Origin: Methylocystis silviterrae
GTDB lineage: Bacteria; Pseudomonadota; Alphaproteobacteria; Rhizobiales; Beijerinckiaceae
Assembly: GCF_013350005.1 (NCBI RefSeq)
Contig: NZ_JABVWW010000005.1
Coordinates: forward strand, 1-64,000
Direction: 5' to 3'
DNA: 64,000 nucleotides
The notes under the pieces are model-generated. The model made no database searches. It was not told the DNA's origin and was given only the letters and a program-made list of their open reading frames with translations. Positions 1-64,000 of this stretch are shown in pieces. Made by a program: the position numbers and the translations under genes. Positions within the stretch are counted from its first letter, which is position 1, and each line of letters opens with the position of its first letter.

Positions 1-72
1 CTGCGCAACGTCTATCGCCCCGGCGACGTGCGCAAGCGCGGCTTCACCTATGTGAGCGTCGGACGGACGTGA
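1..72 (+). CDS. UDP-glucose 6-dehydrogenase, C-terminal end only (partial)
   Basis: Only the last 23 codons and the stop (TGA at 70-72) are in the window; the gene starts upstream. The residues read LRNVYRPGDVRKRGFTYVSV and then GRT. This matches the end of UDP-glucose/GDP-mannose dehydrogenases, where an RN-(I/V)-Y motif is followed by a basic stretch and G-F-x-Y-x-x-x-GR. The enzyme oxidises UDP-glucose to UDP-glucuronate for surface polysaccharides. The family call rests on this tail alone, and which sugar nucleotide is used cannot be decided from it. Confidence 0.7.
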   Translation: MRNVYRPGDVRKRGFTYVSVGRT

Positions 73-97
73 GAGGAATCACGCGGAGATTTGCGAA

Positions 98-487
98 ATG
101 ACGGACGACGAAAGAGCCATTCGCGAGTTGGTCGATGCGTGGATGGTCTCCAGCAAAGCGGGCGACCTGACAGCGTTGCTCGATCTGATGACGGATGACG
201 TGGTTTTTATGACGCCGGGGGGAAATCCATTCGGAAAGGAGGCCTTCGCCGCCGCGTCGAAAAACATGAAGAACGTCGCGATCGAGGCACGCAGCGAAAT
301 CCAGGAGCTCTGCATTTTTGGCGACTGGGCCTATATGCGCAGTTACATCGAGATGACGGCGACGCCTAGAGACGGAGGCGCGCCTTTGCGTCGGACCGGA
401 AATACGTTGACGATTCTACGCAAGGAAGCCGATGGGCGATGGCGGCTGGCCAGAGACGCAAATCTTTTGGCTGCGGAAAAATCCTGA
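98..487 (+). CDS. SnoaL-like / DUF4440 (SgcJ/EcaC-type) protein
   Basis: A 129-residue single-domain protein with the NTF2-like layout. The N-terminal helix begins DDERAIRELVDAWMVSSKAGD, the next helix carries LLDLMTDDVVFMTPGG, a central F-G-D-W-A-Y strand follows, and the tail is R-T-G-N-T-L-T-I-L-R with a W-R-L-A-R-D-A-N end. This is typical of DUF4440/SgcJ-EcaC proteins, which form small cone-shaped dimers. Members include isomerase-like enzymes and many of unknown substrate, so no reaction can be assigned. The start is 25 bases after the ugd stop, suggesting cotranscription, although ugd itself is housekeeping. There is no signal peptide. Confidence 0.75.
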   Translation: MTDDERAIRELVDAWMVSSKAGDLTALLDLMTDDVVFMTPGGNPFGKEAFAAASKNMKNVAIEARSEIQELCIFGDWAYMRSYIEMTATPRDGGAPLRRTGNTLTILRKEADGRWRLARDANLLAAEKS

Positions 488-520
488 GCCGACAAGTCTT
501 TCAACCGTCGTTTCGCGCAG

Positions 521-606
521 CTACTGCGCCGCGCGTTTGATCTCGGGATAGCCGCACGTCCCGTCGCTCTTTTCCTCGACACGCGACGGCGGTTCGACAA
601 AGGGCG
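521..606 (-). pseudogene. Remnant of the hemA 3' end
   Basis: About 86 bases match the last ~90 bases of the intact hemA (3159-3250) on the same strand, including the in-frame stop and the codons for the PEIKLAAQ end, here changed to PEIKRAAQ. Differences are scattered point changes plus a 6-base loss in the 'HLHVEE' region. No hemA sequence is recognisable beyond about 606. It is a truncated, decaying copy of the neighbouring gene tail on the far side of the subtilase gene. It has no reading frame of its own and is not expected to function. Confidence 0.75.
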
Positions 607-774
607 TCCGCGTCGCAAGACGTTGAGGAGAGACACCCCGCCGATATCTTCATCGACTGACGCGCCAACCTCCAATCATTGTGCGGCGGCGCACAGCGTC
701 CTGCGTGCGCCTAAGCGAGTTTGCATCGCCCTGCTCGCGATGCGGCCAGGCGCATTTTTTTCATGGAGGTTTAT

Positions 775-3088
775 ATGGCTAAGCAAGTTGCCCCAAAAGA
801 CGCGCGCGTTGGAAGCTACCATCCGCGAGTCGTCGTCAAATTCCGCGATCGCATAGAACTGCCCTACGACGCCACGGTGGAGAAGGAAATCGAGCGTCGG
901 TTTCATGGCGCGTGGACGCGCCTTGCCGAGCAGTTCAAGGGCATTTCCATGGCCCCTCTCTTCGCTTCGAAGAAAGCGGACGAGATTCGTGACCTGATGG
1001 CGCGCGCCGAAGTCAGCGATTCGAGCTATCACGCCCCGGATTTCCTCGGCTATTTCGTGCTCAACGTGCCGGACGACGCGGCGCCGGAGACGGTCGCGAG
1101 GATCGTTTCGCAGTGGCCGTCCGTCGAAAAAGCCTATGTCGAACCAAAGCCCGTCGAGCCGCCGCTGGTCAACGCCGCCGACGATCCGCGCAGCATGAAT
1201 CAGGGTTATCTCGATGCCGCGCCAGACGGCATTGACGCGGAATACGCATGGCTTTTCGCCGGCGGCGACGGCGCCAATCAGGCGCTGGTCGATCTCGAAT
1301 GGGGCTGGACGCTCAATCACGAAGATCTCGCGGCGCATAACATCTCGATCATTTCCGGTCTGAACAATTCCTTCTTCTTCCACGGCAGCGGCGTGCTCGG
1401 AGAAATCTGCGCGGTCGACAATATGGTGGGCTGCGTCGGCGTCACGCCGAAGCTCGGGAGCGTGCGCGTCGTCGGTCAGTGGCTTTCGGGCGGCGGCTAC
1501 AGCACATCTCAGCCCATCCTCGACGCCGTCGCGGTCATGAATTTCGGCGACGTGCTTCTGCTCGAGGCGCAGACGAGCTTCGCCGGCTACGTCAAAGTGC
1601 CGGTGGAGATCGAGCCCGCGGTGTTCGACGTCATTCGGCTGGCGACGGCGCTGGGCGTCGTCGTCGTCGAAGCCGGCGGCAATGGCGGCGTCGATCTCGA
1701 TACGGTCAGTGTGAGCGGAGAACTCGTCTTCAATCGCGCCAGCGCCGACTTCAAGGATTCCGGCGCCATCATCGTCGGCGCGGGATCGTCGACCGCGCCG
1801 CATACGCGCCTCGGCTTCTCCTGCTTCGGCAGCCGCATCGACTGCTATGGCTGGGGAGAGAATGTCGATACGCTCTCTTCCGACAACTCCAACGTCGCGA
1901 CAAACCTCTACACGACCGGGTTCAACGGCACGTCGAGCGCGTCGCCCATCGTGACGGGCGCGGCGCTCGCCGTGCAGGGTCTGGCGCAGGCGGCGCTCGG
2001 CCATCGCTTCGCCCCATGGCAGTTGCGCCAGATTTTGAGCACTCCCGCCAATGGCACGCCGTCGCAGAACCCTGTAGTCGACCGCATCGGCGTCATGCCC
2101 AATCTGCGCGCGATCATCGACGGCGACGTGCTCAGTCTGGCGCCCGACGTCTATCTGCGCGATTTCGTCGGCGATAGGCGACGCCCATATCGGCGCGATC
2201 TCGGCGAGTCCCGACGTCATCCTGCGTCAGAACGCGGTCGCCGATCCGCAAGCCGCCTTCGGCCAAGGCAGCGGCGTCGAGAACAGCGCCACGCTCGGCT
2301 ATGAGGCGGAGGCGGGCCAGGACAATTTCGTCTATGTCCGCATGCGCAATCGCGGCGGTTCGGCGGCGAACAACGTCGAGGCGACAGTCTTTTGGGCGCC
2401 GCCCTCCACGCTGCTGACGCCCGACCAATGGAATCCATTGGGATCGACCACTCTGCCGTCCGTTCCGACCGGCGATCAGCTCACGGTTTCGGATGCGATC
2501 CAGTGGCAGGCCGCCGACATTCCGGCGCCCGGACATTATTGCTTCGTGGCGCTGATCGGCGCGACGGGCGATCCGGCCCCCGCCCCCGCGGATTTTCTCA
2601 ACTGGGATAATTTCCGCAGCTTCATCCGCAACAACAACAATGTGACCTGGCGCAACTTCAACGTCGTGAACAATACGCCGCCGGCGGGCGCCCAGCCTCC
2701 GGGCTTCGTGGCAATGCCCTTCCTTATGGCCGGCGCGCCGGATAAGGCGCGGCGCATGCGGCTGGAGATCGCCAGCCGTCTGCCAGCCAAGGCGGAAGCG
2801 ATGCTTGAGATGCCTTTGGAGTGGGCGGAGCTCCTCAAGGTCGCCGTACGGCCCGTCAAAGGCGCCGACCGCGAGCGGCGGGGCGTCGTCGCCATCAAGC
2901 CGGCGGGACGCACGGCGTTCGCCGACGTCGTCTTCCCGGCGAAAGCGCGAATTGCGATGCGACTCCTCGTGAAAATTCCCGAGGATATGCGCAAGCAGGA
3001 GTTCGAGATCTACGCGCGGCAGATGTATGGCGATGAGGAAGTCGGCCGCGTGACCTGGCGTCTCGCGCCGCCGCGCAAGCCGCAATAA
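775..3088 (+). pseudogene. S8 (subtilisin-like) serine peptidase with CARDB-like C-terminal region, frameshifted
   Basis: Reading starts at ATG 775, behind a GGAGG ribosome site at 765-769. It runs in one frame to about 2175 and then continues in the +1 frame to a stop at 3088; together they would give about 770 residues. The junction is near GGCGATAGGCGACGCC (2172-2187). The original frame reads on to 2304 as arginine-rich nonsense, while the shifted frame gives sensible sequence (ISASPDVIL, then VYVRMRNRGG). The peptidase domain has Asp173 (VDLEWGW), His203 (HGSGVLGEI), the oxyanion Asn in GGNGG and Ser387 in GTSSASP. The part after the shift is a beta-sandwich-like region. No signal peptide is visible. 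Either the gene is broken or one base is wrong in the assembly; everything else in it looks intact. Confidence 0.75.
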
Positions 3089-3111
3089 CAAGCGGCGTCC
3101 TCACAAAGAAC

Positions 3112-3141
3112 AAAGCGCCGGCCATGGGCCGGCGCTTTTTT
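3112..3141. terminator. Bidirectional rho-independent terminator
   Basis: A perfect 9-bp stem GCGCCGGCC / GGCCGGCGC (3115-3123, 3127-3135) closes on a 3-base ATG loop. AAA lies on the left and a run of six T on the right, so it can end transcripts arriving from both sides. It sits between the convergent subtilase gene (stop 3088) and hemA (stop 3159). Confidence 0.85.
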
Positions 3142-3158
3142 GCGTTTGTGAACGACGC

Positions 3159-4445
3159 CTACTGCGCCGCGAGTTTGATCTCGGGATAGCTGCATTTCCC
3201 GTCGCTCTTCTCCTCGACATGGAGATGCGACGGCGGCTCGACGAAAGGAATGCCGAGCGTGTGCCAGACGTCGACGAGCGACTCGACGAGGTTCGCGATA
3301 TGCGCCTGCGTGTGGCAGGGCGTCGGCGTCACGCGCAGCCGCTCGCTTCCCTTGGCCACCGTCGGGTAGTTGATCGGCTGGATGTAGATCGAGTGGCGAT
3401 CGAGCAGCATGTCGCTCGCAGCCTTGCAGAGCTCGGCGTCGCGCACCATCACCGGCACGATATGCGAGCCGTTTTCCAATACAGGCAGGCCGGCGGCGGC
3501 GAGGGCGTGCTTGGTGATATGCGAGGCGCGCTGATGCGCCGCGCGCAAATCCGGCCGGCGTTTGAGCAGGCGCACCGCGGCGCAGGCCGCGGCGGCGACC
3601 GCCGGCGGCAGCGCCGTCGTGAAGATGAAGGAAGCCGCGTAGGACCGGATCGCGTCAATGATGACGGCGTCGCCGGCGATATAGCCGCCCATCGTGCCGA
3701 AGCCCTTGGCGAGCGTGCCCTCGATCACGTGGACGCGCGCCATCACGCCTTCGCGTTCGCAAATCCCGCCGCCGCGCGCGCCATACATGCCGACCGCATG
3801 CACCTCGTCGACATAGGTCATCGCGCCATAGCGCTCGGCCAGCGCGACGATGTCGCCGACCGGCGCGATATTGCCGTTCATCGAATAGAGGCTTTCGAAG
3901 ACGACGAGCTTGGGCCGATCGCCCGCTTCGATCAGCAACTCTTCAAGATGCGCAAGATCGTTGTGGCGAAAGATCTTCTTCTCGGCGCGCGAGCGCTTCA
4001 CGCCTTCGATCATCGAATTATGATTCGAGGCGTCGGACAGAATGACGCAGTTAGGAAGCAGGTCGGCGATGGTCGAAATCGCCGCGAGATTGGAAATCCA
4101 GCCTGAGGTGAAGACGAGCGCGGCTTCCTTGCCGTGAAGATCGGCGAGTTCGCGCTCAAGCTCGACGATGGCGTGGCTGGTGCCGGAAATGTTGCGGGTG
4201 CCGCCGGAGCCGGCGCCGACCCTGCCAGCCGTGTCGACCATCGCGGCGATCACGTCGGGGTGCTGACCCATGCCGAGATAGTCGTTGGAGCACCATATGG
4301 TCACGGGCTCGACCGAGCCGTCGTCGCGATGCCAATTGGCGAGGGGAAAAGCTTCAACGTCGCGCTCCAGATGCGCAAAGACGCGGTAGCGGCGCTCGTC
4401 CTTTAGACGGGAGACGGCGGCCTCGAAGTAACGCCGATAGACCAT
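3159..4445 (-). CDS. hemA: 5-aminolevulinate synthase
   Basis: The protein has 428 residues. It condenses glycine with succinyl-CoA to give 5-aminolevulinate, the first step of tetrapyrrole synthesis by the Shemin route used by alphaproteobacteria. It is a fold-type I PLP enzyme of the alpha-oxoamine synthase family. Visible landmarks are the glycine-rich [13 protein letters not shown] segment, [12 protein letters not shown], the PLP-ring YVDEVHAVG motif and the Schiff-base lysine Lys247 in [13 protein letters not shown]. The end carries about 20 extra residues rich in E, K and S after the normal core. The gene is divergent from pduO, pairing haem and cobalamin functions. hemE and hemJ are 50 kb away in this window. 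A decayed copy of its last 90 bases lies beyond the subtilase gene. Confidence 0.97.
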
Positions 4446-4762
4446 GCTCCAACCCTTTGATTTTTCTCTTTGCCTCTGAAACCGACGACAAGGCTCCCGT
4501 CCTGCCCGCCGTCTAGTTTGGACGTTTTCTTACATAGCCGATCCGCGCCTGAAAGGCGAGTGGCCGAATGACGCGCCCGCGCCTCTTTTCTTGCGCAACG
4601 CCGGGCCACCGCCAATGAAAACAATGGCGCCACGCAATGGCGGGAGCCGCCCGGCGGCATCAAAGCAGCGCCTTGCCTGGCTCCGCCTTCACCGAGGCTT
4701 TTTCGTCAGAAGCGTTTATGGGATGACCATCCGGCCTCGCGTGAGGTAACGAAGAGACGGGG
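4446..4762. other. Intergenic region between divergent hemA and pduO
   Basis: These 317 bases must hold the promoters of hemA and pduO. No convincing ORF was found. I looked for a cobalamin riboswitch (B12 box) before pduO and for an FNR-type TTGAT-N4-ATCAA dyad before hemA and saw neither. Confidence 0.5.
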
Positions 4763-4777
4763 GTGCGCGTGACGGCG

Positions 4778-5302
4778 ATGAAGCTCTATACAAAAAAAGG
4801 CGACAGAGGCCAGACGAGTCTCTTCTCAGGCCGGCGGGCGGCGAAGTTCGATCCACGCGTGGCGGCGGTCGGCGATCTCGACGAATTGACGGCGAGCCTG
4901 GGTCTCGCACGCGTCGTCTTCCCCGAGGCGAACGATCTTTTGAGCGGCGCGCAAAAGGCGCTCTACACAATCAGCGCCATCGTCAGCGCCGAAGCGCGGA
5001 AGATCGATCTTGCCTTCGACGACGCCGAGACCGCGGCGCTCGAAGCCGAGATCGATCGCGCGACCGACGCTCTGCCGCCGTTGCGCGATTTCATCTATCC
5101 GGGAGAGGCCGAGGCGAGCGCGCGTCTCCATATGGCGCGCGCCATCGCCCGGCGGGCCGAGCGCAGCGTCGCCGCGCTCGAAGAACCGCCGGCGCCCGAG
5201 AGCGCCCTCGCCTATCTCAATCGCCTGAGCGATTTATTGTTCGCGCTGGCGCGGCTCGCGGATCTGCACAGCGGACACGCGGACCGGATGCTCGGCGGGT
5301 GA
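4778..5302 (+). CDS. PduO-type ATP:cob(I)alamin adenosyltransferase
   Basis: The protein transfers the adenosyl group of ATP to cob(I)alamin, making coenzyme B12. From ATG 4778 it has 174 residues; an in-frame GTG at 4763 has slightly better spacing to a GAAGAGA stretch and would add five residues. The family signature is complete: ATP-binding YTKKGDRGQTSLFSG at the N-terminus, GDLDELTASLG, the arginine-rich helix ARAIARRAERSVAAL and the C-terminal YLNRLSDLLFALAR. It is divergent from hemA. Two degraded fragments of its 3' end occur downstream (6311-6490 and 11043-11130), so this intact copy is the functional one. Confidence 0.93.
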   Translation: MKLYTKKGDRGQTSLFSGRRAAKFDPRVAAVGDLDELTASLGLARVVFPEANDLLSGAQKALYTISAIVSAEARKIDLAFDDAETAALEAEIDRATDALPPLRDFIYPGEAEASARLHMARAIARRAERSVAALEEPPAPESALAYLNRLSDLLFALARLADLHSGHADRMLGG

Positions 5303-5441
5303 GGATTTAGGGGAGATCCGGGTTAGCGCCATGAGCCGACGTTGACCTGCGCGCATATGCCGGACATTCGCGGGCGGTCTTGCCGTGGCCGCTATCGAAC
5401 GGCAGGCCAACGGGAACTCAAGACCGATTCCGGTCGGTCCG

Positions 5442-6152
5442 CTATGCCGGCAGCATGACCACCTTCGTCTTGACCGGAGTCCGGGAGTAGAGGTCGATCA
5501 TGTCCTGACTGAGGAGGCCGGTACAGCCGCTCGTTATGCCCTGCCCGATCGTCTCGGGGTCGCTGGTGCTATAGATCGTGTAGACCGTGTAGACGCCGTT
5601 CTTGTAAAGATACAGCACGCGGGCGCCGAGCGGATTTTCCAGACCTCCCGGCATGCCGCCGGCATATTTGCGCGCCTCCGGCTGGCGCGCGATCATTTCC
5701 TTGGGCGGCGTCCAGGTGGGCCATTCGGCCTTGCGCCCGATATAAACTTCACCGCTCCACAGGAACCCGGGGCGGCTGACATTGGCGCCATAGCGGGTGG
5801 CCATTCCGTCGCCTTCGATGCGGTAAAGGTGGAACTTGCCGGGATCGATGATGATCGTGCCGGGCGCTTCCTTGGAGGCGTAGCGCACTTTCTGGCGAAA
5901 ATATTTCGGATCGACCTTGCTGATATCGACCGCGGGGATCGCGAATTTGTCGTTGGGAACCGGCCCGTAAAGCTTCGCCGCCTCGGCGCGCATCATGTCG
6001 TCGGACGACACGCAACCGGCGAGCCCGGCCGCGCCGAGACCGACGGCGGAGCCGACCAGAAACGACCGGCGGTTGAGACGCCCCGACGCAAGCCCAAGTC
6101 GAGCTTCCTCGTTTGTTTCGCCGGCGTCGGCTATCCCATCGTCCTTAATCAT
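5442..6152 (-). CDS. Tat-exported YkuD (L,D-transpeptidase-like) lipoprotein with altered active site
   Basis: A 236-residue protein. The N-terminus has a twin-arginine motif (NRRSF, Arg28-Arg29), a hydrophobic stretch and a lipobox LAGC (Cys47), so it should be an exported lipoprotein. The rest follows the alphaproteobacterial ErfK/YbiS/YkuD pattern: FHLYRIEGDGMATRYG, PGFLWSGEVYIGRKAEWPTW, and an extended loop PGGLENPLGARVLYLY. L,D-transpeptidases build 3-3 peptidoglycan cross-links or attach lipoproteins using Cys in an H-x14-SGC-x-R motif. Here Cys210 is present, but the conserved IHGT is IYST (Tyr194) and the Arg after the Cys is Gly212 (SGCTGL). The protein may be inactive, or may have a changed chemistry. 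It is convergent with pduO and is followed by a pduO remnant. Confidence 0.8.
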   Translation of the reverse strand: MIKDDGIADAGETNEEARLGLASGRLNRRSFLVGSAVGLGAAGLAGCVSSDDMMRAEAAKLYGPVPNDKFAIPAVDISKVDPKYFRQKVRYASKEAPGTIIIDPGKFHLYRIEGDGMATRYGANVSRPGFLWSGEVYIGRKAEWPTWTPPKEMIARQPEARKYAGGMPGGLENPLGARVLYLYKNGVYTVYTIYSTSDPETIGQGITSGCTGLLSQDMIDLYSRTPVKTKVVMLPA

Positions 6153-6310
6153 GATTTTGGAGTTCCCATGTCCAGTTGCCGACCAAAGAATACTCCGGCC
6201 CGAACCCGCTGAACGTCTTTGCTGAGCCGAGACCTTGCCATCACTTGCTTTTCGGAAAGTAAAGAACGTCGGCTTTGACCGGAAATTCCGGTCATTCTGT
6301 GGCGGCGAGA

Positions 6311-6490
6311 CTACAAATCAGCGCCATCGTCAGCGCCAAAGCGCGGCAGCTCGATCTTGCCTCTGACGACGCCGAGACCGCGGCGCTCGAAGCGGTCGCC
6401 CGCGCCCGAGAGCGCGCTCGCCATCTCAATCGCCTAAGCGATTTATTGTTCGCGCTGGCGCGACTTGCCGATCAGCAAAGCGGACATGCG
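6311..6490 (+). pseudogene. Truncated copy of the pduO 3' half
   Basis: The sequence follows intact pduO (from 4968 to 5282) almost base for base, keeping frames such as ISAIVSA and LNRLSDLLFALARLAD. An internal stretch of roughly 130 bases is missing between the LEA codons and the PES/ALAYLNR codons. It lacks the ATP-binding N-terminus and cannot make an active adenosyltransferase. It lies directly behind the YkuD gene, so that gene sits between the real pduO end and this copy. Confidence 0.8.
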
Positions 6491-6508
6491 CGGCCCAGCG
6501 ATGCCCCA

Positions 6509-7303
6509 TCATCCATGGAAGATCGGAAGCGCCTGAGGCTGGAGAATGATCAAGAGGCCGTAGACGAGGATGGCGATGCCCATGGCCTGCGCCACGGCGG
6601 GGCCCCATGGCAGGGTCTTCTCGGCGAAAACGATCACCGTCACGCTCGCAAGCGCGGCGACGTTCATCATGCCGAGAGGAAACATGATCGCGCAAAGTAG
6701 CCAGCAGCAGCCAAGGCACCAGGCGCCGTGGTGCGCGCCCATCTGCAGGGCGCCGAGCGTCCCCTCGCGCCAGGAGGTCATGATGAAGCCGATCGGCGTG
6801 CGGCACTTGGTCAGGCAGAGCTCTTTCAACGGCGTGAGCTGGTAGAGCCCGGCGGCGATAAGGATCAACCCGCCGACGCGGCCCTGCGCCGACGCCGAAA
6901 GATCCAGACGCGCGGCGCCAGCCTCCGCGGCGAGCGCGCCAATATAAGCAAGGAGGCCAGACGCCATCCAGACGAGCAGATAGCCGGCGAGGAACGCCCA
7001 TGTTCCGACGAAGGCCTGTCCCCGTTTGCGGCGCGCGGCCTGCATTTTGTGAAAGGTCAGCGCCATCGGCGCCACCGTCGGAAACATCATCGCAATCGTC
7101 ATCGCCAGCCAGACGGCGATGAAGAGCGGCGCGCCGAGGCCCATGGACGGCGAGGCCATGCTGCTATGGGCGTCATGACCCGCCGTGTCTTGCCAGATCA
7201 GAAGCGCCCACGCCGCGACCGACAATGCGATGAGCATGGCCAGGATCGCGTTACGCTGAAGTGCGATCAGGTCCAAGCGTCTGTTCCATGCGAGGGACGC
7301 CAT
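6509..7303 (-). CDS. DUF2182 integral membrane protein, predicted metal-binding
   Basis: A 264-residue membrane protein with about six to seven hydrophobic helices. It shows the DUF2182 hallmarks: WLAMTIAMMFPTVAPM early, a central CLTKCRTPIGF, and HHGAWCLGCCWLLCAIMFPLGMMN late. These conserved His, Cys and Met residues in and near helices are why the family is described as metal-binding. No reaction is established. It starts four bases after the stop of the DUF1326 gene, so the two are almost certainly one operon; the DUF1326/DUF2182 pairing recurs in proteobacteria. Confidence 0.88.
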   Translation of the reverse strand: MASLAWNRRLDLIALQRNAILAMLIALSVAAWALLIWQDTAGHDAHSSMASPSMGLGAPLFIAVWLAMTIAMMFPTVAPMALTFHKMQAARRKRGQAFVGTWAFLAGYLLVWMASGLLAYIGALAAEAGAARLDLSASAQGRVGGLILIAAGLYQLTPLKELCLTKCRTPIGFIMTSWREGTLGALQMGAHHGAWCLGCCWLLCAIMFPLGMMNVAALASVTVIVFAEKTLPWGPAVAQAMGIAILVYGLLIILQPQALPIFHG

Positions 7304-7306
7304 CCG

Positions 7307-7930
7307 TCAATTCGACCATTCGATTGGCGCGTAATGCCCGTTCTGGCCCGAATTATTCCAGTCCATGCCGTGGTCGCTGAAATGATTTCCCGTGCGGCCG
7401 ACGCCGAAAGCGATTTTCTCCGGCGCGAGCGGATGCCCGGTCATGCCCCAGATTTCTCCGCTCGGATGCATGCTCGCCAGCGGATCGACGGCGACGGCGA
7501 GAATGCCCGGGATTTCGACCGCGCGTGATTTGCCCTCGATCGTGTAATGGATCGAGGTCTTCCTGACGCCGAGATGCGTTCCGACCAAAGGCGCGAAAGC
7601 CGCCATCGGCCCGCCTTCGTCGCCGCCGAAAATTGCGCCCAGAGCGGCTGTCTGTTCGTCGGTTGCGCGCTCGTCGATATAGACGGCGAGCGTCCAGTCG
7701 CCCTCCGCCATGGGGCCCGGCGCATGCGCCGCAAGCGCCACATTCAGCCCATCGAGCGCCACGTCGCCATAGTGGCCCTTGTCGATGTGGAACGCCAAAA
7801 TGTTGTCGCAGCACCCTTGCGTCGGCGTCGCCATCATCGCCTTGGTCGAGACCAGGCAGGGACAGACGATGTCGCAATTGCAGTTTTCGAGATAGTCGCC
7901 GACAAAGCGCCACTTCGTTCGCGTCGCCAT
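7307..7930 (-). CDS. DUF1326 protein with CxCxxxCxC motif
   Basis: A 207-residue soluble protein. Its N-terminus WRFVGDYLENCNCDIVCPC carries Cys17, Cys19, Cys23 and Cys25, followed by a Cys-Cys pair (QGCCDN), which defines the DUF1326 family. The C-terminal half ends with GMTGHPLAPEKIAFGVGRTG and a His-rich FSDHGMDW. The cysteines suggest metal or thiol chemistry, but no function is known. The ribosome site GGAGAAAG precedes the ATG. It is upstream of and coupled to the DUF2182 membrane protein, so a membrane-associated two-protein unit is a reasonable inference. Confidence 0.88.
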   Translation of the reverse strand: MATRTKWRFVGDYLENCNCDIVCPCLVSTKAMMATPTQGCCDNILAFHIDKGHYGDVALDGLNVALAAHAPGPMAEGDWTLAVYIDERATDEQTAALGAIFGGDEGGPMAAFAPLVGTHLGVRKTSIHYTIEGKSRAVEIPGILAVAVDPLASMHPSGEIWGMTGHPLAPEKIAFGVGRTGNHFSDHGMDWNNSGQNGHYAPIEWSN

Positions 7931-7963
7931 TTTCTGCTTTCTCCGCGGCCGTAATGTGCGGAC

Positions 7964-8710
7964 CTAAAAAGGCTCCTTGAAGGGCCGAAGGTCCATTTCG
8001 TGAGTCCAGGCGCTGCGCTTCTGACAGTGCAGCGCCCAATAGGCGTCGGCGATGTCGTCGACGGCAAGGACGCCGTCTGCGCCTTTGGAGCGCGCGTAGT
8101 CGGCGAAATTCGTCGCCGCATATTCGCCCGCGATCACGCCGTCGACGACGATATGGGCGACATGAACCCCCTTTGAGCCAAATTCGCGGGCGAGGCCTTG
8201 GGCGACGGCGCGCAAGGCGGCTTTGGCGGCGGCGAAGGCAAGAAAGGGCGGACGCGCCCGCAAGGACGCCGTTGCGCCGGTGAACAGGATCGTGCCTTGC
8301 CCGCGCTGGGAGAAGCGCCTCGCGGCCTCCCGCCCGACGACGAAGCCGCCGAGGGCGTTTTGGCGCCACAGGCGCTCGAAGAGTTCGGGCGTCGTGTCCT
8401 GAGCAGAAGCCGCGATATTATTCCCAACATTGTAGGCGACCAGCGCGAGGTCGCCGTCGCGGTCTGCTTCGTCGAAGAGGGCGGCGACATCGGCTTCGCT
8501 CGTGGCGTCGGCGACTTTGATCGCGACCGCGCCGCCCGTGGCGGAGATCTGCTCGGCGACGATTCGCAGCCGCTCCGGCGTGCGGCCCGCGATCATGACG
8601 CGCAGCCCTTCGCGCGCGAAACGCCGCGCCAGCGCGGCGCCGAGGCCCGACTCGGCGCCAACGCCAATCACGAGCGCGCCCCCCCTATTCGCCATCGCCC
8701 GTTCTGTCAT
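7964..8710 (-). CDS. SDR-family oxidoreductase with Phe replacing the catalytic Tyr
   Basis: A 248-residue Rossmann protein of the classical short-chain dehydrogenase type. The cofactor motif is GVGAESGLGAALA (GxxxGxG), followed by AGRTPERL, which has an Arg favouring NADP. The NNAG-like motif reads YNVGNN. The active-site YxxxK is Phe159-A-A-A-Lys163, so the catalytic tyrosine is missing. It may be an atypical or non-redox SDR. The substrate is unknown. A second in-frame ATG lies 15 bases downstream of the start chosen. It is 33 bases from the DUF1326 gene and oriented with it, so cotranscription is possible. Confidence 0.8.
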   Translation of the reverse strand: MTERAMANRGGALVIGVGAESGLGAALARRFAREGLRVMIAGRTPERLRIVAEQISATGGAVAIKVADATSEADVAALFDEADRDGDLALVAYNVGNNIAASAQDTTPELFERLWRQNALGGFVVGREAARRFSQRGQGTILFTGATASLRARPPFLAFAAAKAALRAVAQGLAREFGSKGVHVAHIVVDGVIAGEYAATNFADYARSKGADGVLAVDDIADAYWALHCQKRSAWTHEMDLRPFKEPF

Positions 8711-8741
8711 GGCGCATCATCTCTCTTGGGCCGCGCTCGCC

Positions 8742-9401
8742 TCATGCGCGCCCAAAGAGAAGAATGAAGTTGTTCGCCGGCATGTCCATAATTTTCTTAA
8801 GCGCAATATTATGTGCGTTGGCGGCGCGTTCGAGATCACGCACGTCCTTAAGGCCCCATTCGGCAATCTTGGGCGCGAGGATTTCCTGATCGAAAGCGGC
8901 GTTTGATTCGGTCGTATAACTGCCGTCAACCTTGAAGGGCCCGTAGATCGCGACAAAGCCATCCTTGGTCAACACGCGGTCGGCGACTTGAGCGATGCCG
9001 TCGCAGATCGAGACCGGCGCGACCTGGAACAGGTTCACGACGAAAATGGCGTCGTAGAGCCGATCGCTGGCGCTGGGCCAGGTCTGGGGCTCAGTCAGAT
9101 CGATTTTGATGGGATCGAAGATATTCTTGGCGCCTGCTTCGTCGCGCTTCTTCTTGATCGAATCGAACACTTCGACGTCATAGTCGGAAGGCTGAAACGA
9201 CAGATTCGGGAAATGCGGCGCGAAATGGTTGATGTGGTTGCCGGCGCCGCTCGCAAGTTCAAGCACATTGCCGCTGTTCGGAAAGATCTCTTTGAACATG
9301 CTGAGAATGGGATCACGGTTTCGATTCCCCGCCCACGCAACATAGGGGCTGAGCGGATGCGGATCGATCGGCGGACGGTCTGCGGGCACATTGATGGACA
9401 T
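8742..9401 (-). CDS. DUF938 SAM-dependent methyltransferase-like protein
   Basis: A 219-residue class I methyltransferase fold. The N-terminal SPYVAWAGNRNRDPIL is the DUF938 signature. Motif I is VLELASGAGNHINHFA, followed by the acidic SDYDVEVFDSI loop and the DAIFVVNLFQVAP strand (motif IV region). Family proteins are annotated as methyltransferases by fold only; no substrate is known. The gene is divergent from the LysR regulator at 9646, and LysR proteins frequently control their divergent neighbour. Confidence 0.87.
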   Translation of the reverse strand: MSINVPADRPPIDPHPLSPYVAWAGNRNRDPILSMFKEIFPNSGNVLELASGAGNHINHFAPHFPNLSFQPSDYDVEVFDSIKKKRDEAGAKNIFDPIKIDLTEPQTWPSASDRLYDAIFVVNLFQVAPVSICDGIAQVADRVLTKDGFVAIYGPFKVDGSYTTESNAAFDQEILAPKIAEWGLKDVRDLERAANAHNIALKKIMDMPANNFILLFGRA

Positions 9402-9544
9402 GGCGGTCCTCCTCGGCTTTCCTCGATGCTTGCGCCGCTCGCCCGTCGGCGCGGAAGCGTCGAACGCTTCGCGGCCTTCATTTTTGGATCTTGTTCCGGC
9501 CCAAGCCGTCGGAAGCTTTATCGATTGTCGCCGACGCGGTAAAA

Positions 9545-9561
9545 TTCGAAAATCTTATGAA
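9545..9561. promoter_or_regulatory. Candidate LysR-type operator
   Basis: TTC-N11-GAA, an imperfect dyad containing the T-N11-A pattern of LysR regulators, lies between the divergent DUF938 gene and the lysR-type gene. Such short patterns arise by chance, so position is the main argument. Confidence 0.25.
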
Positions 9562-9645
9562 CTCATTCGGGGAACTAAACCCCTAGACGAGCTGCCGTCG
9601 ACGAGTTCGGAACAGCAGACTCAATTCGCAAGAGGCAGCGACAGG

Positions 9646-10611
9646 ATGGTCAACCTCAAGTCTTTCGACCTCAATCTGTTGTTGGCGCTGAAGGCGCTTC
9701 TCGAAGAGAAGAACGTGTCGCGCGCCGCAGAAAAGCTATGCCTGAGCCAGCCCGCCATGAGCCATATTCTGCGCAGGCTGCGCAATCAGCTCGACGATCC
9801 GATACTCGTGAAGTCCGCATCGGGCATGGTCCCTACGGAGCGCGCCCTTGCGCTGCTGGAGCCAACGGCCGCCGTGCTTCGGGAGATCGAAAGGATCGTC
9901 GAACCCCCGCCAGAATTTGATCCCGCGACCAGTCGCCGGCGTTTCGTGATCTCCACAAGCGACTATGTCGGGTTCGCCCTGTTGCCGACGCTTGCCGAGT
10001 CGATGATCCGCATCGCCCCACATATCGAGGTGCATATTCGGCAGCCAATAACCGGCCCGCTCCACATCGTGCTCGAAAAAGACAATATCGATCTGGCGAT
10101 CGGCTTCGACGCAATCTTCGGCAGCGCGCCGCATGTCTGTTCGCAGATGTTGATGGGCGAGAGCATCGTTTGCCTCACAAGAAAATCCAACGCCACAGTC
10201 CCGGGCAATGACATCAGTCTGGCGCAATTTCTGGAATGCAAGCATGTGCTGATCAGCTGGCGGGAAGCAGGGACGGGCCTGATCGACGACAGTCTCGCGA
10301 AGTTGGGGCTGCGTAGGAACGTATTTCTTGTCCTGCCGAACTTCTTGACGACGCCCTGGATTCTCGAGAAGACCGACCTCATGCTCTGTCTGCCCCAGAG
10401 AATGGCCGAGCAGTTCGTACAGCTGGCTCCGCTCAAAATCCTGCCGATCCCGATCGACCTGCCCCGCTACGCGTTGATGATGCTCTGGCATCCGCGCCAC
10501 GAAAAAGATCACGCGCACATGTGGCTGCGGGAACGCGTGCGGATGGCCTGCCGCCGCGACAGCGACAATGATGCGAACGCCGGCAGCGGCGCCAAGGCGC
10601 ATATTCACTAA
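9646..10611 (+). CDS. LysR-family transcriptional regulator (NodD/DntR-like group)
   Basis: A 321-residue protein starting at ATG 9646 (MVNLKSFDLNLLLAL). The open frame extends further upstream, but the conserved N-terminus begins here. The winged helix-turn-helix spans about residues 5-64 (NVSRAAEKLCLSQPAMSHILRRL). The effector domain follows (RRRFVISTSDYVGFALLPTL...), and the FDLNLL start plus the RFVISTSDYVG strand place it near NodD/LinR/DntR-type members. Those sense small aromatic or lipophilic ligands, but the ligand here is unknown. It is divergently transcribed from the DUF938 methyltransferase. The last 25 residues are polar and likely disordered. Confidence 0.9.
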   Translation: MVNLKSFDLNLLLALKALLEEKNVSRAAEKLCLSQPAMSHILRRLRNQLDDPILVKSASGMVPTERALALLEPTAAVLREIERIVEPPPEFDPATSRRRFVISTSDYVGFALLPTLAESMIRIAPHIEVHIRQPITGPLHIVLEKDNIDLAIGFDAIFGSAPHVCSQMLMGESIVCLTRKSNATVPGNDISLAQFLECKHVLISWREAGTGLIDDSLAKLGLRRNVFLVLPNFLTTPWILEKTDLMLCLPQRMAEQFVQLAPLKILPIPIDLPRYALMMLWHPRHEKDHAHMWLRERVRMACRRDSDNDANAGSGAKAHIH

Positions 10612-10690
10612 AGCCGAATTTTTGCGAGGCGCAAATCGGCGCGATCTCAGTCGCCTTAGAAGGCGCTGAATTTGACACGCTGCAAGAACA

Positions 10691-10718
10691 CGGCCCGACG
10701 AAGATCTGCGTCGGGCCG
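10691..10718. terminator. Strong hairpin after the LysR gene, possible terminator
   Basis: A perfect 10-bp inverted repeat CGGCCCGACG / CGTCGGGCCG has an 8-base loop. It lies 80 bases after the regulator gene and has no clear T-run on either strand, so a terminator role is uncertain. Confidence 0.4.
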
Positions 10719-10749
10719 CGGCCTGCCCTTCGTCGGCGGCGCCTCGCGC

Positions 10750-11042
10750 CTAGATCGGCGCGAGGCGAATGCCTTCGTCACATCGCGATTGATCGCCGTG
10801 GCGCCTGCGGCATTCAACATCAGCAGCGCAACGAAGCGCAAAGATTGATGTGAAAGATCCGTGTCACGACTGGCGCGGTGAAATGCTCGACGCCGGGCCG
10901 GTCGCGGCGGTGATGAGAGAGCCAGGCTCTCATAGACGACAAACGCCGCAAGGAAAGCGGCGAGCCCGCCGGCGAAACCAGAAAAGCGGCGCGCGAGCAG
11001 GCCGGCGCTTTCGGAAGCGAGCAAAGCGATGACGCCGAGCGC
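10750..11042 (-). pseudogene. Truncated, frameshifted copy of the B12-operon membrane protein gene
   Basis: This copies the 3' half of the intact gene at 12161-12715. The shared stretch begins at GALGVIAL, keeps ESAGLLARRF-GFAGGLAAFLAAFVVYESL almost unchanged, shifts frame in the middle and returns with LLMLNAA and KTFASR before the CTAGATC end. The 5' half is absent, and the break at about 11042 joins straight onto a pduO fragment. The Cys in MSCES of the intact gene is replaced (LASES). It is not expected to make a functional protein. Confidence 0.8.
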
Positions 11043-11130
11043 GCCGGCGCCCGACAATGTTCTCGCTTTTCCCAATCGACTGAGCAATCTCTTGTTCGCG
11101 CTGGCGCGTTCGTCCGCAGTGCGCGCTTGA
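11043..11130 (+). pseudogene. Second remnant of the pduO 3' end
   Basis: Reading in frame gives PDNVLAFPNRLSNLLFALAR, against PESALAYLNRLSDLLFALAR in the intact enzyme, then unrelated residues and a stop. The DNA match is strongest at TTGTTCGCGCTGGCGCG. It is more diverged than the 6311-6490 remnant. It abuts the break in the truncated membrane gene, so both probably arrived in one rearrangement. Confidence 0.7.
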
Positions 11131-11155
11131 GCAAATCGCCGTGCCTATCGAGCCC

Positions 11156-11833
11156 CTAGCATCGCTGCGGGAGAGCGACCGGAAAAGTGAGCCGCAGGGC
11201 AGTTCCCATCGGGCTCGGCGCGATCTCCAAGGCTCCGTCGAGGTGCGCCGCAATATCATGCATGAGCGTGAGGCCCTTTCCTGAAATTTTGGTCGACTGA
11301 GACAATGCTTTTAAAGAAAAGGGCGCTCCGTTGTTTTCAACGACAAGCTCGACCTCGCCTCGGAAGCACCGGACGCGCGTTTCGATCCTGCCCTTCTCGA
11401 GACCGACGAAGGCGTATTTGAGAGCATTTACCGTCGCTTCGACGACCACAAGCCCGACGCTTTTGGCGCGCGCGCGGTCAATTTCGAAATTCCCGTCTAT
11501 GGTCACGATGCTCTCATAACGGCTGTCAAAGGCCGAATGCAGAGTTTCAGCGAGAAGCCTAACGAAAGAGCCGAGGCTGCAAATCTCGTGCTCATTCGTA
11601 TCGAGCACGCCGTGGAGCGCCGCAGTCGCGCAGATGCGCGAAACGCAGATGTCGCATTGTGCCGGATGGCCACACTGTCTCCGCTGCGCGGCAAAGAGAG
11701 CCGATAAGACCTGCAATTCGTTTCTGATCCGATGGCAAACCTCTTCGTAGCGCTGCTGCGACGCGGCCAGCTGCGCTCTCAGCGAGGCAATTTCCCGCTT
11801 CAATTCCAGCGGTTCGTCTGATTCAACGGTCAA
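11156..11833 (-). CDS. Small sensor-less histidine kinase (HisKA_2 / HWE-like)
   Basis: A 225-residue kinase with a short N-terminal coiled coil (ELKREIASLRAQLAASQQRYEE) in place of a sensor domain. The phosphoacceptor His34 is in EVCHRIRNELQVLSAL, typical of HisKA_2. The ATPase domain has the N-box VEATVNALKYAF and a G-box SGKGLTLMHDIA. An unusual cluster of cysteines follows the His helix: Cys54, Cys60, Cys63, Cys68, plus Cys33 and Cys85. No receiver gene is adjacent, so its partner must be elsewhere. In alphaproteobacteria kinases of this family often feed PhyR, whose gene is 8 kb away; that link is inference. Confidence 0.8.
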   Translation of the reverse strand: MTVESDEPLELKREIASLRAQLAASQQRYEEVCHRIRNELQVLSALFAAQRRQCGHPAQCDICVSRICATAALHGVLDTNEHEICSLGSFVRLLAETLHSAFDSRYESIVTIDGNFEIDRARAKSVGLVVVEATVNALKYAFVGLEKGRIETRVRCFRGEVELVVENNGAPFSLKALSQSTKISGKGLTLMHDIAAHLDGALEIAPSPMGTALRLTFPVALPQRC

Positions 11834-11975
11834 AAGGATTATGCCTCAATCGCGTAAGTTATTATGGTATCACGCAAATTCATCTTGGCTGTTTTATGTT
11901 CAGATATTTTTCGAAGCAAACTCAGTCGTGTAGGTCGCATTGTGGAGAGGGTCAGAGGCGACGCGCACGCGCTGG

Positions 11976-12113
11976 CTACGATTCCCTGTTCGGCGAAAAG
12001 AACACGGCCATCGCGAGTTGGTCCTTGTTCTTTTCGTCTTCCCGGACCTCACCGGTCAGCGACTCAACCAAAGCCGCATTAAGTCCTGAAGCGGACAGTG
12101 ACTCAGTCAGCAC
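11976..12113 (-). CDS. Possible 45-residue ORF, unrecognised
   Basis: A GTG-started frame of 45 residues (LTESLSASGLNAALVESLTG followed by an acidic/lysine segment and AMAVFFSPNRES) lies just after the small membrane protein gene on the same strand. The composition looks protein-like, but there is no strong ribosome site. It could equally be the tail of a lost gene. The remaining 11834-12160 sequence shows nothing else I recognise. Confidence 0.25.
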   Translation of the reverse strand: MLTESLSASGLNAALVESLTGEVREDEKNKDQLAMAVFFSPNRES

Positions 12114-12160
12114 GACGTCCGCTCAGGGTCGCGCCCCCTTCGTCCATGGCTCCTTCGCGC

Positions 12161-12715
12161 CTAGATCGGGCGCGAAGCGAACGTCTTCGCGGCATTGCGA
12201 TACGCAACTGCGGCGGCGGCGGCCTTCAACATCAACAGCGTCGCAAAGGCGCCGAGATTGATGAAAAAGATTCTTGAGATGATCGGCGCCGTGAAATGAT
12301 CGACGCCGGGTCCTGTCGCCGCCGTGACCGCCAGAATCAGGCTCTCATAGACGACGAAGGCCGCAAGGAAAGCGGCGAGACCGCCGGCGAAACCAGGAAA
12401 ACGGCGCGCAAGCAGTCCGGCGCTCTCACAAGACATCAAAGCGATGACGCCGAGCGCGCCGCCCCAAAACAGCGTCATCGCGTCCGTCGGATAATGCAGG
12501 AAAAGAAAACCCACGGCCTGATTGGCGAACCAGACCGCGCCCGTCAGCAGCAGGGCCTCGCGACGCGCAGTGGTGAGCGCCGCGACGGCGGCGAAGCCCA
12601 CGAGCGGCAAGGCGCACGCCCAACCGAAGCTGAAAACAATGCTCGCGGCGATGAAGGTCGCGGCCCAGAAGATGCGGCGGTTTGTCGTCGTAAGAGTGGA
12701 AAGCGTCAGCGACAT
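12161..12715 (-). CDS. Small integral membrane protein of a cobalamin-riboswitch operon, candidate B12/cobalt transporter
   Basis: A 184-residue, very hydrophobic protein with about five to six membrane helices. Notable segments are FSFGWACALPLVGF (Cys34), the loop ANQAVGFLFLHYPTD between helices, WGGALGVIALMSCESAG (Cys96) and a final basic tail. Size and topology resemble the S-component-like B12 transporter BtuM, which also uses a conserved Cys, but I cannot confirm homology by eye. It is the third gene behind the BtuB-like receptor and its riboswitch, and no BtuCDF is present in the window. Together these make inner-membrane transport of cobalamin or cobalt the leading hypothesis. A broken copy of the gene lies 1.1 kb away (10750-11042). 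Confidence 0.65.
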   Translation of the reverse strand: MSLTLSTLTTTNRRIFWAATFIAASIVFSFGWACALPLVGFAAVAALTTARREALLLTGAVWFANQAVGFLFLHYPTDAMTLFWGGALGVIALMSCESAGLLARRFPGFAGGLAAFLAAFVVYESLILAVTAATGPGVDHFTAPIISRIFFINLGAFATLLMLKAAAAAVAYRNAAKTFASRPI

Positions 12716-12770
12716 GAGGTTTCTCCTTTCAAGTGAACACTAAGGAAGTCGAATTCAAAAGCGCGGCGCG

Positions 12771-13385
12771 TCAGCCGCCTCGCAACCGGCCTGCTGAACG
12801 ATCGATGGGATCGGGTTCGCGCAGGCCAAACCAGCGCGCGCGCAATTTGTCCCACAGCGCGAGGCGCGACCAATCCGGTTCTTTCAGGACTTTGTCCGTC
12901 TCCGCGTCGAGGAAGGGATTGGGCAGCAGCACGGTGATCTGCTGCTCGCCGGCGCCGTTGAACAATTGCAGTCCCCACGACATCGGCACGCAGCTCGTGT
13001 TTCGTCGGCGATAGAGTTCGGCGCGCGACGTGCGTCTGAGCTGTGCAAGTTCGGGAGACGTCGGCCGCGCGCGCGATCCCTTGTTCTCGCCGATGCAGAC
13101 GTGAAAATGCGTGACGCCGAAGGCGACGGTGAGATAGCCGTCGAGCAACCTGATTCGCGTCGGCGCGCGATCAGCGTGGATCTCCCACGCCGCGCCTTGA
13201 ATGATCGGCCCGAAGACGATTTCGCGCCAGTGATGTTCGAAAAGGTCGCGAAACAGTTCTTCAAGACTCGCCGAATCTGTCGGCAGGGAGAAGACATCGA
13301 GCGACGCGCCATCGGGCTCGACGATGCATCTTGGCGTTACGCTTGGCCTTACGTCTGAATTCGTTTCCATGTCGATCTCCCTCAT
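12771..13385 (-). CDS. Conserved soluble protein of unknown function in the B12 operon
   Basis: About 204 residues from ATG 13385, which overlaps the TGA of the receptor gene by one base. A later ATG at 13370 (METNSD) is also possible. The sequence shows EELFRDLFEHHWREIVFGPI, GVTHFHVCIGENKGS with a His-x-His pair and a Cys, RRTSRAELYRRR, MSWGLQLFNGAGEQQITVLL, and a Trp-rich basic end. There are no membrane segments or signal peptide, so it should be cytosolic. I do not recognise a characterised family. Its position between a B12 receptor and a small membrane protein under one riboswitch implies a role in handling cobalamin or cobalt after entry. Confidence 0.7.
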   Translation of the reverse strand: MREIDMETNSDVRPSVTPRCIVEPDGASLDVFSLPTDSASLEELFRDLFEHHWREIVFGPIIQGAAWEIHADRAPTRIRLLDGYLTVAFGVTHFHVCIGENKGSRARPTSPELAQLRRTSRAELYRRRNTSCVPMSWGLQLFNGAGEQQITVLLPNPFLDAETDKVLKEPDWSRLALWDKLRARWFGLREPDPIDRSAGRLRGG

Positions 13386-15463
13386 CACCAGGCGTATTTC
13401 ACGCCGCCGTAAAAGGCGCGCGCCGTCGTCGAATAATTGTAGACCTCCTCGTAGAGCGCATTGCCGACATTCTCGATGCGCCCATGCAGCGTCAGCTGGT
13501 CGGTCAGCCTGTAATTCGCGAAGAGATCGAGCCGCACATAGGGCGCGAGCATCACGCGTTTGTTGAAGATGAAGTCCACGTCATGCGCGGCGCCGACGAT
13601 ATTGGCGCGCGCTTCGAGTTCGAGACCCGGCGCACCCGTATAAATGACCGACCACATGCCCTTGTGACGCGGACGGCGCAGCAACGTGCGTCCAGCGTAG
13701 ATGCTGTCCTCGTCGACATCGAGATTGCGCGCGGAGAGGAACGTATAGCTCCCCCGCAACAGCAGCGCGCCGGGCACGAGAGCAGCTTCACCCGAAAATT
13801 CGACGCCGCGCGTTTCCGCGCGCCCGACGTTGAAATAGCAGCCGAAGATCTGCGTCGACGTGCAACTCTCAGCCTTTCCGAATTGAACAAGATTTTCGTA
13901 GCGATTATGGAAGACCGAGACGGAGGCCGTGGCGCGGCCGCCAAAAAAGCTCTGATCGATGCCGGCGTCGAAGCCGAGCACGCGTTCGGGCGCGAGCGTT
14001 GGATCGCCGTACTGGCTGAACCGCTGATAGAGCGAAGCGGTTTTGGCGCCTGTGGCGGCGGAGCCGCGCAGCCGCATGCCGATCTCATCGATGCGGAAAT
14101 TCGCCATCGTCCGCCAGGTGAGAAACGTTTGGTTCTTGCTCACCGCATCGGCGCGGCCCCCATAGGAAATATCGAGGCGGTCGAAGAGCGTGAATTGATG
14201 CTGCGCATAGCCCGACCATGTCGTCTGGACGGCGTGCGTCGGCGTGAAATCGTCGACGATCCAGGCCTCGCGCGAGCTTTGCGCCGTCTCGGTTTCGACG
14301 CGCGAACCCATCGTCGCGAGACCGAGCGCGCCGAGCGCGACATCGCTCTGATATTCAACGCCGCGCCGTCCGCCGAGAAAGCCGAAGCGGCAGTTCTGCG
14401 ACAGGAAGGTCAGCGTGTCGAAACAGGCTTCCGTCGACCAGACGTCACGGTTTCCCCGATTGGCGTAAAGCGTCAGCCTGTTGCGCAGCGTCTTGTCGAA
14501 CATGTCGGCGCCGAGCCGCACATAGCCCTGCATGAATGTCGCATGCTGATGATTGAAAGGATCGAACACGCTCCAGGGATTGAAGGCGTAGGGATTGTCG
14601 TAGCGAATCGCGCTGTCATAGCCGGCAAGGCCCGCCTCGATCCGCGCATCTTCGGTGAATTCGTAACCGATGCGCCCCGTGACGCCGACATTGTTGGCGG
14701 GATCGTCGGCGGGAAGCGGCGGCAGCGGCGTCGTCTGATCGCCGATCACGATGGGACGCTGCTGACGATAGCCGTAACGCGGGAAGCCATCGGCATGCAG
14801 GCCGGAGATCGACAACGCGTAGGAGCCCTGCCCGTCGGCGCCGGAGATCGACGCGCGCGACGACGACGTTCCATAGGCGCCGCCCTCCGACATGAGCCAG
14901 CCTTGCGGCGCGCCCTTGCCGCGGCGTGTGATGATATTGATCACGCCGCCCATGGCGTCCGAGCCATAGAGCGCCGATTGCGGACCGCGCAGCACTTCGA
15001 TCCGCTCGATGTCGGTCGGAAGCAGCCGGCCAAAATCCACCGAACCGTCCGTGCTCGTCGGATCGCCGATGCGAATGCCGTCGATCAGCACTAACGTCTG
15101 ACCTGGCGTCGAGCCGCGCAAAGCGACGGAGGTCTGCGCGCCAGGCCCGCCGTTCGAATAGACGTCAAGTCCCGGCACGCCGCGCAGAACGTCGTTGAAG
15201 CCGAGCGATCCGCGCTTCTGGATATCACGCGCATGAATGACGCTGACCGAAGCGCCGCTGCTCGATGCCGGCTGCTCGACGCGCGTCGGCGTGACGACGG
15301 TTTGGTCCTCAACGTCGGCGCCGGGCGAGCCTGGCTGCGCTGGACTTAACGGGCCGACCTCGATCACAGGCAGGGATTGCTGGGCGGAAGCGACGGAAGC
15401 GGAGAGGGATAAGGACAGCAGAAATGCGCCGCGCAAGGCGGGGCTCTGGATGTGGATATGCAT
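13385..15463 (-). CDS. btuB: BtuB-like TonB-dependent vitamin B12 receptor
   Basis: A 692-residue outer-membrane receptor. A signal peptide ends near ASVASAQQ. A TonB-box-like DQTVVTPTR follows. The plug domain (about residues 70-185) has VSVIHARDIQKRGSLGFNDV, GLDVYSNGG, RGSTPGQTLVLIDGIR and IERIEVLRGPQSALYGSDA. The remaining ~500 residues form the 22-stranded barrel, ending in a terminal aromatic (YGGVKYAW). The plug resembles BtuB rather than siderophore receptors, and an adjacent cobalamin riboswitch at 15585-15762 on the same strand supports corrinoid uptake. It heads an operon with the soluble protein at 12771 and the membrane protein at 12161. Confidence 0.92.
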   Translation of the reverse strand: MHIHIQSPALRGAFLLSLSLSASVASAQQSLPVIEVGPLSPAQPGSPGADVEDQTVVTPTRVEQPASSSGASVSVIHARDIQKRGSLGFNDVLRGVPGLDVYSNGGPGAQTSVALRGSTPGQTLVLIDGIRIGDPTSTDGSVDFGRLLPTDIERIEVLRGPQSALYGSDAMGGVINIITRRGKGAPQGWLMSEGGAYGTSSSRASISGADGQGSYALSISGLHADGFPRYGYRQQRPIVIGDQTTPLPPLPADDPANNVGVTGRIGYEFTEDARIEAGLAGYDSAIRYDNPYAFNPWSVFDPFNHQHATFMQGYVRLGADMFDKTLRNRLTLYANRGNRDVWSTEACFDTLTFLSQNCRFGFLGGRRGVEYQSDVALGALGLATMGSRVETETAQSSREAWIVDDFTPTHAVQTTWSGYAQHQFTLFDRLDISYGGRADAVSKNQTFLTWRTMANFRIDEIGMRLRGSAATGAKTASLYQRFSQYGDPTLAPERVLGFDAGIDQSFFGGRATASVSVFHNRYENLVQFGKAESCTSTQIFGCYFNVGRAETRGVEFSGEAALVPGALLLRGSYTFLSARNLDVDEDSIYAGRTLLRRPRHKGMWSVIYTGAPGLELEARANIVGAAHDVDFIFNKRVMLAPYVRLDLFANYRLTDQLTLHGRIENVGNALYEEVYNYSTTARAFYGGVKYAW

Positions 15464-15584
15464 GCGCGTAAACTCGCAGCGAGACGTGGGCCGTCACTGC
15501 GAAGGTCTTTGCCCACACGCCGACAAGGCGAGAGGCATCGGCCGCATCGGTGCACCCCGCCCGACGCTTTCGCGCGTGACCACG

Positions 15585-15762
15585 AAGCGACGGCAGGTCT
15601 CCTGGCTCGCGGGTTGTCGCCTTGGACCGCCTTCCCAGAGCCTTATGGCTCCAGTGGCTTAGTGGTCGTCGGCTCGCCGCTTACAGTTGCGGGGGCAGCC
15701 GCGGAATTGCGCACGAACCTGCGCGCTCACCGCATTCCCATTTTGATCCCGTTAGGAACCGT
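15585..15762 (-). promoter_or_regulatory. Cobalamin riboswitch (AdoCbl class)
   Basis: Read on the minus strand, the leader shows the full order of conserved elements: GGTTCC...GGGAATGCGGTG at the 5' side, then GCTGCCCCCGCAACTGTAAG, GCCACTGG, CTGGGAAGGC, and the B12 box GCCAGGAGACCTGCC at about 15590-15605. This is the classic cobalamin riboswitch, and it lies about 120 bases ahead of the BtuB-like gene. When adenosylcobalamin binds, expression of the downstream uptake genes should fall. Confidence 0.95.
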
Positions 15763-15805
15763 CTGCCGCAAAATAGAATGCCGATCGCATCGCGAGTCAA
15801 GAGCG

Positions 15806-17194
15806 CTACGCCGCCGCCAGCGCCGCAAGCACACGCGCCCAGGAGCGCGTTCCCTTGTGAAACGATGTGTAGGAATATTTCTCATTGGGCGAATGGATGC
15901 GGTCGTCGTCATGCGCGAAGCCGATCATCAGCGAATCCATATTGAGGTCGCGCTTGAAGGCGCCGACGATGGGGATCGAGCCGCCGCAGCCGGCAAGCAC
16001 CGCTTCCTTCTCCCATTCTTCCGCCAGCGCGCGGCGCGCGCGATTGAGCGCCTCCGAGCCGAAGGGAAGTTGCAGAGCGTTCGACGCGCCATGTGAAATG
16101 AATTCGGCCTTGGCGTCGGTTGGCAGACGCTCGCGCACGAAACTGCGGAAGCTTTCCAGGATCGTTTTGGCGTCCTGCTTGCCGACGAGGCGGAATGAGA
16201 ATTTCGCCGACGCCTGCGCGGGCAGCACCGTCTTCGATCCTGCGCCTGTGTAGCCGCCGATGATTCCATTCACGTCGCAGGTCGGGCGCGCCCAGATCTG
16301 CTCGATAATTCCGCGGCCCGTTTCGCCGCCAACGCGCGTGAGGCCGATGTCCGAGAGCCATTTGGCCTCGTCGAAGTCGATGGCGCGCCATTGCTCGGCG
16401 ATGTCTTCGGGAATCTCCGGCACGCTGGCGTAGAAGCCCGGCAGCGTCACCTTGCCCTCGATGTCATGCAGATCGGCGATGATTTTCGCCAGCACATGAA
16501 TCGGATTCAGCACCGGCCCGCCGAACATGCCGGAATGCAGATCATGGCTCGGCCCTTTGATGATCACCTCTTCGAGCGCCAGCCCGCGCAGCATCACCGT
16601 GATCGCCGGCGTCGACGCGTTCCACATGCTGGTGTCGCAGACAAGCGCGAGATCGGGCGCCGAGAGTTCGTCCTTATGCGCCGCGAGAAAGCCGGGAAGC
16701 GAGGGCGACCCTGTCTCCTCTTCGCCCTCGAACAGAAAAGTGACGTTGCACGGCAGGCCGCCATTCGCTTCGAACGCGCGGCAGGCTTCGACGAAAGTCA
16801 TCAGCTGGCCTTTGTCGTCCGAGGCGCCGCGGGCGACGATGTCCTTGCCGTCCTTGCTCTCGGTCAGCCGCGGCGCGAAGGGCTCCGTTTCCCACAGTTC
16901 CAGCGGATCCGGCGGCTGCACGTCATAATGGCCGTAGAACAGCACATGCGGCGCATCCTTGCGCTTCGCCTTGGCGTGTCCGACGACGATCGGATGGCCG
17001 GGCGTCTCGCGCACCTGCGCTTCGTAACCAAGGCCGTTGAGCTGATCCTTGAGCCAGTTCGCCGCCCGCAGGCATTGCGCATTATAGGCCGGATCGGTCG
17101 AAACGGAGGGAATGCGCAAGAGATCGAACAGGCGTTCTCTCGAAGCGTCGAGATTGGCGTCTATCGTATTGAGGACGGCTTCGATCGCGGCCAT
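15806..17194 (-). CDS. M20 family metallopeptidase (dipeptidase-like)
   Basis: A 462-residue di-zinc hydrolase of the M20/CNDP type. Metal ligand motifs are FYGHYDVQPPDP (His, with the Asp shortly after), RGASDDKGQLM, the catalytic FEGEEETGSPS, and a late IHSPNEK with its His ligand. The insert domain with GPSHDLHSGMFGGPVLNP and GYTGAGSKTVLPA is the dimerisation/lid domain. The family hydrolyses dipeptides or acylated amino acids, and the exact substrate is unknown. There is no signal peptide, so it is cytosolic. It lies upstream of the cobalamin riboswitch on the same strand, with its stop at 15806 just before the riboswitch leader. Confidence 0.92.
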   Translation of the reverse strand: MAAIEAVLNTIDANLDASRERLFDLLRIPSVSTDPAYNAQCLRAANWLKDQLNGLGYEAQVRETPGHPIVVGHAKAKRKDAPHVLFYGHYDVQPPDPLELWETEPFAPRLTESKDGKDIVARGASDDKGQLMTFVEACRAFEANGGLPCNVTFLFEGEEETGSPSLPGFLAAHKDELSAPDLALVCDTSMWNASTPAITVMLRGLALEEVIIKGPSHDLHSGMFGGPVLNPIHVLAKIIADLHDIEGKVTLPGFYASVPEIPEDIAEQWRAIDFDEAKWLSDIGLTRVGGETGRGIIEQIWARPTCDVNGIIGGYTGAGSKTVLPAQASAKFSFRLVGKQDAKTILESFRSFVRERLPTDAKAEFISHGASNALQLPFGSEALNRARRALAEEWEKEAVLAGCGGSIPIVGAFKRDLNMDSLMIGFAHDDDRIHSPNEKYSYTSFHKGTRSWARVLAALAAA

Positions 17195-17267
17195 GAATCA
17201 GCTCCTCGGTGAGGAGCCGAAACTAGTGCGGATGCATGGCGAGGGGAAGACGCGGCGCGCCACCGCA

Positions 17268-17350
17268 GTCATGGCCGGCCTTGAGCCGGCCATCCACGCC
17301 AATCCGTTGCGCTGCGTTTCGTGGATCGCCGGGACAAGCCCGGCCATGAC
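17268..17350. repeat. Intergenic palindromic repeat element (family A)
   Basis: An 83-base element bounded by 11-base inverted ends GTCATGGCCGG / CCGGCCATGAC. It contains two internal hairpins (GGCCGGC-CTTGA-GCCGGCC and GCCGGG-ACAA-CCCGGC-like) and ATCCACG / CGTGGAT arms. A relative with the same outer arms is at 27491-27597. Elements of this look are dispersed in Rhizobiales genomes. Confidence 0.75.
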
Positions 17351-17360
17351 GCGCAGAAGC

Positions 17361-18758
17361 TCACGCGCTCGGCGCGAGCATATTCTCCGGCCGCACGATC
17401 TCGTCGAACTCGATCTCCGTGACCTTGCCGGAAGCCAGCGCCTCTTCCTTCAGGCTCGTGCCGTTTTTGTGCGCTGCGCGGGCGATCTTCGAGGCCGCGT
17501 CATAGCCGATCTTTGGCGCGAGCGCGGTGACGAGCATCAGCGAGCGGTCGAGGAAGCGCTTGATGTTGGCCTCGTCCGCTTCAATGCCGTCGACGCAGCG
17601 CGCGACGAAACTGTTGATGCCATCGGCGAGCAGAATGGTCGATTCGAGCAGCGCGAAGCCGACGACCGGCTTCAGCACATTGAGTTCGAGATGGCCCTGC
17701 GAGGCGGCGAAGGTGATCGTCGAATTATTGCCGAAGACGCGCGTGCACACCATGGTCAGCGACTCGACCTGGGTCGGATTGACCTTGCCCGGCATGATCG
17801 ACGAGCCGGGCTCATTCTCGGGAAGCCTCAGTTCCCCGAGGCCGGCGCGCGGCCCCGAGCCGAGCAGGCGAATGTCGCTCGCGATTTTATAGAGACCCGA
17901 CGCCAGCGCGTTGAGCGCGCCATGGGCGAAGACGATCGCATCGTGAGTGGCGAGCGCCTCGAATTTGTTGGGCGCCGAGACGAAAGGCAGTCCTGTCTGC
18001 TCCGCGATATCGGCGGCGACCTCTTCGCCAAAGCCTTTGAAGGTGTTGACGCCGGTGCCGACCGCCGTGCCGCCCTGTGCGAGCTGCAGAAGATCGGCGA
18101 GGGTGGTTCTGATGCGTCTTTCGGCGTATTCGGCCTGCGCCGCATAGCCGGAAAACTCCTGGCCGAGCGTCACCGGCGTCGCATCCTGCAGATGGGTGCG
18201 GCCGATCTTGATGATATCGGCGAATTTCACCGCCTTGGCGTTGAGCGAAATATGCAGCCGCTCGACGGCGGGAATCAGCCGGCCGGAAATCGTCGTCGCG
18301 CCGGCGATATGCATGGCGGTGGGGAAACTGTCGTTCGACGACTGACCGAGATTGACGTGGTCGTTGGGATGAACGGGCGATTTCGAGCCGCGCGGCGCGC
18401 CGAGCATTTCATTGGCGCGATTGGCGATGACCTCATTGACGTTCATGTTCGTCTGGGTGCCGGAGCCGGTCTGCCAGACGACGAGCGGAAAATGCTCGTC
18501 GAGCTTGCCGTCGATCACTTCGCGAGCGGCGGCGACGATCGCGTCGGCGATTTTAGGCTCGAGCAGGCCCTTCCTGGCGTTGACCTTGGCGGCCGCGAGC
18601 TTGATGCGCGCCAGCGCATGCACGATCTCGATCGGCATGAGATCGCCGCCGATCGGAAAATTCTCGCGCGACCGTTCGGTCTGGGCGCCCCAATAGGCCC
18701 AGGACGGCACGGCGATGTCGCCGAAGGAGTCGCGTTCAATTCTGTGATCGTCAGTCAT
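17361..18758 (-). CDS. fumC: Class II fumarate hydratase
   Basis: A 465-residue enzyme interconverting fumarate and L-malate in the TCA cycle; the class II form is iron-independent and homotetrameric. Signatures are the N-terminal [64 protein letters not shown] and the superfamily signature [13 protein letters not shown]. Length is typical. An unusually AT-free short intergenic region carrying a palindromic repeat follows its stop. It is a single gene with no obvious operon partner. Confidence 0.97.
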
Positions 18759-18821
18759 CGGCTCGCTCGCATGGAAAGGGGCGTTTGGCGCGCCTCCCTA
18801 TGCGGCATTTCCGAATAACGT

Positions 18822-19391
18822 TCAATCGCGCGCGGCTGCGGAGAGCTGCTCGGCCGAGGACCATTCGCGCGGCTCGGCGCTTGGCGGCGCCGACATCAGG
18901 TCTGAGAGCCGATTGCGGGCGCGATTCACCCGGCTCTTCATCGTGCCCGGCGCGCAGCCGCAGATTTGAGCCGCTTCCTCATATGACATGCCGGAGGCGC
19001 CAACGAGGATCAGCGCCTCGCGCTGATCGAGCGGCAATTTTTGCATCGCGTCGCGGAAGTCGAGAAAATCCATATGCGCGTGCTGCGAGTCCGGCGCGAC
19101 CAATCGTCCGGCGATCAGACCGTCGGGATCGGGAGCCTCGCGTCGGCGCTTGCGAAACTCGCTGTAGTAGATGTTGCGCAGAATCGTGAACAGCCAGGCG
19201 GTGAGATTGGTGCCTTCCGAAAACGTCGCGAGACTGCCCCAGGCCTTGACCAGCGTTTCCTGAACGAGGTCGTCGGCGCGATCGGAGTTTCCGCAAATCG
19301 ACACTGCGAAGGCGCGCAAGCTCGGGATGGCTGAGATCAGATCAGCCTTTAATCCCTGTCCTGCCGAATGCGCTTCTTCGCTTGCCTTCAC
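18822..19391 (-). CDS. ecfG: EcfG-type extracytoplasmic-function sigma factor
   Basis: A 189-residue group ECF sigma factor. Region 2 reads LRAFAVSICGNSDRADDLVQETLVKAW...NLTAWLFTILRNIYYSEFRKRRRE. Region 4 reads LPLDQREALILVGASGMSYEEAAQICGCAPGTMKSRVNRARNRL. A region 3 linker holds HAHMDFLDFRDAMQ. Its ATG overlaps the TGA of nepR by four bases, so translation is coupled. With nepR and the divergent phyR this is the general stress sigma factor: NepR holds it, and phosphorylated PhyR releases it. It should recognise GGAAC-N16-CGTT promoters, one of which lies ahead of nepR. Confidence 0.93.
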   Translation of the reverse strand: MKASEEAHSAGQGLKADLISAIPSLRAFAVSICGNSDRADDLVQETLVKAWGSLATFSEGTNLTAWLFTILRNIYYSEFRKRRREAPDPDGLIAGRLVAPDSQHAHMDFLDFRDAMQKLPLDQREALILVGASGMSYEEAAQICGCAPGTMKSRVNRARNRLSDLMSAPPSAEPREWSSAEQLSAAARD

Positions 19392-19630
19392 TCACTCTTC
19401 CTCGGCGCGCCTGATGTCGCCGCAGAGGATAGCACATTCGTTTCGAGTTGGTTCAAAAGTTTCAGAAACCGATCGGGAACCGGTTGAGCCACGACATCGT
19501 CGTAGAGATTGCGGAGCTCCTTTCCGATCGAGTCCTGGAATTCCACCGGCCGCGGTCGCTGGGCCGGCTGTGCGCCGCAGTGCGCCTCCCCTACTCCTCG
19601 GCGACGATCGCCGAATTCGTCACGTGTCAT
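19388..19630 (-). CDS. nepR: NepR anti-sigma factor
   Basis: An 80-residue protein from ATG 19630, which has an AGGGTGGG ribosome site. A longer in-frame start at 19756 is possible; an even longer one at 19828 lies upstream of the predicted transcript start and is unlikely. The diagnostic helix region is DSIGKELRNLYDDVVAQPVP followed by DRFLKLLNQLE, the NepR core that binds both the sigma factor and PhyR. The N-terminal 25 residues are disordered. It is translationally coupled to ecfG. Confidence 0.88.
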   Translation of the reverse strand: MTRDEFGDRRRGVGEAHCGAQPAQRPRPVEFQDSIGKELRNLYDDVVAQPVPDRFLKLLNQLETNVLSSAATSGAPRKSE

Positions 19631-19828
19631 CACCCACCCTGCAAACGTCCCCACCCTGCGAGGGCCCGGTCTCGAAGAATACCGCCCGTCGCCTGCGAAA
19701 GCGTCGTCGTCTGCTTTCGCCCGCGCAACTATATTCTCCGGATTCTTATTCCCCATGGAGCCCTCTATTTTAATATGCATGATTTCTGGAGCCGCCGCGT
19801 TATACTGCGCCGCAAGGTCGATAGGCAA

Positions 19829-19853
19829 AACGCACTGCTGAAGGATTGGTTCC
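19829..19853 (-). promoter_or_regulatory. EcfG-dependent promoter of nepR-ecfG
   Basis: On the minus strand the sequence is GGAAC-N16-CGTT, an exact match to the alphaproteobacterial general stress promoter. The -35 GGAAC is at 19849-19853 and the -10 CGTT at 19829-19832. It points at nepR-ecfG, implying positive autoregulation. Confidence 0.75.
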
Positions 19854-19953
19854 CTAAAATGCCGAGCAGTTTTGACGTATTGTCCAAGTTTTGAATCTGC
19901 TTAGCCCGCACTCCTCTCCTTTGCGAGGCTCGATGCTGCTGGAGTTGTAAGAC

Positions 19954-20769
19954 ATGTCGGCGTCAAAGGAAATTTCAGCGCATATTCCCTATTTGAGACG
20001 TTTCGCGCGCGCATTGGTCGGCGATCGGGAAGGCGGCGACGCCTATGTGCTAGCCACTCTCGAAACCGTCGTCGCGGAACCAAGCCGCATCACAAATTCC
20101 GATGACCTGCGCATCGCTGTATACCGTCTGTTCCTGGATGTCTGGGCGGCGTCGCCGATCAACGCCCACACCGATCGCTCCGGCGCGCTGGCGGAAAACG
20201 GCCGACGCAATCTCGACGCTATTTCGCTGAAGCCGCGAATAGCCTTTTTGCTGCAGGCGCTCGAAGGCTTCGATCTCGACCAGATTGGTCAGACTCTAAA
20301 GGTTTCGGAGCTCGAGGCTGGCGCCCTGATCGAGGCGGCAAACGGCGAGATCGCCGACCAGATCGCGACCGACGTGCTGATTATCGAGGACGAGCCCCTG
20401 ATCGCCCATGACCTGAGGAGCATCGTCGAGGAGCTGGGACATCGGGTGGTCGGCATGCCGCGCACGCACGCCGAGGCGCTGGCGGCCATACAAGAAGGCA
20501 ACCCGGGACTGATTCTCGCCGATATCCAGCTCGCCGACGGCAGTTCGGGGCTCGACGCCGTAAACGAGATCCTCGTCTCTCTGTCCATCCCGGTGATCTT
20601 CGTCACCGCCTACCCTGAGCGGTTTTTGACCGGCGAGCCGCCCGAACCGGCCTTTCTTATCGCCAAACCCTTCAATGTCGAAAGCCTGAAGGCCGTCATC
20701 AGCCAGGCGCTGTTTTTTGAACGACGCGCCGGACGCCGCGAACAAAGCGCGCCGCGGGTCGGCATGTGA
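19954..20769 (+). CDS. phyR: PhyR general stress response regulator
   Basis: A 271-residue protein with the PhyR domain order. The sigma-like domain comes first (about residues 1-135, HIPYLRRFARALVGDREGGDAYV and then a sigma4-like helix set). The receiver domain follows (about 139-255) with acidic pocket IIEDEP, phosphoacceptor Asp190 (LILADIQLADGSSG), Thr in VTAYPERF and Lys in AKPF. After phosphorylation the sigma-like part binds NepR and frees EcfG. It is divergent from nepR-ecfG, the classic arrangement. I saw no GGAAC element on its own strand. The cognate kinase is not adjacent. Confidence 0.95.
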   Translation: MSASKEISAHIPYLRRFARALVGDREGGDAYVLATLETVVAEPSRITNSDDLRIAVYRLFLDVWAASPINAHTDRSGALAENGRRNLDAISLKPRIAFLLQALEGFDLDQIGQTLKVSELEAGALIEAANGEIADQIATDVLIIEDEPLIAHDLRSIVEELGHRVVGMPRTHAEALAAIQEGNPGLILADIQLADGSSGLDAVNEILVSLSIPVIFVTAYPERFLTGEPPEPAFLIAKPFNVESLKAVISQALFFERRAGRREQSAPRVGM

Positions 20770-20925
20770 GTCTCTGATCTCATTGCAAGCATTTATTTTT
20801 TGCGCCCTCGCCTTCCCGGCGGGGGATCCTTCGGGACTGCGAAGATAAATCGCCGCCGCCCAGAAACATTGGCCGACCCCGCGAGTTATAGCCCAAGGCG
20901 CTGGGGGAACTTTGTGAGGCGGCCC

Positions 20926-21204
20926 ATGGACGAGAATAGAAAATCCAGCCGCGGTTTTGCGTCAATGGATCCCGAAAAGCAGCGGGCCATCGCACGCAAG
21001 GGCGGCCAGAGCGTTCCTGACGAGAAACGAAGTTTCTCGCAGAACCCCGATCTTGCGGCCCGGGCAGGACGCAAGGGCGGTCAAAGCGTGAATCCGGCCA
21101 AGCGGAGCTTCTCGCGCGATCATGCGCTCGCTTCGGAAGCCGGCCGCAAAGGCGGACACGCCTCGCATGGAGGCGGCGCCCAAAAACGCAGCGCGCCGCT
21201 CTAA
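20926..21204 (+). CDS. KGG-repeat stress protein
   Basis: A 92-residue hydrophilic protein from ATG 20926 (ribosome site GAGG). It contains three KGG modules: ARKGGQSVPDEKRSFS, GRKGGQSVNPAKRSFS and GRKGGHASHGGG. This is the GsiB/YciG-like stress-induced family, thought to be intrinsically disordered desiccation- or stress-linked proteins. Its place next to phyR suggests membership of the general stress regulon, although no EcfG promoter was found directly upstream. The stop codon lies in the loop of a terminator hairpin. Confidence 0.85.
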   Translation: MDENRKSSRGFASMDPEKQRAIARKGGQSVPDEKRSFSQNPDLAARAGRKGGQSVNPAKRSFSRDHALASEAGRKGGHASHGGGAQKRSAPL

Positions 21205-21219
21205 GGAGCGGCGCGCTTT
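21190..21219. terminator. Hairpin terminator between convergent KGG gene and ptsN
   Basis: A 12-bp stem AGCGCGCCGCTC / GAGCGGCGCGCT has a TAAG loop containing the KGG gene stop. It is followed by TTT on the plus side, and on the minus side the sequence continues GCGTTTTTGG, so it may act in both directions. Confidence 0.65.
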
Positions 21220-21682
21220 ATGCCGCAAACGGCTTCGAGCGCTGCGCGATCAGCGAATAGAGCGCATCGTCGTCGCGCGTCCCGCGTAGCGTGGCCACGA
21301 GGCCTTGCTCCCTCAGCATCCGGGCCGCGCAGGCAAGCGCCTTGAGATGATCAGCGCCCGAACTCTCGGGCGTGAGGATCATGAACACGAGATCGACGGG
21401 CGCGCCGTCAAGGGACCCGAAGTCGACAGGCCGGTCAAGGCGGCCGAACACGCCGTAAATCCCCTTCAATTTCGCGAGCTTGCCGTGTGGAATGGCGATG
21501 CCTTCGCCAATTCCCGTCGAGCCCAGCCGCTCGCGGTGAAGAAGCGCATCGAAGATCTCGCGCGCGGGAAGCCCGCAAATCTTCGCGGCCTTCTCGCTGA
21601 GTTCCTGGAGAAGATGCTTCTTCGTCGTCGCCTTCAGTGAGGCGCAAACCGAATCCGGCGAAACCAAGTCCGTTGGCCGCAT
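21218..21682 (-). CDS. ptsN: Nitrogen-PTS enzyme IIA (EIIA-Ntr)
   Basis: A 154-residue EIIA of the mannitol/fructose fold. The phospho-accepting His66 is in GEGIAIPHGKL, followed by LDRPVDFGSLDGAPVDLVFM and the late helix ADHLKALACAARML. It takes phosphate from NPr and signals nitrogen and carbon status to potassium channels, sigma-54 processes and others. It does not transport sugar. It follows hpf and rpoN on the same strand, the standard order in alphaproteobacteria. Confidence 0.95.
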   Translation of the reverse strand: MRPTDLVSPDSVCASLKATTKKHLLQELSEKAAKICGLPAREIFDALLHRERLGSTGIGEGIAIPHGKLAKLKGIYGVFGRLDRPVDFGSLDGAPVDLVFMILTPESSGADHLKALACAARMLREQGLVATLRGTRDDDALYSLIAQRSKPFAA

Positions 21683-21850
21683 GCGACGATCATCCTGCTT
21701 CTCATGGGAGGTCTAGGGCCGCCGAAGGCGCAGACCATCCTTGAAATTTCAACGTCTCGCTATTTTCGCCAAACCCGAAGGGACGTGGGAAAATGGCAAG
21801 ATACGTGCCGAGGAGGCCGTTATTATGGCCGTCCCACGACGTTTTTGCTG

Positions 21851-22432
21851 TCAGCGCGCGTCGCCTTCCGACTCGGGGGTGTCGATCCAGCCGATATTTT
21901 CGTCGCCGCGCCGATAGACGACATTCAGGCGGCCGGTGTTGGCGTGCCGGAACACCACGACGGGCGCGCCAGTGAGATCGAGGTCGAGCACCGCCGCCGA
22001 AACAGACAGCCGGCGCAATTGAGTGGTGGATTCGGCGATGATCGCGGGGCTGAACTCCGCCGACGCCTCATTTTCCTGATCGGGCGCCTCCAGCACGTGA
22101 TAGGCGACGACCTCGGCCTGAGCGCCGTCGCCATGCTCGTGATGGCTCTTGAGCCTGCTCTTATAGCGGCGCAGGCGCTTTTCGATGCGCTCCGCCGCCT
22201 GGTCGAAGGAGGCGTAGGGCTCCTGTGCGCGGCCGTCGGCCTGCAGCACGATTCCGGAGGCGAGATGCAGGCTGCAGTCGGCTCGAAAGCCCGAGCCCTC
22301 CGGCGAGATGGTGACGTGGCCGCTGACTCGGCCGTCGAAATATTTCGCCGCCGCCGTCTCCAGCCTCTGCGTCACATGAGCCCGAAGCGCTTCGCCGATG
22401 TTGATGTTCTTGCCGGAAACCCTAAGAGACAT
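21851..22432 (-). CDS. hpf: Long-form ribosome hibernation promoting factor
   Basis: A 193-residue protein. The N-terminal S30AE/YfiA domain (MSLRVSGKNINIGEALRAHV to about residue 100) binds the 30S decoding region. The C-terminal domain (about 130-193, ESTTQLRRLSVSAAVLDLDL with NTGRLNVVYRRGDENIGWID) dimerises to make 100S ribosomes. A variable linker (EHGDGAQAEVVAYHVLEAPD) joins them. The gene lies between rpoN and ptsN, as in most proteobacteria, and stress or stationary-phase control is expected. Confidence 0.95.
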   Translation of the reverse strand: MSLRVSGKNINIGEALRAHVTQRLETAAAKYFDGRVSGHVTISPEGSGFRADCSLHLASGIVLQADGRAQEPYASFDQAAERIEKRLRRYKSRLKSHHEHGDGAQAEVVAYHVLEAPDQENEASAEFSPAIIAESTTQLRRLSVSAAVLDLDLTGAPVVVFRHANTGRLNVVYRRGDENIGWIDTPESEGDAR

Positions 22433-22682
22433 TTTGCAATCCGAACTTTCGTTGCGAGCGAAGTTTCGGCGCGGAAAGGGCCAGCCGCGCCTGCCGCGCC
22501 GCCGTCAGACCAACCGCCAACGCGCCCCCATCCGCCCTGGAACTCCGCCTGAGGGGTCAGCGAATCGCCCGCCATCTAACCAAAGAGCGGAAATTCCGCG
22601 CAGCGTTAGAAGCCTCGGCGTGCGAAGTCAATGGAGTCTTCCCCCACGGCGAAGCTTCAAGCCTCAGGACGACATAAGACAA

Positions 22683-24248
22683 TTAATTGGTTGTCATGCG
22701 CGCCTGCGCAAGCTTGGCGCGGCGGCGATCGACCGAGGATGGAATGCGCAAACTGTCGCGGTATTTCGCGACCGTGCGCCGGGCGATTTCAATGTCGCTC
22801 GCCTTCAGCCGTTCGACGATCGCGTCGTCCGACAGGATGCCGTCGGGCGTTTCCCGATCGATCATCTGCTTGATGCGAAAGCGCACCGCCTCGGCCGAAT
22901 GCGCGGCGGCGCCGCTCGTCGTGGCGATCGACGCGGAGAAGAAATATTTGAGCTCGAAGACGCCGCGCGGCGTCATCATGTATTTGTTCGACGTCACCCG
23001 CGAAACCGTCGACTCATGCATGCCGATCGCATCAGCGACGGTGCGCAGGTTCAGCGGACGCAGATGTTCGACGCCATGCGTGAGAAAAGCGTCCTGCAAT
23101 CGCACGATTTCAGAAGCGACGCGTAGAATGGTGCGGGCCCTCTGCTCGAGACTCTTGGTCAACCAGTTGGCATTCTGCAGGCAGCTTGAAATGAAGCTTT
23201 TGTCGGCAGGGCCGGTGGCGACGGCGCTGACTTGCGCCGCGTAACTGTGATTGACCAATACGCGCGGCAGCGCGTCGGCGTTGAGTTCCACATGCCAGGC
23301 GCCGTCCGCAGCGGCGCGAACAATGACGTCGGCGACGAGCGGCTGAATCGGGGCGCCGCCGAACGCCCGGCCGGGCTTGGGCTCCAGCCGGCGCAGCTCC
23401 GCCGCCATGTCGGCGACGTCTTCGTCGTCGACGCCGCACAGCTTGGCGAGTTGCGCAAAATCGCGGCGCGCGACGAGCGGGAGATTGGCGACGAACGCCT
23501 GCATCGCCGGATCATAGCGGTCGCGCTCCTTGAGCTGGATCGCGAGGCACTCCGCAAGATCTCGCGCGCCGACGCCGGAAGGGTCGAAGGTCTGGATCGT
23601 CGCCAAAATGCGCTCGGCTTCCGCCATGTCCGCCTCGAGACGCGCGGCGATCTCGCCAAGGTCCTCTCGCAGATAGCCGCTCTCATCGATCGCATCGATG
23701 ATCGATTGGCCGATGATTCTGTGACGCGGATCGGGGCAGGCGAGCGCGAGCTGTTCGGCGAGATGCTCGTGGAGGCTCTGACGATCGGCGACATAAGCTT
23801 CGAGATTGGGCGCTTCGCCGTCGGCCGGCCCGCCGCCGGCAGCCCCGGTCCAGGAGGTCGCCGAAAGACCGGCGCCGTCGGGGGCCTCATCCCGCGCCCG
23901 CTCCCCGATCGAAGGGCCCTCGGGCTCGAAAGCATTGCTCATGTCGGCGCCGAGATCGGCGGAGAGCGTCGCGGAGTCAACGGCGAGATCCTGCTGCGCC
24001 CAGTCGCCCTCCTGCGGCCCTTCAAAGGCCTCCGCCGCGCTCGACTCCGCGCCCTGGGAAGCATCGGCCGCGTCGACGCCGCCATCGCCTTCCTGCGCTT
24101 CGAGCAGCGGATTGCGCTCGAGCTCATCATGCAAAAAGGCGGCAAGCTCCAAATTGGAAAACTGCAGCAGCTTGATCGCCTGGAGCAGCTGCGGCGTCAT
24201 CACCAGGGCTTGGCCCTGACGCATCATCAACTTGGTGGAAATCGCCAT
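22683..24248 (-). CDS. rpoN: RNA polymerase sigma-54 factor
   Basis: A 521-residue sigma-54. Region I is at the N-terminus (LMMRQGQALVMTPQLLQAIKLLQFSNLEL), which contacts activators. Region II is an acidic linker (about residues 50-150). The core-binding domain follows (YLREDLGEIAARL through NPs). Then come the HTH (RTVADAIGMHESTVSRVTSNKYMMTPRGVFELKYFF) and the RpoN box ARRTVAKYR near the C-terminus. It directs nitrogen and other sigma-54 regulons with AAA+ activators. It lies downstream of lptB with a 360-base gap and upstream of hpf-ptsN. Confidence 0.97.
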   Translation of the reverse strand: MAISTKLMMRQGQALVMTPQLLQAIKLLQFSNLELAAFLHDELERNPLLEAQEGDGGVDAADASQGAESSAAEAFEGPQEGDWAQQDLAVDSATLSADLGADMSNAFEPEGPSIGERARDEAPDGAGLSATSWTGAAGGGPADGEAPNLEAYVADRQSLHEHLAEQLALACPDPRHRIIGQSIIDAIDESGYLREDLGEIAARLEADMAEAERILATIQTFDPSGVGARDLAECLAIQLKERDRYDPAMQAFVANLPLVARRDFAQLAKLCGVDDEDVADMAAELRRLEPKPGRAFGGAPIQPLVADVIVRAAADGAWHVELNADALPRVLVNHSYAAQVSAVATGPADKSFISSCLQNANWLTKSLEQRARTILRVASEIVRLQDAFLTHGVEHLRPLNLRTVADAIGMHESTVSRVTSNKYMMTPRGVFELKYFFSASIATTSGAAAHSAEAVRFRIKQMIDRETPDGILSDDAIVERLKASDIEIARRTVAKYRDSLRIPSSVDRRRAKLAQARMTTN

Positions 24249-24608
24249 TTCGCTCGGCCCACTCGAAACGCCATCAGCCGCCCCTGTGCGGCCCGGTTCT
24301 TGCTTATATCACTTCGGATCAGCGCGCACAGGGCCAAAAAAGCAGCGCGCCGCCGAGCAAACCGCCCAAGCCTTAATCACCAATCTGTCGAACGCGAAGA
24401 CGCCCGAACAGGCAACAGCCGACCCTTCTTGGAGAACGTCCGTCGGGCGCCGAGAGCGCAACCTTGGCGCTGCACGACGCGGCTTCGCCGCCGCGCGAAA
24501 ACAGCTTGAACTCGCCAGCGCGACAATGCTGGTCGCTAAGAAACGCGCCCTTGCCGCCACGCCGCCAAAAAGCGCCGCGCCGTCTCTGAAGGAACGACGC
24601 CTGCGGCG
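24249..24608. other. Gap between lptB and rpoN
   Basis: 360 bases with no supportable gene. Overlapping open frames on both strands are rich in Ala, Arg and Lys and have no recognisable motif. It probably holds the rpoN promoter. Confidence 0.4.
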
Positions 24609-25601
24609 CTACATGCGGAAATCTTCGCCGAGGTAGATGCGCCGAACGTCCGGATTGGCGACGATTTCGTCGGGCGTTCCTTCGGTCAGCACATGGCCGT
24701 TGTAGATAATGTAAGCGCGGTCGGTGAGGCCCAGCGTCTCGCGAACGCTGTGGTCGGTGATGAGCACGCCAATGCCGCGCGCTTTCAAATGCCGCACAAG
24801 GTCCTGAATGCCGCCGACGGCGATCGGGTCAATGCCAGCGAAAGGTTCGTCGAGCAGCATGAAGGACGGATGGCCGGCGAGCGCGCGGGCGATCTCGCAG
24901 CGACGCCGTTCGCCGCCGGAAAGCGCCACGGCGGGCGTGTGACGCATGCGGGTGAGGCGGAACTCTTCAAGAAGCGCCTCCAGCTCCTCCTCGCGCTTTT
25001 TGGCGTCGGGCTGCGTGATCTCGAGCACGGCGCGGATATTGTCCTCGACCGAGAGGCCCCGGAACACCGACGCCTCCTGCGGCAGATAGCCGATCCCGAG
25101 CCGCGCGCGGCGATACATTGGCAGCGGCGTCACATCATAGCCGTCGAGCGAGATCACGCCCTTGTCGGGCTTCACCAGCCCGGTGATCATATAAAAAACT
25201 GTGGTCTTGCCGGCGCCGTTGGGACCCAGCAGCCCGACCGCCTCGCCTCGCGCCACATGCAGGCTCACGTCTTCGACGACGCGGCGCGCTTTGTAGGACT
25301 TCGCCAGATTATGGATCGAAAGCAGGCCCTGGCCGTCGAATCCGGCGGGTTCCCGATAGGCGGAGCCCGGCTCGAAGGCCGGCGGCGGCTCAGCTTGTTC
25401 GTTCGTCGGCGCGGGTCCCCAGAAGTTTGCGTCGCGCGCCGCCTCGTCGGAATCGGCGCCTAAGTTTTGGGCGCCGGCGTCACGCCATTGGCCTTCCGCG
25501 ATGTCGTCGGGCTTTCGCGAGCGCCTCACGCCGTGAGCGAGCCGCGCCAGCGACTGGCCGGCGGCGCGAAAACGCATGGAAAGGGCGGAAAGATAACTCA
25601 A
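24609..25601 (-). CDS. lptB: LptB, ATPase of the LPS export ABC transporter
   Basis: A 330-residue protein. The last ~240 residues are Lpt[13 protein letters not shown], Walker [10 protein letters not shown] (126-134), Q-loop [18 protein letters not shown], signature [15 protein letters not shown], Walker [13 protein letters not shown] and H-loop [10 protein letters not shown]. It powers LPS extraction with LptFG-C. The first ~90 residues are an extra polar, Ala/Pro/Glu-rich segment without homology that I recognise; such extensions occur in Rhizobiales. The usual partners lptC and lptA are not beside it in this window. It is upstream of rpoN on the same strand. Confidence 0.94.
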
Positions 25602-25738
25602 GCGCGCGCCTTGTCCGTCGCTCTGGGCGTCCAGCGGTTGGAAGCGACGCTCGCCGCCCCGTCAGGGGTGCTCTATCCCATAAGCGCCGCTTCGGAAACA
25701 TTAGCCCGGCGCCGCACTGCGGCGCCGACGAGTCGCAG

Positions 25739-26344
25739 TCAAGCCCAAGGGCGCTTCGCCGCGGCCTGCTTTTCATAGTCGTCGATCTTGTCGGCCTTCT
25801 GGAGAGTCAGCCCAATGTCGTCGAGACCGTTCAGCAGGCAGTGCTTGCGGAAGGGGTCGATGTCGAATGTGATCACGCCGCCGTCCGGCCCGCGAATCTC
25901 CTGCGCCGCGAGGTCGACGGTCAGGGTGGCGTTCGCGCCGCGCTTGGCGTCGTCCATCAGCCTGTCGAGCTCAGCCTCGCTGACCGCGATCGGCAAGATC
26001 CCGTTCTTGAAGCAATTGTTATAGAAAATATCGGCGAAGCTCGTCGAGATGATGCAGCGGAGCCCGAAGTCGAGCAGCGCCCAGGGGGCGTGTTCGCGCG
26101 ACGAGCCGCAGCCGAAATTGTCGCCGGCGACGAGGATGCGGGCGTTGCGGTAGGCTGGCTGATTCAGGACGAAATCGGGATTCTCGGAACCGTCGTCGCG
26201 ATAGCGCATCTCCGAAAAGAGGCCCTTGCCGAGGCCGGTGCGCTGAATGGTTTTGAGATACTGCTTGGGGATGATCATGTCCGTATCGACGTTCATGATC
26301 GGCAACGGCGCCGCGACGCCCGTCAGCGTTGTGAATTTGTCCAT
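25739..26344 (-). CDS. leuD: 3-isopropylmalate dehydratase small subunit
   Basis: A 201-residue swivel-domain subunit. It contains [42 protein letters not shown] and [19 protein letters not shown], all hallmarks of LeuD/aconitase C-domains. With LeuC it isomerises 2-isopropylmalate to 3-isopropylmalate in leucine synthesis. The C-terminal [19 protein letters not shown] completes a typical length. leuC is not in the window. Confidence 0.96.
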
Positions 26345-26381
26345 GTTTCTTTCGGTGTGGCGCGAGGAGGTCTAGCGCCCT

Positions 26382-26691
26382 TTACCAAATCGCCGCAGCA
26401 AGGGCAAAGCGCCAAACGGATGAGGCGCGGCTCAAGCCTCCTGCGGCGCCATCTCCCGCCTCGAACCGCGCAGAAGCAGAAAACTGGCCAGCAACAATCG
26501 CGGCGCCCCAGAAGATGAAGCCCGCGTCATAGATCGGCCATTGCGCCCGATCGACGCGTTCATTCACATGATGAATGCCTGAGATGGTTGCCACCAAAGA
26601 AAATGCCAAGGCCCACGCCAAGAATGATCGCGGCGGCGGTCGGAAAGGCGCCCCGGGCGGGGGCGGGACGAATGCTGGCGGATTGCGTCAT
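26382..26691 (-). pseudogene. Frameshifted remnant of a small membrane protein, possibly DUF2243-like
   Basis: The start at ATG 26691 (ribosome site AGGAATCGCC region) gives MTQSASIRPAPARGAFPTAA followed by IILGVGLGIFFGG in one frame. The sequence then makes sense only in another frame: SGIHHVNERVDRAQWPIYDA followed by GFIFWGAAIVAG and a short tail to 26382. The glycine-rich first helix, HH motif and 'DAGF..WGAAIV' helix resemble DUF2243 membrane proteins, but the match is by eye. It is about half the normal length. It could be a decayed gene or contain a sequencing error. Confidence 0.35.
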
Positions 26692-26818
26692 GGCGATTCC
26701 TGCTCCACCCCCGTAGACCTTTTGCAACGCCCGGGGCGGCGACGTGTTCCGCCCTCGCATTTTTACAAAGTCTTCTGCTAAAGGTGTTGGGCGAAGCTGA
26801 AGTCCGAGCGATCTCGCC

Positions 26819-27451
26819 ATGACGCTGCCCACGACGCTGAACGGTCTGCTTATCGAAGTCCTCGGCTATCTCGCCGCGGCGGCGAGCGTGTTCGTTTATG
26901 TGTCGAACACCATGATCCCCCTGCGGATCGCGGCGATCCTCGCCAATGCGCTGTTCGCCGCCTACTTCTTTCTCAAGGGTCTCTACCCACTCTTCGCGCT
27001 CAACGCCTTTCTGGTCCCGGTCAACATCGTGCGGCTCCGACAGATCCGGCGGCTCGTCCAGGACATTCGCGCCGCCGCCTCCGAGGATTTCGATTTCGAA
27101 TGGCTGCGTCCCTATATGCGGCCCTTAAAGCTGTCCGAAGGCTTCGTCCTGCATCGCATCGGCGATCTGTCCGAGGAAGCCTATCTCTTGGTGCGCGGCG
27201 AGATCCATCTGCGCGAACCCGACGTCACCCTGAAGCCCGGAACGCTCTTTGGCGAGATGGGCATGTTCACCAATGAAAATCGCCGCACCGCCACCGCGGT
27301 CGCCGCGACCGACGTCGAGCTTCTCTGCGTGCGCTATGACGATCTCTTGCAGCTCGCGGCGCAGACTCCGCAATTCGGCTTTTACCTGATGCGGCTGATG
27401 GTTCAGCGCATGCAGCACAATGTGGAGCTCGCCCGCGCCCGCAAGGGATGA
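26819..27451 (+). CDS. Membrane-anchored cyclic-nucleotide-binding-domain protein
   Basis: A 210-residue protein. The first ~85 residues hold about three membrane helices (IEVLGYLAAAASVFVYVSN, LRIAAILANALFAAYFFLKG, LYPLFALNAFLVPVNIVRL). Residues ~105-200 form a Crp-type cNMP-binding beta-roll with GFVLHRIGDLSEEAYLLVRG, LKPGTLFGEMGMF, a phosphate-binding-cassette-like segment and NRRTATAVAATDVELLCV. There is no helix-turn-helix, so it is not a DNA-binding regulator. The ligand and output are unknown. It could sense cyclic nucleotide at the membrane. Confidence 0.8.
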   Translation: MTLPTTLNGLLIEVLGYLAAAASVFVYVSNTMIPLRIAAILANALFAAYFFLKGLYPLFALNAFLVPVNIVRLRQIRRLVQDIRAAASEDFDFEWLRPYMRPLKLSEGFVLHRIGDLSEEAYLLVRGEIHLREPDVTLKPGTLFGEMGMFTNENRRTATAVAATDVELLCVRYDDLLQLAAQTPQFGFYLMRLMVQRMQHNVELARARKG

Positions 27452-27490
27452 GCGCTCCCCATTCCGTGCCGGTAAGCGTCCCCTTTCTGC

Positions 27491-27597
27491 GTCATGCCCG
27501 CGCTTGTCGCGGGCATCCACGCCGAGACACTGCGCCATGTTCTCCCGATCTGCGTCGCCATAAAGACGTGGATGGCCGGGACAAGCCCGGCCATGAC
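27491..27597. repeat. Intergenic palindromic repeat element (family A), second copy
   Basis: A 107-base element starting GTCATGCCCGCG and ending CCGGCCATGAC. It has an internal hairpin CCCGCG-CTTGT-CGCGGG, a second hairpin GGCCGGG-ACAAG-CCCGGCC, and the ATCCACG / CGTGGAT arms seen in the copy at 17268. It lies between the cNMP protein and acs. Confidence 0.75.
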
Positions 27598-27634
27598 GGG
27601 CGGGCGTTTACGAAATGCGTCGACGGAGAAACGA

Positions 27635-29569
27635 ATGTCGCAAAAGATCTACCCCGTCCCGGACGACTGGAAAAAGCGCGCGCGCATCGACGAAGAGGCC
27701 TATCGCCGGCTCTACGAACGCTCAATCAAAGACCCCGACGGCTTCTGGGCCGAGCAGGCGCAGCGCATCGACTGGATCACGCCCTTTTCGAAAGTGAAGC
27801 GCACCAGCTTCGACACGCATAATGTTTCGATACGCTGGTTCGAGGACGGCACCACCAATGTCGCGATGAATTGCATCGACCGGCATCTGCCGGAGCGCGC
27901 CAACAAGGTCGCGATCATCTGGGAAGGCGACGATCCTTCCGTCTCGCGCCATATCACTTACGCCGAACTGCATGAGCAGGTCTGCCGTTTCGCCAATGTG
28001 CTCAAGGCGCATGGCGTCAAGAAGGGCGACCGCGTCACCATCTATCTGCCGATGATTCCCGAGGCCGCTTTCGCGATGCTGGCCTGCGCCCGCATCGGGG
28101 CGATTCACTCGGTGGTCTTTGGCGGCTTCTCGCCGGATTCGCTTGCGGGACGTATCGCCGACGCGGAATCACAGGTCATCGTCACGGCGGACGAAGGCCT
28201 GCGCGGCGGCAAGAAGATACCGCTCAAAGCAAATGTCGACGCCGCGCTCGACAAAGTGTCCGCGAAAACGGTCATTGTCGTCACGCGCACCGGCGGCGAA
28301 ATCGACATGCAGCCCGGCCGCGATTTCCGCTACGAGGAAGAAGCCGCGCGCGTGCACGCCGATTGTCCCTATGCGGAGATGGACGCGGAAGATCCGCTGT
28401 TCATCCTTTATACGTCCGGCTCGACCGGCAAGCCGAAGGGCGCGCTGCATACGACGGGCGGCTATCTCGTCTACACATCGCTCACCCATGAACTCGTCTT
28501 CGACTATCGCGAGGGCGACGTCTATTGGTGCACGGCGGATGTGGGCTGGGTGACCGGCCACAGCTATATTGTCTACGGCCCGCTCGCCAATGGCGCGACG
28601 ACGCTGATGTTCGAAGGCGTGCCGAATTATCCGAGCGTGTCGCGCTTCTGGGAGATCATCGACAAGCATAAGGTCGATATTTTCTACACGGCGCCCACCG
28701 CCATTCGCGCGCTGATGGCGGCGGGCGAAGCGCCCGTCAAAAAGACGAGCCGCAAATCGCTGCGCTTGCTCGGCTCCGTTGGCGAACCGATCAATCCGGA
28801 AGCGTGGGAATGGTATCATCGTGTCGTCGGCGAGGGCCGCTGTCCCATCGTCGACACATGGTGGCAGACGGAGACCGGCGGCGTGCTGATCTCGCCGCTG
28901 CCTGGCGCGATTGATCTGAAGCCCGGCTCGGCGACGCGGCCCTTCTTCGGCGTCGCGCCCGAAATCGTCGATCCGCTCGGCAATGTTCTCGAAGGCGCGT
29001 GCGAAGGCTTGCTCGTGATCTCGGATTCATGGCCGGGGCAGATGCGCACCGTCTATGGCGATCACGAACGTTTCGCGCAGACCTATTTCTCGGCTTTTCC
29101 CGGCAAATATTTCACCGGCGATGGCGCCAAGCGCGACGCCGACGGCGATTACTGGATCACCGGCCGCGTCGACGACGTCATCAATGTCTCGGGCCATCGC
29201 CTTGGCACGGCGGAAGTCGAGAGCGCGCTCGTCGCGCATGAGAAAGTCTCGGAAGCCGCCGTCGTCGGCTATCCGCACGACATCAAGGGGCAGGGCATCT
29301 ATGCCTTCGTTACGCTCAACCAGGGCGTCGCGGCGAGCGAACATCTGCGCAAGGAGCTGGTGCATTGGGTGCGCCATGAGATCGGGCCGATCGCGACGCC
29401 CGACATCGTGCAATTCGCGCCGGGCCTGCCAAAGACGCGCTCGGGCAAAATCATGCGGCGCATCCTGCGCAAGATCGCCGAAGGGGAATTTGGCGCGCTG
29501 GGGGATGTCTCGACGCTCGCGGACCCGGGGGTGGTGGAGGAGCTGGTGAAGGAGAGGCCAGGGACTTAA
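27635..29569 (+). CDS. acs: Acetyl-CoA synthetase (AMP-forming)
   Basis: A 644-residue ANL-family enzyme activating acetate to acetyl-CoA via acetyl-AMP. The start at ATG 27635 follows GGAGAAACG; the frame upstream is the palindromic repeat and is not coding. Motifs: the P-loop [71 protein letters not shown] and the C-terminal [17 protein letters not shown], whose lysine is the usual acetylation target. Length is typical. It is probably monocistronic, or cotranscribed with the 29592 gene 22 bases on. Confidence 0.97.
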
Positions 29570-29591
29570 TTCCCCTTAGAGGACTGCAATT

Positions 29592-30044
29592 ATGAGCCCA
29601 GAATTTCAGCTGGCCGTCGAATCGCTGCATGCCAAGTTCGAACATTTGATAGAGTCGTCGCCGTATGAAAAAGGAGCGATCCTTCCCAAAAAAGGAGTCT
29701 ATCTCTTTAGCGAGAATGGCAGCCACTTCTATGTTGGTCGTTCGAACAACATCCGTCAGCGTCTCCGGCAGCACACCCTCCCTTGCTCGCAAACGAACCA
29801 AGCTGCGTTAGCTGCACTCATGGCTCGCACGGAGACCAATCGAAAAGTTGATTACCGAAAAGGTGCCCGCGAAAGACTGTTAAATGATCAAGAATTCATG
29901 AATTCCTTTAGAAGGGCAAAAGAACGCGTCCGAGCAATGGAGTTTCGAGCAGTCGAAGAGACGGATCAAACTAAGCAGGCACTTTTGGAGATTTATTGCG
30001 CCATCACGCTCAAGACCCCGCATAATGATTTCGGAGTCCATTAG
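29592..30044 (+). CDS. GIY-YIG nuclease-domain protein
   Basis: A 150-residue protein. The domain begins KKGVYLFSENGSHFYVGRSN with NIRQRLRQH: GVY takes the place of GIY and YVG of YIG, followed by the conserved Arg helix. A long helical C-terminal half (FRRAKERVRAMEFRAVEETD) with a late Glu-rich stretch (LLEIYCAIT) could carry the catalytic Glu. GIY-YIG domains cut DNA in repair, restriction or mobile elements. The gene is visibly less GC-rich than its neighbours and uses A/T-ending codons, a sign of recent transfer. It stands alone. Confidence 0.75.
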   Translation: MSPEFQLAVESLHAKFEHLIESSPYEKGAILPKKGVYLFSENGSHFYVGRSNNIRQRLRQHTLPCSQTNQAALAALMARTETNRKVDYRKGARERLLNDQEFMNSFRRAKERVRAMEFRAVEETDQTKQALLEIYCAITLKTPHNDFGVH

Positions 30045-30061
30045 CTTTCACCGGGCCGCCC

Positions 30062-30646
30062 CTAAGGCAACGGCTTCAGTTTATTCTTATCAAACAGCGC
30101 CAATGCTTCCGGCGCGAGAACGCCGCCGGTGATCTCGACCGTCAGAAAGGGCGCGGCCTGCGCCACGGCTTTGCTCGTGATCATGATCTGGCCGATTCGC
30201 TTCTCAAGCTGCTCGACCGACGCGGCGTAGACGACGCGCCCCATGCCGCACCAGACGATCGCGCCCATGCACATCGGGCAGGGCTCGCCTGACGTGTAAA
30301 GCGTTGCGCCTTTTAAATCCTTGGCCGGATTGTCGGCGACGAAGCGGCGAATCGCCACCATCTCGCCATGCGCTGTCGGATCATTGTTGGTGACGCCGAG
30401 ATTGCGGCCCGTCGAGACGACCTTGCCGTCGCGCACGATCACGGCGCCAAAGGGAAAGTCGCCCTTGGCGGCTTCAGCGATCGCCATCCGCATGAAGCCT
30501 TCGTCTTCCGGCAGGACGGGCGCGCGCTTGGCATGGCCCTGCGCCGGCGCGGCGCCAAACGCTACCCCAAAACCTGCGCCCATCGTCGCCAGCGCGGCGC
30601 GCCGATTGAAGCGGCCGCCGTCGCGGCCGCATGTCGTTTGGCTCAT
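30062..30646 (-). CDS. Tat-exported nucleoside/cytidine-type deaminase
   Basis: From ATG 30646, which has a GGAGCGGGGG site, this is 194 residues; an upstream ATG at 30691 adds 15. The N-terminus carries a twin-arginine signal (RFNRRAALATMGAGFGVAFG, then AAPAQGHA). The mature part is a CMP/dCMP-type zinc deaminase: FPFGAVIVRDGKVV, the TAHGEM zinc/glutamate motif, and EPCPMCMGAIVWCG with two Cys ligands. Its closest look is to guanine or tRNA adenosine deaminase-like 'nucleoside deaminases'. The exported location is unusual for such an enzyme. Its periplasmic substrate is unknown. Confidence 0.82.
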   Translation of the reverse strand: MSQTTCGRDGGRFNRRAALATMGAGFGVAFGAAPAQGHAKRAPVLPEDEGFMRMAIAEAAKGDFPFGAVIVRDGKVVSTGRNLGVTNNDPTAHGEMVAIRRFVADNPAKDLKGATLYTSGEPCPMCMGAIVWCGMGRVVYAASVEQLEKRIGQIMITSKAVAQAAPFLTVEITGGVLAPEALALFDKNKLKPLP

Positions 30647-30751
30647 CCCCCGCTCCAGCGCGCTTTTCGGCTTCACCCGCCAACTTGACACAGCGAACCC
30701 CTCGGCGCCACACGCGGCGACGCAAACAATAATAGGCAGGGACGGTTACGC

Positions 30752-31699
30752 ATGGTGAAGGCTTTCATTTTTCCCGGTCAGGGATCTCAGGCGGTCGGCA
30801 TGGGCAAGGCGCTGTTCGACGCCTTCGAGCCCGCGCGCGCGGTTTTCACCGAGGTCGAAGATGCGCTGTCGCAGCCGCTCTCGAAACTCATGTTCGAAGG
30901 CCCTGAATCGGAGCTGACGCTCACCGCCAACGCCCAGCCGGCGCTGATGGCGGTTTCGCTCGCGACGATTCGCGCGCTGGAAGCCGAATGCGGCCTTGAT
31001 CTTTCGCGCCACGCGGCCTTCGTCGCCGGACATTCGCTGGGAGAATATTCGGCGCTCGCGAGCGCCGGCGCGCTGACAATCTCTGACACGGCGCGCCTCC
31101 TGCGCATTCGCGGCGACGCGATGCAGAAGGCGGTCCCTGTCGGAGCAGGCGCCATGGCGGCGCTGCTCGGCGCCGACCTCGATCAAGCGCGCGCCATCGC
31201 TGAGGAGGCGGCGACGGCGGCGAACGGCGTCTGTCAGGTCGCCAATGACAATGGCGGCGGCCAGGTGGTGCTTTCGGGCGCCAAGGCGGCCGTCGACAAG
31301 GCGATCGACATCGCCAAGGAGAAGGGAATCAAGCGCGCGGTGCTGCTGCCGGTCTCCGCGCCCTTCCATTGCGCCTTGATGCAGCCCGCCGCCGACGCCA
31401 TGCGCGAGGCGCTCGCCGGAGCGGCGATCAGCGCCCCGTGCGTTCCGGTCGTCGCCAATGTGACGGCGGAGCCGACGCGGGACCCGGAGGCGATTCGCCG
31501 ACTGCTCGTCGAGCAGGTCACCGGCGCGGTGCGCTGGCGTGAATGCGTGGCCTATATGGCGAGTCACGGCGCGACCAAGTTCGTCGAATGCGGCTCGGGC
31601 AAGGTTCTCGCGGGGCTATTGAAGCGGATCGCCCCGCAGGCCGCCGGCATTTCGGTCGGCGCGCCCGGCGATTTCGACGCCTATCGCGGCTTCGCGTAG
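30752..31699 (+). CDS. fabD: Malonyl-CoA:ACP transacylase
   Basis: A 315-residue enzyme moving malonyl from CoA to acyl carrier protein for fatty acid synthesis. The nucleophile Ser95 is in GHSLGEYSALA and the catalytic His206 in SAPFHCALM. The oxyanion FPGQGSQ is at the N-terminus. The late FVECGSGKVLAGL motif is also typical. It starts the fatty acid gene group fabD-fabG-acpP-fabF, interrupted here by an outer-membrane gene on the other strand (31804-32592). Its end shares the terminator region with that gene. Confidence 0.97.
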   Translation: MVKAFIFPGQGSQAVGMGKALFDAFEPARAVFTEVEDALSQPLSKLMFEGPESELTLTANAQPALMAVSLATIRALEAECGLDLSRHAAFVAGHSLGEYSALASAGALTISDTARLLRIRGDAMQKAVPVGAGAMAALLGADLDQARAIAEEAATAANGVCQVANDNGGGQVVLSGAKAAVDKAIDIAKEKGIKRAVLLPVSAPFHCALMQPAADAMREALAGAAISAPCVPVVANVTAEPTRDPEAIRRLLVEQVTGAVRWRECVAYMASHGATKFVECGSGKVLAGLLKRIAPQAAGISVGAPGDFDAYRGFA

Positions 31700-31735
31700 A
31701 GGCGCGGGAAGAGAGACGGAAGCGCCAAAAGAAAA

Positions 31736-31758
31736 GGCCCGGTCGCGAGGACCGGGCC
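31736..31758 (-). terminator. Rho-independent terminator for the Omp25-like gene
   Basis: The 9-bp stem GGCCCGGTC / GACCGGGCC has a 5-base loop. On the minus strand it is followed by TTTTCTTTT, so it best serves the outer-membrane gene; it can also hinder readthrough from fabD. Confidence 0.75.
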
Positions 31759-31803
31759 CATTCTCTCGACCGTAAGGCCGATCGGTAAGAATTAGTACTA
31801 GGA

Positions 31804-32592
31804 TTAGTACTTGGCCAACACCGGCGCCGGAGAGCCGAAGTGGAAGTGGTAGTTGATGCCCGCGCGGATCGTGTGGAAGCGCGTGCGGTTGTTGGTGCTG
31901 TTGAGGCCCCAACCCGGGTTGAACGCCCACAGCCAGTTGTTGTTGTTCCCGGTGCCGCTGATCTGCGTATACAGATACTCGACCTTGGCGGACCAGTTCG
32001 GGAAGAACATCCACTCGGCGCCGCCGCCAGCGGTCCAGCCCGTCTGCACGGCGCTGTTCTGGTTCCACCAGCTGTTGCGCTGCACTTCGCCATAGGCGAA
32101 GCCGCCCGTGCCGTAGACCAACAGTTGCGGGCTCAGCAGGGTGATGCCGACGCGGCCGCGAACGGTGCCGAACCAGTTCAGGCGCGCCGAGCCTGCGCCG
32201 CCGCCGAAACCGCCGAACAACCACCAGTTGTTGTTGTTTCCGCCGCCAGAGCCGAGGCTCGTGCCCTGGAAGTCGGTCTCAACGCCGACGACGAACATCG
32301 GCGTAACCTGGAAGTTATAGCCGAGCTGACCGCCGCCGATGACACCGCCGGTGTTGTTGTTGCCGTTGTTCCAGCCCCCGTTCCAACCCTGATTGGAGGA
32401 GTTGCTGGCGTAGAAGCCACCGCCGAGGTTAAGACCGGCGTAGAACCCGGTCCAGGTCATGATCGGCGGCGGGGGGATGTACGGCGGAGGAGCCTTGTGG
32501 GAGGGTAGATCGGCGGCGTTCGCGGCGCCGGCGAAAAGCGCCGTCGCCAGAGCCAGGGCCGAGATCGCTGTCTTCATCTCTCTATCCTTCAT
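31804..32592 (-). CDS. Omp25/Omp31-like outer-membrane beta-barrel protein
   Basis: A 262-residue porin-like barrel. A signal peptide (MKTAISALALATALFAGAAN-A) is followed by the family opening ADLPSHKAPP...WTGFYAGLNLGG. Alternating strands rich in Gly, Asn and aromatics follow (NNNTGGVIGGGQLGYNFQ, DWFGTVRGRVG-type strand here NWFGTVRGRVG, LLVYGTGGFAYGEV, TVGWTAGGGAEWMF-like). The end is RTRFHTIRAGINYHFHFG. This 8-strand family is abundant in Rhizobiales outer membranes. It has many Asn and Trp residues in loops. It sits convergent between fabD and fabG. Confidence 0.9.
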   Translation of the reverse strand: MKDREMKTAISALALATALFAGAANAADLPSHKAPPPYIPPPPIMTWTGFYAGLNLGGGFYASNSSNQGWNGGWNNGNNNTGGVIGGGQLGYNFQVTPMFVVGVETDFQGTSLGSGGGNNNNWWLFGGFGGGAGSARLNWFGTVRGRVGITLLSPQLLVYGTGGFAYGEVQRNSWWNQNSAVQTGWTAGGGAEWMFFPNWSAKVEYLYTQISGTGNNNNWLWAFNPGWGLNSTNNRTRFHTIRAGINYHFHFGSPAPVLAKY

Positions 32593-33002
32593 TTCGAGCC
32601 AACTTAAATTAATAGGTGCGCGTCAGTCCTGTGACTCTCTCGGACGTTTAAGGACGCTGACCCCCAAGCACGGCGGACTGTGCGCAAATTTCGCGCGGGA
32701 AACAACAAACAGAAGGTAAAATCGGGCCCAAAAGACCCAAAAGATTTCGACTGTTGCAGTTACGCCACAATGAAATTTGACGCCGATTCCGATGCGTTGT
32801 TGAGCAATTCAGTCTCGAATCCGTCGCTTGCGAAACGAAGCCGGACTGGCGCCCATTTTCTCCCAATATCCGACCGGGCATCGGCGGCGTCCGCCGTTGT
32901 GGAGGCGGTCGTTTGAAGTTGAACCGCGGCTGAAAAAAGGCCACTCCCCCGAACTGAGCTATAAAGCTCGCGCCATCGGCGCGAGGGAGGAGAGGGGGAG
33001 AT
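32593..33002. other. Intergenic region between divergent Omp gene and fabG
   Basis: 410 bases holding promoters for the barrel protein (minus) and fabG (plus). It includes an A-rich stretch around 32695-32745. No ORF with a recognisable product. The last bases carry a strong GGAGAGGGGGAGAT ribosome site for fabG. Confidence 0.45.
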
Positions 33003-33740
33003 ATGTTTGATCTTAACGGCAAGACTGCGCTGGTAACGGGCGCGAGCGGCGGAATCGGCGCGGCGATCGCGCGCGCACTTCACGCCGCCGGCGCGACCGT
33101 GGCGCTTTCCGGCACGAGGAAAGAGGCGCTCGAGGCGCTTGCCGGCGAATTGAACGGCCGCACGCACATTCTGCCCTGCAATCTTTCGCAAAAGGACGAG
33201 ACCGAGAAACTCGTGCCGGCGGCGGAGGCGGCGATGGGCGGTCTGGACATTCTCGTCAATAACGCCGGCATCACCCGCGACATGTTGTTCATGCGCCTCA
33301 AGGACGAGGACTGGGACGCCGTCATCAACGTCAATCTGACGTCGGCCTTTCGCCTGTCGCGCGCGGCGCTGCGCGGGATGATGAAAAAGCGCTTCGGCCG
33401 GATCATCCAGATCACTTCGGTCGTCGGCGTGACCGGCAATCCCGGGCAAGGCAATTACGCCGCCGCCAAGGCGGGCATGATCGGCATGTCGAAGTCGCTG
33501 GCCGGCGAAGTCGCCTCGCGCGGCGTGACCGTCAATTGCGTCGCGCCCGGCTTCATCGAAAGCCCGATGACCGACGCGCTGACAGACGCCCAAAAGGAGG
33601 CGATCCTGCGCATGGTGCCGACGGGACGGCTCGGGACCGGCGCCGACGTCGCCGCCGCCTGCGTCTATCTGGCCAGCGCCGAGGCCGCCTATGTCACCGG
33701 CCAGACCCTGCACGTCAATGGCGGCATGGCCATGATCTAG
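33003..33740 (+). CDS. fabG: 3-oxoacyl-ACP reductase
   Basis: A 245-residue SDR reducing beta-ketoacyl-ACP with NADPH. Motifs: TGASGGIGAAIA (cofactor), NNAGITRD, catalytic Ser139 (ITSVVGVTGNPGQ), Tyr152 and Lys156 (NYAAAKAG), and VNCVAPGFIES. Length and all residues are typical of FabG. It sits in the fatty acid cluster between fabD and acpP. Confidence 0.96.
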   Translation: MFDLNGKTALVTGASGGIGAAIARALHAAGATVALSGTRKEALEALAGELNGRTHILPCNLSQKDETEKLVPAAEAAMGGLDILVNNAGITRDMLFMRLKDEDWDAVINVNLTSAFRLSRAALRGMMKKRFGRIIQITSVVGVTGNPGQGNYAAAKAGMIGMSKSLAGEVASRGVTVNCVAPGFIESPMTDALTDAQKEAILRMVPTGRLGTGADVAAACVYLASAEAAYVTGQTLHVNGGMAMI

Positions 33741-34040
33741 GAGCGGCGAATCGCCCGGAAAAACGCGTCTGCGGCGACCTTTCGCCGCGTCCGTGAGAAC
33801 GCGGGGGCGCCTCTCGCCATGCTCGGGGAAGTATGCTACCAGACCTCGCCGCTGAGGGGCGGCGTCGCCGCGATTTAAACCCGGTGGAGCAAGCCGCAAC
33901 GCGTCTCGCACACATCAGGGCGATCGGCGCGCGATGGCAGTTTACAAGGGATGAAGGGCGATTATGGAGCGCGCCAGCAGGCCTGCTCTAAATCGCCGCA
34001 AGGCGCGTGAAGCGCCAAACGCAGACAGGGATCAAAGAAG
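33741..34040. other. Gap between fabG and acpP
   Basis: About 300 bases without a supportable gene. acpP is usually highly expressed, and its own promoter probably lies here. Confidence 0.4.
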
Positions 34041-34280
34041 ATGAGCGATGTCGCCGAGCGCGTGAAAAAGATTGTTGTCGAGCATCTCGGCGTCGAAGCC
34101 GACAAGGTCGTCGACAAGGCCAATTTCATCGACGATCTGGGAGCCGATTCGCTCGATACCGTCGAACTCGTCATGGCTTTCGAGGAAGAATTCGGCGTCG
34201 AGATTCCCGACGACGCCGCCGAGACGATTCTCACCGTGGGCGATGCGGTGAAGTTCCTCGAAAAGGCGAAAGCCGCCTGA
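34041..34280 (+). CDS. acpP: Acyl carrier protein
   Basis: A 79-residue acidic four-helix protein. The phosphopantetheine site is Ser37 in [19 protein letters not shown], followed by the recognition helix II and [19 protein letters not shown]. It carries growing acyl chains for FabD, FabG and FabF encoded beside it. Typical in every respect. Confidence 0.98.
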
Positions 34281-34372
34281 CGAACTTAAACATCCAAGCG
34301 CGCGGCGAATCCTCTCGCGAGGCTTCGCCGACGCCGCCATTTCCGACAACATAAAAGTTCGAGAGTAGAGCC

Positions 34373-35635
34373 ATGCGCAGGGTGGTCGTCACCGGTCTTG
34401 GCGTCGTATCTCCTTTGGGCTGCGGCGTTGAGACAAATTGGCGCCGTCTCGCCGCCGGAGAATGCGGCTTCAAACGTATCGACACGTTCGAAGCGTCCGA
34501 CCTCGCGTGCCAGATCGCGGCGGTCGTGCCGCGCGGCGACGGCAAAGACGGCACATTCAATCCTGACGATTGGTTCGATCCCAAAGAGCAGCGCAAGGTC
34601 GATGATTTCATCATCTATGGCGCGAGCGCCGCGACGCAGGCGTTAAAAGACTCCGGCTGGGTGGCCGACACCCCGGAGAAGCAGGAATCGACTGGCGTTC
34701 TGATCGGTTCCGGCATCGGCGGCCTCGGCGGCATTTACGAAACCTCCGTCACCTTGAGAGAGAAGGGACCGCGCCGCGTGTCGCCTTTCTTCGTCTCGGG
34801 CAGAATCATCAATCTCGTGGCCGGCTATGTCTCCATCATGCATGGGCTGAAGGGCCCGAATCATGCGGTGGTGACGGCCTGCGCCACCGGCACGCACGCC
34901 ATCGGCGACGCGGGGCGCATCATCGCGATGGGCGACGCCGACGTGATGGTCGCCGGCGGCGCCGAATCGCCCGTCAATCGCATTGGCGTCGCCGGCTTTG
35001 CCGCCTGCCGCGCGCTGTCGACCGGGTTCAACGATCGCCCCGAAGCCGCCTCCCGGCCCTATGACAAGGATCGCGACGGCTTCGTGCTGGGCGAAGGCGC
35101 CGGCTGCGTCGTGCTTGAGGAATATGAGCACGCCAAGGCGCGCGGCGCGAAAATCTACGCCGAACTTATCGGCTACGGCATGTCGGGCGACGCCTATCAC
35201 ATCACCGCCCCGTCGCCCGACGGCGACGGCGCCTATCGCTGCATGAAGGCCGCGCTAAAGCGCGCCGGCGTTTCCGTAAGCGAGATTGATTACGTGAACG
35301 CGCACGGCACGTCGACGCCGCTCGGCGACGAGATCGAACTGAAGGCCGTCGAGCGCCTTCTCGGCAATGTCGAACCCAAGCTCGCCATGTCGTCGACGAA
35401 ATCTGCGATCGGCCATCTGCTCGGCGCCGCCGGCGCCGTCGAAGCGATCTATTCGATCCTGGCGATGCAGGCGAATGTCGCGCCGCCGACCCGCAACCTC
35501 GACAATCCCTCGGTTGCAACGATGATCGACCTCGTGCCGCACAAAGCCCGCGAGAAGGAAATCAATATCGCTTTGTCGAACTCGTTCGGCTTTGGCGGCA
35601 CGAACGCCTCGCTGCTGTTTCGCCGCGCATCCTGA
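34373..35635 (+). CDS. fabF: 3-oxoacyl-ACP synthase II
   Basis: A 420-residue condensing enzyme that elongates acyl-ACP with malonyl-ACP. The active-site Cys170 is in VVTACATGTHAI. The two catalytic His are in NAHGTSTPLGD and IGHLLGAAGA, with the conserved Lys in STKSAIGH. The glycine-rich NSFGFGGTNASLLF closes the fold. It follows acpP by 92 bases and precedes mltG, the common alphaproteobacterial order acpP-fabF-mltG-yicC-gmk. Confidence 0.98.
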   Translation: MRRVVVTGLGVVSPLGCGVETNWRRLAAGECGFKRIDTFEASDLACQIAAVVPRGDGKDGTFNPDDWFDPKEQRKVDDFIIYGASAATQALKDSGWVADTPEKQESTGVLIGSGIGGLGGIYETSVTLREKGPRRVSPFFVSGRIINLVAGYVSIMHGLKGPNHAVVTACATGTHAIGDAGRIIAMGDADVMVAGGAESPVNRIGVAGFAACRALSTGFNDRPEAASRPYDKDRDGFVLGEGAGCVVLEEYEHAKARGAKIYAELIGYGMSGDAYHITAPSPDGDGAYRCMKAALKRAGVSVSEIDYVNAHGTSTPLGDEIELKAVERLLGNVEPKLAMSSTKSAIGHLLGAAGAVEAIYSILAMQANVAPPTRNLDNPSVATMIDLVPHKAREKEINIALSNSFGFGGTNASLLFRRAS

Positions 35636-35793
35636 ACATCGGCGCTCAGCCGGCGCATTCGAACGCCTATCTCGCGATACGCCGGAGCCTGCGAACGGAA
35701 GCGGCGCATTCCTGAATTCGCCACAATGAGGCATAGTGTAAGTCCTCGGCGATAATCGGCGTGAGATCTTCGACGTTTGATGGGCGTAGTGCG

Positions 35794-37995
35794 ATGAGCG
35801 AAGCGGACAATAAAGGCGCGCCCGAAAAGCCAACAGACGCCGCAGCAGCGGCGCCAAGCGAGCCGACCCCGGCCGAAAAAGGCGCGCGGCAGAGCGAAGA
35901 CCTCACAGTTCCAGAAAGCCTGAACGCGCCCGCAAAGGAATCGGGCGCACCGCCGACGGAAGTTCCGCCGCCCGACGCCTCGCCGGTGAAAGAGCCGCAC
36001 ACGGTCGCGTCTTCGCCGCAGCCGCCGAGCGCGGCGAAGGCTGAAGCGCCTCTGCCCGAGCCGCCGAAAGCTCCCGCACCGCCAGCGGGTGACATCGCGA
36101 AGCCCGCGCCGCCGCCGTCACCTACAGGCAAACCTGAAGCGCCCCCGCTCCAACCGCCCGGCCAGCCCTCGGCGAAAAAGCCCGACGCCGCCTCCCCCGA
36201 AGCCGGCATGTTCGGGCGGCGCGCCACGCAGCAAAGCGCTAAGCAGGTAGAGGCCGCGCCTCCGCCCAAAAAGCGTAAGCGCCGCGAAGGAACGCTTTCG
36301 GTGGCGAGCGGCTTCCTGAGTTTTGTGCTCGTCGCGCTTGTCGCCGGCGTCTTCGGCCTCATCGCCGCCATGCACAAGCTGAAAGAGCCCGGACCGCTCG
36401 CCGCCGACAAGGTCGTCTATATTCCGCCGCGCAGCGACTTGCTTGAGATCATCTCCCAACTCGAGCGCGAAGGCGTCATCGCCAATTCGACGCTCATGCA
36501 ACTCGGGATCGTTCTCGAAGGCAAACTCGGCAAGCTGAAGCCCGGCGAATATGGCTTCAAGAAAAACATCAGCCTGCGCGACGTGATCAATCACATCGCC
36601 TCCGGCCGCCAGATCATGCACAGCGTGACCATTCCGGAAGGTCTGACTTCGGAACAAATTGTGCAAAAGCTGAAAGAGGCCGAACTGCTGGCAGGCGATG
36701 TCGTCGACCTTCCGAAGGAAGGCGCTCTGCTGCCGGAGACCTATAAATACCCGCGCGGCTACCCTCGGGCGCGTCTCCTCACAAAGATGCAGGAGGATCA
36801 GCGCAAGACGCTCGATGCAATCTGGGCGAAGCGCTCGCCGGACCTGCCATTGCGCACGCCCTACGAACTGGTGACGCTGGCGTCGATCATCGAAAAGGAG
36901 ACCGGCAAGGACGAAGAGCGGCCGCACGTCGCCGCCGTATTCGTCAATCGGCTGCGCAAAGGCATGCGCCTTCAGTCTGATCCCACGATCATCTACGGCC
37001 TCGTCGGCGGAAAAGCGACGCTCGGCCGGCCGATCATGCGCGCCGAGATTGAGAAGTGGACGCCTTACAATACCTACGCGATCGACGGTCTTCCGCCGGG
37101 ACCGATCGCCAATCCTGGCCGCGCAGCACTTGAAGCCGCCGCGCATCCGGCGCCGACGCGCGATCTTTATTTTGTCGCCGACGGCACGGGCGGTCATGTC
37201 TTCTCCGAATCGCTCGACCAGCATTCGCGCAACGTCCAGAACTGGCGGCGACTGGAGAAGGAGAAGACCGATGGCGCGGTTGATCGCGCCACGCCCGGCG
37301 TTCCCGCGCCGGCCGCGCCCAAGCCCGACAAGCGCACGCAGGCGCCCGTCGGACGTCTCGTCACGCTTGCCGAGAGTCACGAAGACTTTCCGCCGAACCG
37401 GGCCATGGCGCCGGATGACGGCCCGACTCACCGGCTCGGCAAATTTGGTTACGCCGAAGCCGATTTTTTCCTCGGCGGCTATGGCGACCGCACGCAGGTC
37501 CAGGCGGCTGAATATGCCGCCTTAAGGCGGGCGCGGCCCTTCTTTACCGAGGACTCCGTGCAGCTGCGCGCCAAGGCGCTGTTCGACCCTATGCTTTTCG
37601 TCGGCCGCCCGCCGCCGCCCCGTGCGGAGGAGGAGCGGCTTAATCCGGATATGACGACGATTGCGCGCGAAAGTCCCGACGCTCAGCCTGACGATGGCGG
37701 CGAGATCGCCGCCTATCCCGTCTCGCCGGCGCAGCGCGCCGAACAGAGGGCCCGCGCAGCGCGTCTCGGGCTTGCGGCAGGCTCCGACGAGCTTCCCAGC
37801 GAAGCGCTCGGCGGACGACTCGTTCAGGACGCCGCGCCGCCGGCGGGCGCCACGGCTTTGGCCGCGGCAGGCGGACGGCCCTTTCGTCCGCGCGCCTTCG
37901 ACGCCTCAGAAGGCACGCCGCTCGACCCGCTGCGTGACAAGAGCTGGGATCTCACCTCAGCTAAGACGGTCCCTATGACGAGCGATTTGCGGTAA
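35794..37995 (+). CDS. mltG: Endolytic murein transglycosylase MltG with long disordered extensions
   Basis: A 733-residue protein from ATG 35794. About 170 N-terminal residues are cytoplasmic and rich in Pro, Ala, Lys and Glu. A membrane helix follows (about 173-195, GFLSFVLVALVAGVFGLIAA). The YceG/LysM-like and catalytic domain spans about 205-490, with catalytic Glu367 in LASIIEKETGKDEE and YNTYAIDGLPPGPIANPG. About 230 further residues are low-complexity and end in DPLRDKSWDLTSAKTVPM, a tail also met in rhizobial MltG. The enzyme cuts nascent glycan strands and sets their length. It is twice the length of E. coli MltG. Confidence 0.95.
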   Translation: MSEADNKGAPEKPTDAAAAAPSEPTPAEKGARQSEDLTVPESLNAPAKESGAPPTEVPPPDASPVKEPHTVASSPQPPSAAKAEAPLPEPPKAPAPPAGDIAKPAPPPSPTGKPEAPPLQPPGQPSAKKPDAASPEAGMFGRRATQQSAKQVEAAPPPKKRKRREGTLSVASGFLSFVLVALVAGVFGLIAAMHKLKEPGPLAADKVVYIPPRSDLLEIISQLEREGVIANSTLMQLGIVLEGKLGKLKPGEYGFKKNISLRDVINHIASGRQIMHSVTIPEGLTSEQIVQKLKEAELLAGDVVDLPKEGALLPETYKYPRGYPRARLLTKMQEDQRKTLDAIWAKRSPDLPLRTPYELVTLASIIEKETGKDEERPHVAAVFVNRLRKGMRLQSDPTIIYGLVGGKATLGRPIMRAEIEKWTPYNTYAIDGLPPGPIANPGRAALEAAAHPAPTRDLYFVADGTGGHVFSESLDQHSRNVQNWRRLEKEKTDGAVDRATPGVPAPAAPKPDKRTQAPVGRLVTLAESHEDFPPNRAMAPDDGPTHRLGKFGYAEADFFLGGYGDRTQVQAAEYAALRRARPFFTEDSVQLRAKALFDPMLFVGRPPPPRAEEERLNPDMTTIARESPDAQPDDGGEIAAYPVSPAQRAEQRARAARLGLAAGSDELPSEALGGRLVQDAAPPAGATALAAAGGRPFRPRAFDASEGTPLDPLRDKSWDLTSAKTVPMTSDLR

Positions 37996-38070
37996 GGCCG
38001 GCGCGGCGATAGTCAGGCGGGGCGCAGGTCGGCCTCACGCCGATTCGCCGTCTCGGAGTCGCCGCCGCAA

Positions 38071-38958
38071 ATGAGCATTCACAGCATGACGGGATTCGCC
38101 CGCGTTCAGGGCGCCGTCGCCGCCTTTCGCTATGCGTGGGAGATCAAGAGCGTCAACGCCAAGGGACTGGACCTGCGTCTGCGCGTCCCGCCCGATTTCG
38201 ACTTCGTGGAGATCAAGGCGCGGGAAAAAATCGCGAAGCGGCTCGCGCGCGGGGCGGTCTTCGCCAATCTTGTCGCAAAGCGCGAAGACGAAAGTCAGGT
38301 CGCCCGTCTCAACCGCGCCGCTCTGGACGCCCTTCTCGCCACGCTCTCCGAACGCTCGCCGCCCGCCAATGTCGGGCCCGCGACGCTCGATGGTCTGCTC
38401 GCGGTGCGCGGCGTGGTCGAGATCGTCGAGCCCGAACTGTCGGAAGCCGATCGCGCCGAACTCGACGCGCATATTCTCGGATCGCTGGACGAAGCGCTTG
38501 ACGCGCTGACCGCCTCCCGCGCAGCGGAGGGCGGCGCTCTGGCGGCGGTTCTTCATCAGCGGCTCGACCGGATATCGATCCTCGCCGCGCAGGCCGACGC
38601 GGCGCCGGCGCGACAGCCGGAAGCAATTCGCACGCGGCTGAAGCAGCAGCTTGCGCGCCTCTTGGAGAACGCCGACTCCCTCGATCCGGCGCGACTGCAT
38701 CAGGAGGCGGCGCTGCTTGCGGTTCGAGCCGACATTCGCGAGGAGCTCGACCGATTGAAGGCGCATGTCGAGAGCGCTTCCAAACTGCTCGTCGCGGGCG
38801 GCCCGATCGGCCGCCGTCTGGATTTTCTGGCGCAGGAGCTTGGCCGCGAGACCAACACGCTATGCGCCAAATCGAACGACGCTGGACTCTCGGCCATCGG
38901 GCTTGAACTGAAGATCGAGGTCGAGCAGCTGCGCGAGCAGGTTCAAAACATCGAGTGA
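38071..38958 (+). CDS. YicC-family endoribonuclease-like protein
   Basis: A 295-residue protein. It opens SIHSMTGFARVQG, the YicC signature, followed by WEIKSVNAKGLDLRLRVPPD and the C-terminal DUF1732 part (GGPIGRRLDFLAQELGRETN and TLCAKSNDAGL). YicC of E. coli is an RNase affecting small RNA turnover, and the role here is inferred from family. It lies between mltG and gmk in a conserved order and is probably cotranscribed with gmk. Confidence 0.95.
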   Translation: MSIHSMTGFARVQGAVAAFRYAWEIKSVNAKGLDLRLRVPPDFDFVEIKAREKIAKRLARGAVFANLVAKREDESQVARLNRAALDALLATLSERSPPANVGPATLDGLLAVRGVVEIVEPELSEADRAELDAHILGSLDEALDALTASRAAEGGALAAVLHQRLDRISILAAQADAAPARQPEAIRTRLKQQLARLLENADSLDPARLHQEAALLAVRADIREELDRLKAHVESASKLLVAGGPIGRRLDFLAQELGRETNTLCAKSNDAGLSAIGLELKIEVEQLREQVQNIE

Positions 38959-39030
38959 AGAGCGAGTGGACAGCGAGGCCGCTACTCGCTAACTCGCTAC
39001 TCAATATTGGCTACTCGCTCTCGAAAAGTC

Positions 39031-39672
39031 ATGCTTCCGACTCCATCCAGCCGCCGCGGCATTGTCCTCATCCTTTCCTCGCCCTCCGGCGCGGGCAAGA
39101 CGACGCTGACGCGGATGCTGCTGCAGGACCGCGATCTCGACTTGACGCTGTCGATCTCGGTAACGACGCGCACAAGGCGTTCGAGCGAAGTCGACGGCAT
39201 CCATTACAGCTTCATCTCGGAACGCCGCTTCGTCGCGATGCGCGACGCCGGCGAACTCCTGGAATGGGCCGAGGTACACGGCAATTTCTACGGCACGCCG
39301 CGCGCGCCGGTCGAAGACATCCTGGCGCAGGGCCGCGACTGTCTCTTCGACATTGACTATCAGGGCACGCGCCAGGTGCGGGAGAAGATGGGCGCTGACG
39401 CCGTCACCGTCTTCATCCTGCCGCCGTCGATGGACGAGCTGCGCGCCCGACTTGAGCGGCGCGCCGAAGATACGCGCGACGCGATGGCGCGACGGCTGGA
39501 GAATGCGCGCAAGGAAATCGCGCGCTGGAAAGATTACGACTATGTGATCGTCAACGACGATCTGCAGCGCGCCTTCGACGATCTGATCGCGATCCTGCGC
39601 GCCGAACGACAGCGACGGCCAAGGCGCGACAAGGAAATCGAACAATTCGTCGCCAAGCTGTTGAGCGAATAG
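39031..39672 (+). CDS. gmk: Guanylate kinase
   Basis: A 213-residue kinase converting GMP to GDP with ATP. Start at ATG 39031 (MLPTPSSRRGIVLILSSPSG); a TTG eight codons earlier is less likely. P-loop SSPSGAGKTTLTRML, the GMP-binding SVTTRTRRSSEVDGIHYSFI and FYGTPRAPVED, and the lid RRAEDTRDAMARRLENARKE are all present. The ribosome site is weak, and the preceding 60 bases contain short CTACTCGCT repeats. Confidence 0.96.
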   Translation: MLPTPSSRRGIVLILSSPSGAGKTTLTRMLLQDRDLDLTLSISVTTRTRRSSEVDGIHYSFISERRFVAMRDAGELLEWAEVHGNFYGTPRAPVEDILAQGRDCLFDIDYQGTRQVREKMGADAVTVFILPPSMDELRARLERRAEDTRDAMARRLENARKEIARWKDYDYVIVNDDLQRAFDDLIAILRAERQRRPRRDKEIEQFVAKLLSE

Positions 39673-39703
39673 CTCTTCGCGCGCGGCGCGCTAATTCCTC
39701 GAA

Positions 39704-40063
39704 ATGGCCGCTGTCGCTCTCAAGCGCGTGTACGAACCCGCCGAGCCGGAAGACGGAACCCGCGTGCTCGTCGACCGGCTTTGGCCGCGCGGCCTGCGCA
39801 AGGACAAGGCGGATCTTGATCTCTGGGCGAAGGACGTCGCGCCAAGCGATACGCTGCGACGCTGGTTCGCGCATAAGCCAGAGCGCTGGGAAGAATTTGA
39901 AAAGCGCTATCGCGCCCAGCTTGCCGCGCCCGAGGCGCAGCCGCAGGTCGAGGCGCTTCGCGCCATGACGCGCAAAGGCCGCGTTACATTGCTCTATGCG
40001 GCGCGCGATGAGTCGATGAACAACGCCGTCGTGCTGCGAGACTATTTGCGCAAGCGTCACTGA
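39704..40063 (+). CDS. DUF488 family protein
   Basis: A 119-residue protein of the DUF488/YeaO type. The N-terminal half has [20 protein letters not shown] followed by WPRGLRK. The middle has [20 protein letters not shown] with KRYRAQL. The end is [20 protein letters not shown]. These conserved Arg and Trp residues define the family, whose biochemical role is unknown. It is convergent with ksgA, and the ends overlap by seven bases. Confidence 0.9.
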
Positions 40064-41016
40064 GCCGAAAGCGCATTGGCCAGAGCGACGAAACCGGCGA
40101 CGTCGATTTCTTCCGCGCGTTTGGTTCCGTCTATTCCGGCCGCCGCGAGCAGCGCCGCCGCATCGACGCCAAGCGACTTCAAACTTTGCCGCAACATCTT
40201 GCGGCGCTGTCCGAAGGCGGCTTGCGTGACGCGCGACAATGCGTGTGGATCGCAGTGAAGCGGCCTGGGATTTGGCGTCAGCTCAATGACGGAAGAGGTC
40301 ACTTTGGGCGGTGGCGTGAAGGCGGCGGGCGACACATCGAAAAGAATGCGCGCCTTCGCGCGCCAGCCGCACAGCACAGCGAGCCGACCATAATCGGCGC
40401 GCTCTTTCGGCGTCGCGACGATGCGCAGCGCGACCTCTTTTTGAAACATCAGCACATAGCGATCGAAGACCGAGGGCCAGGGTTCCGCTGCGATCCATTT
40501 CGTCAGCAACGCCGTCGCGACGTTGTAGGGAAGATTCGCGCAGATTCGGGCGGAAACTCGGTTGTCATTCCCGGCAGGCCGAAGGCCTGATCGGGAATCC
40601 TGAGCAACGGCGTTCTTATCGGAATCTGCCCTGGATTCCCGATCGCTCGTTTCACGAGCGTCGGGAAGGACAGGCGCGTGGGTCCGCACGAGCTCTGCAA
40701 TGTCTATCTCCAGCGCATCGCCTTCGACGATCGTCAGCCGGCCTGGATAATAAGCTGCGATCTCTTCAAGCGCTGGCAAACACCGAGGATCGCATTCGAC
40801 GGCGATGACTCGCGCGCCTTGCTCGAGCAACGCACGCGTCAGCCCGCCGGGACCGGGACCGATCTCGACGATGATCGTGTCATCGAAGGGCCCGGCGGCG
40901 CGGGCGATGCGCGCGGTGAGATTGAGGTCGAACAGAAAATTCTGTCCGAGCGACTTTTTTGCGTCGAGTCCGTAACGGGCGACGACCTCTCGCAGCGGCG
41001 GCAGCGCGTCGACCAC
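40057..41016 (-). CDS. ksgA: 16S rRNA dimethyladenosine transferase with in-frame palindromic insertion
   Basis: A 319-residue enzyme that dimethylates A1518 and A1519 of 16S rRNA. The start is GTG at 41016, directly after the pdxA stop. Motifs: [23 protein letters not shown]-binding [32 protein letters not shown], and the catalytic [14 protein letters not shown]. Between the [11 protein letters not shown] strand and NLPYN there is an extra segment of about 36 residues ([20 protein letters not shown] continuing to RPAGND) encoded by a palindromic repeat. It lies in a surface loop before the catalytic motif. The gene remains open, so the protein is probably functional with an exposed insert. 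Confidence 0.94.
40564..40672. repeat. Palindromic repeat element (family B) inside ksgA
   Basis: About 109 bases beginning GTCATTCCCGGCAGG and ending near TCGGGAAGGACAG, with imperfect inverted ends. It has internal arms GGCAGGCCGAAGGCCTGATC, GGGAATCC / GGATTCCC and CGCTCG-TTTCA-CGAGCG. It is structurally similar to but different in sequence from the intergenic elements at 17268 and 27491. It preserves the ksgA reading frame. Confidence 0.75.
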
Positions 41017-42018
41017 TTAACTGATGCGTCCTGCAAGTTTGATCGCCTCGATCAGGCTTGTCGGATCGGCGATTCCTTTGCCGGCGATGTCGAAGGCCGT
41101 ACCATGATCGGGCGACGTGCGCACGAAGGGAAGGCCGAGCGTGACATTGACGCCGCGCTCAAAGGCGAGCGTTTTGATCGGGATCAACGCCTGATCATGC
41201 GTCGGACACAGCGCCACGTCATATTTCGCGCGAGCGGATTCGTGGAACATCGTATCGGCGGGAAAAGGTCCAGACGCATTGACGCCGCGCGCGCGCAATT
41301 CGGCGATCGCCGGCGCAATGGCGTCAATCTCCTCGCGGCCGAGCGCGCCCTCTTCGCCCGCATGAGGGTTTAGGCCGGCGAAAACCAGGCGCGGCTTACT
41401 GATGTGAAAACGCGCGCGCAGATCATGCGCCACAATCTCTCCCGTCTCGACGATGAGTTCGCGCGTCAGCTTTTTCGAGACGTCGGCGAGCGGAATGTGA
41501 ATCGTGATCGGAACGACGGCGAGCTCGTCCGACCACAGCATCATCACCGCGCGGTAATCGCCGCCATAATGGCGATGCGCGAGCTGCGCCAAAAACTCGG
41601 TGTGCCCGGGATGTTTGAATCCGGCGTCATAGAGAACCGATTTCGCGATCGGATTGGTGACGACGGCGCGCGCTTCGCCCTTGGCGACGCATTCCACCGC
41701 CTGCTCGATGGAGCCAATTGTTGATTGAGCGTCATGACAATCGGGACGGCCTGGCGCGCCGGCGACAACATGACGCCCCGTATCGACGACAGGCAGCGCA
41801 CGCGAGAAGACATCGCGGGCCTGCGCCGCCGTTGTGCTTTCAATCTGGATTTCGAGCGCGAGAGTGGCCGCGACTCGGGCGATGAAAGCTGGATGGCTGA
41901 GCAAAAAAAACGGTGGCAGATTGCGCGATTCGCGCATGACATAGGCCATGAGCGCGAGCTCCGGCCCGATGCCTGAAGGGTCGCCTTGAGTGAGGGCGAT
42001 GGGTGCTGTGGCGTTCAT
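41017..42018 (-). CDS. pdxA: 4-hydroxythreonine-4-phosphate dehydrogenase
   Basis: A 333-residue enzyme of the DXP-dependent pyridoxal phosphate route. It has TQGDPSGIGPELAL at the N-terminus, TNPIAKSVLYDAGFKHPGHT with a metal-binding His, GLNPHAGEEGALGREE, and ALCPTHDQALIPIKTL, followed by LPFVRTSPDHGTAFDIAGKG. Metal ligands are the three His in these motifs. Its TAA abuts the GTG of ksgA, so the two are one operon, as in many proteobacteria. Confidence 0.97.
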   Translation of the reverse strand: MNATAPIALTQGDPSGIGPELALMAYVMRESRNLPPFFLLSHPAFIARVAATLALEIQIESTTAAQARDVFSRALPVVDTGRHVVAGAPGRPDCHDAQSTIGSIEQAVECVAKGEARAVVTNPIAKSVLYDAGFKHPGHTEFLAQLAHRHYGGDYRAVMMLWSDELAVVPITIHIPLADVSKKLTRELIVETGEIVAHDLRARFHISKPRLVFAGLNPHAGEEGALGREEIDAIAPAIAELRARGVNASGPFPADTMFHESARAKYDVALCPTHDQALIPIKTLAFERGVNVTLGLPFVRTSPDHGTAFDIAGKGIADPTSLIEAIKLAGRIS

Positions 42019-42162
42019 CTCGCCGCGAAACGCAGCGAAGCGCGAAGGTCAAATTGGCCCCAAGAAGACATTGCGCGAAATTGGCGCAATGCAGTCAGGA
42101 AATCAAATCCGTTCCAGCGCAAATCGCGTCCTGGCGGCGTCAGGACGCGCTTATCCGACTGC

Positions 42163-42399
42163 TCAGTCGTACATCATGCCATGTACGCCATAGTAACGCT
42201 GATCCGGCCAAGCATAGGTCTTGCCACGCGGAGTGGCGGCGGACCACTGCGCAGGGCTTTGATCCGCGATCGCTGGGTCGCTGGGATGGGCAGAGCGACG
42301 AGCGCGAGCGGAGCCATAATTGTCTTGGGCGACGGCGGACGCGATTGATGCGGGCGCAATGAAAGCCGCCAGCGCGACAAGCGTAAGCATGCGCTTCAT
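42163..42399 (-). CDS. Small secreted protein 1 (78 aa, C-terminal GMMYD)
   Basis: A 78-residue protein with a good ribosome site (AAGGAG) and a clear Sec signal peptide (MKRMLTLVALAAFIAPASIA, cleavage near AVAQ). The mature part of about 52 residues is polar with Arg, Ser, Pro and Tyr/Trp, and ends RYYGVHGMMYD. No known family is recognised. Two further genes at 43004 and 43280 have the same size, signal and a related ending (GMMFD, GMALD), so these look like a family. Confidence 0.7.
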   Translation of the reverse strand: MKRMLTLVALAAFIAPASIASAVAQDNYGSARARRSAHPSDPAIADQSPAQWSAATPRGKTYAWPDQRYYGVHGMMYD

Positions 42400-42543
42400 G
42401 AGGAACGCTCCTTCAGTCGAAGCTCCCTCCGTGTGAGGCGCCGGAAAGCCGGACGCTCGGATGCTCGACCCTTACTGTAATATCACTGTCATAAAACCGT
42501 GGTAGGGGCGCCGCCCGAAATTGTCATAGGTCCACGCACGCGC

Positions 42544-42581
42544 AAAAAATCCGGCGCGCGCCTGCCAACAGCGCGCCGGAT
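42544..42581 (-). terminator. Rho-independent terminator after grxD
   Basis: The 11-bp stem ATCCGGCGCGC / GCGCGCCGGAT has an 11-base loop. On the minus strand it is followed by TTTTTT (42544-42549). It lies 40 bases after the grxD stop. Confidence 0.85.
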
Positions 42582-42621
42582 ATTCTGAAGAATATTCGAC
42601 CGAGATGAGTTGCGACGCGCG

Positions 42622-42969
42622 CTAGGCCTTGCTGGCCTGAGCGCGCGGCACGCCTTCCTTGTCGAGCAGCGCGACGAGCTCGCCGCTCTGGAACATTTCC
42701 TTGGCGATGTCGCAGCCGCCGATGAATTCGTTCTTCACGTAAAGCTGCGGAATCGTCGGCCAGTTGGAATAGGCCTTGATGCCGTCGCGTATCGCTCCAT
42801 CGGCGAGCACGTTGATCGCCTTGTAAGGCACGCCGAGGTGGTTGAGGATCTGAACCACCTGCATGGAGAAGCCGCATTGCGGCGCCTGCGGCGTACCCTT
42901 CATGAAGAGCACGACGTCGGAGGATTCGATCTCGTTCTTGATGCGCGTGTTTGTATCTGCAGTGCTCAC
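42622..42969 (-). CDS. grxD: Monothiol glutaredoxin (Grx4 type)
   Basis: A 115-residue monothiol glutaredoxin that binds a [2Fe-2S] cluster with glutathione and hands it on, often together with BolA. It contains VVLFMKGTPQAPQCGFSMQV (CGFS active site), NVLADGAIRDGIKAYSNWPT and IPQLYVKNEFIGGCDI. bolA is encoded 600 bases upstream on the same strand, as usual for this partner pair, though two small secreted proteins separate them here. Confidence 0.96.
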   Translation of the reverse strand: MSTADTNTRIKNEIESSDVVLFMKGTPQAPQCGFSMQVVQILNHLGVPYKAINVLADGAIRDGIKAYSNWPTIPQLYVKNEFIGGCDIAKEMFQSGELVALLDKEGVPRAQASKA

Positions 42970-43003
42970 TTTGTCTCCTCGCAGCGCCTGATCGGCGCGG
43001 CCG

Positions 43004-43237
43004 TCAGTCGAACATCATCCCCTGACAGGCGCGCCTTGCGTCGACATCATCGCCGTATTTGTGTAGCTGCCGCAAATAATTGCAGCCCAGAAAATAGGCG
43101 TTGGCCCATTGCTGATACTGCACCCACGCCGGCGCGGCCGGCGCGCAGCAAGGCCCGCGCCAACGCTGTGCAAAAGCGTTGCCACTAGAGAGCGCGCAAA
43201 TAAGGGCGAGAAGCGCGACCGTCAATGTCTTCCTCAT
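43004..43237 (-). CDS. Small secreted protein 2 (77 aa, C-terminal GMMFD)
   Basis: A 77-residue protein with signal peptide MRKTLTVALLALICALSSGN and likely cleavage after AFA. The mature part of about 54 residues has four cysteines (CC in RGPCCAP, one in FLGCNY, one in RRACQG), several Trp and Tyr, and ends ACQGMMFD. The ribosome site GGAGATAGG is good. Unrecognised family, with the same architecture as its two neighbours. The cysteines could form disulfides in the periplasm. Confidence 0.7.
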   Translation of the reverse strand: MRKTLTVALLALICALSSGNAFAQRWRGPCCAPAAPAWVQYQQWANAYFLGCNYLRQLHKYGDDVDARRACQGMMFD

Positions 43238-43279
43238 GACCTATCTCCGACTCTTGAGCGCGCCTTCGCCCGAAGCGGA

Positions 43280-43510
43280 TCAGTCCAGCGCCATTCCGTG
43301 ATGCCGGCGCCGATCATGGTGATAGTAGTAGTGAGTGCTGTCTCCATAGTGGCCGAGATGGGCGCAGGAGCGATGATTCCATCCGCTGCGCTCACAGGCG
43401 GCGTGGTTCGGATGGCGGTCCGGCGACACATGACGCTTGTGATCCGCAAGCGCGGATTGACTCAAGGCGGACAGTCCCAGAACTGCCGCCAACAGCACGC
43501 GTTTGATCAT
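43280..43510 (-). CDS. Small secreted protein 3 (76 aa, His-rich, C-terminal GMALD)
   Basis: A 76-residue protein with signal peptide MIKRVLLAAVLGLSALSQSA (cleavage near ALA). The mature part of about 53 residues is very rich in His (about 14), with Tyr, Arg and two Cys, and ends RRRHHGMALD. The strong ribosome site is GGGGAG. The His content suggests metal binding, which is inference. Together with the genes at 42163 and 43004 it forms a set of small exported proteins sharing size and C-terminal motif. Confidence 0.7.
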   Translation of the reverse strand: MIKRVLLAAVLGLSALSQSALADHKRHVSPDRHPNHAACERSGWNHRSCAHLGHYGDSTHYYYHHDRRRHHGMALD

Positions 43511-43579
43511 TTGAAAGCTCCCCAGCTGAGCGAAGGCTACGTGTTACACATATGTCACACGCAGTCCGCTTCAACGGGG

Positions 43580-43819
43580 CTAAACGCTTTCCGGCGCCCG
43601 CGTCGTCAGTTGCAGCGCATGCAATTCGCCGCCGAGCCGGTCGCCGAACGCGGCGTTGACCAGTTGGTGCTGCTTGACGCGGGTGAGGCCGCGGAAGCTT
43701 TCGGACACGACCGTCGCCGCCCAATGATCGTCGTCGTTGACGAGCGCGGTCAGCTCCACCTGCGCGTCGGGTATGGCGGCCTTGATCAGACGCTCGATTT
43801 CAGCGGAGGGCATGGGCAT
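43580..43819 (-). CDS. bolA: BolA family protein
   Basis: A 79-residue BolA from ATG 43819; a second ATG two codons later is also possible. Typical elements are IERLIKAAIPDAQVELTALV, the DDHWAATVVSESFRGL segment and the helix RVKQHQLVNAAFGDRLGGEL carrying the conserved His. BolA proteins bind iron-sulfur clusters with CGFS glutaredoxins, and grxD lies just downstream. The purL stop is one base upstream, so it is in the purL operon. Confidence 0.93.
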   Translation of the reverse strand: MPMPSAEIERLIKAAIPDAQVELTALVNDDDHWAATVVSESFRGLTRVKQHQLVNAAFGDRLGGELHALQLTTRAPESV

Positions 43820-43820
43820 T

Positions 43821-46067
43821 TTATGACACCTGTGTCGGGAAAGCGCCCGAAAGCGCGTTGTCATCTCCGGCCATGAAGGCCGGCAGCGGGGCTTCATGCG
43901 CCTTGCGCAGCTCGGTCAGCAATATCGGCGCCTCGCCGGGCAGGATCAAAGCGTCGCCCCCGACGCGGCCGATCGCCAGAATGGGCACGCCCGCCGCCGC
44001 GCCCTCTCGGATCACCTCGGCGGCGTCCTCGCCCTGCGGGACCGTCACGAGATAGCGCGCCTGATCTTCCCCAAACAGCGTCGCGTGTCCGGGACCCGAT
44101 GGGACCTCCGCGATTTCGGCTCCCATGTCGCCGCAGAGCGCCATTTCCGCCAGCGCGACGGCGAGGCCGCCATCCGACAGATCATGCGCCGCGCTGGCGC
44201 GCCCGGAGAGAATCAGTCCCCGAACGAAGTCGCCGTTCCGGCGCTCGGCGGCGAGATCGACCGGCGGCGGCGCGCCGTCCGTGCGCCCGCATAGATCATG
44301 CGCATAGGCTGACTGGCCGAGCCAGCCTTTCGTCTCGCCGATGAGCAGGATCGCGTCGCCGTCTCTCGCAAAGCCGGTTTGCGCCGCCTTGGCGACGTCG
44401 GCGATCAGTCCGACGCCGCCGATCGCCGGGGTGGGCAGAATGCCGGCGCCCTGCGTCTCATTGTAGAGCGAGACGTTTCCCGAAACGATGGGGAAGTCCA
44501 GCGTGCGGGCGGCTTCGCCGATCCCCTCCAGGCAGCCGACGAATTGGCCCATATATTCGGGCCGCTCCGGATTGCCGAAATTCAGATTGTCGGTGAGCGC
44601 CAGCGGCGTCGCGCCGCGCACGGTGATATTGCGCCAGCTTTCAGCGACCGCCTGCTTGCCGCCCTCGTAAGGATCGGCGGCGCAATAGCGCGCGGTGACG
44701 TCGGTCGTCAGCGCCAGGCCTTTCGGTCCCTCCTTCACCCGGACCACGGCGGCGTCGCCGCCGGGAGGCCGCACGCTATTGCCGAGTATGAGGTGATCAT
44801 ATTGCTCCCACACCCAGCGCTTGGAGCAGAGATTCGGCGTCGCCAGGAGTTTCAGCAGCGCCTCGCGGTTCGATAGAGGCGATTTGATCGACGCCGCATC
44901 AAGCGCCGGCTGCTTCGGCGTTTGCGTCCAAGGCCGGTCGTAGACCGGCGCTTCGTCGCCGAGTTCCTTGATCGGCAGATCGGCCTTGAGCTCGCCCTGG
45001 TGCTTGACGACGAAGCGCAGCGTGTCGGTCGTCCTGCCGACGATCGCGAAGTCGAGTCCCCATTTTTTGAAGATCGCCTCGGCTTGCTCTTCCAGTTCGG
45101 GCTTGAGAACCATGAGCATGCGCTCCTGGCTCTCCGAGAGCATCATTTCATAGGCGGTCATGCCCTGTTCGCGGCAGGGAACGGCGTCGAGGTCGAGCTC
45201 GATGCCGAGATTGCCCTTGGCGCCCATCTCCACCGCCGAAGATGTCAGTCCGGCGGCGCCCATATCCTGGATGGCGATGACCGCGCCCGACGCCATCAGC
45301 TCCAGGCAGGCCTCTAACAGCAGCTTTTCCGAAAAAGGATCGCCGACCTGCACGGTGGGGCGCTTTTCCTCCGCGTTCTCCTCAAAGGACGCCGAGGCCA
45401 TGGTGGCGCCATGGATGCCGTCGCGGCCGGTTTTGGAGCCAAGATAAACGATCGGATTTCCGACGCCGGCGGCGGCCGAATAGAAAATCGAGTCGGCCCG
45501 CGCAAGCCCGACCGCCATGGCGTTGACGAGAATATTGCCGTCGTAAGAAGGATCGAATTCCGTCGAGCCGCCAACGGTGGGCACGCCGAAACTATTGCCG
45601 TAGCCGCCAACGCCGGCGACGACGCCCGCCACGAGCCGCCGCGTCTTGGGATGCGAAGGGCGGCCGAAGCGCAGGAGGTTCAAGCAGGCGATCGGCCGCG
45701 CCCCCATCGTGAACACGTCGCGCAGAATGCCGCCAACGCCCGTCGCCGCGCCTTGATAAGGTTCGATAAAGGAGGGGTGATTGTGGCTCTCCATCTTGAA
45801 GACGCAGGCGTCGCCATCGCCGATGTCGATGACGCCGGCGTTCTCGCCCGGACCGCGAATCACCCAAGGGGCTTTGGTCGGAAGCTTGCGCAGATGCACG
45901 CGCGACGACTTGTAGGAACAGTGTTCGTTCCACATCGCCGAGAATATGCCGAGTTCAGTGAAGCTCGGCGTGCGGCCGATGAGAGTCAGGATGCGCGCAT
46001 ATTCATCGGGCTTGAGGCCATGCGCGGCGCCGAGTTCCGGCGTAACGGCGGGTTCGGTCGCGCTCAC
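43821..46067 (-). CDS. purL: Phosphoribosylformylglycinamidine synthase II
   Basis: A 748-residue small-type PurL that works with PurS and PurQ to convert FGAR to FGAM in purine synthesis. Landmarks: [25 protein letters not shown], the metal-binding [72 protein letters not shown] and [17 protein letters not shown]. Length and order are normal. The downstream genes bolA and grxD follow the alphaproteobacterial order. Confidence 0.97.
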
Positions 46068-46413
46068 TTAACCTCGCATTGACGTGAAAATCTCAGCTGC
46101 GCTTCAAGAGTCTTCGCCGCGCTGCGGCGGCGCAAGGATTACTGCGCGCCGTCTGGCGCGGCAAGCCGCGCCTATGCCTAAAATCGCATCCAAGACGCTG
46201 TGCACGGCAGCGGTTGCAGCAAAGCGATGCTTGCTATCTCACATTAATCTCAAGGGAATGTTGCCCCAGAGCCACAGCGGCCAAGAATGAGCATGCCACA
46301 GCCTAATTTTGCATCAGACTTAGTTGCATTACAGAAATTTTATAGCAACGTGAAAGGGACTTCGGCGCCTTCGTCGTCGACCGTCTACCGTAGAATTTAA
46401 TCCGGGGGTTCCG
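46068..46413. other. Intergenic region between divergent purL and the double-barrel gene
   Basis: 346 bases; the last ~120 are AT-rich (around 46300-46360), fitting a strong promoter for the outer-membrane gene. No recognisable ORF. Confidence 0.4.
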
Positions 46414-48102
46414 ATGAAGAATTTTGTTCGCGGCGCGCTAGCCGCTCTTGTGGTCGGGAGCGTGGGCGCCGCCGCCCAGGCCGCCGACCTGCCCAGCTAT
46501 AAGGCTCCGCCGCCGCCGCTTCCGCCGGTGTTCACCTGGACGGGTCTCTACGGGGGCGTCAACATCGGTTACGCTTTCGGCGCCAGTTCTCAGGAGACTG
46601 GCGGCCTCGGCTATCTTAGCGCCGGCGGTCTTGCGGCGGCGCCGCTCGGTTCGGCCTGGACCACCGGACAGAATCTGCAAGGCGTCGTGGGCGGCGGACA
46701 GCTCGGTTACAATTATCAGTTCAACCCGTGGCTCGTCCTCGGCGCCGAGGCGGACATTCAGGCCGCCGATATCGGGTCCCACGGCAACGCGGTGGTGGGA
46801 ATCGTCGATGCCCTAGGACCCCATGTGCAGTCGGTCAATTCTACGAAGAAGGTCGATTGGTTCGGCACGGTGCGCGGCCGGGTCGGCTTCACGCTGCCGT
46901 CCATGCCCAATCTGATGGTTTACGGCACGGGCGGCTTCGCCTATGGCCAGGTCGTCCACAATGTCGGATTCGCCGATAATTTCCTCACTCAGGGAGTAAG
47001 CTCCATCGGCCACGGCTATTACGACAACACCAAGGTCGGCTGGGCGGCTGGCGGCGGCCTCGAATGGTCGCCTTCTATGTTCCCGGCGTGGTCGCTCAAG
47101 GCCGAATATCTCTATGTCGATCTCGGCTCGACGCGCGCGAATTCGGTCCCGCTCAATGGCGGCGTCCCCTCGATCGGCCTCGGCGTCACGACGCCGCTGT
47201 TCGCAGGGACGCAGAGCTCGCCGACCCGCTTTCACACGGTTCGCGCGGGCATCAACTGGCACTTCGACCCCTTCGCGGTTGTGGCGCCTTCGAGCACGAG
47301 CGGCGCTCTTCCGTCCGTCAAGGGACCCCCGCCGGCCTTCGTCGACAACTATCAGCCGTTTCAGGTCCGCCTGAAGGTTGGCGGCGTCATTCCGCTCAAC
47401 GGCCATGGCACGGTTTACGACTCGGGCGCCGGATATCCCGGCTTGGGCTCCATTGGTCGGCTCTCGGGCCTGACCGGCGCGAATGGCGTCATTGCCGGCG
47501 CGAGCACGAACACGTCGACGTCCATCATCCCGATGATCGACGTGGCCTATTACCTCACCAAGAACTGGGCGATCGAAGCGATTTGCTGCATTGCGCCGGC
47601 TCACATTCAGGGCACCGGCACGATCGCCAGCGACTTCGCTCGCACCTGGGTGTTCCCGCCGTCCATCATGGCGCAATATCACTTCACCAACTTCGGCGCT
47701 TTCCAACCCTACGTCGGCGTCGGCGTGAACTTCACGACCTTCTGGAATACGCGCGTCAACAACGACACTTGGTCGATTCCCTTCGCGCCTGGCGCTCCGC
47801 TCGCCGCTGCTGGCGGAGTGTTCAGCACATTCCAATACGCCACGGTTGCTCCTTCCTGGGGCGTGGTTGGACAAGCTGGCTTCGACTATATGCTCAACGA
47901 CCATTGGGGCGTGAACCTCGACTTCAAATATGTCGGCTTGCACCCGATGGTTCACTCGACAGTGGTCTCCTTCGCGCCGGCGGCGCCTGCGCTGGGTGCG
48001 ATCTTCATTCCGGTCAAGGTGTCGCTGCCGATCAATCCGATCGTCATCTCGGCGGGCCTCACCTATCGCTTCGGCGGCAGCCTCCTGTCGCCGCTGTTCT
48101 AA
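46414..48102 (+). CDS. Two-domain outer-membrane protein: Omp25-like barrel fused to OmpW-like barrel
   Basis: A 562-residue protein with signal peptide MKNFVRGALAALVVGSVGAA (cleavage near AQA-ADLPSYKAPP). Residues ~22-290 are a full Omp25/Omp31-type barrel: FTWTGLYGGVNIGYAFG, VVGGGQLGYNYQFNPWLVLG, VDWFGTVRGRVGF, LMVYGTGGFAYGQV and a family-typical end RFHTVRAGINWHFD. A Pro/Ser linker (~291-320) follows. Residues ~325-562 look like OmpW: FQVRLKVGGVIPLNG, IPMIDVAYYLTKNWAIEAIC, FPPSIMAQYHFTNFGAFQPY, VGVGVNFTTFWN, DHWGVNLDFKYVGL and SAGLTYRFGGSLLSPLF with a terminal Phe. Two separate 8-strand barrels in one chain is unusual. A terminator follows. Confidence 0.88.
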   Translation: MKNFVRGALAALVVGSVGAAAQAADLPSYKAPPPPLPPVFTWTGLYGGVNIGYAFGASSQETGGLGYLSAGGLAAAPLGSAWTTGQNLQGVVGGGQLGYNYQFNPWLVLGAEADIQAADIGSHGNAVVGIVDALGPHVQSVNSTKKVDWFGTVRGRVGFTLPSMPNLMVYGTGGFAYGQVVHNVGFADNFLTQGVSSIGHGYYDNTKVGWAAGGGLEWSPSMFPAWSLKAEYLYVDLGSTRANSVPLNGGVPSIGLGVTTPLFAGTQSSPTRFHTVRAGINWHFDPFAVVAPSSTSGALPSVKGPPPAFVDNYQPFQVRLKVGGVIPLNGHGTVYDSGAGYPGLGSIGRLSGLTGANGVIAGASTNTSTSIIPMIDVAYYLTKNWAIEAICCIAPAHIQGTGTIASDFARTWVFPPSIMAQYHFTNFGAFQPYVGVGVNFTTFWNTRVNNDTWSIPFAPGAPLAAAGGVFSTFQYATVAPSWGVVGQAGFDYMLNDHWGVNLDFKYVGLHPMVHSTVVSFAPAAPALGAIFIPVKVSLPINPIVISAGLTYRFGGSLLSPLF

Positions 48103-48155
48103 AATTTGCGGTCGATGAGAAACCGGCCCTTGCGGGTCGGTTTCAGATGACAAGC

Positions 48156-48183
48156 AAACCCCCGGCTCGCGCCGGGGGTTTTT
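48156..48183 (+). terminator. Rho-independent terminator of the double-barrel gene
   Basis: A perfect 10-bp stem AACCCCCGGC / GCCGGGGGTT with TCGC loop and a run of five T. It is a strong terminator 54 bases past the stop. Confidence 0.92.
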
Positions 48184-48507
48184 CATTTGCCGGGGTCTCG
48201 CTGAGATGGCGCGCCAACAGCGCTTAAGGAGCGACGCGCGCTCAGCTTGTTCGCACACGTTTCGCAAGATGTGCATGCGATCTTTTCATGCATTCGAATC
48301 ATGGGTGAAGGCGATGGCCGGCCGCCGGCTTCCCGGCTGGCTGACGCTGACGGCGCAGTCGTTTGACAATTTCGGTAGGCGGGAACTGGCGATCGAGGAA
48401 AGCCGCGCTACGCCTGGCCAAGCGCCATTGGCGCAGACAGACGGCGCCATCTATCTGACTCTGGCGCCGGACGCCGTTTGACGTCGACGGGGCGCTCAAG
48501 GGGAAAT
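48184..48507. other. Gap between double-barrel gene terminator and parB
   Basis: Open frames exist on both strands (for example 48206-48481 plus), but none has a ribosome site, recognisable motif or convincing composition. I see no supportable gene. Confidence 0.35.
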
Positions 48508-49401
48508 CTATTTGGTCAGCAGCCGACAGATCGAGTCAAGCTGCTCCAATGATTCATAGCGAATCCGAAGCTCGCCCCTTTCATCCTCGGCGCGAAGTTC
48601 GACACGCATGCCGAGGGCGTCGCTCAAGGTCTTTTCGATCGCGCGCGCGTCGGCGTCCTTGACGGAATTCCTCGCCGAATTCTTGGCGGAACGCGGCGAG
48701 CGTCCCGACGGGCCAGCCTCGTCGGCATGGTCCTTCGCCAAACGCTCGACGTCGCGGACCGTCAATCCCTTTTCGACGATGCGCCGCGCCACTGCCGCCG
48801 GATCGGCGACGGCAAGGAGCGCGCGCGCGTGACCGGCCGAAATCGCGCCCTCGGCCACGAGCTTTTTCGCCTCCTCGGGTAAATTGAGCAGGCGGATCGT
48901 ATTGGCGATGTGAGGCCGGCTCTTGCCGATGATTTTCGCGATGTCGCCGTGGGAATAGCCAAACTCCGCGCCGAGCCGCTCATAGCCCTTCGCCTCCTCG
49001 ACGGCGTTGAGGTCGGCGCGCTGCACATTTTCGATGATCGCGAGTTCGAGCGCTTCCTTGTCGTTCGCCTCGTGAATGACGACCGGCACGTCCGAGAGCC
49101 CCGCCATCTGCGCCGCGCGCCAGCGCCGCTCGCCCGCGATGATTTCATAGGCGTCGGCGACGCCGACGATGACGCGCACGATGATGGGCTGGATCACGCC
49201 CTTCTCGCGAATCGATGCGGTCAGTTCGGCCAGATCCTCTTCGCGAAAAGAAATGCGCGGATTGCGCGGGTTCGGGCGCAAAAATTCGATCGGCGCCTTT
49301 CGTGGCCCGCGCGGCCGCTCGGCCGGGGCGGCGTCAGCGGCGGCGTCGCCGAGAAGCGCCGCCAATCCCCGGCCCAGCCGGCGCCGCGATTCATCCGCCA
49401 T
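48508..49401 (-). CDS. parB: Chromosome-partitioning protein ParB
   Basis: A 297-residue ParB. The N-terminal CTPase/nuclease-like part has IRPNPRNPRISF-like FLRPNPRNPRISFREEDLAE, GVIQPIIVRV and AYEIIAGERRWRAAQMAGL (GERR CTP-binding box). The central HTH is GDIAKIIGKSRPHIANTIRL, which binds parS. The C-terminal dimerisation segment is at about 250-297. It loads onto parS near the origin and spreads as a CTP clamp. It is downstream of parA; the two perfect parS sites lie at 50568 and 52775. Confidence 0.97.
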   Translation of the reverse strand: MADESRRRLGRGLAALLGDAAADAAPAERPRGPRKAPIEFLRPNPRNPRISFREEDLAELTASIREKGVIQPIIVRVIVGVADAYEIIAGERRWRAAQMAGLSDVPVVIHEANDKEALELAIIENVQRADLNAVEEAKGYERLGAEFGYSHGDIAKIIGKSRPHIANTIRLLNLPEEAKKLVAEGAISAGHARALLAVADPAAVARRIVEKGLTVRDVERLAKDHADEAGPSGRSPRSAKNSARNSVKDADARAIEKTLSDALGMRVELRAEDERGELRIRYESLEQLDSICRLLTK

Positions 49402-49470
49402 CTTGAAAGGCTCCTTCTTGGCTCTTAGGCCGCTTGGCTTTTGGGGTGCTGGGCTTGGGGTGCTGGGCTC

Positions 49471-50283
49471 TTAGGCTGCGCGCAACCGCTTCTCGCGCTG
49501 GATCACTTCCGAGGCGAGCTTCAGATAGGCCTGACTGCCCGCGCATTTGAGGTCATAGAGCAGCACCGGCTTGCCATGTGAAGGCGCCTCCGAGACCCTG
49601 ACGTTGCGCGGGATCATCGTCTGATAGACCTTCTCGCCCATGAAACGACGCACGTCGGCGACGACCTGATTGGCGAGGTTGTTGCGGGGGTCATACATCG
49701 TCAGAACGACGCCATGGATGGACAACTTATGGTTGAGAGTCTGCCGAACCTGTTCGACAGTCGAGAGCAGCTGGGAGAGGCCTTCCAGCGCGAAGAATTC
49801 GCACTGTAGCGGCACGACGACAGCGTCGCTGCTAGCTAACGCATTGATTGTCAATAGATTTAGCGATGGCGGGCAGTCTATTAGAATATAGCTGAAGCGC
49901 CGCTCATCATCGTGATCGGCCGCCAGCTCGGCGAAGGCGCGCTTCAACCTATAGGCGCGATCCTTGTCATTGGCGATTTCGAGCTCGACGCCCAGCAAAT
50001 CCAGAGTGGAGGGCGCGATCGAGAGCCGCGGCACCGCCGTGGCGATGATCGCGTCGGCGAGGCTCGATTCGCCGAGCAGCACGTCATAGGTCGAAATCGT
50101 CCGATGATGACGGTCGACGCCGAGGCCCGTCGAAGCATTGCCCTGCGGATCGAGGTCGATGACGAGAACTTCCTCGCCGACCGCCGCGAGCGCGGTGCCG
50201 AGATTGATGGCGGTGGTCGTCTTGCCCACGCCGCCCTTTTGATTGGCCAGCACAAAAATGCGCGGCGAAGAGGAAGCGGTCAC
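49471..50283 (-). CDS. parA: Chromosome-partitioning ATPase ParA (Soj)
   Basis: A 270-residue Walker-type ATPase. The deviant Walker A is LANQKGGVGKTTTAINLGTA, Walker A' VLVIDLDPQGNASTGLGV, and Walker B SYILIDCPPSLNLLT. It forms a dynamic nucleoid-bound gradient that ParB-parS complexes follow. Its start overlaps the end of rsmG by four bases. Short direct repeats (GGGGTGCTGGGCT) fill the 69 bases before parB. Confidence 0.97.
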   Translation of the reverse strand: MTASSSPRIFVLANQKGGVGKTTTAINLGTALAAVGEEVLVIDLDPQGNASTGLGVDRHHRTISTYDVLLGESSLADAIIATAVPRLSIAPSTLDLLGVELEIANDKDRAYRLKRAFAELAADHDDERRFSYILIDCPPSLNLLTINALASSDAVVVPLQCEFFALEGLSQLLSTVEQVRQTLNHKLSIHGVVLTMYDPRNNLANQVVADVRRFMGEKVYQTMIPRNVRVSEAPSHGKPVLLYDLKCAGSQAYLKLASEVIQREKRLRAA

Positions 50284-50911
50284 TGGGGAGCCTTGTGCTT
50301 GACGACGACGACGCGCGCGCCCTTACGGGTGCGGCTGTCCGCCGATTCGCAGCTCAAGCTACCGAGCGCCTCAACCGCGGTCAATTCGTCTCGCCACTCT
50401 TCCCCCTTTAAAAACACGCCAATGGCGCCTTTTTTTAGCGGCGCTTCGGCGAGCTGCACGAGGCGAGAGAGCGGCGCGAGAGCGCGTGCGCTGACGCCGC
50501 CGACTTCGGCGGTAAGATTCGGTAGAACGCTTTCGATCCGCTCAGCATGAATGACCGTTGGTGCTCCTGTTTCACGTGAAACAGCACGGAGGAATCCAGC
50601 CTTTCGCTGGTCGCTTTCAATCAGGTGCACGACGCCATCCGGCGTCGACTTTATCAAGAGCGCTGTCACCAGACCAGGAAAGCCTGCGCCGGAACCCAGG
50701 TCCGCCCAGCGCCTGATGTCAGGCGCGGCCGCGTGAACCTGCGCCGAATCGGCGAAGTGCCTCAACCAAATTTCGTCGAGCGTCGCCGAGGAGACCAGAT
50801 TGATCTTCGCCTGCCAGCGACGCAGCAGGGACTCATAGATCTCAAGCTCCGCTTGAATCGGCTTGAGTTCCGGGAAGAGCCCGAGCGCCTCTTCCCGGCA
50901 AGATCTGTCTC

Positions 50912-50915
<4 letters not shown>
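50280..50915 (-). CDS. rsmG: 16S rRNA (guanine527-N7)-methyltransferase
   Basis: A 211-residue SAM methyltransferase (GidB). Its motifs are [58 protein letters not shown] and [20 protein letters not shown]. It methylates the decoding-site-near G527. A perfect parS sequence lies inside its coding region, where it encodes the conserved VSRET. It is coupled to mnmG (four-base overlap) and parA. Confidence 0.96.
50568..50583. promoter_or_regulatory. parS site inside rsmG
   Basis: TGTTTCACGTGAAACA is a perfect 16-bp match to the universal chromosomal parS palindrome bound by ParB. In the rsmG frame it encodes V-S-R-E-T. Confidence 0.97.
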
Positions 50916-52765
<1,850 letters not shown>

Positions 52766-52774
52766 CGCTTGGCC

Positions 52775-52790
52775 TGTTTCACGTGAAACA
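52775..52790. promoter_or_regulatory. parS site between mnmG and mnmE
   Basis: A second perfect TGTTTCACGTGAAACA palindrome, 2.2 kb from the first, lies in the 27-base gap between the mnmE stop and the mnmG start. Two sites form a ParB loading cluster about 5-8 kb from the candidate origin. Confidence 0.97.
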
Positions 52791-52792
52791 TA

Positions 52793-54091
52793 TCATTTGC
52801 CAATACAGAAACGCGAGAAAACCGCGTCGAGAATTTCCTCGACGTCAACCGCGCCGACAATCCGGCCGAGCGCACGGCTGGCGCGGCGCAACGCCTCGGC
52901 CTGAATCTCGAGCGCTTCGCCGCCAACCAGTATAGAGTCAATGCTTTCAACGGCTTGCTCCAGAGCGTGACGATGCCGTTCTCGCACGATCAGCGACGTC
53001 GCGCCGTCGCCCAGGCGCGCCCGGGCGCGCGTTTCAATCGCTGCCGCCAGCGTCTGGAGCCCCTCGCCGCTCAAGGCGCAGACGCCGATCGCGCCTTCAA
53101 GCGCCGGCGTCAGATCAGTTTTGGTCGCGACGCGGATCGTCTCGACGTCGTGTTCCGGCGGCGCCTCCGCAGAATCCGAGAGCCACAGCGCCAGATCGGC
53201 GGTTTCGACCCGGGCGAGAGTCCGATCGACTCCGATCCGCTCGATCGCGTCGGCCGCCTCGCGCAGACCTGCCGTGTCGATCAATGTCACAGGCATTCCG
53301 CCAATATCGAGATGCGCTTCGATCATATCCCTCGTCGTGCCGGGAATCGGCGAGACGATCGCCAGATCGCGCCGCGTCAGCGCGTTGATCAGCGTCGACT
53401 TGCCGACATTCGGCCGCCCGAGGATCATGACAAGGAAGCCGTCGCGCATGCGCTCCGAGGCTGGCGCGAGCTGCAGCGCCGCGCGCATGTCCTCGGCAAG
53501 CGGCGAAAGCAGCGCGCTGAGCCGCGCCGGCGAAAACGCGCCGACGTCCGCCTCGTCGCTGAAATCGAGCTCGGCCTCAACAAGCGCGAGCGACTCCACC
53601 AGCGCCGCCCGCCAGGCCTCGACCTTCCGGCGCAACGCGCCGCCCGCCACCCGCAAAGCCTGCCGCCGCTGCGCCTCGGTTTGCGCGTCGATGAGATCGG
53701 CGAGCGCTTCCGCTTGAGAGAGATCGAGCTTGCCATTGGCGAAGCCGCGGCGCGCGAATTCGCCGGGTTCGGCAGGCCGCAGGCCGGGGAGCCGATGCAA
53801 AGCGGCGAGCGCGCCCTCGACGACCGCGCGGCCGCCATGAAGCTGCAGCTCGCCGTAATCTTCGCCCGTTGACGACGCGGGACCGGGAAAGAACAGCGCG
53901 AGCCCCCGATCAAGCATTTCCCCGGTCTGGGGATCACGCAGAATCGCAAAACTCGCCTGCCGCGGCTTGGGGAGCTTGCCGACGAGCGCCGCGAGCGCGC
54001 CGCCGGCCCCCGGCCCCGAAATCCGGATCACGGCGATCGCGGCGCGACCGGCGCCCGTTCCGAGCGCGAAGATCGTGTCGGTCACCGTCAT
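52793..54091 (-). CDS. mnmE: tRNA modification GTPase MnmE
   Basis: A 432-residue GTPase (TrmE). The N-terminal formyl-THF-binding domain begins TIFALGTGAGRAAIAVIRIS. The G domain is at about 216-370 with G1 GRPNVGKST (225-233), G3 DTAG and G4 TKTD. The C-terminal end CIGK carries the conserved Cys. It partners MnmG in making the cmnm5 modification of tRNA U34. mnmE-mnmG-rsmG-parA-parB is the conserved alphaproteobacterial order. Confidence 0.97.
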   Translation of the reverse strand: MTVTDTIFALGTGAGRAAIAVIRISGPGAGGALAALVGKLPKPRQASFAILRDPQTGEMLDRGLALFFPGPASSTGEDYGELQLHGGRAVVEGALAALHRLPGLRPAEPGEFARRGFANGKLDLSQAEALADLIDAQTEAQRRQALRVAGGALRRKVEAWRAALVESLALVEAELDFSDEADVGAFSPARLSALLSPLAEDMRAALQLAPASERMRDGFLVMILGRPNVGKSTLINALTRRDLAIVSPIPGTTRDMIEAHLDIGGMPVTLIDTAGLREAADAIERIGVDRTLARVETADLALWLSDSAEAPPEHDVETIRVATKTDLTPALEGAIGVCALSGEGLQTLAAAIETRARARLGDGATSLIVRERHRHALEQAVESIDSILVGGEALEIQAEALRRASRALGRIVGAVDVEEILDAVFSRFCIGK

Positions 54092-54350
54092 CGGCCGGCG
54101 GCCTCTCGGCAGTCCGGCGCAGCTATGTAAATTCCCGATCGCCTGCTCCCGTTCAAGGGGTCGAGACCGAAAATGCTGCAGCGCACAAACGGCGGGCTCC
54201 GGTCGATGAACGCACAGGACACGCCGGCGTCGCGCTTCCGATCACGCGCAACGCCGACCGTCATCCACACATTGGCGAAATCCTTGAACATGCGCGCCGC
54301 TTATTTCCTTCGCCGCTGGCATTCGCAAGGCCGCTCCGGCACAAAGACAT

Positions 54351-54863
54351 ATGCGAACGCGAGCAATATGTCGCCGGCTCAACGGCGCGGACGCGGACCT
54401 CTTTCAAGCGTTGCGACTTGAGGGCTTTACATTGGAGCCCCGAGCCTTTCGCTTCGCGCCCGAAGATGAAGTCCATGTCCCGTCGGAGTCGGTCGCCGCC
54501 CGCCTTCAGCGCGACTTTGTCATCGGCGCATTCAACGAAGAAGACTCGCAATTGATTGGCGTTGGCGGACTCGCATGGAGCGACGGCGTGAAGACGCGCC
54601 ACAAGGCGCTGCTCTACGGCATGTATGTGAAGGCCGCTGATCGCAGATCGGGCGCCGCCGACGAGATCATGAAAAGACTAATCGACGAGGCGCGCGGCAG
54701 CGTCGAGATCGTCACGCTTACCGTCGTCTCGACGAACTTTCGCGCGCTGCGTTTCTACGAACGATGGGGATTTCGCGCCTATGGCGTTGAAGAACGCTCA
54801 GCGAAAAACGGCGACGGCGATTATCTCGACGAAACGCTGATGGCGCTGCGTTTCAACGAATAA
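54351..54863 (+). CDS. GNAT family N-acetyltransferase
   Basis: A 170-residue acetyltransferase. The acetyl-CoA-binding motif A reads LYGMYVKAADRRSGAADEIM (Arg-Arg-Ser-Gly-Ala-Ala in the P-loop position), with motif B VVSTNFRALRFYERWGFRAYG and a C-terminal strand ETLMALRFNE. The target is unknown. It lies between divergent mnmE and convergent rho and stands alone. The 260 bases before it show no other gene. Confidence 0.85.
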   Translation: MRTRAICRRLNGADADLFQALRLEGFTLEPRAFRFAPEDEVHVPSESVAARLQRDFVIGAFNEEDSQLIGVGGLAWSDGVKTRHKALLYGMYVKAADRRSGAADEIMKRLIDEARGSVEIVTLTVVSTNFRALRFYERWGFRAYGVEERSAKNGDGDYLDETLMALRFNE

Positions 54864-54912
54864 AACAGGCGGCAAGACGAGAGCCGACGAGTCGGCTCAA
54901 CGCTTATCGCCG

Positions 54913-56178
54913 TTACGTATTCATCGAATCGAAGAAGCCCAGATTGTTCTTCGTCTCGCGCAGCTTTCCGAGCAGGAATTCGATCGCGTCGACCGTGCCC
55001 ATCGGATTGAGGATACGGCGCAGGACATACATCTTCTTGAGGATGTCGGGCGCGACGAGCAGCTCTTCCTTGCGGGTGCCGGAGCGGGTGATATCCAGCG
55101 CCGGGAAAATCCGCTTGTCGGAAACCTTGCGGTCGAGAATGATCTCGCTGTTACCGGTGCCCTTGAACTCTTCGAAGATGACTTCGTCCATGCGCGAGCC
55201 GGTGTCGATCAAGGCCGTCGCGATGATCGTCAGCGAGCCGCCTTCCTCGATATTGCGCGCCGCGCCGAAGAAGCGCTTGGGCCGCTGCAGCGCGTTGGCG
55301 TCGACGCCGCCGGTCAGCACCTTGCCGGATGACGGCACGACGGTGTTGTAGGCGCGCCCGAGCCGCGTGATCGAATCAAGCAGGATCACCACGTCGCGGC
55401 CGTGTTCGACGAGACGCTTCGCCTTCTCGATCACCATTTCCGCGACCTGCACGTGGCGCACCGCCGGCTCGTCGAAGGTCGAGGAGACGACCTCGCCCTT
55501 CACCGAACGCTGCATGTCGGTGACTTCCTCAGGCCGCTCGTCGATGAGCAGCACGATGAGATAGCACTCGGGATGATTGGTTGTGATCGACTGCGCGATA
55601 TTCTGCAGGAGCACGGTCTTGCCGGTGCGCGGCGGCGCCACGACCAGCGCGCGCTGCCCTTTGCCGATCGGCGCGACGAGATCGATGATGCGCGACGAGA
55701 GATCCTTGCGGGTCGGGTCTTCAATCTCGAGCTTGAGGCGCTCGTCCGGATAGAGCGGCGTCAGATTGTCGAAGGGCACCTTGTGGCGCACCTTCTCGGG
55801 ATCTTCGAAATTGATGCTGTTGACTTTTAAGAGCGCGAAATAGCGCTCGCCCTCTTTCGGGCTCCGGATCATGCCCTCGACCGTATCGCCGGTGCGCAGG
55901 CCGAACTTTCGGATCTGCGAGGGCGAGACGTAAATGTCGTCGGGACCGGCGAGATAATTCGCGTCGGGCGACCGCAGGAAGCCAAAGCCGTCCTGCAGCA
56001 CTTCGACGACGCCGACGCCGACGATTTCGACGTCGCGACTGGCGAATTGTTTCAGAATCGCGAAGAGGAGTTCCTGCTTACGCAGGAGCGAGGCGTTCTC
56101 GACTTCGTGCTCTTCGGCAAAAGCGAGGAGTTCGGCAGCGGACTTGGCCTTCAAGTCCGAAAGTTTAATTTCCCGCAT
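54913..56178 (-). CDS. rho: Transcription termination factor Rho
   Basis: A 421-residue hexameric helicase. The N-terminal helical part ([20 protein letters not shown]) and RNA-binding domain ([20 protein letters not shown] with [15 protein letters not shown]) are followed by P-loop [26 protein letters not shown] and the C-terminal [20 protein letters not shown]. Length and motifs are standard. The gene lies downstream of hemJ-hemE on the same strand, near the candidate origin, as in Rhizobiales. Confidence 0.98.
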
Positions 56179-56519
56179 TCAGGAGGAACCTTGGGTATTA
56201 GCTGGCGCGCAAGTGGAAACGAGCCGGAGAGAAGCGGTGGGGCGGGGGAGGCGGCCTTACCGGAGCGCCGGCAAAAATCCGGCGATGCCGCTATAAGCAG
56301 ACACGGGCCTCAGAGGGATAGAGGTCACTTAGACAATTTCCAGACATGAATCAAGAGTTCCGTTAAAGCGGCCTTAACGCGCCAAACAGGGCCCGCCACC
56401 AGCGAACCCAGGCGAAGCTTTACGATCCGCGCGGAGCGCATCTCTGCTGTCTGCACAGGCAAGATGAACGGCGTCGCGAAGCCGATCGCGCCCGACCGGG
56501 AGAAGATCGCCCCCGAGAG
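56179..56519. other. Gap between rho and hemJ
   Basis: 341 bases with no supportable gene. It presumably holds the rho leader and promoter. Rho often autoregulates through its leader, but I see no specific element to name. Confidence 0.4.
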
Positions 56520-56939
56520 TCAGAACGGCTTGACGATCACCAGAATAACGACGCCAATCATCAGCACGGTCGGCAGTTCATTGAAGATGCGATAGTAGCG
56601 CGGCGAATGAACATTGGCGTTTTCCGCGAAACGGCGCATCAGCGCGCCGTCATGAATATGCGCGGCGGTGAGAAGCACCACGAGCGTCGCTTTCGCATGA
56701 AACCATCCTGACGAAAGCGCGCCGCCTTCGACCGCCAGATAAAGGCCCGTCATCCAGGCGACGAGCATCGCCGGCGTCATGATGTAGCGATAGAGCCGGC
56801 GCTCCATGATCTTGAACGTCTCAGAAAGCGTCCCCTCGCCCGCGCTGGCATGGTAGACGAAAAGACGCGGCAGATAGAGAAGCCCCGCCATCCACGAGAT
56901 GATGGCGATCACATGCAGCGCCTTGATCCAGACGTACAT
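56520..56939 (-). CDS. hemJ: Protoporphyrinogen IX oxidase HemJ
   Basis: A 139-residue membrane protein with four helices. It starts YVWIKALHVIAIISWMAGLL (conserved His in ALH). It contains YLPRLFVYHA, MERRLYRYIMTPAMLVAWMT, GWFHAKATLVVLLTAAH and a late NELPTVLMIGVVILVIVKPF. HemJ oxidises protoporphyrinogen IX in haem synthesis, replacing HemG/HemY. It is directly downstream of hemE (2-base gap), so the two haem genes form an operon. Confidence 0.95.
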   Translation of the reverse strand: MYVWIKALHVIAIISWMAGLLYLPRLFVYHASAGEGTLSETFKIMERRLYRYIMTPAMLVAWMTGLYLAVEGGALSSGWFHAKATLVVLLTAAHIHDGALMRRFAENANVHSPRYYRIFNELPTVLMIGVVILVIVKPF

Positions 56940-56941
56940 CG

Positions 56942-58003
56942 TCAGGTTCCCCGTCGCACGCGGGCGACAAGGCGCTCGACGTTTTCGATCGGCGTCTGCT
57001 GCAAGATGCCGTGACCCAGATTAAAAATATGCGGACGGCCTTTGAAGGCGGCGAGAATCGAATCGACTTCGCGGTCGAGCGCTTCTCCGCCGGCGACAAG
57101 CACGAGAGGATCGAGATTGCCTTGCAGCGGCACGTTCGGTTCCGTTTGTGCGACGGCCCATGCGGGATCCAGCGCCGTATCGATCCCGTAAGCATCGGCG
57201 CCGATCGTCTGCGTGAGCTTCGGCAAATGCGCGTCGGCGCCGCGTATGAAGGCGATCACAGGCGTTTGCGGATGGCGCGCTTTGACGCCTTCAACGATCC
57301 GCCGCACCGGCTCCGCCGACCAGCGCTGAAATTCGTTCGCCGGCAATACGCCCGCCCAGCTGTCGAAGATCTGCACGACCTCGACGCCGGCCTCGATCTG
57401 GCGCGCAAGATAGTCGATCGACGCCTCAACGACGCGATCGATCAGCTGCGCGAAAGCGTCGGGATAACGATAGGCGAACAGACGCGCCGGCGCCTGATCG
57501 GGCGTGCCCTGCCCGGCGATCATATAGCTTACGACCGTGAACGGCGCCCCGCAAAAGCCGATGAACGCCACGTCCGAAGGCAACGCCGTTTTTACAAGAT
57601 CGATCGTCTCGAACACCGGCGAAAGATGCTCGATCTTGAATTCTCCGAGTCGCTGCGCCTGCTCCGGCGTTTCAATCGGTTCAAGCCGCGGGCCGGCGCC
57701 GCTCTCGAAAGAAACCCGTTGGCCCATGGCGTCGGGCACCACAAGAATGTCGGAAAAGAGAATCGCCGCGTCGAAGTGAAAGCGCCGGATCGGCTGCAGA
57801 GTCACGTCCGCCGCCTTCTGCGGCGAATAGCAAAAATCGAGAAAGCTTTTCGTCGTCGCCCGCACCTCGCGATATTCGGGAAGGTAACGGCCCGCCTGAC
57901 GCATCAGCCACAGCGGCGGAACGCTTCGCGCTTCTCTGCGCAGAACCGAAAGAAGCGCCTTCTCTTCCGCCATCGCATTCGCTCCGTCTGTCGTCCTCGA
58001 CAA
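56942..58003 (-). CDS. hemE: Uroporphyrinogen decarboxylase
   Basis: A 353-residue TIM-barrel enzyme turning uroporphyrinogen III into coproporphyrinogen III. It has PPLWLMRQAGRYLPEYREVR, FCYSPQKAADVTLQPIRRFH, AILFSDILVVPDAMG, GFCGAPFTVVSYMI, QIFDSWAGVLPANEF and the late QGNLDPLVLVAGG. It reads away from the AT-rich gap at 58004-58374. hemE beside oriC is the classic alphaproteobacterial arrangement. Confidence 0.97.
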   Translation of the reverse strand: MSRTTDGANAMAEEKALLSVLRREARSVPPLWLMRQAGRYLPEYREVRATTKSFLDFCYSPQKAADVTLQPIRRFHFDAAILFSDILVVPDAMGQRVSFESGAGPRLEPIETPEQAQRLGEFKIEHLSPVFETIDLVKTALPSDVAFIGFCGAPFTVVSYMIAGQGTPDQAPARLFAYRYPDAFAQLIDRVVEASIDYLARQIEAGVEVVQIFDSWAGVLPANEFQRWSAEPVRRIVEGVKARHPQTPVIAFIRGADAHLPKLTQTIGADAYGIDTALDPAWAVAQTEPNVPLQGNLDPLVLVAGGEALDREVDSILAAFKGRPHIFNLGHGILQQTPIENVERLVARVRRGT

Positions 58004-58374
58004 GCGGGGTAGCGCGAAACGCCATTAAAACAAAATTCATTTTAATAAGAATTGATTCTTCAGTTGTATCGCGTAGCGGACAAAAGTTAATTTTCATTAA
58101 CCAGTCGCCCACAGGCGAGCTGCGAAGACCCGGTCGTGGGGGCCGTAGCGGGAAAAATTCAGACAGCGAATGGAATCATGGACGTATCGGTCCTTCTCGG
58201 CGCAAGTGATTGTGGATGGCCTGTGAATCCCTCCTGTACCGGCGTCGGCGGGAATCCGTTCGACAGGGCTTCTCCTGTTGAGCGTTTGGGGACTCTATGC
58301 CCGCTAACCGAAGCGAAGCATTTTTTGACCGCGCTTTATCCCCGCTCTTCGGCTTACGCGGGAGGGCTGTGGAC
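58004..58374. other. Candidate chromosomal replication origin (oriC)
   Basis: The AT-rich block at about 58020-58105 contains two inverted repeats: ATTAAAA-N9-TTTTAAT (58024-58046) and GTTAAT-TTTC-ATTAAC (58086-58101). Downstream are DnaA-box-like 9-mers (TGTGGATGG at 58211 and TTATCCCCG at 58336, each 7 of 9 to consensus). At least four GANTC sites, the CcrM methylation motif, are present. There is no credible ORF. The position between hemE and maf-coaE-dnaQ, 5-8 kb from parS, fits known origins of this class (Caulobacter, Sinorhizobium, near hemE). Confidence 0.6.
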
Positions 58375-58995
58375 GTGACCGGCAAGTCAACATCGACCTT
58401 CTGGCGCGAATCGGCGCCGCTGATTCTCGCCTCGAAAAGCGTTGGCCGGCGGCAGGCGCTGCTGCATTCGGGCGTCCCTTTCGAGTCGATTCCGGCGGAT
58501 GTCGACGAACGGGCGATCGAATCGCGGCTTGACGGCGCTGACGCCGACGCGATCGCTTTAGCGCTGGCGCGCGCCAAGGCGCTCGCCATTTCCGCTGAAG
58601 GCCGGCTCGTGCTCGGCGCCGATCAGGTCGCAAGCTGCGAAGGCAGGATATTCGGCAAGCCGGCGGATATGCGGGACGCCGAAGCGCTTCTGCGGTTTCT
58701 TTCCGGGCGGCGGCATCGCCTGCATTCGGCGACCGCTCTCGCGCGCGACGGCGCCGTGGTCTTTGCGACGGTCGGCATCGCCGACCTCACCATGCGCGCG
58801 CTGAGCGATGACTTCATCGCCGCTTATCTGACGGCCGTCGGAGAGAATGCGCTGACGTCGGCCGGCGCCTATCAGATCGAAGGCCTGGGCGCGCAACTTT
58901 TCTCGAAGGTCGAAGGCGATTACTGGACCATCATGGGGCTTCCGCTGCTGGAGCTCCTCGAGGCGCTTCGGCGCGAGGGGGCGCTCCTTTCGTGA
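58375..58995 (+). CDS. Maf family nucleotide pyrophosphatase
   Basis: A 206-residue protein from GTG 58375, with GGGAGGG about 10 bases upstream; an open frame continues further upstream but lies in the origin region. It shows LILASKSVGRRQALL, ADVDERAIES, VLGADQVASCEGRIFGKP and GAYQIEGLGAQLFSKVEGDY. Maf proteins hydrolyse non-canonical or pyrimidine nucleoside triphosphates. Its TGA overlaps the GTG of coaE. Confidence 0.92.
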   Translation: MTGKSTSTFWRESAPLILASKSVGRRQALLHSGVPFESIPADVDERAIESRLDGADADAIALALARAKALAISAEGRLVLGADQVASCEGRIFGKPADMRDAEALLRFLSGRRHRLHSATALARDGAVVFATVGIADLTMRALSDDFIAAYLTAVGENALTSAGAYQIEGLGAQLFSKVEGDYWTIMGLPLLELLEALRREGALLS

Positions 58996-59597
58996 CACAG
59001 CCAAAGATGCTGCGCGTAGGGCTGACCGGCTCGATCGGCATGGGCAAGTCGACGACGGCCGACATGTTTCGCGCCGAAGGCATCGCGGTTCTCGATTCCG
59101 ATCAGCTCGTGCATGACCTCTATAAAGGGCCGGCGGCGGCCGAGATTGACCATGTGTTTCCCGGCGTCGTGGTGAATGGCGTCGTCGACCGCCCGCGGCT
59201 CGCCGCCCGCGTTCTTGACGATCCCGCGGCGCTCAAGCGTCTGGAAGCGATCGTGCATCCGATGGTGTGGGCGGCGCGCGACGCTCTGATCGAAGAACGT
59301 CGACATCAGGGCGACCGCATCGTCGTCTTCGACATCCCGCTGCTGTTTGAAACCGGCGCCGAAAAGGACTTCGACGTGATTGTCGTCGTCACCGCGCCGG
59401 AAGATGTGCAAAAAGCCCGTGTTCTTGCCCGGGATGGCATGACGGTTGAGAAATTCGCGTCCATTCTGTCGAAGCAGACGCCTGATTCAGAAAAGCGCGC
59501 CCGCGCCGATTTCGTGGTCCATACCGACCGGGGTCTGGACGCAGCGCGCGAAGAGGTGCGAAACATCGTGAAAGCGCTTGAAGCGCGGCTCGGGTGA
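58992..59597 (+). CDS. coaE: Dephospho-CoA kinase
   Basis: A 201-residue kinase, the last step of coenzyme A synthesis. P-loop GLTGSIGMGKSTTADMFR, VLDSDQLVHDLYKG, the lid helix and RIVVFDIPLLFETGAEKDFD are clear. GTG start at 58992 overlaps the maf stop by four bases. dnaQ begins three bases after its stop, so maf-coaE-dnaQ is one operon. Confidence 0.96.
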   Translation: MTQPKMLRVGLTGSIGMGKSTTADMFRAEGIAVLDSDQLVHDLYKGPAAAEIDHVFPGVVVNGVVDRPRLAARVLDDPAALKRLEAIVHPMVWAARDALIEERRHQGDRIVVFDIPLLFETGAEKDFDVIVVVTAPEDVQKARVLARDGMTVEKFASILSKQTPDSEKRARADFVVHTDRGLDAAREEVRNIVKALEARLG

Positions 59598-59600
59598 AAA

Positions 59601-60317
59601 ATGCGGGAGATCGTTCTCGACACTGAAACGACGGGGCTCGACCCCTCGAGCGGCCATCGCGTGGTCGAGATCGGCGCGGTCGAGATTTCCAATCTCATCC
59701 CCACAGGCAGGCATTTCCACTGCTACGTCGATCCACAGCGCGACATGCCGGACGAGGCCTTCCGGGTGCATGGCCTCTCGCGCGAATTTCTGGCGCAGCA
59801 CAAGATCTTCAAGGAAATCGCGGCCGAATTTCTCGACTTTATCGAGGATGCGCCGCTCGTTATTCACAACGCCGAATTCGACACGCGCTTTCTCAACGCC
59901 GAATTCGCGCTCATGAATTTGCCGCCGCTCGGCGGCGCGCGCATCATCGACACGCTCGCCATGGCGCGCCGCCGCCATCCTGGCGGCCCCAACTCACTCG
60001 ACGCTTTGTGTCAGCGCTACGCCATCGACCTCTCGCGACGCGAGAAGCATGGCGCCCTGCTCGACGCCAATCTCCTCGCTGAGGTCTACGCCGAGCTTTG
60101 CGGCGGACGGCAGTCGGCGCTGTCGCTTCAGACGGTTCACGCGGTGCGCATCGCCGCCTCGACCGATCTGCTGCGCCATCGCCCCGAGCCGCTCCCGCCG
60201 CGGTTAAGCGCGGCCGAAGAGACGGCCCACCTTGCCTTCGTCGCGACGATCAAAGCGCCGATTTGGGATCGATATCTCGCAAGCGACGAAGACGCGGCGC
60301 CGAGCGTCGCTGGCTAA
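59601..60317 (+). CDS. dnaQ: DNA polymerase III epsilon subunit
   Basis: A 238-residue DEDDh 3'-5' exonuclease that proofreads for the replicative polymerase. Exo I REIVLDTETTGLDP (Asp7, Glu9), Exo II HNAEFDTRFLNAE, Exo III EKHGALLDANLLAEVY (His, Asp). The C-terminal tail after about residue 180 is the usual polymerase-binding segment. It is convergent with secB with a four-base overlap of ends. Confidence 0.96.
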   Translation: MREIVLDTETTGLDPSSGHRVVEIGAVEISNLIPTGRHFHCYVDPQRDMPDEAFRVHGLSREFLAQHKIFKEIAAEFLDFIEDAPLVIHNAEFDTRFLNAEFALMNLPPLGGARIIDTLAMARRRHPGGPNSLDALCQRYAIDLSRREKHGALLDANLLAEVYAELCGGRQSALSLQTVHAVRIAASTDLLRHRPEPLPPRLSAAEETAHLAFVATIKAPIWDRYLASDEDAAPSVAG

Positions 60318-60802
60318 TTGCCCTGAGTAGCGCTTTGGACGCCCGCTTCGGCGGCCTTTTGCTGATAGAGCGCGACGAAGTCGATCGGATCGATATAGAG
60401 CGGCGGATAACCGCCCTTGCTCGTCGCGTCGGCCACAAGCTGGCGCACGAAGGGAAACAGCATACGCGGGCATTCGATCATCACGATCGGATGCACCTGC
60501 TCTTCGGGAATGTTCAACAGTCGGAACACGCCGCCATATTCAAGATCGAGCTTGAAGAGGAGTCCGTCGCCCTCGCCGGCCTTACAGTCGAGCATCAGAC
60601 TGACTTCGAAGTCGGTCGGCGCCAGCTGTTTGGCGTTGACGTTGACCTGAATCGAGATGTTCGGCGCCTTCTCCTGCGCGCCGAGCGAGCGCGGCGCATT
60701 GGGATTCTCGAAGGAGAAATCCTTCAGATATTGAGCGAGCGAATTGAGGGCCGGAGCGCCGCCCGGCGCTCCTTGCGCGCCGTTGCCATTGGTGTCGGTC
60801 AT
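60314..60802 (-). CDS. secB: Protein-export chaperone SecB
   Basis: A 162-residue chaperone that keeps precursor proteins unfolded for SecA. It shows LAQYLKDFSFENPNAPRSL, ISIQVNVNAKQLAPTDFEVS, YGGVFRLLNIPEEQVHPI and MIECPRMLFPFVRQLVADAT with GGYPPLYIDPIDF. Acidic and Gln-rich ends are typical. It is next to dnaQ in many alphaproteobacteria. Confidence 0.97.
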   Translation of the reverse strand: MTDTNGNGAQGAPGGAPALNSLAQYLKDFSFENPNAPRSLGAQEKAPNISIQVNVNAKQLAPTDFEVSLMLDCKAGEGDGLLFKLDLEYGGVFRLLNIPEEQVHPIVMIECPRMLFPFVRQLVADATSKGGYPPLYIDPIDFVALYQQKAAEAGVQSATQGN

Positions 60803-60887
60803 GTAGGATCTCCAGCAAAGCCGTTGTCATGAGAATTCGCGCCCGCCTAACACGTCTGTCAGAAGCGAACAAGGCGCGCCCCCGGTT

Positions 60888-61331
60888 CTACTTCGCTGCG
60901 CTTCGGCGCGCTCTGCGCGCTTCGCGTCGCCATTCGCGCGGGTCGAGGTCGATGATTCGCGGGTCTGCGTCGCCGGACCGCGCCCGCAGCCGCCGCGCCA
61001 GGCTCTGCCGCACGGACGGGGACTTCAGCGCCAGCCCGACAAAATCCGAGGCGAAGCCCGGGAGAATGAGCAGGATCGAGGCGAGCGCCTGCAACGCCCC
61101 GTCAAGCATGGCCCCGTCGAGCATGGCGGAGCTTTCGCCTTTCGCCTTGGCGGCCAATCCGGCGCGGACAAAATCGAGGAGGCGCCGCACGTCGGAGAGG
61201 CCAAGCAGCGAAGCGCCGACGGCGAGCGCAATCGCCGCGAGAAGCCCGACAGCGCGGACGACGAGCGCGAAACACAGAATCTCGAGCACGATCCATGTTG
61301 CGAGGACGGCGCCGACAAGCTTAGATTTCAC
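60888..61331 (-). CDS. fxsA: FxsA-family membrane protein
   Basis: About 147 residues from GTG 61331 (VKSKLVGAVLATWIVLEILC); the open frame upstream runs through the divergent gene and is not coding. FxsA has four helices: ATWIVLEILCFALVVRAVGL, LLAAIALAVGASLLGL, then ALQALASILLILPGFASDFV, and a basic C-terminal tail (RRLRARSGDADPRIIDLDPR). In E. coli FxsA relieves phage exclusion; the cellular role is unclear. It is divergent from the Tim44-like gene. Confidence 0.85.
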   Translation of the reverse strand: MKSKLVGAVLATWIVLEILCFALVVRAVGLLAAIALAVGASLLGLSDVRRLLDFVRAGLAAKAKGESSAMLDGAMLDGALQALASILLILPGFASDFVGLALKSPSVRQSLARRLRARSGDADPRIIDLDPREWRREARRARRSAAK

Positions 61332-61446
61332 CGAATCATCCGATCTTTGTGGTCCTTCGTCGCCCGCGGCGATACGCCCGCCCCTTGATTCGTGACATGT
61401 ACGAAGCGACATGATAGCCGACGACAAATTTATTCGGGAGTTGCCA

Positions 61447-62148
61447 ATGCCGGCCTCCGGCGATCTCTTCGATCCCAGCCTTATCGTTTTCGCAGCGCTC
61501 GCGGTTTTCGTCATCTGGAAACTGCGCTCGGTGCTCGGAATGCGGGTGGATCGCGATACGCCGCCCCCGGCGCGCTTCGCGCCGCGCGGTCCGGCCCCGG
61601 CGGCAGGCGCCGCGGCGCCTGGCGTCGCGCCGATCGCTGAAGCGCCGTCGCGCCCAACTGGCGCCGATCGCTGGGAGGGCGTGGCCGAGAAAGGCGTCGC
61701 CTCCGCCTGGAGCGGTCTCGACGCCGTGGCGGCGTCGGACCCCAATTTCGACGGCAAATCCTTCGTCAGCGGGGCGCGCCGCGCCTATGAACTCATCGTC
61801 ACGGCCTTCGCCAAGGGCGACCGGGAAACCTTGAAGCCGCTGCTGGCGCAGGACGTCTTCGACGGGTTTTCGGCGGAGATCGCCCGGCGTGAGCAGCAGG
61901 GCGAAAGCATGGAGACCGCCGTGGTCGCGATCGACTCGGCGACGGTCGACGCCGCCCGCGCCATCGGCGGCCGCAATGAGGTGACGGTGCGATTCGTCGT
62001 TCGGCTGATGAGCGTGCGGCGTGACCAGGCCGGCGAAACGATCGACGGCGGGCAGACGCGGAAGGTGGTCGAGCGCTGGACCTTTGCGCGCGATGCGAAG
62101 GCGAATGATCCCAATTGGAAGCTCGTCGCGACGCAAACCGAAGACTGA
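61447..62148 (+). CDS. Tim44/TimA-like membrane-anchored protein
   Basis: A 233-residue protein from ATG 61447, which has GGGAG ahead; an ATG at 61411 lacks a ribosome site. One N-terminal membrane helix (DPSLIVFAALAVFVIWKLRS) is followed by a Pro/Ala linker. A Tim44 domain spans about 95-233 (FVSGARRAYELIVTAFAKGD, AQDVFDGFSAEIARREQ, TVRFVVRLMSVRRD, VERWTFARDAKANDPNWKLV). This domain is shared with mitochondrial Tim44. A bacterial role at the membrane is unsettled. The next gene, mltA, starts three bases on. Confidence 0.9.
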   Translation: MPASGDLFDPSLIVFAALAVFVIWKLRSVLGMRVDRDTPPPARFAPRGPAPAAGAAAPGVAPIAEAPSRPTGADRWEGVAEKGVASAWSGLDAVAASDPNFDGKSFVSGARRAYELIVTAFAKGDRETLKPLLAQDVFDGFSAEIARREQQGESMETAVVAIDSATVDAARAIGGRNEVTVRFVVRLMSVRRDQAGETIDGGQTRKVVERWTFARDAKANDPNWKLVATQTED

Positions 62149-62150
62149 GC

Positions 62151-63266
62151 ATGTCGCGGAATGCGCCGCAGTTTTCCGCTTCCGATCTGCTGCAAGAGAT
62201 AGAATTTGAAGAGATCGACGGCTTTGCGGCCGACGATCTCGCCGCCGCTTTCGACGCCTTCCGACGCTCCGCCGAGATCATCGGCGCCAAGGCGCAAGAG
62301 CAACGTAGCGCCGTCGCGCCTCCCCCCGCCCTCGCCGCCGCCGCTCGCGCGGCGCTCGGCGCCATCGATCATCCTGGCCGCTTCTTTCAGGACTGGTTTC
62401 GCCCTCACGCCATCAAGACGCAAGGATTCGTGACCGCCTATTACGAGGTGGAGGTCGACGCCAGATTGTCGCCCGAGCCGGGCTTCACGACCCCGGTCCT
62501 GTCGCGTCCGCGCGATCTCGTCACTTTGAACGAATCGCCGCTCTCGCCGCCCTCCGGCGAGACGCTGACCAGCGCGCGACGGCAGGCCGATGGCGCGCTC
62601 GTGCCCTATCCTGATCGCCGCGCGATCGAAGAAGAAGGCGCGGCGCCGAGCGCGCATCCTCTCGCCTATGTTCGCGACCCGGTCGAATTGTTCCTCATCC
62701 AGGTGCAGGGTTCGGCGCGGCTGCGGCTACCGGGCGGCGGCGTCATGGCGCTGACCTATGCCGGACGCAACGGCTGGCCCTATACGTCCGTCGGCCGGCT
62801 GATGATTGAGCGCGGCTTGGTGACGAAAGCCGAGATGTCGCTCGATCTGATGAAGGAGACGTTGCGCCGGCTTGGAGCCGGTCCTGGCGAAGCGGGCCGC
62901 CGGTTGATGCAGCAGAATCGTTCCTATGTGTTCTTCGAGGTCGATGCGTCCGAGCGGCGCCGGATCGGCCCGATCGGCGGGCAGGGCGCGCCGCTGACGC
63001 CGTTCCGGTCGATCGCCGTCGACCGCTCGATCTGGTGCTACGGCCTGCCGTTCTGGATTGCGGCGCGAATTCCATGGCAAGGAGAGGCGGAAACGCCCTT
63101 TCGTCGACTGATGATCGCGCAGGACACCGGATCTGCCATAATTGGTCCTGCGCGCGCCGATCTTTTTTTCGGCGCGGGCGAAGCGGCGGGCCGGCGCGCC
63201 GGCGACATCCGGCACGCCGCCGAAATGATTGTGATGCTGCCGAAGGACGTTGGGGACGATCCGTGA
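62151..63266 (+). CDS. mltA: Lytic murein transglycosylase A
   Basis: A 371-residue enzyme cutting peptidoglycan glycan strands with 1,6-anhydro products. It shows GFVTAYYEVEVDARLSPEPG, AYVRDPVELFLIQVQGSARL, VGRLMIERGLVTKAEMSLD, SYVFFEVDASERRRIGPIGG and the C-terminal 3D domain with IAQDTGSAIIGPARADLFFG (catalytic Asp). No clear signal peptide is visible at the N-terminus (MSRNAPQFSASDLLQEIEFE), which is odd for a periplasmic enzyme; an upstream start is possible but runs into the preceding gene. Confidence 0.93.
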   Translation: MSRNAPQFSASDLLQEIEFEEIDGFAADDLAAAFDAFRRSAEIIGAKAQEQRSAVAPPPALAAAARAALGAIDHPGRFFQDWFRPHAIKTQGFVTAYYEVEVDARLSPEPGFTTPVLSRPRDLVTLNESPLSPPSGETLTSARRQADGALVPYPDRRAIEEEGAAPSAHPLAYVRDPVELFLIQVQGSARLRLPGGGVMALTYAGRNGWPYTSVGRLMIERGLVTKAEMSLDLMKETLRRLGAGPGEAGRRLMQQNRSYVFFEVDASERRRIGPIGGQGAPLTPFRSIAVDRSIWCYGLPFWIAARIPWQGEAETPFRRLMIAQDTGSAIIGPARADLFFGAGEAAGRRAGDIRHAAEMIVMLPKDVGDDP

Positions 63267-63811
63267 GCGAGGAGAATTCCCGCCGATATGCGCGCCGGCT
63301 GTCGCAGGCCGAAGCCGAGCTCTGGACGGTGGCGACGGCTGACGTTCGGCCTGCTCGGGCGCGCCCAAAAAGGCCCGCGCCGCCGCCGGCCGCCGAAAAC
63401 GCTGCGCCATTGGCGACTTCGGGGCCTTCGGCGGTCTGCGATCGCCCAGGGGCGCCGAAGCCTCCGCCGCGACCGATCGACATCGACCCGCGCACCTTCG
63501 TGAAGATCAAGCGCGGCAGGATTGAAGTCGACGCCAAGCTCGATCTTCACGGGCTGCGGCAGGCGGAGGCGCAGCGCTCGTTAACGGCCTTCCTGCGCAG
63601 ATGTCAGGCGAATGGCGCGCGAATCGCGATCATCGTGACGGGCAAGGGGCTGACGCGGGACGAAGGCGGCGTGTTGCGTCGCGTCGTGCCGATGTGGCTC
63701 GAAGCGCCCAATTTGCGCGACTTGGTGGTGGGCTTTGGCGAAGCCGCGCGCCATCACGGCGGCGAAGGCGCGCTCTATGTGCGCATCCGCCGCGCCGATC
63801 GCGGGCGCTAA
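63263..63811 (+). CDS. Smr-domain protein
   Basis: A 182-residue protein from GTG 63263, overlapping the mltA stop by four bases. The first ~90 residues are Pro/Arg-rich and disordered. The Smr domain occupies about 95-180: KLDLHGLRQAEAQRSLTAFL, IAIIVTGKGLTR and the end HGGEGALYVRIRR. Smr domains are DNA or RNA endonucleases related to MutS2. The mltA-Smr pair is common in Rhizobiales. Confidence 0.9.
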   Translation: MSEENSRRYARRLSQAEAELWTVATADVRPARARPKRPAPPPAAENAAPLATSGPSAVCDRPGAPKPPPRPIDIDPRTFVKIKRGRIEVDAKLDLHGLRQAEAQRSLTAFLRRCQANGARIAIIVTGKGLTRDEGGVLRRVVPMWLEAPNLRDLVVGFGEAARHHGGEGALYVRIRRADRGR

Positions 63812-64000
63812 GCCTGCTGCCCGGCCGCACCCGAGACCTCGGCCGCAGGGAGCGCCACAGGTTCGGCGGGACGCGTCAAAAAGGCGGCCGGAATGTTGGG
63901 CTTGCCTTCTTCGGTCAGATGTTGCGCGGAGTCCGGCGGCGGCTTCCATTCGAAGGCGTCGAGCCGGCCGGTGACCGGCGACATCGGCAGCCAGTTCTTG
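63808..64000 (-). CDS. Unrecognised protein, C-terminal end only (partial)
   Basis: About 62 codons at the window edge, ending with TAG at 63808-63810. The residues read KNWLPMSPVTGRLDAFEWKP followed by PPDSAQHLTEEGKPNIPAAF and an Ala/Pro-rich tail. Continuing codon usage suggests a real gene, convergent with the Smr gene. I do not recognise a family from this tail. Confidence 0.5.
   Translation of the reverse strand, partial: KNWLPMSPVTGRLDAFEWKPPPDSAQHLTEEGKPNIPAAFLTRPAEPVALPAAEVSGAAGQQA

What the first reader, a model, noticed from the sequence alone, without database searches (positions are those of the whole stretch)
12161..15762. Riboswitch-controlled B12 operon with two uncharacterised partners
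A textbook cobalamin riboswitch precedes a BtuB-like receptor, followed by a soluble protein with a His-x-His motif (THFHVCIG) and a small membrane protein with two Cys in or near helices. No BtuC/D/F is nearby. The set could be a minimal corrinoid uptake route: outer-membrane receptor, cytosolic handler, and an ATPase-free or solitary inner-membrane transporter comparable to BtuM. A degraded copy of the membrane gene close by shows this unit has been duplicated or rearranged.
Basis: partly seen in the sequence, partly recalled or inferred. Interest (0 to 1): 0.72.

Follow-up and report, generated by a model that had tools for sequence, protein, structure and literature searches.

The report
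B12 import operon with new parts
A methane-eating bacterium carries a vitamin-B12-switched set of genes for an outer-membrane B12 receptor, a soluble protein predicted to fold like a heme carrier, and a small membrane protein that may be a new kind of B12 importer.

Summary
A cobalamin riboswitch (RF00174, 123.7 bits) precedes a BtuB-like TonB receptor, a DUF7676 protein and a 184-aa membrane protein (MEM) without a Pfam or NCBIfam family; a decayed half copy of MEM lies nearby. The unit recurs: 59 of 74 MEM genes counted have a cobalamin riboswitch upstream on the same strand, 6 directly before MEM. Partners seen elsewhere include CbiZ, BtuF-like proteins, and in single loci DUF71 and a CobT-like enzyme. 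The genome has no FecCD (BtuC) and no EcfT, and only a broken BtuF-type fragment; it has a cob operon with its own CbtA cobalt transporter. MEM's AlphaFold model has six helices, and its highest-probability PDB matches are ECF S-components (TM 0.55, E not significant). One Cys, in predicted periplasmic loop 1, is invariant in 73 of 73 copies. The DUF7676 model matches the HutX/ChuX/HemS heme-chaperone fold. Best reading: corrinoid salvage by a receptor, a solitary S-component-like importer that works like BtuM but is not shown to be BtuM, and a heme-chaperone-fold corrinoid handler. Transport and binding are inferred, not shown.

The parts
15574..15778 (-). Cobalamin riboswitch (RF00174)
   Evidence: cmscan 123.7 bits, E 1.4e-30, model 1-189 complete
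13385..15463 (-). BtuB-like TonB-dependent receptor, 692 aa, with a signal-peptide-like N-terminus (by eye)
   Evidence: Plug and TonB_dep_Rec; best NCBIfam TIGR01779 TonB-B12 E 3.4e-74, below its cut-off
12771..13370 (-). DUF7676 protein, 199 aa, predicted cytosolic, HutX/ChuX/HemS-like predicted fold
   Evidence: PF24724 E 2.2e-70; AF2 pLDDT 87, pTM 0.82; Foldseek
12161..12715 (-). MEM: 184-aa membrane protein, six predicted helices, S-component-like; invariant C34, P37, Q66
   Evidence: no Pfam/NCBIfam family; AF2 pLDDT 86, pTM 0.80; Foldseek; conservation
10755..11066 (-). Decayed partial copy of MEM (positions 79-184 only)
   Evidence: profile hit E 1.2e-13; 55% identity, second short match in another frame

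Best explanation
This is a corrinoid (B12-type) salvage operon, presumably repressed by the cobalamin riboswitch when corrinoid is plentiful. The BtuB-like receptor brings corrinoid into the periplasm. MEM, a solitary S-component-like six-helix protein, takes it across the inner membrane without an ECF ATPase module or BtuCD; its invariant C34 in periplasmic loop 1 (with conserved Y75-P76 in loop 3) is a candidate contact or cobalt ligand. DUF7676, a HutX/ChuX-fold protein, receives the corrinoid in the cytosol and hands it on, to the adenosyltransferase BtuR and, in relatives, to CbiZ for remodelling. Shown by computation: the riboswitch, gene order, co-occurrence, folds as predictions, and the lack of FecCD, EcfT and intact BtuF. 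Inferred: transport, direction, ligand, role of C34, chaperone role.
For: Riboswitch upstream on the same strand in 59 of 74 MEM copies, 6 of them directly before MEM (riboswitch positions). In the class-wide draw 17 of 385 genomes have MEM; of the 15 of these not seen before, 11 have the riboswitch. DUF7676 is in 26 of 101 relatives, 25 of which also carry MEM (30 of 101). CbiZ directly follows MEM in 9 of the 12 full-length CbiZ genes of the genus (one of the 12 has an inner stop); the other 3 have their own cobalamin riboswitch. Sphingomonad loci L135 and L137: MEM then a BtuF-like protein, and DUF71 in L137. Other neighbours: CobT-like in L198, TonB in L186 and L199. G818 repeats the full riboswitch-receptor-DUF7676-MEM order in another family of the class. 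Own genome: FecCD 0, EcfT 0, BtuF only a broken fragment, MetH present. MEM fold: RibU S-components 3p5n and 5kbw, probability 0.98, TM 0.55. DUF7676 fold: HutX E 2.2e-4; the 26 rows with probability 0.99 or more are 19 rows named heme proteins and 7 rows of three unnamed structural-genomics proteins. Charge pattern puts loops 1, 3 and 5 outside.
Against: S-component E-values for MEM are 0.27 or worse, no row reaches 0.001, the first row by E is CcmC, and BtuM is not among the 50 of 141 rows shown. No PDB sequence hit up to E 10 with profiles. DUF7676 against a HutX profile is weak (P 0.0028) and against HemS not significant (P 0.087), whereas HutX finds HemS at P 1.5e-22. 7 MEM copies with 6.5 kb or more of upstream DNA have no riboswitch there and 8 more lie near contig ends. 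The neighbours scanned in such loci have no evident B12 link: enoyl-CoA hydratase (L185), MmgE/PrpD and a deacetylase (L187), an oxidoreductase on the other strand (L195), QueH and MetE on the other strand (L190); DnaJ follows MEM in L131. DUF7676 is missing from G024's unit and appears broken in G006 and G029, so it is dispensable. MEM lies behind BtuF-like and FecCD genes in L082 and, with a stop in frame, in L128. The organism has a cob operon of its own.
Confidence: 0.62

Rival explanations
1. MEM is a cobalt (or cobalt-complex) transporter feeding B12 synthesis, as predicted for CbtA-G and CbtX, and not a corrinoid transporter.
For: Predicted cobalt transporters of this kind occur mostly in genomes with B12 synthesis (PMC2667541, passages), and B12 riboswitches often control them (recalled). 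CbiC/CobH is present in 34 of 37 same-genus genomes searched, 52 of 61 in all. MEM is small and has a conserved Cys.
Against: The cob operon of G000 already holds CbtA behind its own riboswitch; no MEM relative scanned matches CbtA/CbtB or another Ni/Co family; MEM travels with BtuB-type receptors, CbiZ and BtuF-like proteins.
Confidence: 0.1
2. DUF7676 is not a carrier but an enzyme on the incoming corrinoid, such as a reductase or decyanase like CblC, or a ring-opening enzyme as ChuS is for heme.
For: Its fold group includes the heme-degrading ChuS; many invariant polar residues incl. H47, H88, H90, C92, R112, R116, E118 suggest a catalytic site; corrinoids need reduction before adenosylation (established knowledge).
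Against: No recognised catalytic family; DUF7676 is dispensable in G024; the closest named folds by E are the heme binders HutX and ChuX.
Confidence: 0.25
3. The unit imports heme or another tetrapyrrole and is only co-regulated by B12.
For: DUF7676 has the heme-chaperone fold; a TonB receptor plus HutX-type protein is the layout of heme uptake loci (recalled).
Against: Cobalamin riboswitch in 59 of 74 MEM loci; CbiZ, CobT-like and DUF71 neighbours; receptor closest to the B12 receptor model; ChuX/HutX genes, where present (16 of 101 genomes), match another family.
Confidence: 0.04
4. MEM is an accessory subunit that needs an unknown partner (or BtuFCD) rather than a solitary importer, or acts as a periplasmic-side corrinoid binder or decyanase.
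For: MEM sits behind BtuF-like and FecCD genes in L082 and L128, and beside BtuF-like genes in L135, L137, L188, L193, L196; S-components normally need EcfT (established knowledge).
Against: 21 of 25 same-genus MEM genomes have no FecCD match and 29 of 30 MEM genomes among the relatives have no EcfT match; BtuM works in E. coli, which has no ECF module (PMC6072759, passages).
Confidence: 0.2

Closest known systems
BtuM (Thiobacillus denitrificans; Rempel et al. 2018, PMC6072759, passages read)
   Same: About 20-22 kDa, six helices, BtuB linkage, no ECF module in the host, one invariant Cys at the predicted periplasmic face; S-component-type fold (for BtuM recalled)
   Different: Profiles of MEM find no PDB chain up to E 10; invariant Cys is in loop 1, not in loop 3 as in BtuM; conserved N65, Q66, Y75, P76, W84 are a signature of its own
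HutX/ChuX heme chaperones (PF06228) and HemS/PhuS/ChuS
   Same: Predicted fold of DUF7676; follows a TonB receptor gene; His-containing strand in about the same register
   Different: Separate Pfam family; 10-18% identity in the 26 structural matches; riboswitch and CbiZ context points to corrinoid, not heme
BtuB-BtuCDF B12 uptake system
   Same: Cobalamin riboswitch and BtuB-type receptor
   Different: No FecCD and no intact BtuF found in the genome; in G099 DUF7676 stands between the receptor and genes for a BtuF-like protein (by eye), FecCD and an ABC ATPase (by eye)
CbtA/CbtB cobalt transporters
   Same: Small membrane proteins under cobalamin riboswitches
   Different: No family match; CbtA is present separately in the cob operon

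Membership tests
Cobalamin riboswitch (RF00174) | Score over the curated gathering score with complete model | tested here: met
   123.7 bits against 31.5, model 1-189
BtuB (TIGR01779 equivalog) | Score over the curated cut-off | tested here: not met
   Best of the NCBIfam hits but 250.5 bits against 599.7; called BtuB-like only
DUF7676 (PF24724) | Score over Pfam gathering score | tested here: met
   235.9 bits against 27
ChuX/HutX (PF06228) | Sequence match to the family model | tested here: not met
   Not among Pfam hits of DUF7676 up to E 1; profile comparison P 0.0028 only
HutX/ChuX/HemS fold | Same fold | tested here: met
   On a predicted model: 26 Foldseek rows with probability 0.99-1.00, best E 2.2e-4 (3 rows at E 0.001 or better), TM (query) 0.38-0.50
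HutX/ChuX/HemS | Tetrapyrrole binding | not testable with these tools
   Needs purified protein
BtuM | Invariant Cys in loop 3 (C80 in T. denitrificans) | tested here: not met
   The only invariant Cys is C34, between helices 1 and 2; no direct alignment to BtuM was possible
BtuM | Sequence homology | tested here: inconclusive
   Profiles A1, A2, A4 find no PDB chain up to E 10; I did not verify that the BtuM entry is in that copy and had no BtuM sequence to compare
BtuM | Found in genomes without an ECF module, next to btuB | tested here: met
   EcfT in 9 of 101 genomes, none in this genus; BtuB-like neighbour
ECF S-component fold | Six-helix S-component fold | tested here: inconclusive
   Probability 0.98 and TM 0.55 to RibU, but E 0.27
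CbtA/CbtB or other Ni/Co transporter | Sequence match | tested here: not met
   No such family among the hits of 34 members against Pfam and 30 against NCBIfam

The most novel reading that the evidence does not exclude
A complete corrinoid import chain of a new make: MEM is a new family of solitary S-component-like B12 importers that ligates or contacts cobalt through a Cys in periplasmic loop 1 (BtuM uses loop 3), and DUF7676 is, to my knowledge, the first corrinoid carrier built on the heme-chaperone (HutX/ChuX) fold, so that bacteria reused the heme-trafficking fold for vitamin B12.
Probability: 0.38. Interest if true: 0.82.

Novelty: new variant of a known kind. Interest (0 to 1): 0.64.

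Why it matters
[quoted passage not shown] MEM is a testable candidate in Methylocystis, Methylosinus, Beijerinckia, Rhodoblastus, Methylovirgula and some sphingomonads. How free corrinoids are handled in the bacterial cytosol is little known (recalled); DUF7676 gives a concrete candidate and would link heme and B12 trafficking through one fold.

Tried and rejected
PDB sequence searches with P0001 gave one chance hit (E 0.8), and profiles A1, A2, A3, A4 gave none up to E 10. Pfam and NCBIfam scans of the MEM family gave only scattered hits. A direct comparison with BtuM was wanted, but I had no BtuM sequence and did not type one. Literature: no held paper contains 'DUF7676'; no held paper holds 4 of the 5 terms cobalamin riboswitch, TonB-dependent receptor, transporter, Sphingomonas, hypothetical membrane protein. 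Searches on heme chaperone, ChuX, HutX, cobalamin and corrinoid (3 papers), on Methylocystis, cobalamin, BtuB and riboswitch (10 of 94 listed) and on BtuM, vitamin B12 and Methylocystis (15 of 56 listed) showed nothing on this unit in the listings; I opened only passages of PMC3597751, PMC6072759, PMC3541065 and PMC2667541. Cobalt transport and heme uptake were considered and rated low. Mirror comparison of DUF7676 and MEM over 36 loci: r 0.90, 0 of 2000 permutations as high, but shared species history is not removed, so I give it little weight. Rows left out of the 74-copy count: loci that repeat a genome already counted (L099-L114, L117, L121, L129, L164-L183), partial copies, and L080 and L194, in which no MEM was found; L083 and L086 are identical and both counted; L128, with an in-frame stop, is counted there but left out of the 73.
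Full report
WHAT IS THERE. On the minus strand of the window a complete cobalamin riboswitch (15778-15574, 123.7 bits) is followed by a BtuB-like TonB receptor (15463-13385), a DUF7676 protein (likely ATG 13370 to 12771) and a 184-aa membrane protein, MEM (12715-12161). The receptor's best NCBIfam hit is the B12 receptor model TIGR01779, below its cut-off. MEM has no family in Pfam or NCBIfam, also when 34 and 30 relatives are scanned. A decayed half copy of MEM lies at 11066-10755; C-terminal partial copies also occur in G023 and G017. Among the closest loci with record titles most are Methylocystis (74-89% identity in MEM), so the window is from a Methylocystis or close kin.

DOES THE UNIT RECUR? 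MEM is in 30 of 101 related genomes and DUF7676 in 26 of 101, 25 of them the same genomes. In the genus the usual order is riboswitch, receptor, DUF7676, MEM. The receptor is exchangeable: three unlike receptor groups take the first place, and in G000's second unit (contig C9: riboswitch 5999-6203, receptor, PepSY_TM protein, DUF7676, MEM) a PepSY_TM protein is inserted. A scan of genome contigs found 40 loci, among them Methylosinus, Methylocapsa, Beijerinckia, Rhodoblastus, Methylovirgula, Sphingomonas and two Verrucomicrobiota MAGs. Even draws found MEM in 17 of 385 genomes of the class and DUF7676 in 3 of 398 of the phylum, two of these three being of this genus, so both are sparse. Of 74 MEM copies counted (more than 140 of 185 model positions; one with an in-frame stop), 59 have a cobalamin riboswitch on the same strand within 5.5 kb upstream, 6 of these directly (119-286 nt) before MEM. 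Of the 15 misses, 8 have under 1.9 kb of upstream DNA and 7 are clear misses. Many copies are from one genus and two are identical; in the 15 genomes of the class draw not seen before the count is 11 of 15. No shuffled control was run; with three riboswitches in the 3.9-Mb genome a same-strand riboswitch within 5.5 kb is expected by chance in roughly 0.2% of places (my arithmetic).

PARTNERS. CbiZ (PF01955) stands right after MEM in 9 of the 12 full-length CbiZ genes of the genus, and the other 3 have their own cobalamin riboswitch. In the sphingomonad loci L135 and L137 MEM is followed by a BtuF-like protein and, in L137, by DUF71, a family whose bacterial/archaeal B12 subgroup is adjacent to B12 transporter genes in 75 of 102 cases (PMC3541065, passages). 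Other neighbours are a CobT-like enzyme (L198) and TonB (L186, L199). In G099 DUF7676 lies between a riboswitch-led receptor and genes for a BtuF-like protein, FecCD and an ABC ATPase, the first and last named by eye. In G130 the parts are split into two riboswitch units. Not all neighbours fit: in four class-draw loci without an upstream riboswitch, the genes scanned have no evident B12 link (enoyl-CoA hydratase, MmgE/PrpD, a deacetylase, an oxidoreductase, QueH; MetE on the other strand in L190 is B12-related only by function), DnaJ follows MEM in L131 and a methyltransferase-domain protein precedes it in L120.

WHAT THE HOST LACKS AND HAS. FecCD: 0 in G000, and no match in 21 of the 25 same-genus genomes with MEM. 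EcfT: 9 of 101 genomes, none in the genus, one (G083) among the 30 with MEM. PF01497: one broken 68-position stretch in G000. ChuX/HutX (PF06228): none in G000. CbiZ: none in G000. BtuD was not searched by itself. Present: MetH, CobH (34 of 37 same-genus genomes searched, G000 included), and a cob operon with CbtA, CobW and CobN behind a riboswitch, with BtuR next to it. The full cob pathway was not checked gene by gene. So B12 is probably made at home, cobalt has a transporter of its own, and the unit studied here is most likely for salvage.

MEM. AlphaFold2 on 34 sequences: pLDDT 86, pTM 0.80, helices 10-32, 38-48, 51-71, 79-105, 108-134, 143-178. In Foldseek against PDB the rows with high probability are S-components: RibU 3p5n and 5kbw (0.98, TM 0.55), other RibU chains and PanT lower (0.54-0.75); E-values are not significant and the first row by E is CcmC at probability 0.51. 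In P0001 basic residues flank the N-terminus, loop 2, loop 4 and C-terminus, and none are in loops 1, 3 and 5, so C34-P37 (loop 1) and Y75-P76 (loop 3) should face the periplasm, where S-components bind substrate (established knowledge). C34, P37 and Q66 are invariant in 73 of 73 copies down to 29% identity (L128 with its stop was left out). In BtuM the invariant cobalt-binding Cys is in loop 3 (PMC6072759, passages). MEM therefore works like BtuM at best; it is not filed as BtuM.

DUF7676. AlphaFold2 on 19 sequences: pLDDT 87, pTM 0.82. The 26 Foldseek rows with probability 0.99 or more are 19 rows named as heme-binding, heme-chaperone or heme-degrading proteins (HutX, ChuX, HemS, PhuS, ChuS, one putative) and 7 rows of three unnamed structural-genomics proteins; the next row has probability 0.06. 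A profile comparison with ChuX/HutX from related genomes gives P 0.0028, the best of 9 comparisons (others 0.087-0.83), and sets the GGHIK strand of HutX beside HFHICIG of DUF7676; against HemS C-terminal halves it is not significant (P 0.087), while HutX against the same HemS set gives 1.5e-22. By sequence alone the kinship is thus unproven; the fold match carries it. The protein has no signal peptide by eye. The reading as a cytosolic corrinoid carrier or enzyme follows from fold plus context. It is dispensable: G024 has riboswitch-receptor-MEM-CbiZ without it, and it appears broken in G006 and G029.

VERDICT. Corrinoid salvage by this unit is very likely (about 0.9, my estimate). MEM as the inner-membrane importer and DUF7676 as the corrinoid handler are likely but unproven, 0.62 together. 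It is a new variant of a known kind: the TonB-receptor B12 uptake scheme with two new parts, one comparable to BtuM and one with the predicted fold of heme chaperones.

Noticed in passing
L061 5999-11409 (G000 contig C9): A second unit in the same genome under its own cobalamin riboswitch: a different TonB receptor, a PepSY_TM protein (PF03929), DUF7676 and MEM (45% identical to the window's). The PepSY_TM protein could be a cobalt or corrinoid reductase (guess).
   Followed up: partly
L088 986-3729, L089, L091, L095: A further TonB receptor group (700-920 aa ORFs) with its own cobalamin riboswitch lies close to the MEM unit in several same-genus genomes; in G017 a C-terminal MEM remnant sits back to back with it.
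   Followed up: partly
L198 5534-7435: Cobalamin riboswitch directly before MEM, then a CobT-like phosphoribosyltransferase (PF02277).
   Followed up: partly
L128 8923-9483: MEM gene with an in-frame stop behind BtuF- and FecCD-like genes under a cobalamin riboswitch: MEM perhaps decaying where BtuFC is present.
   Followed up: partly
L193 and L194 (G130): Two cobalamin-riboswitch units in one genome share the parts: one with MEM and a BtuF-like protein, one with a BtuB-like receptor and DUF7676.
   Followed up: partly
L190 6633-10171: MEM without riboswitch next to, but on the other strand from, QueH and the B12-independent methionine synthase MetE.
   Followed up: no
L120 7780-8790: In Methylosinus sp. 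Sm6 a methyltransferase-domain protein, and no recognised DUF7676, lies between BtuB and MEM.
   Followed up: no
window 11156-11833 (-): Small histidine kinase with HWE/HisKA_2 and ATPase domains but no recognised input domain, between MEM and its remnant.
   Followed up: no
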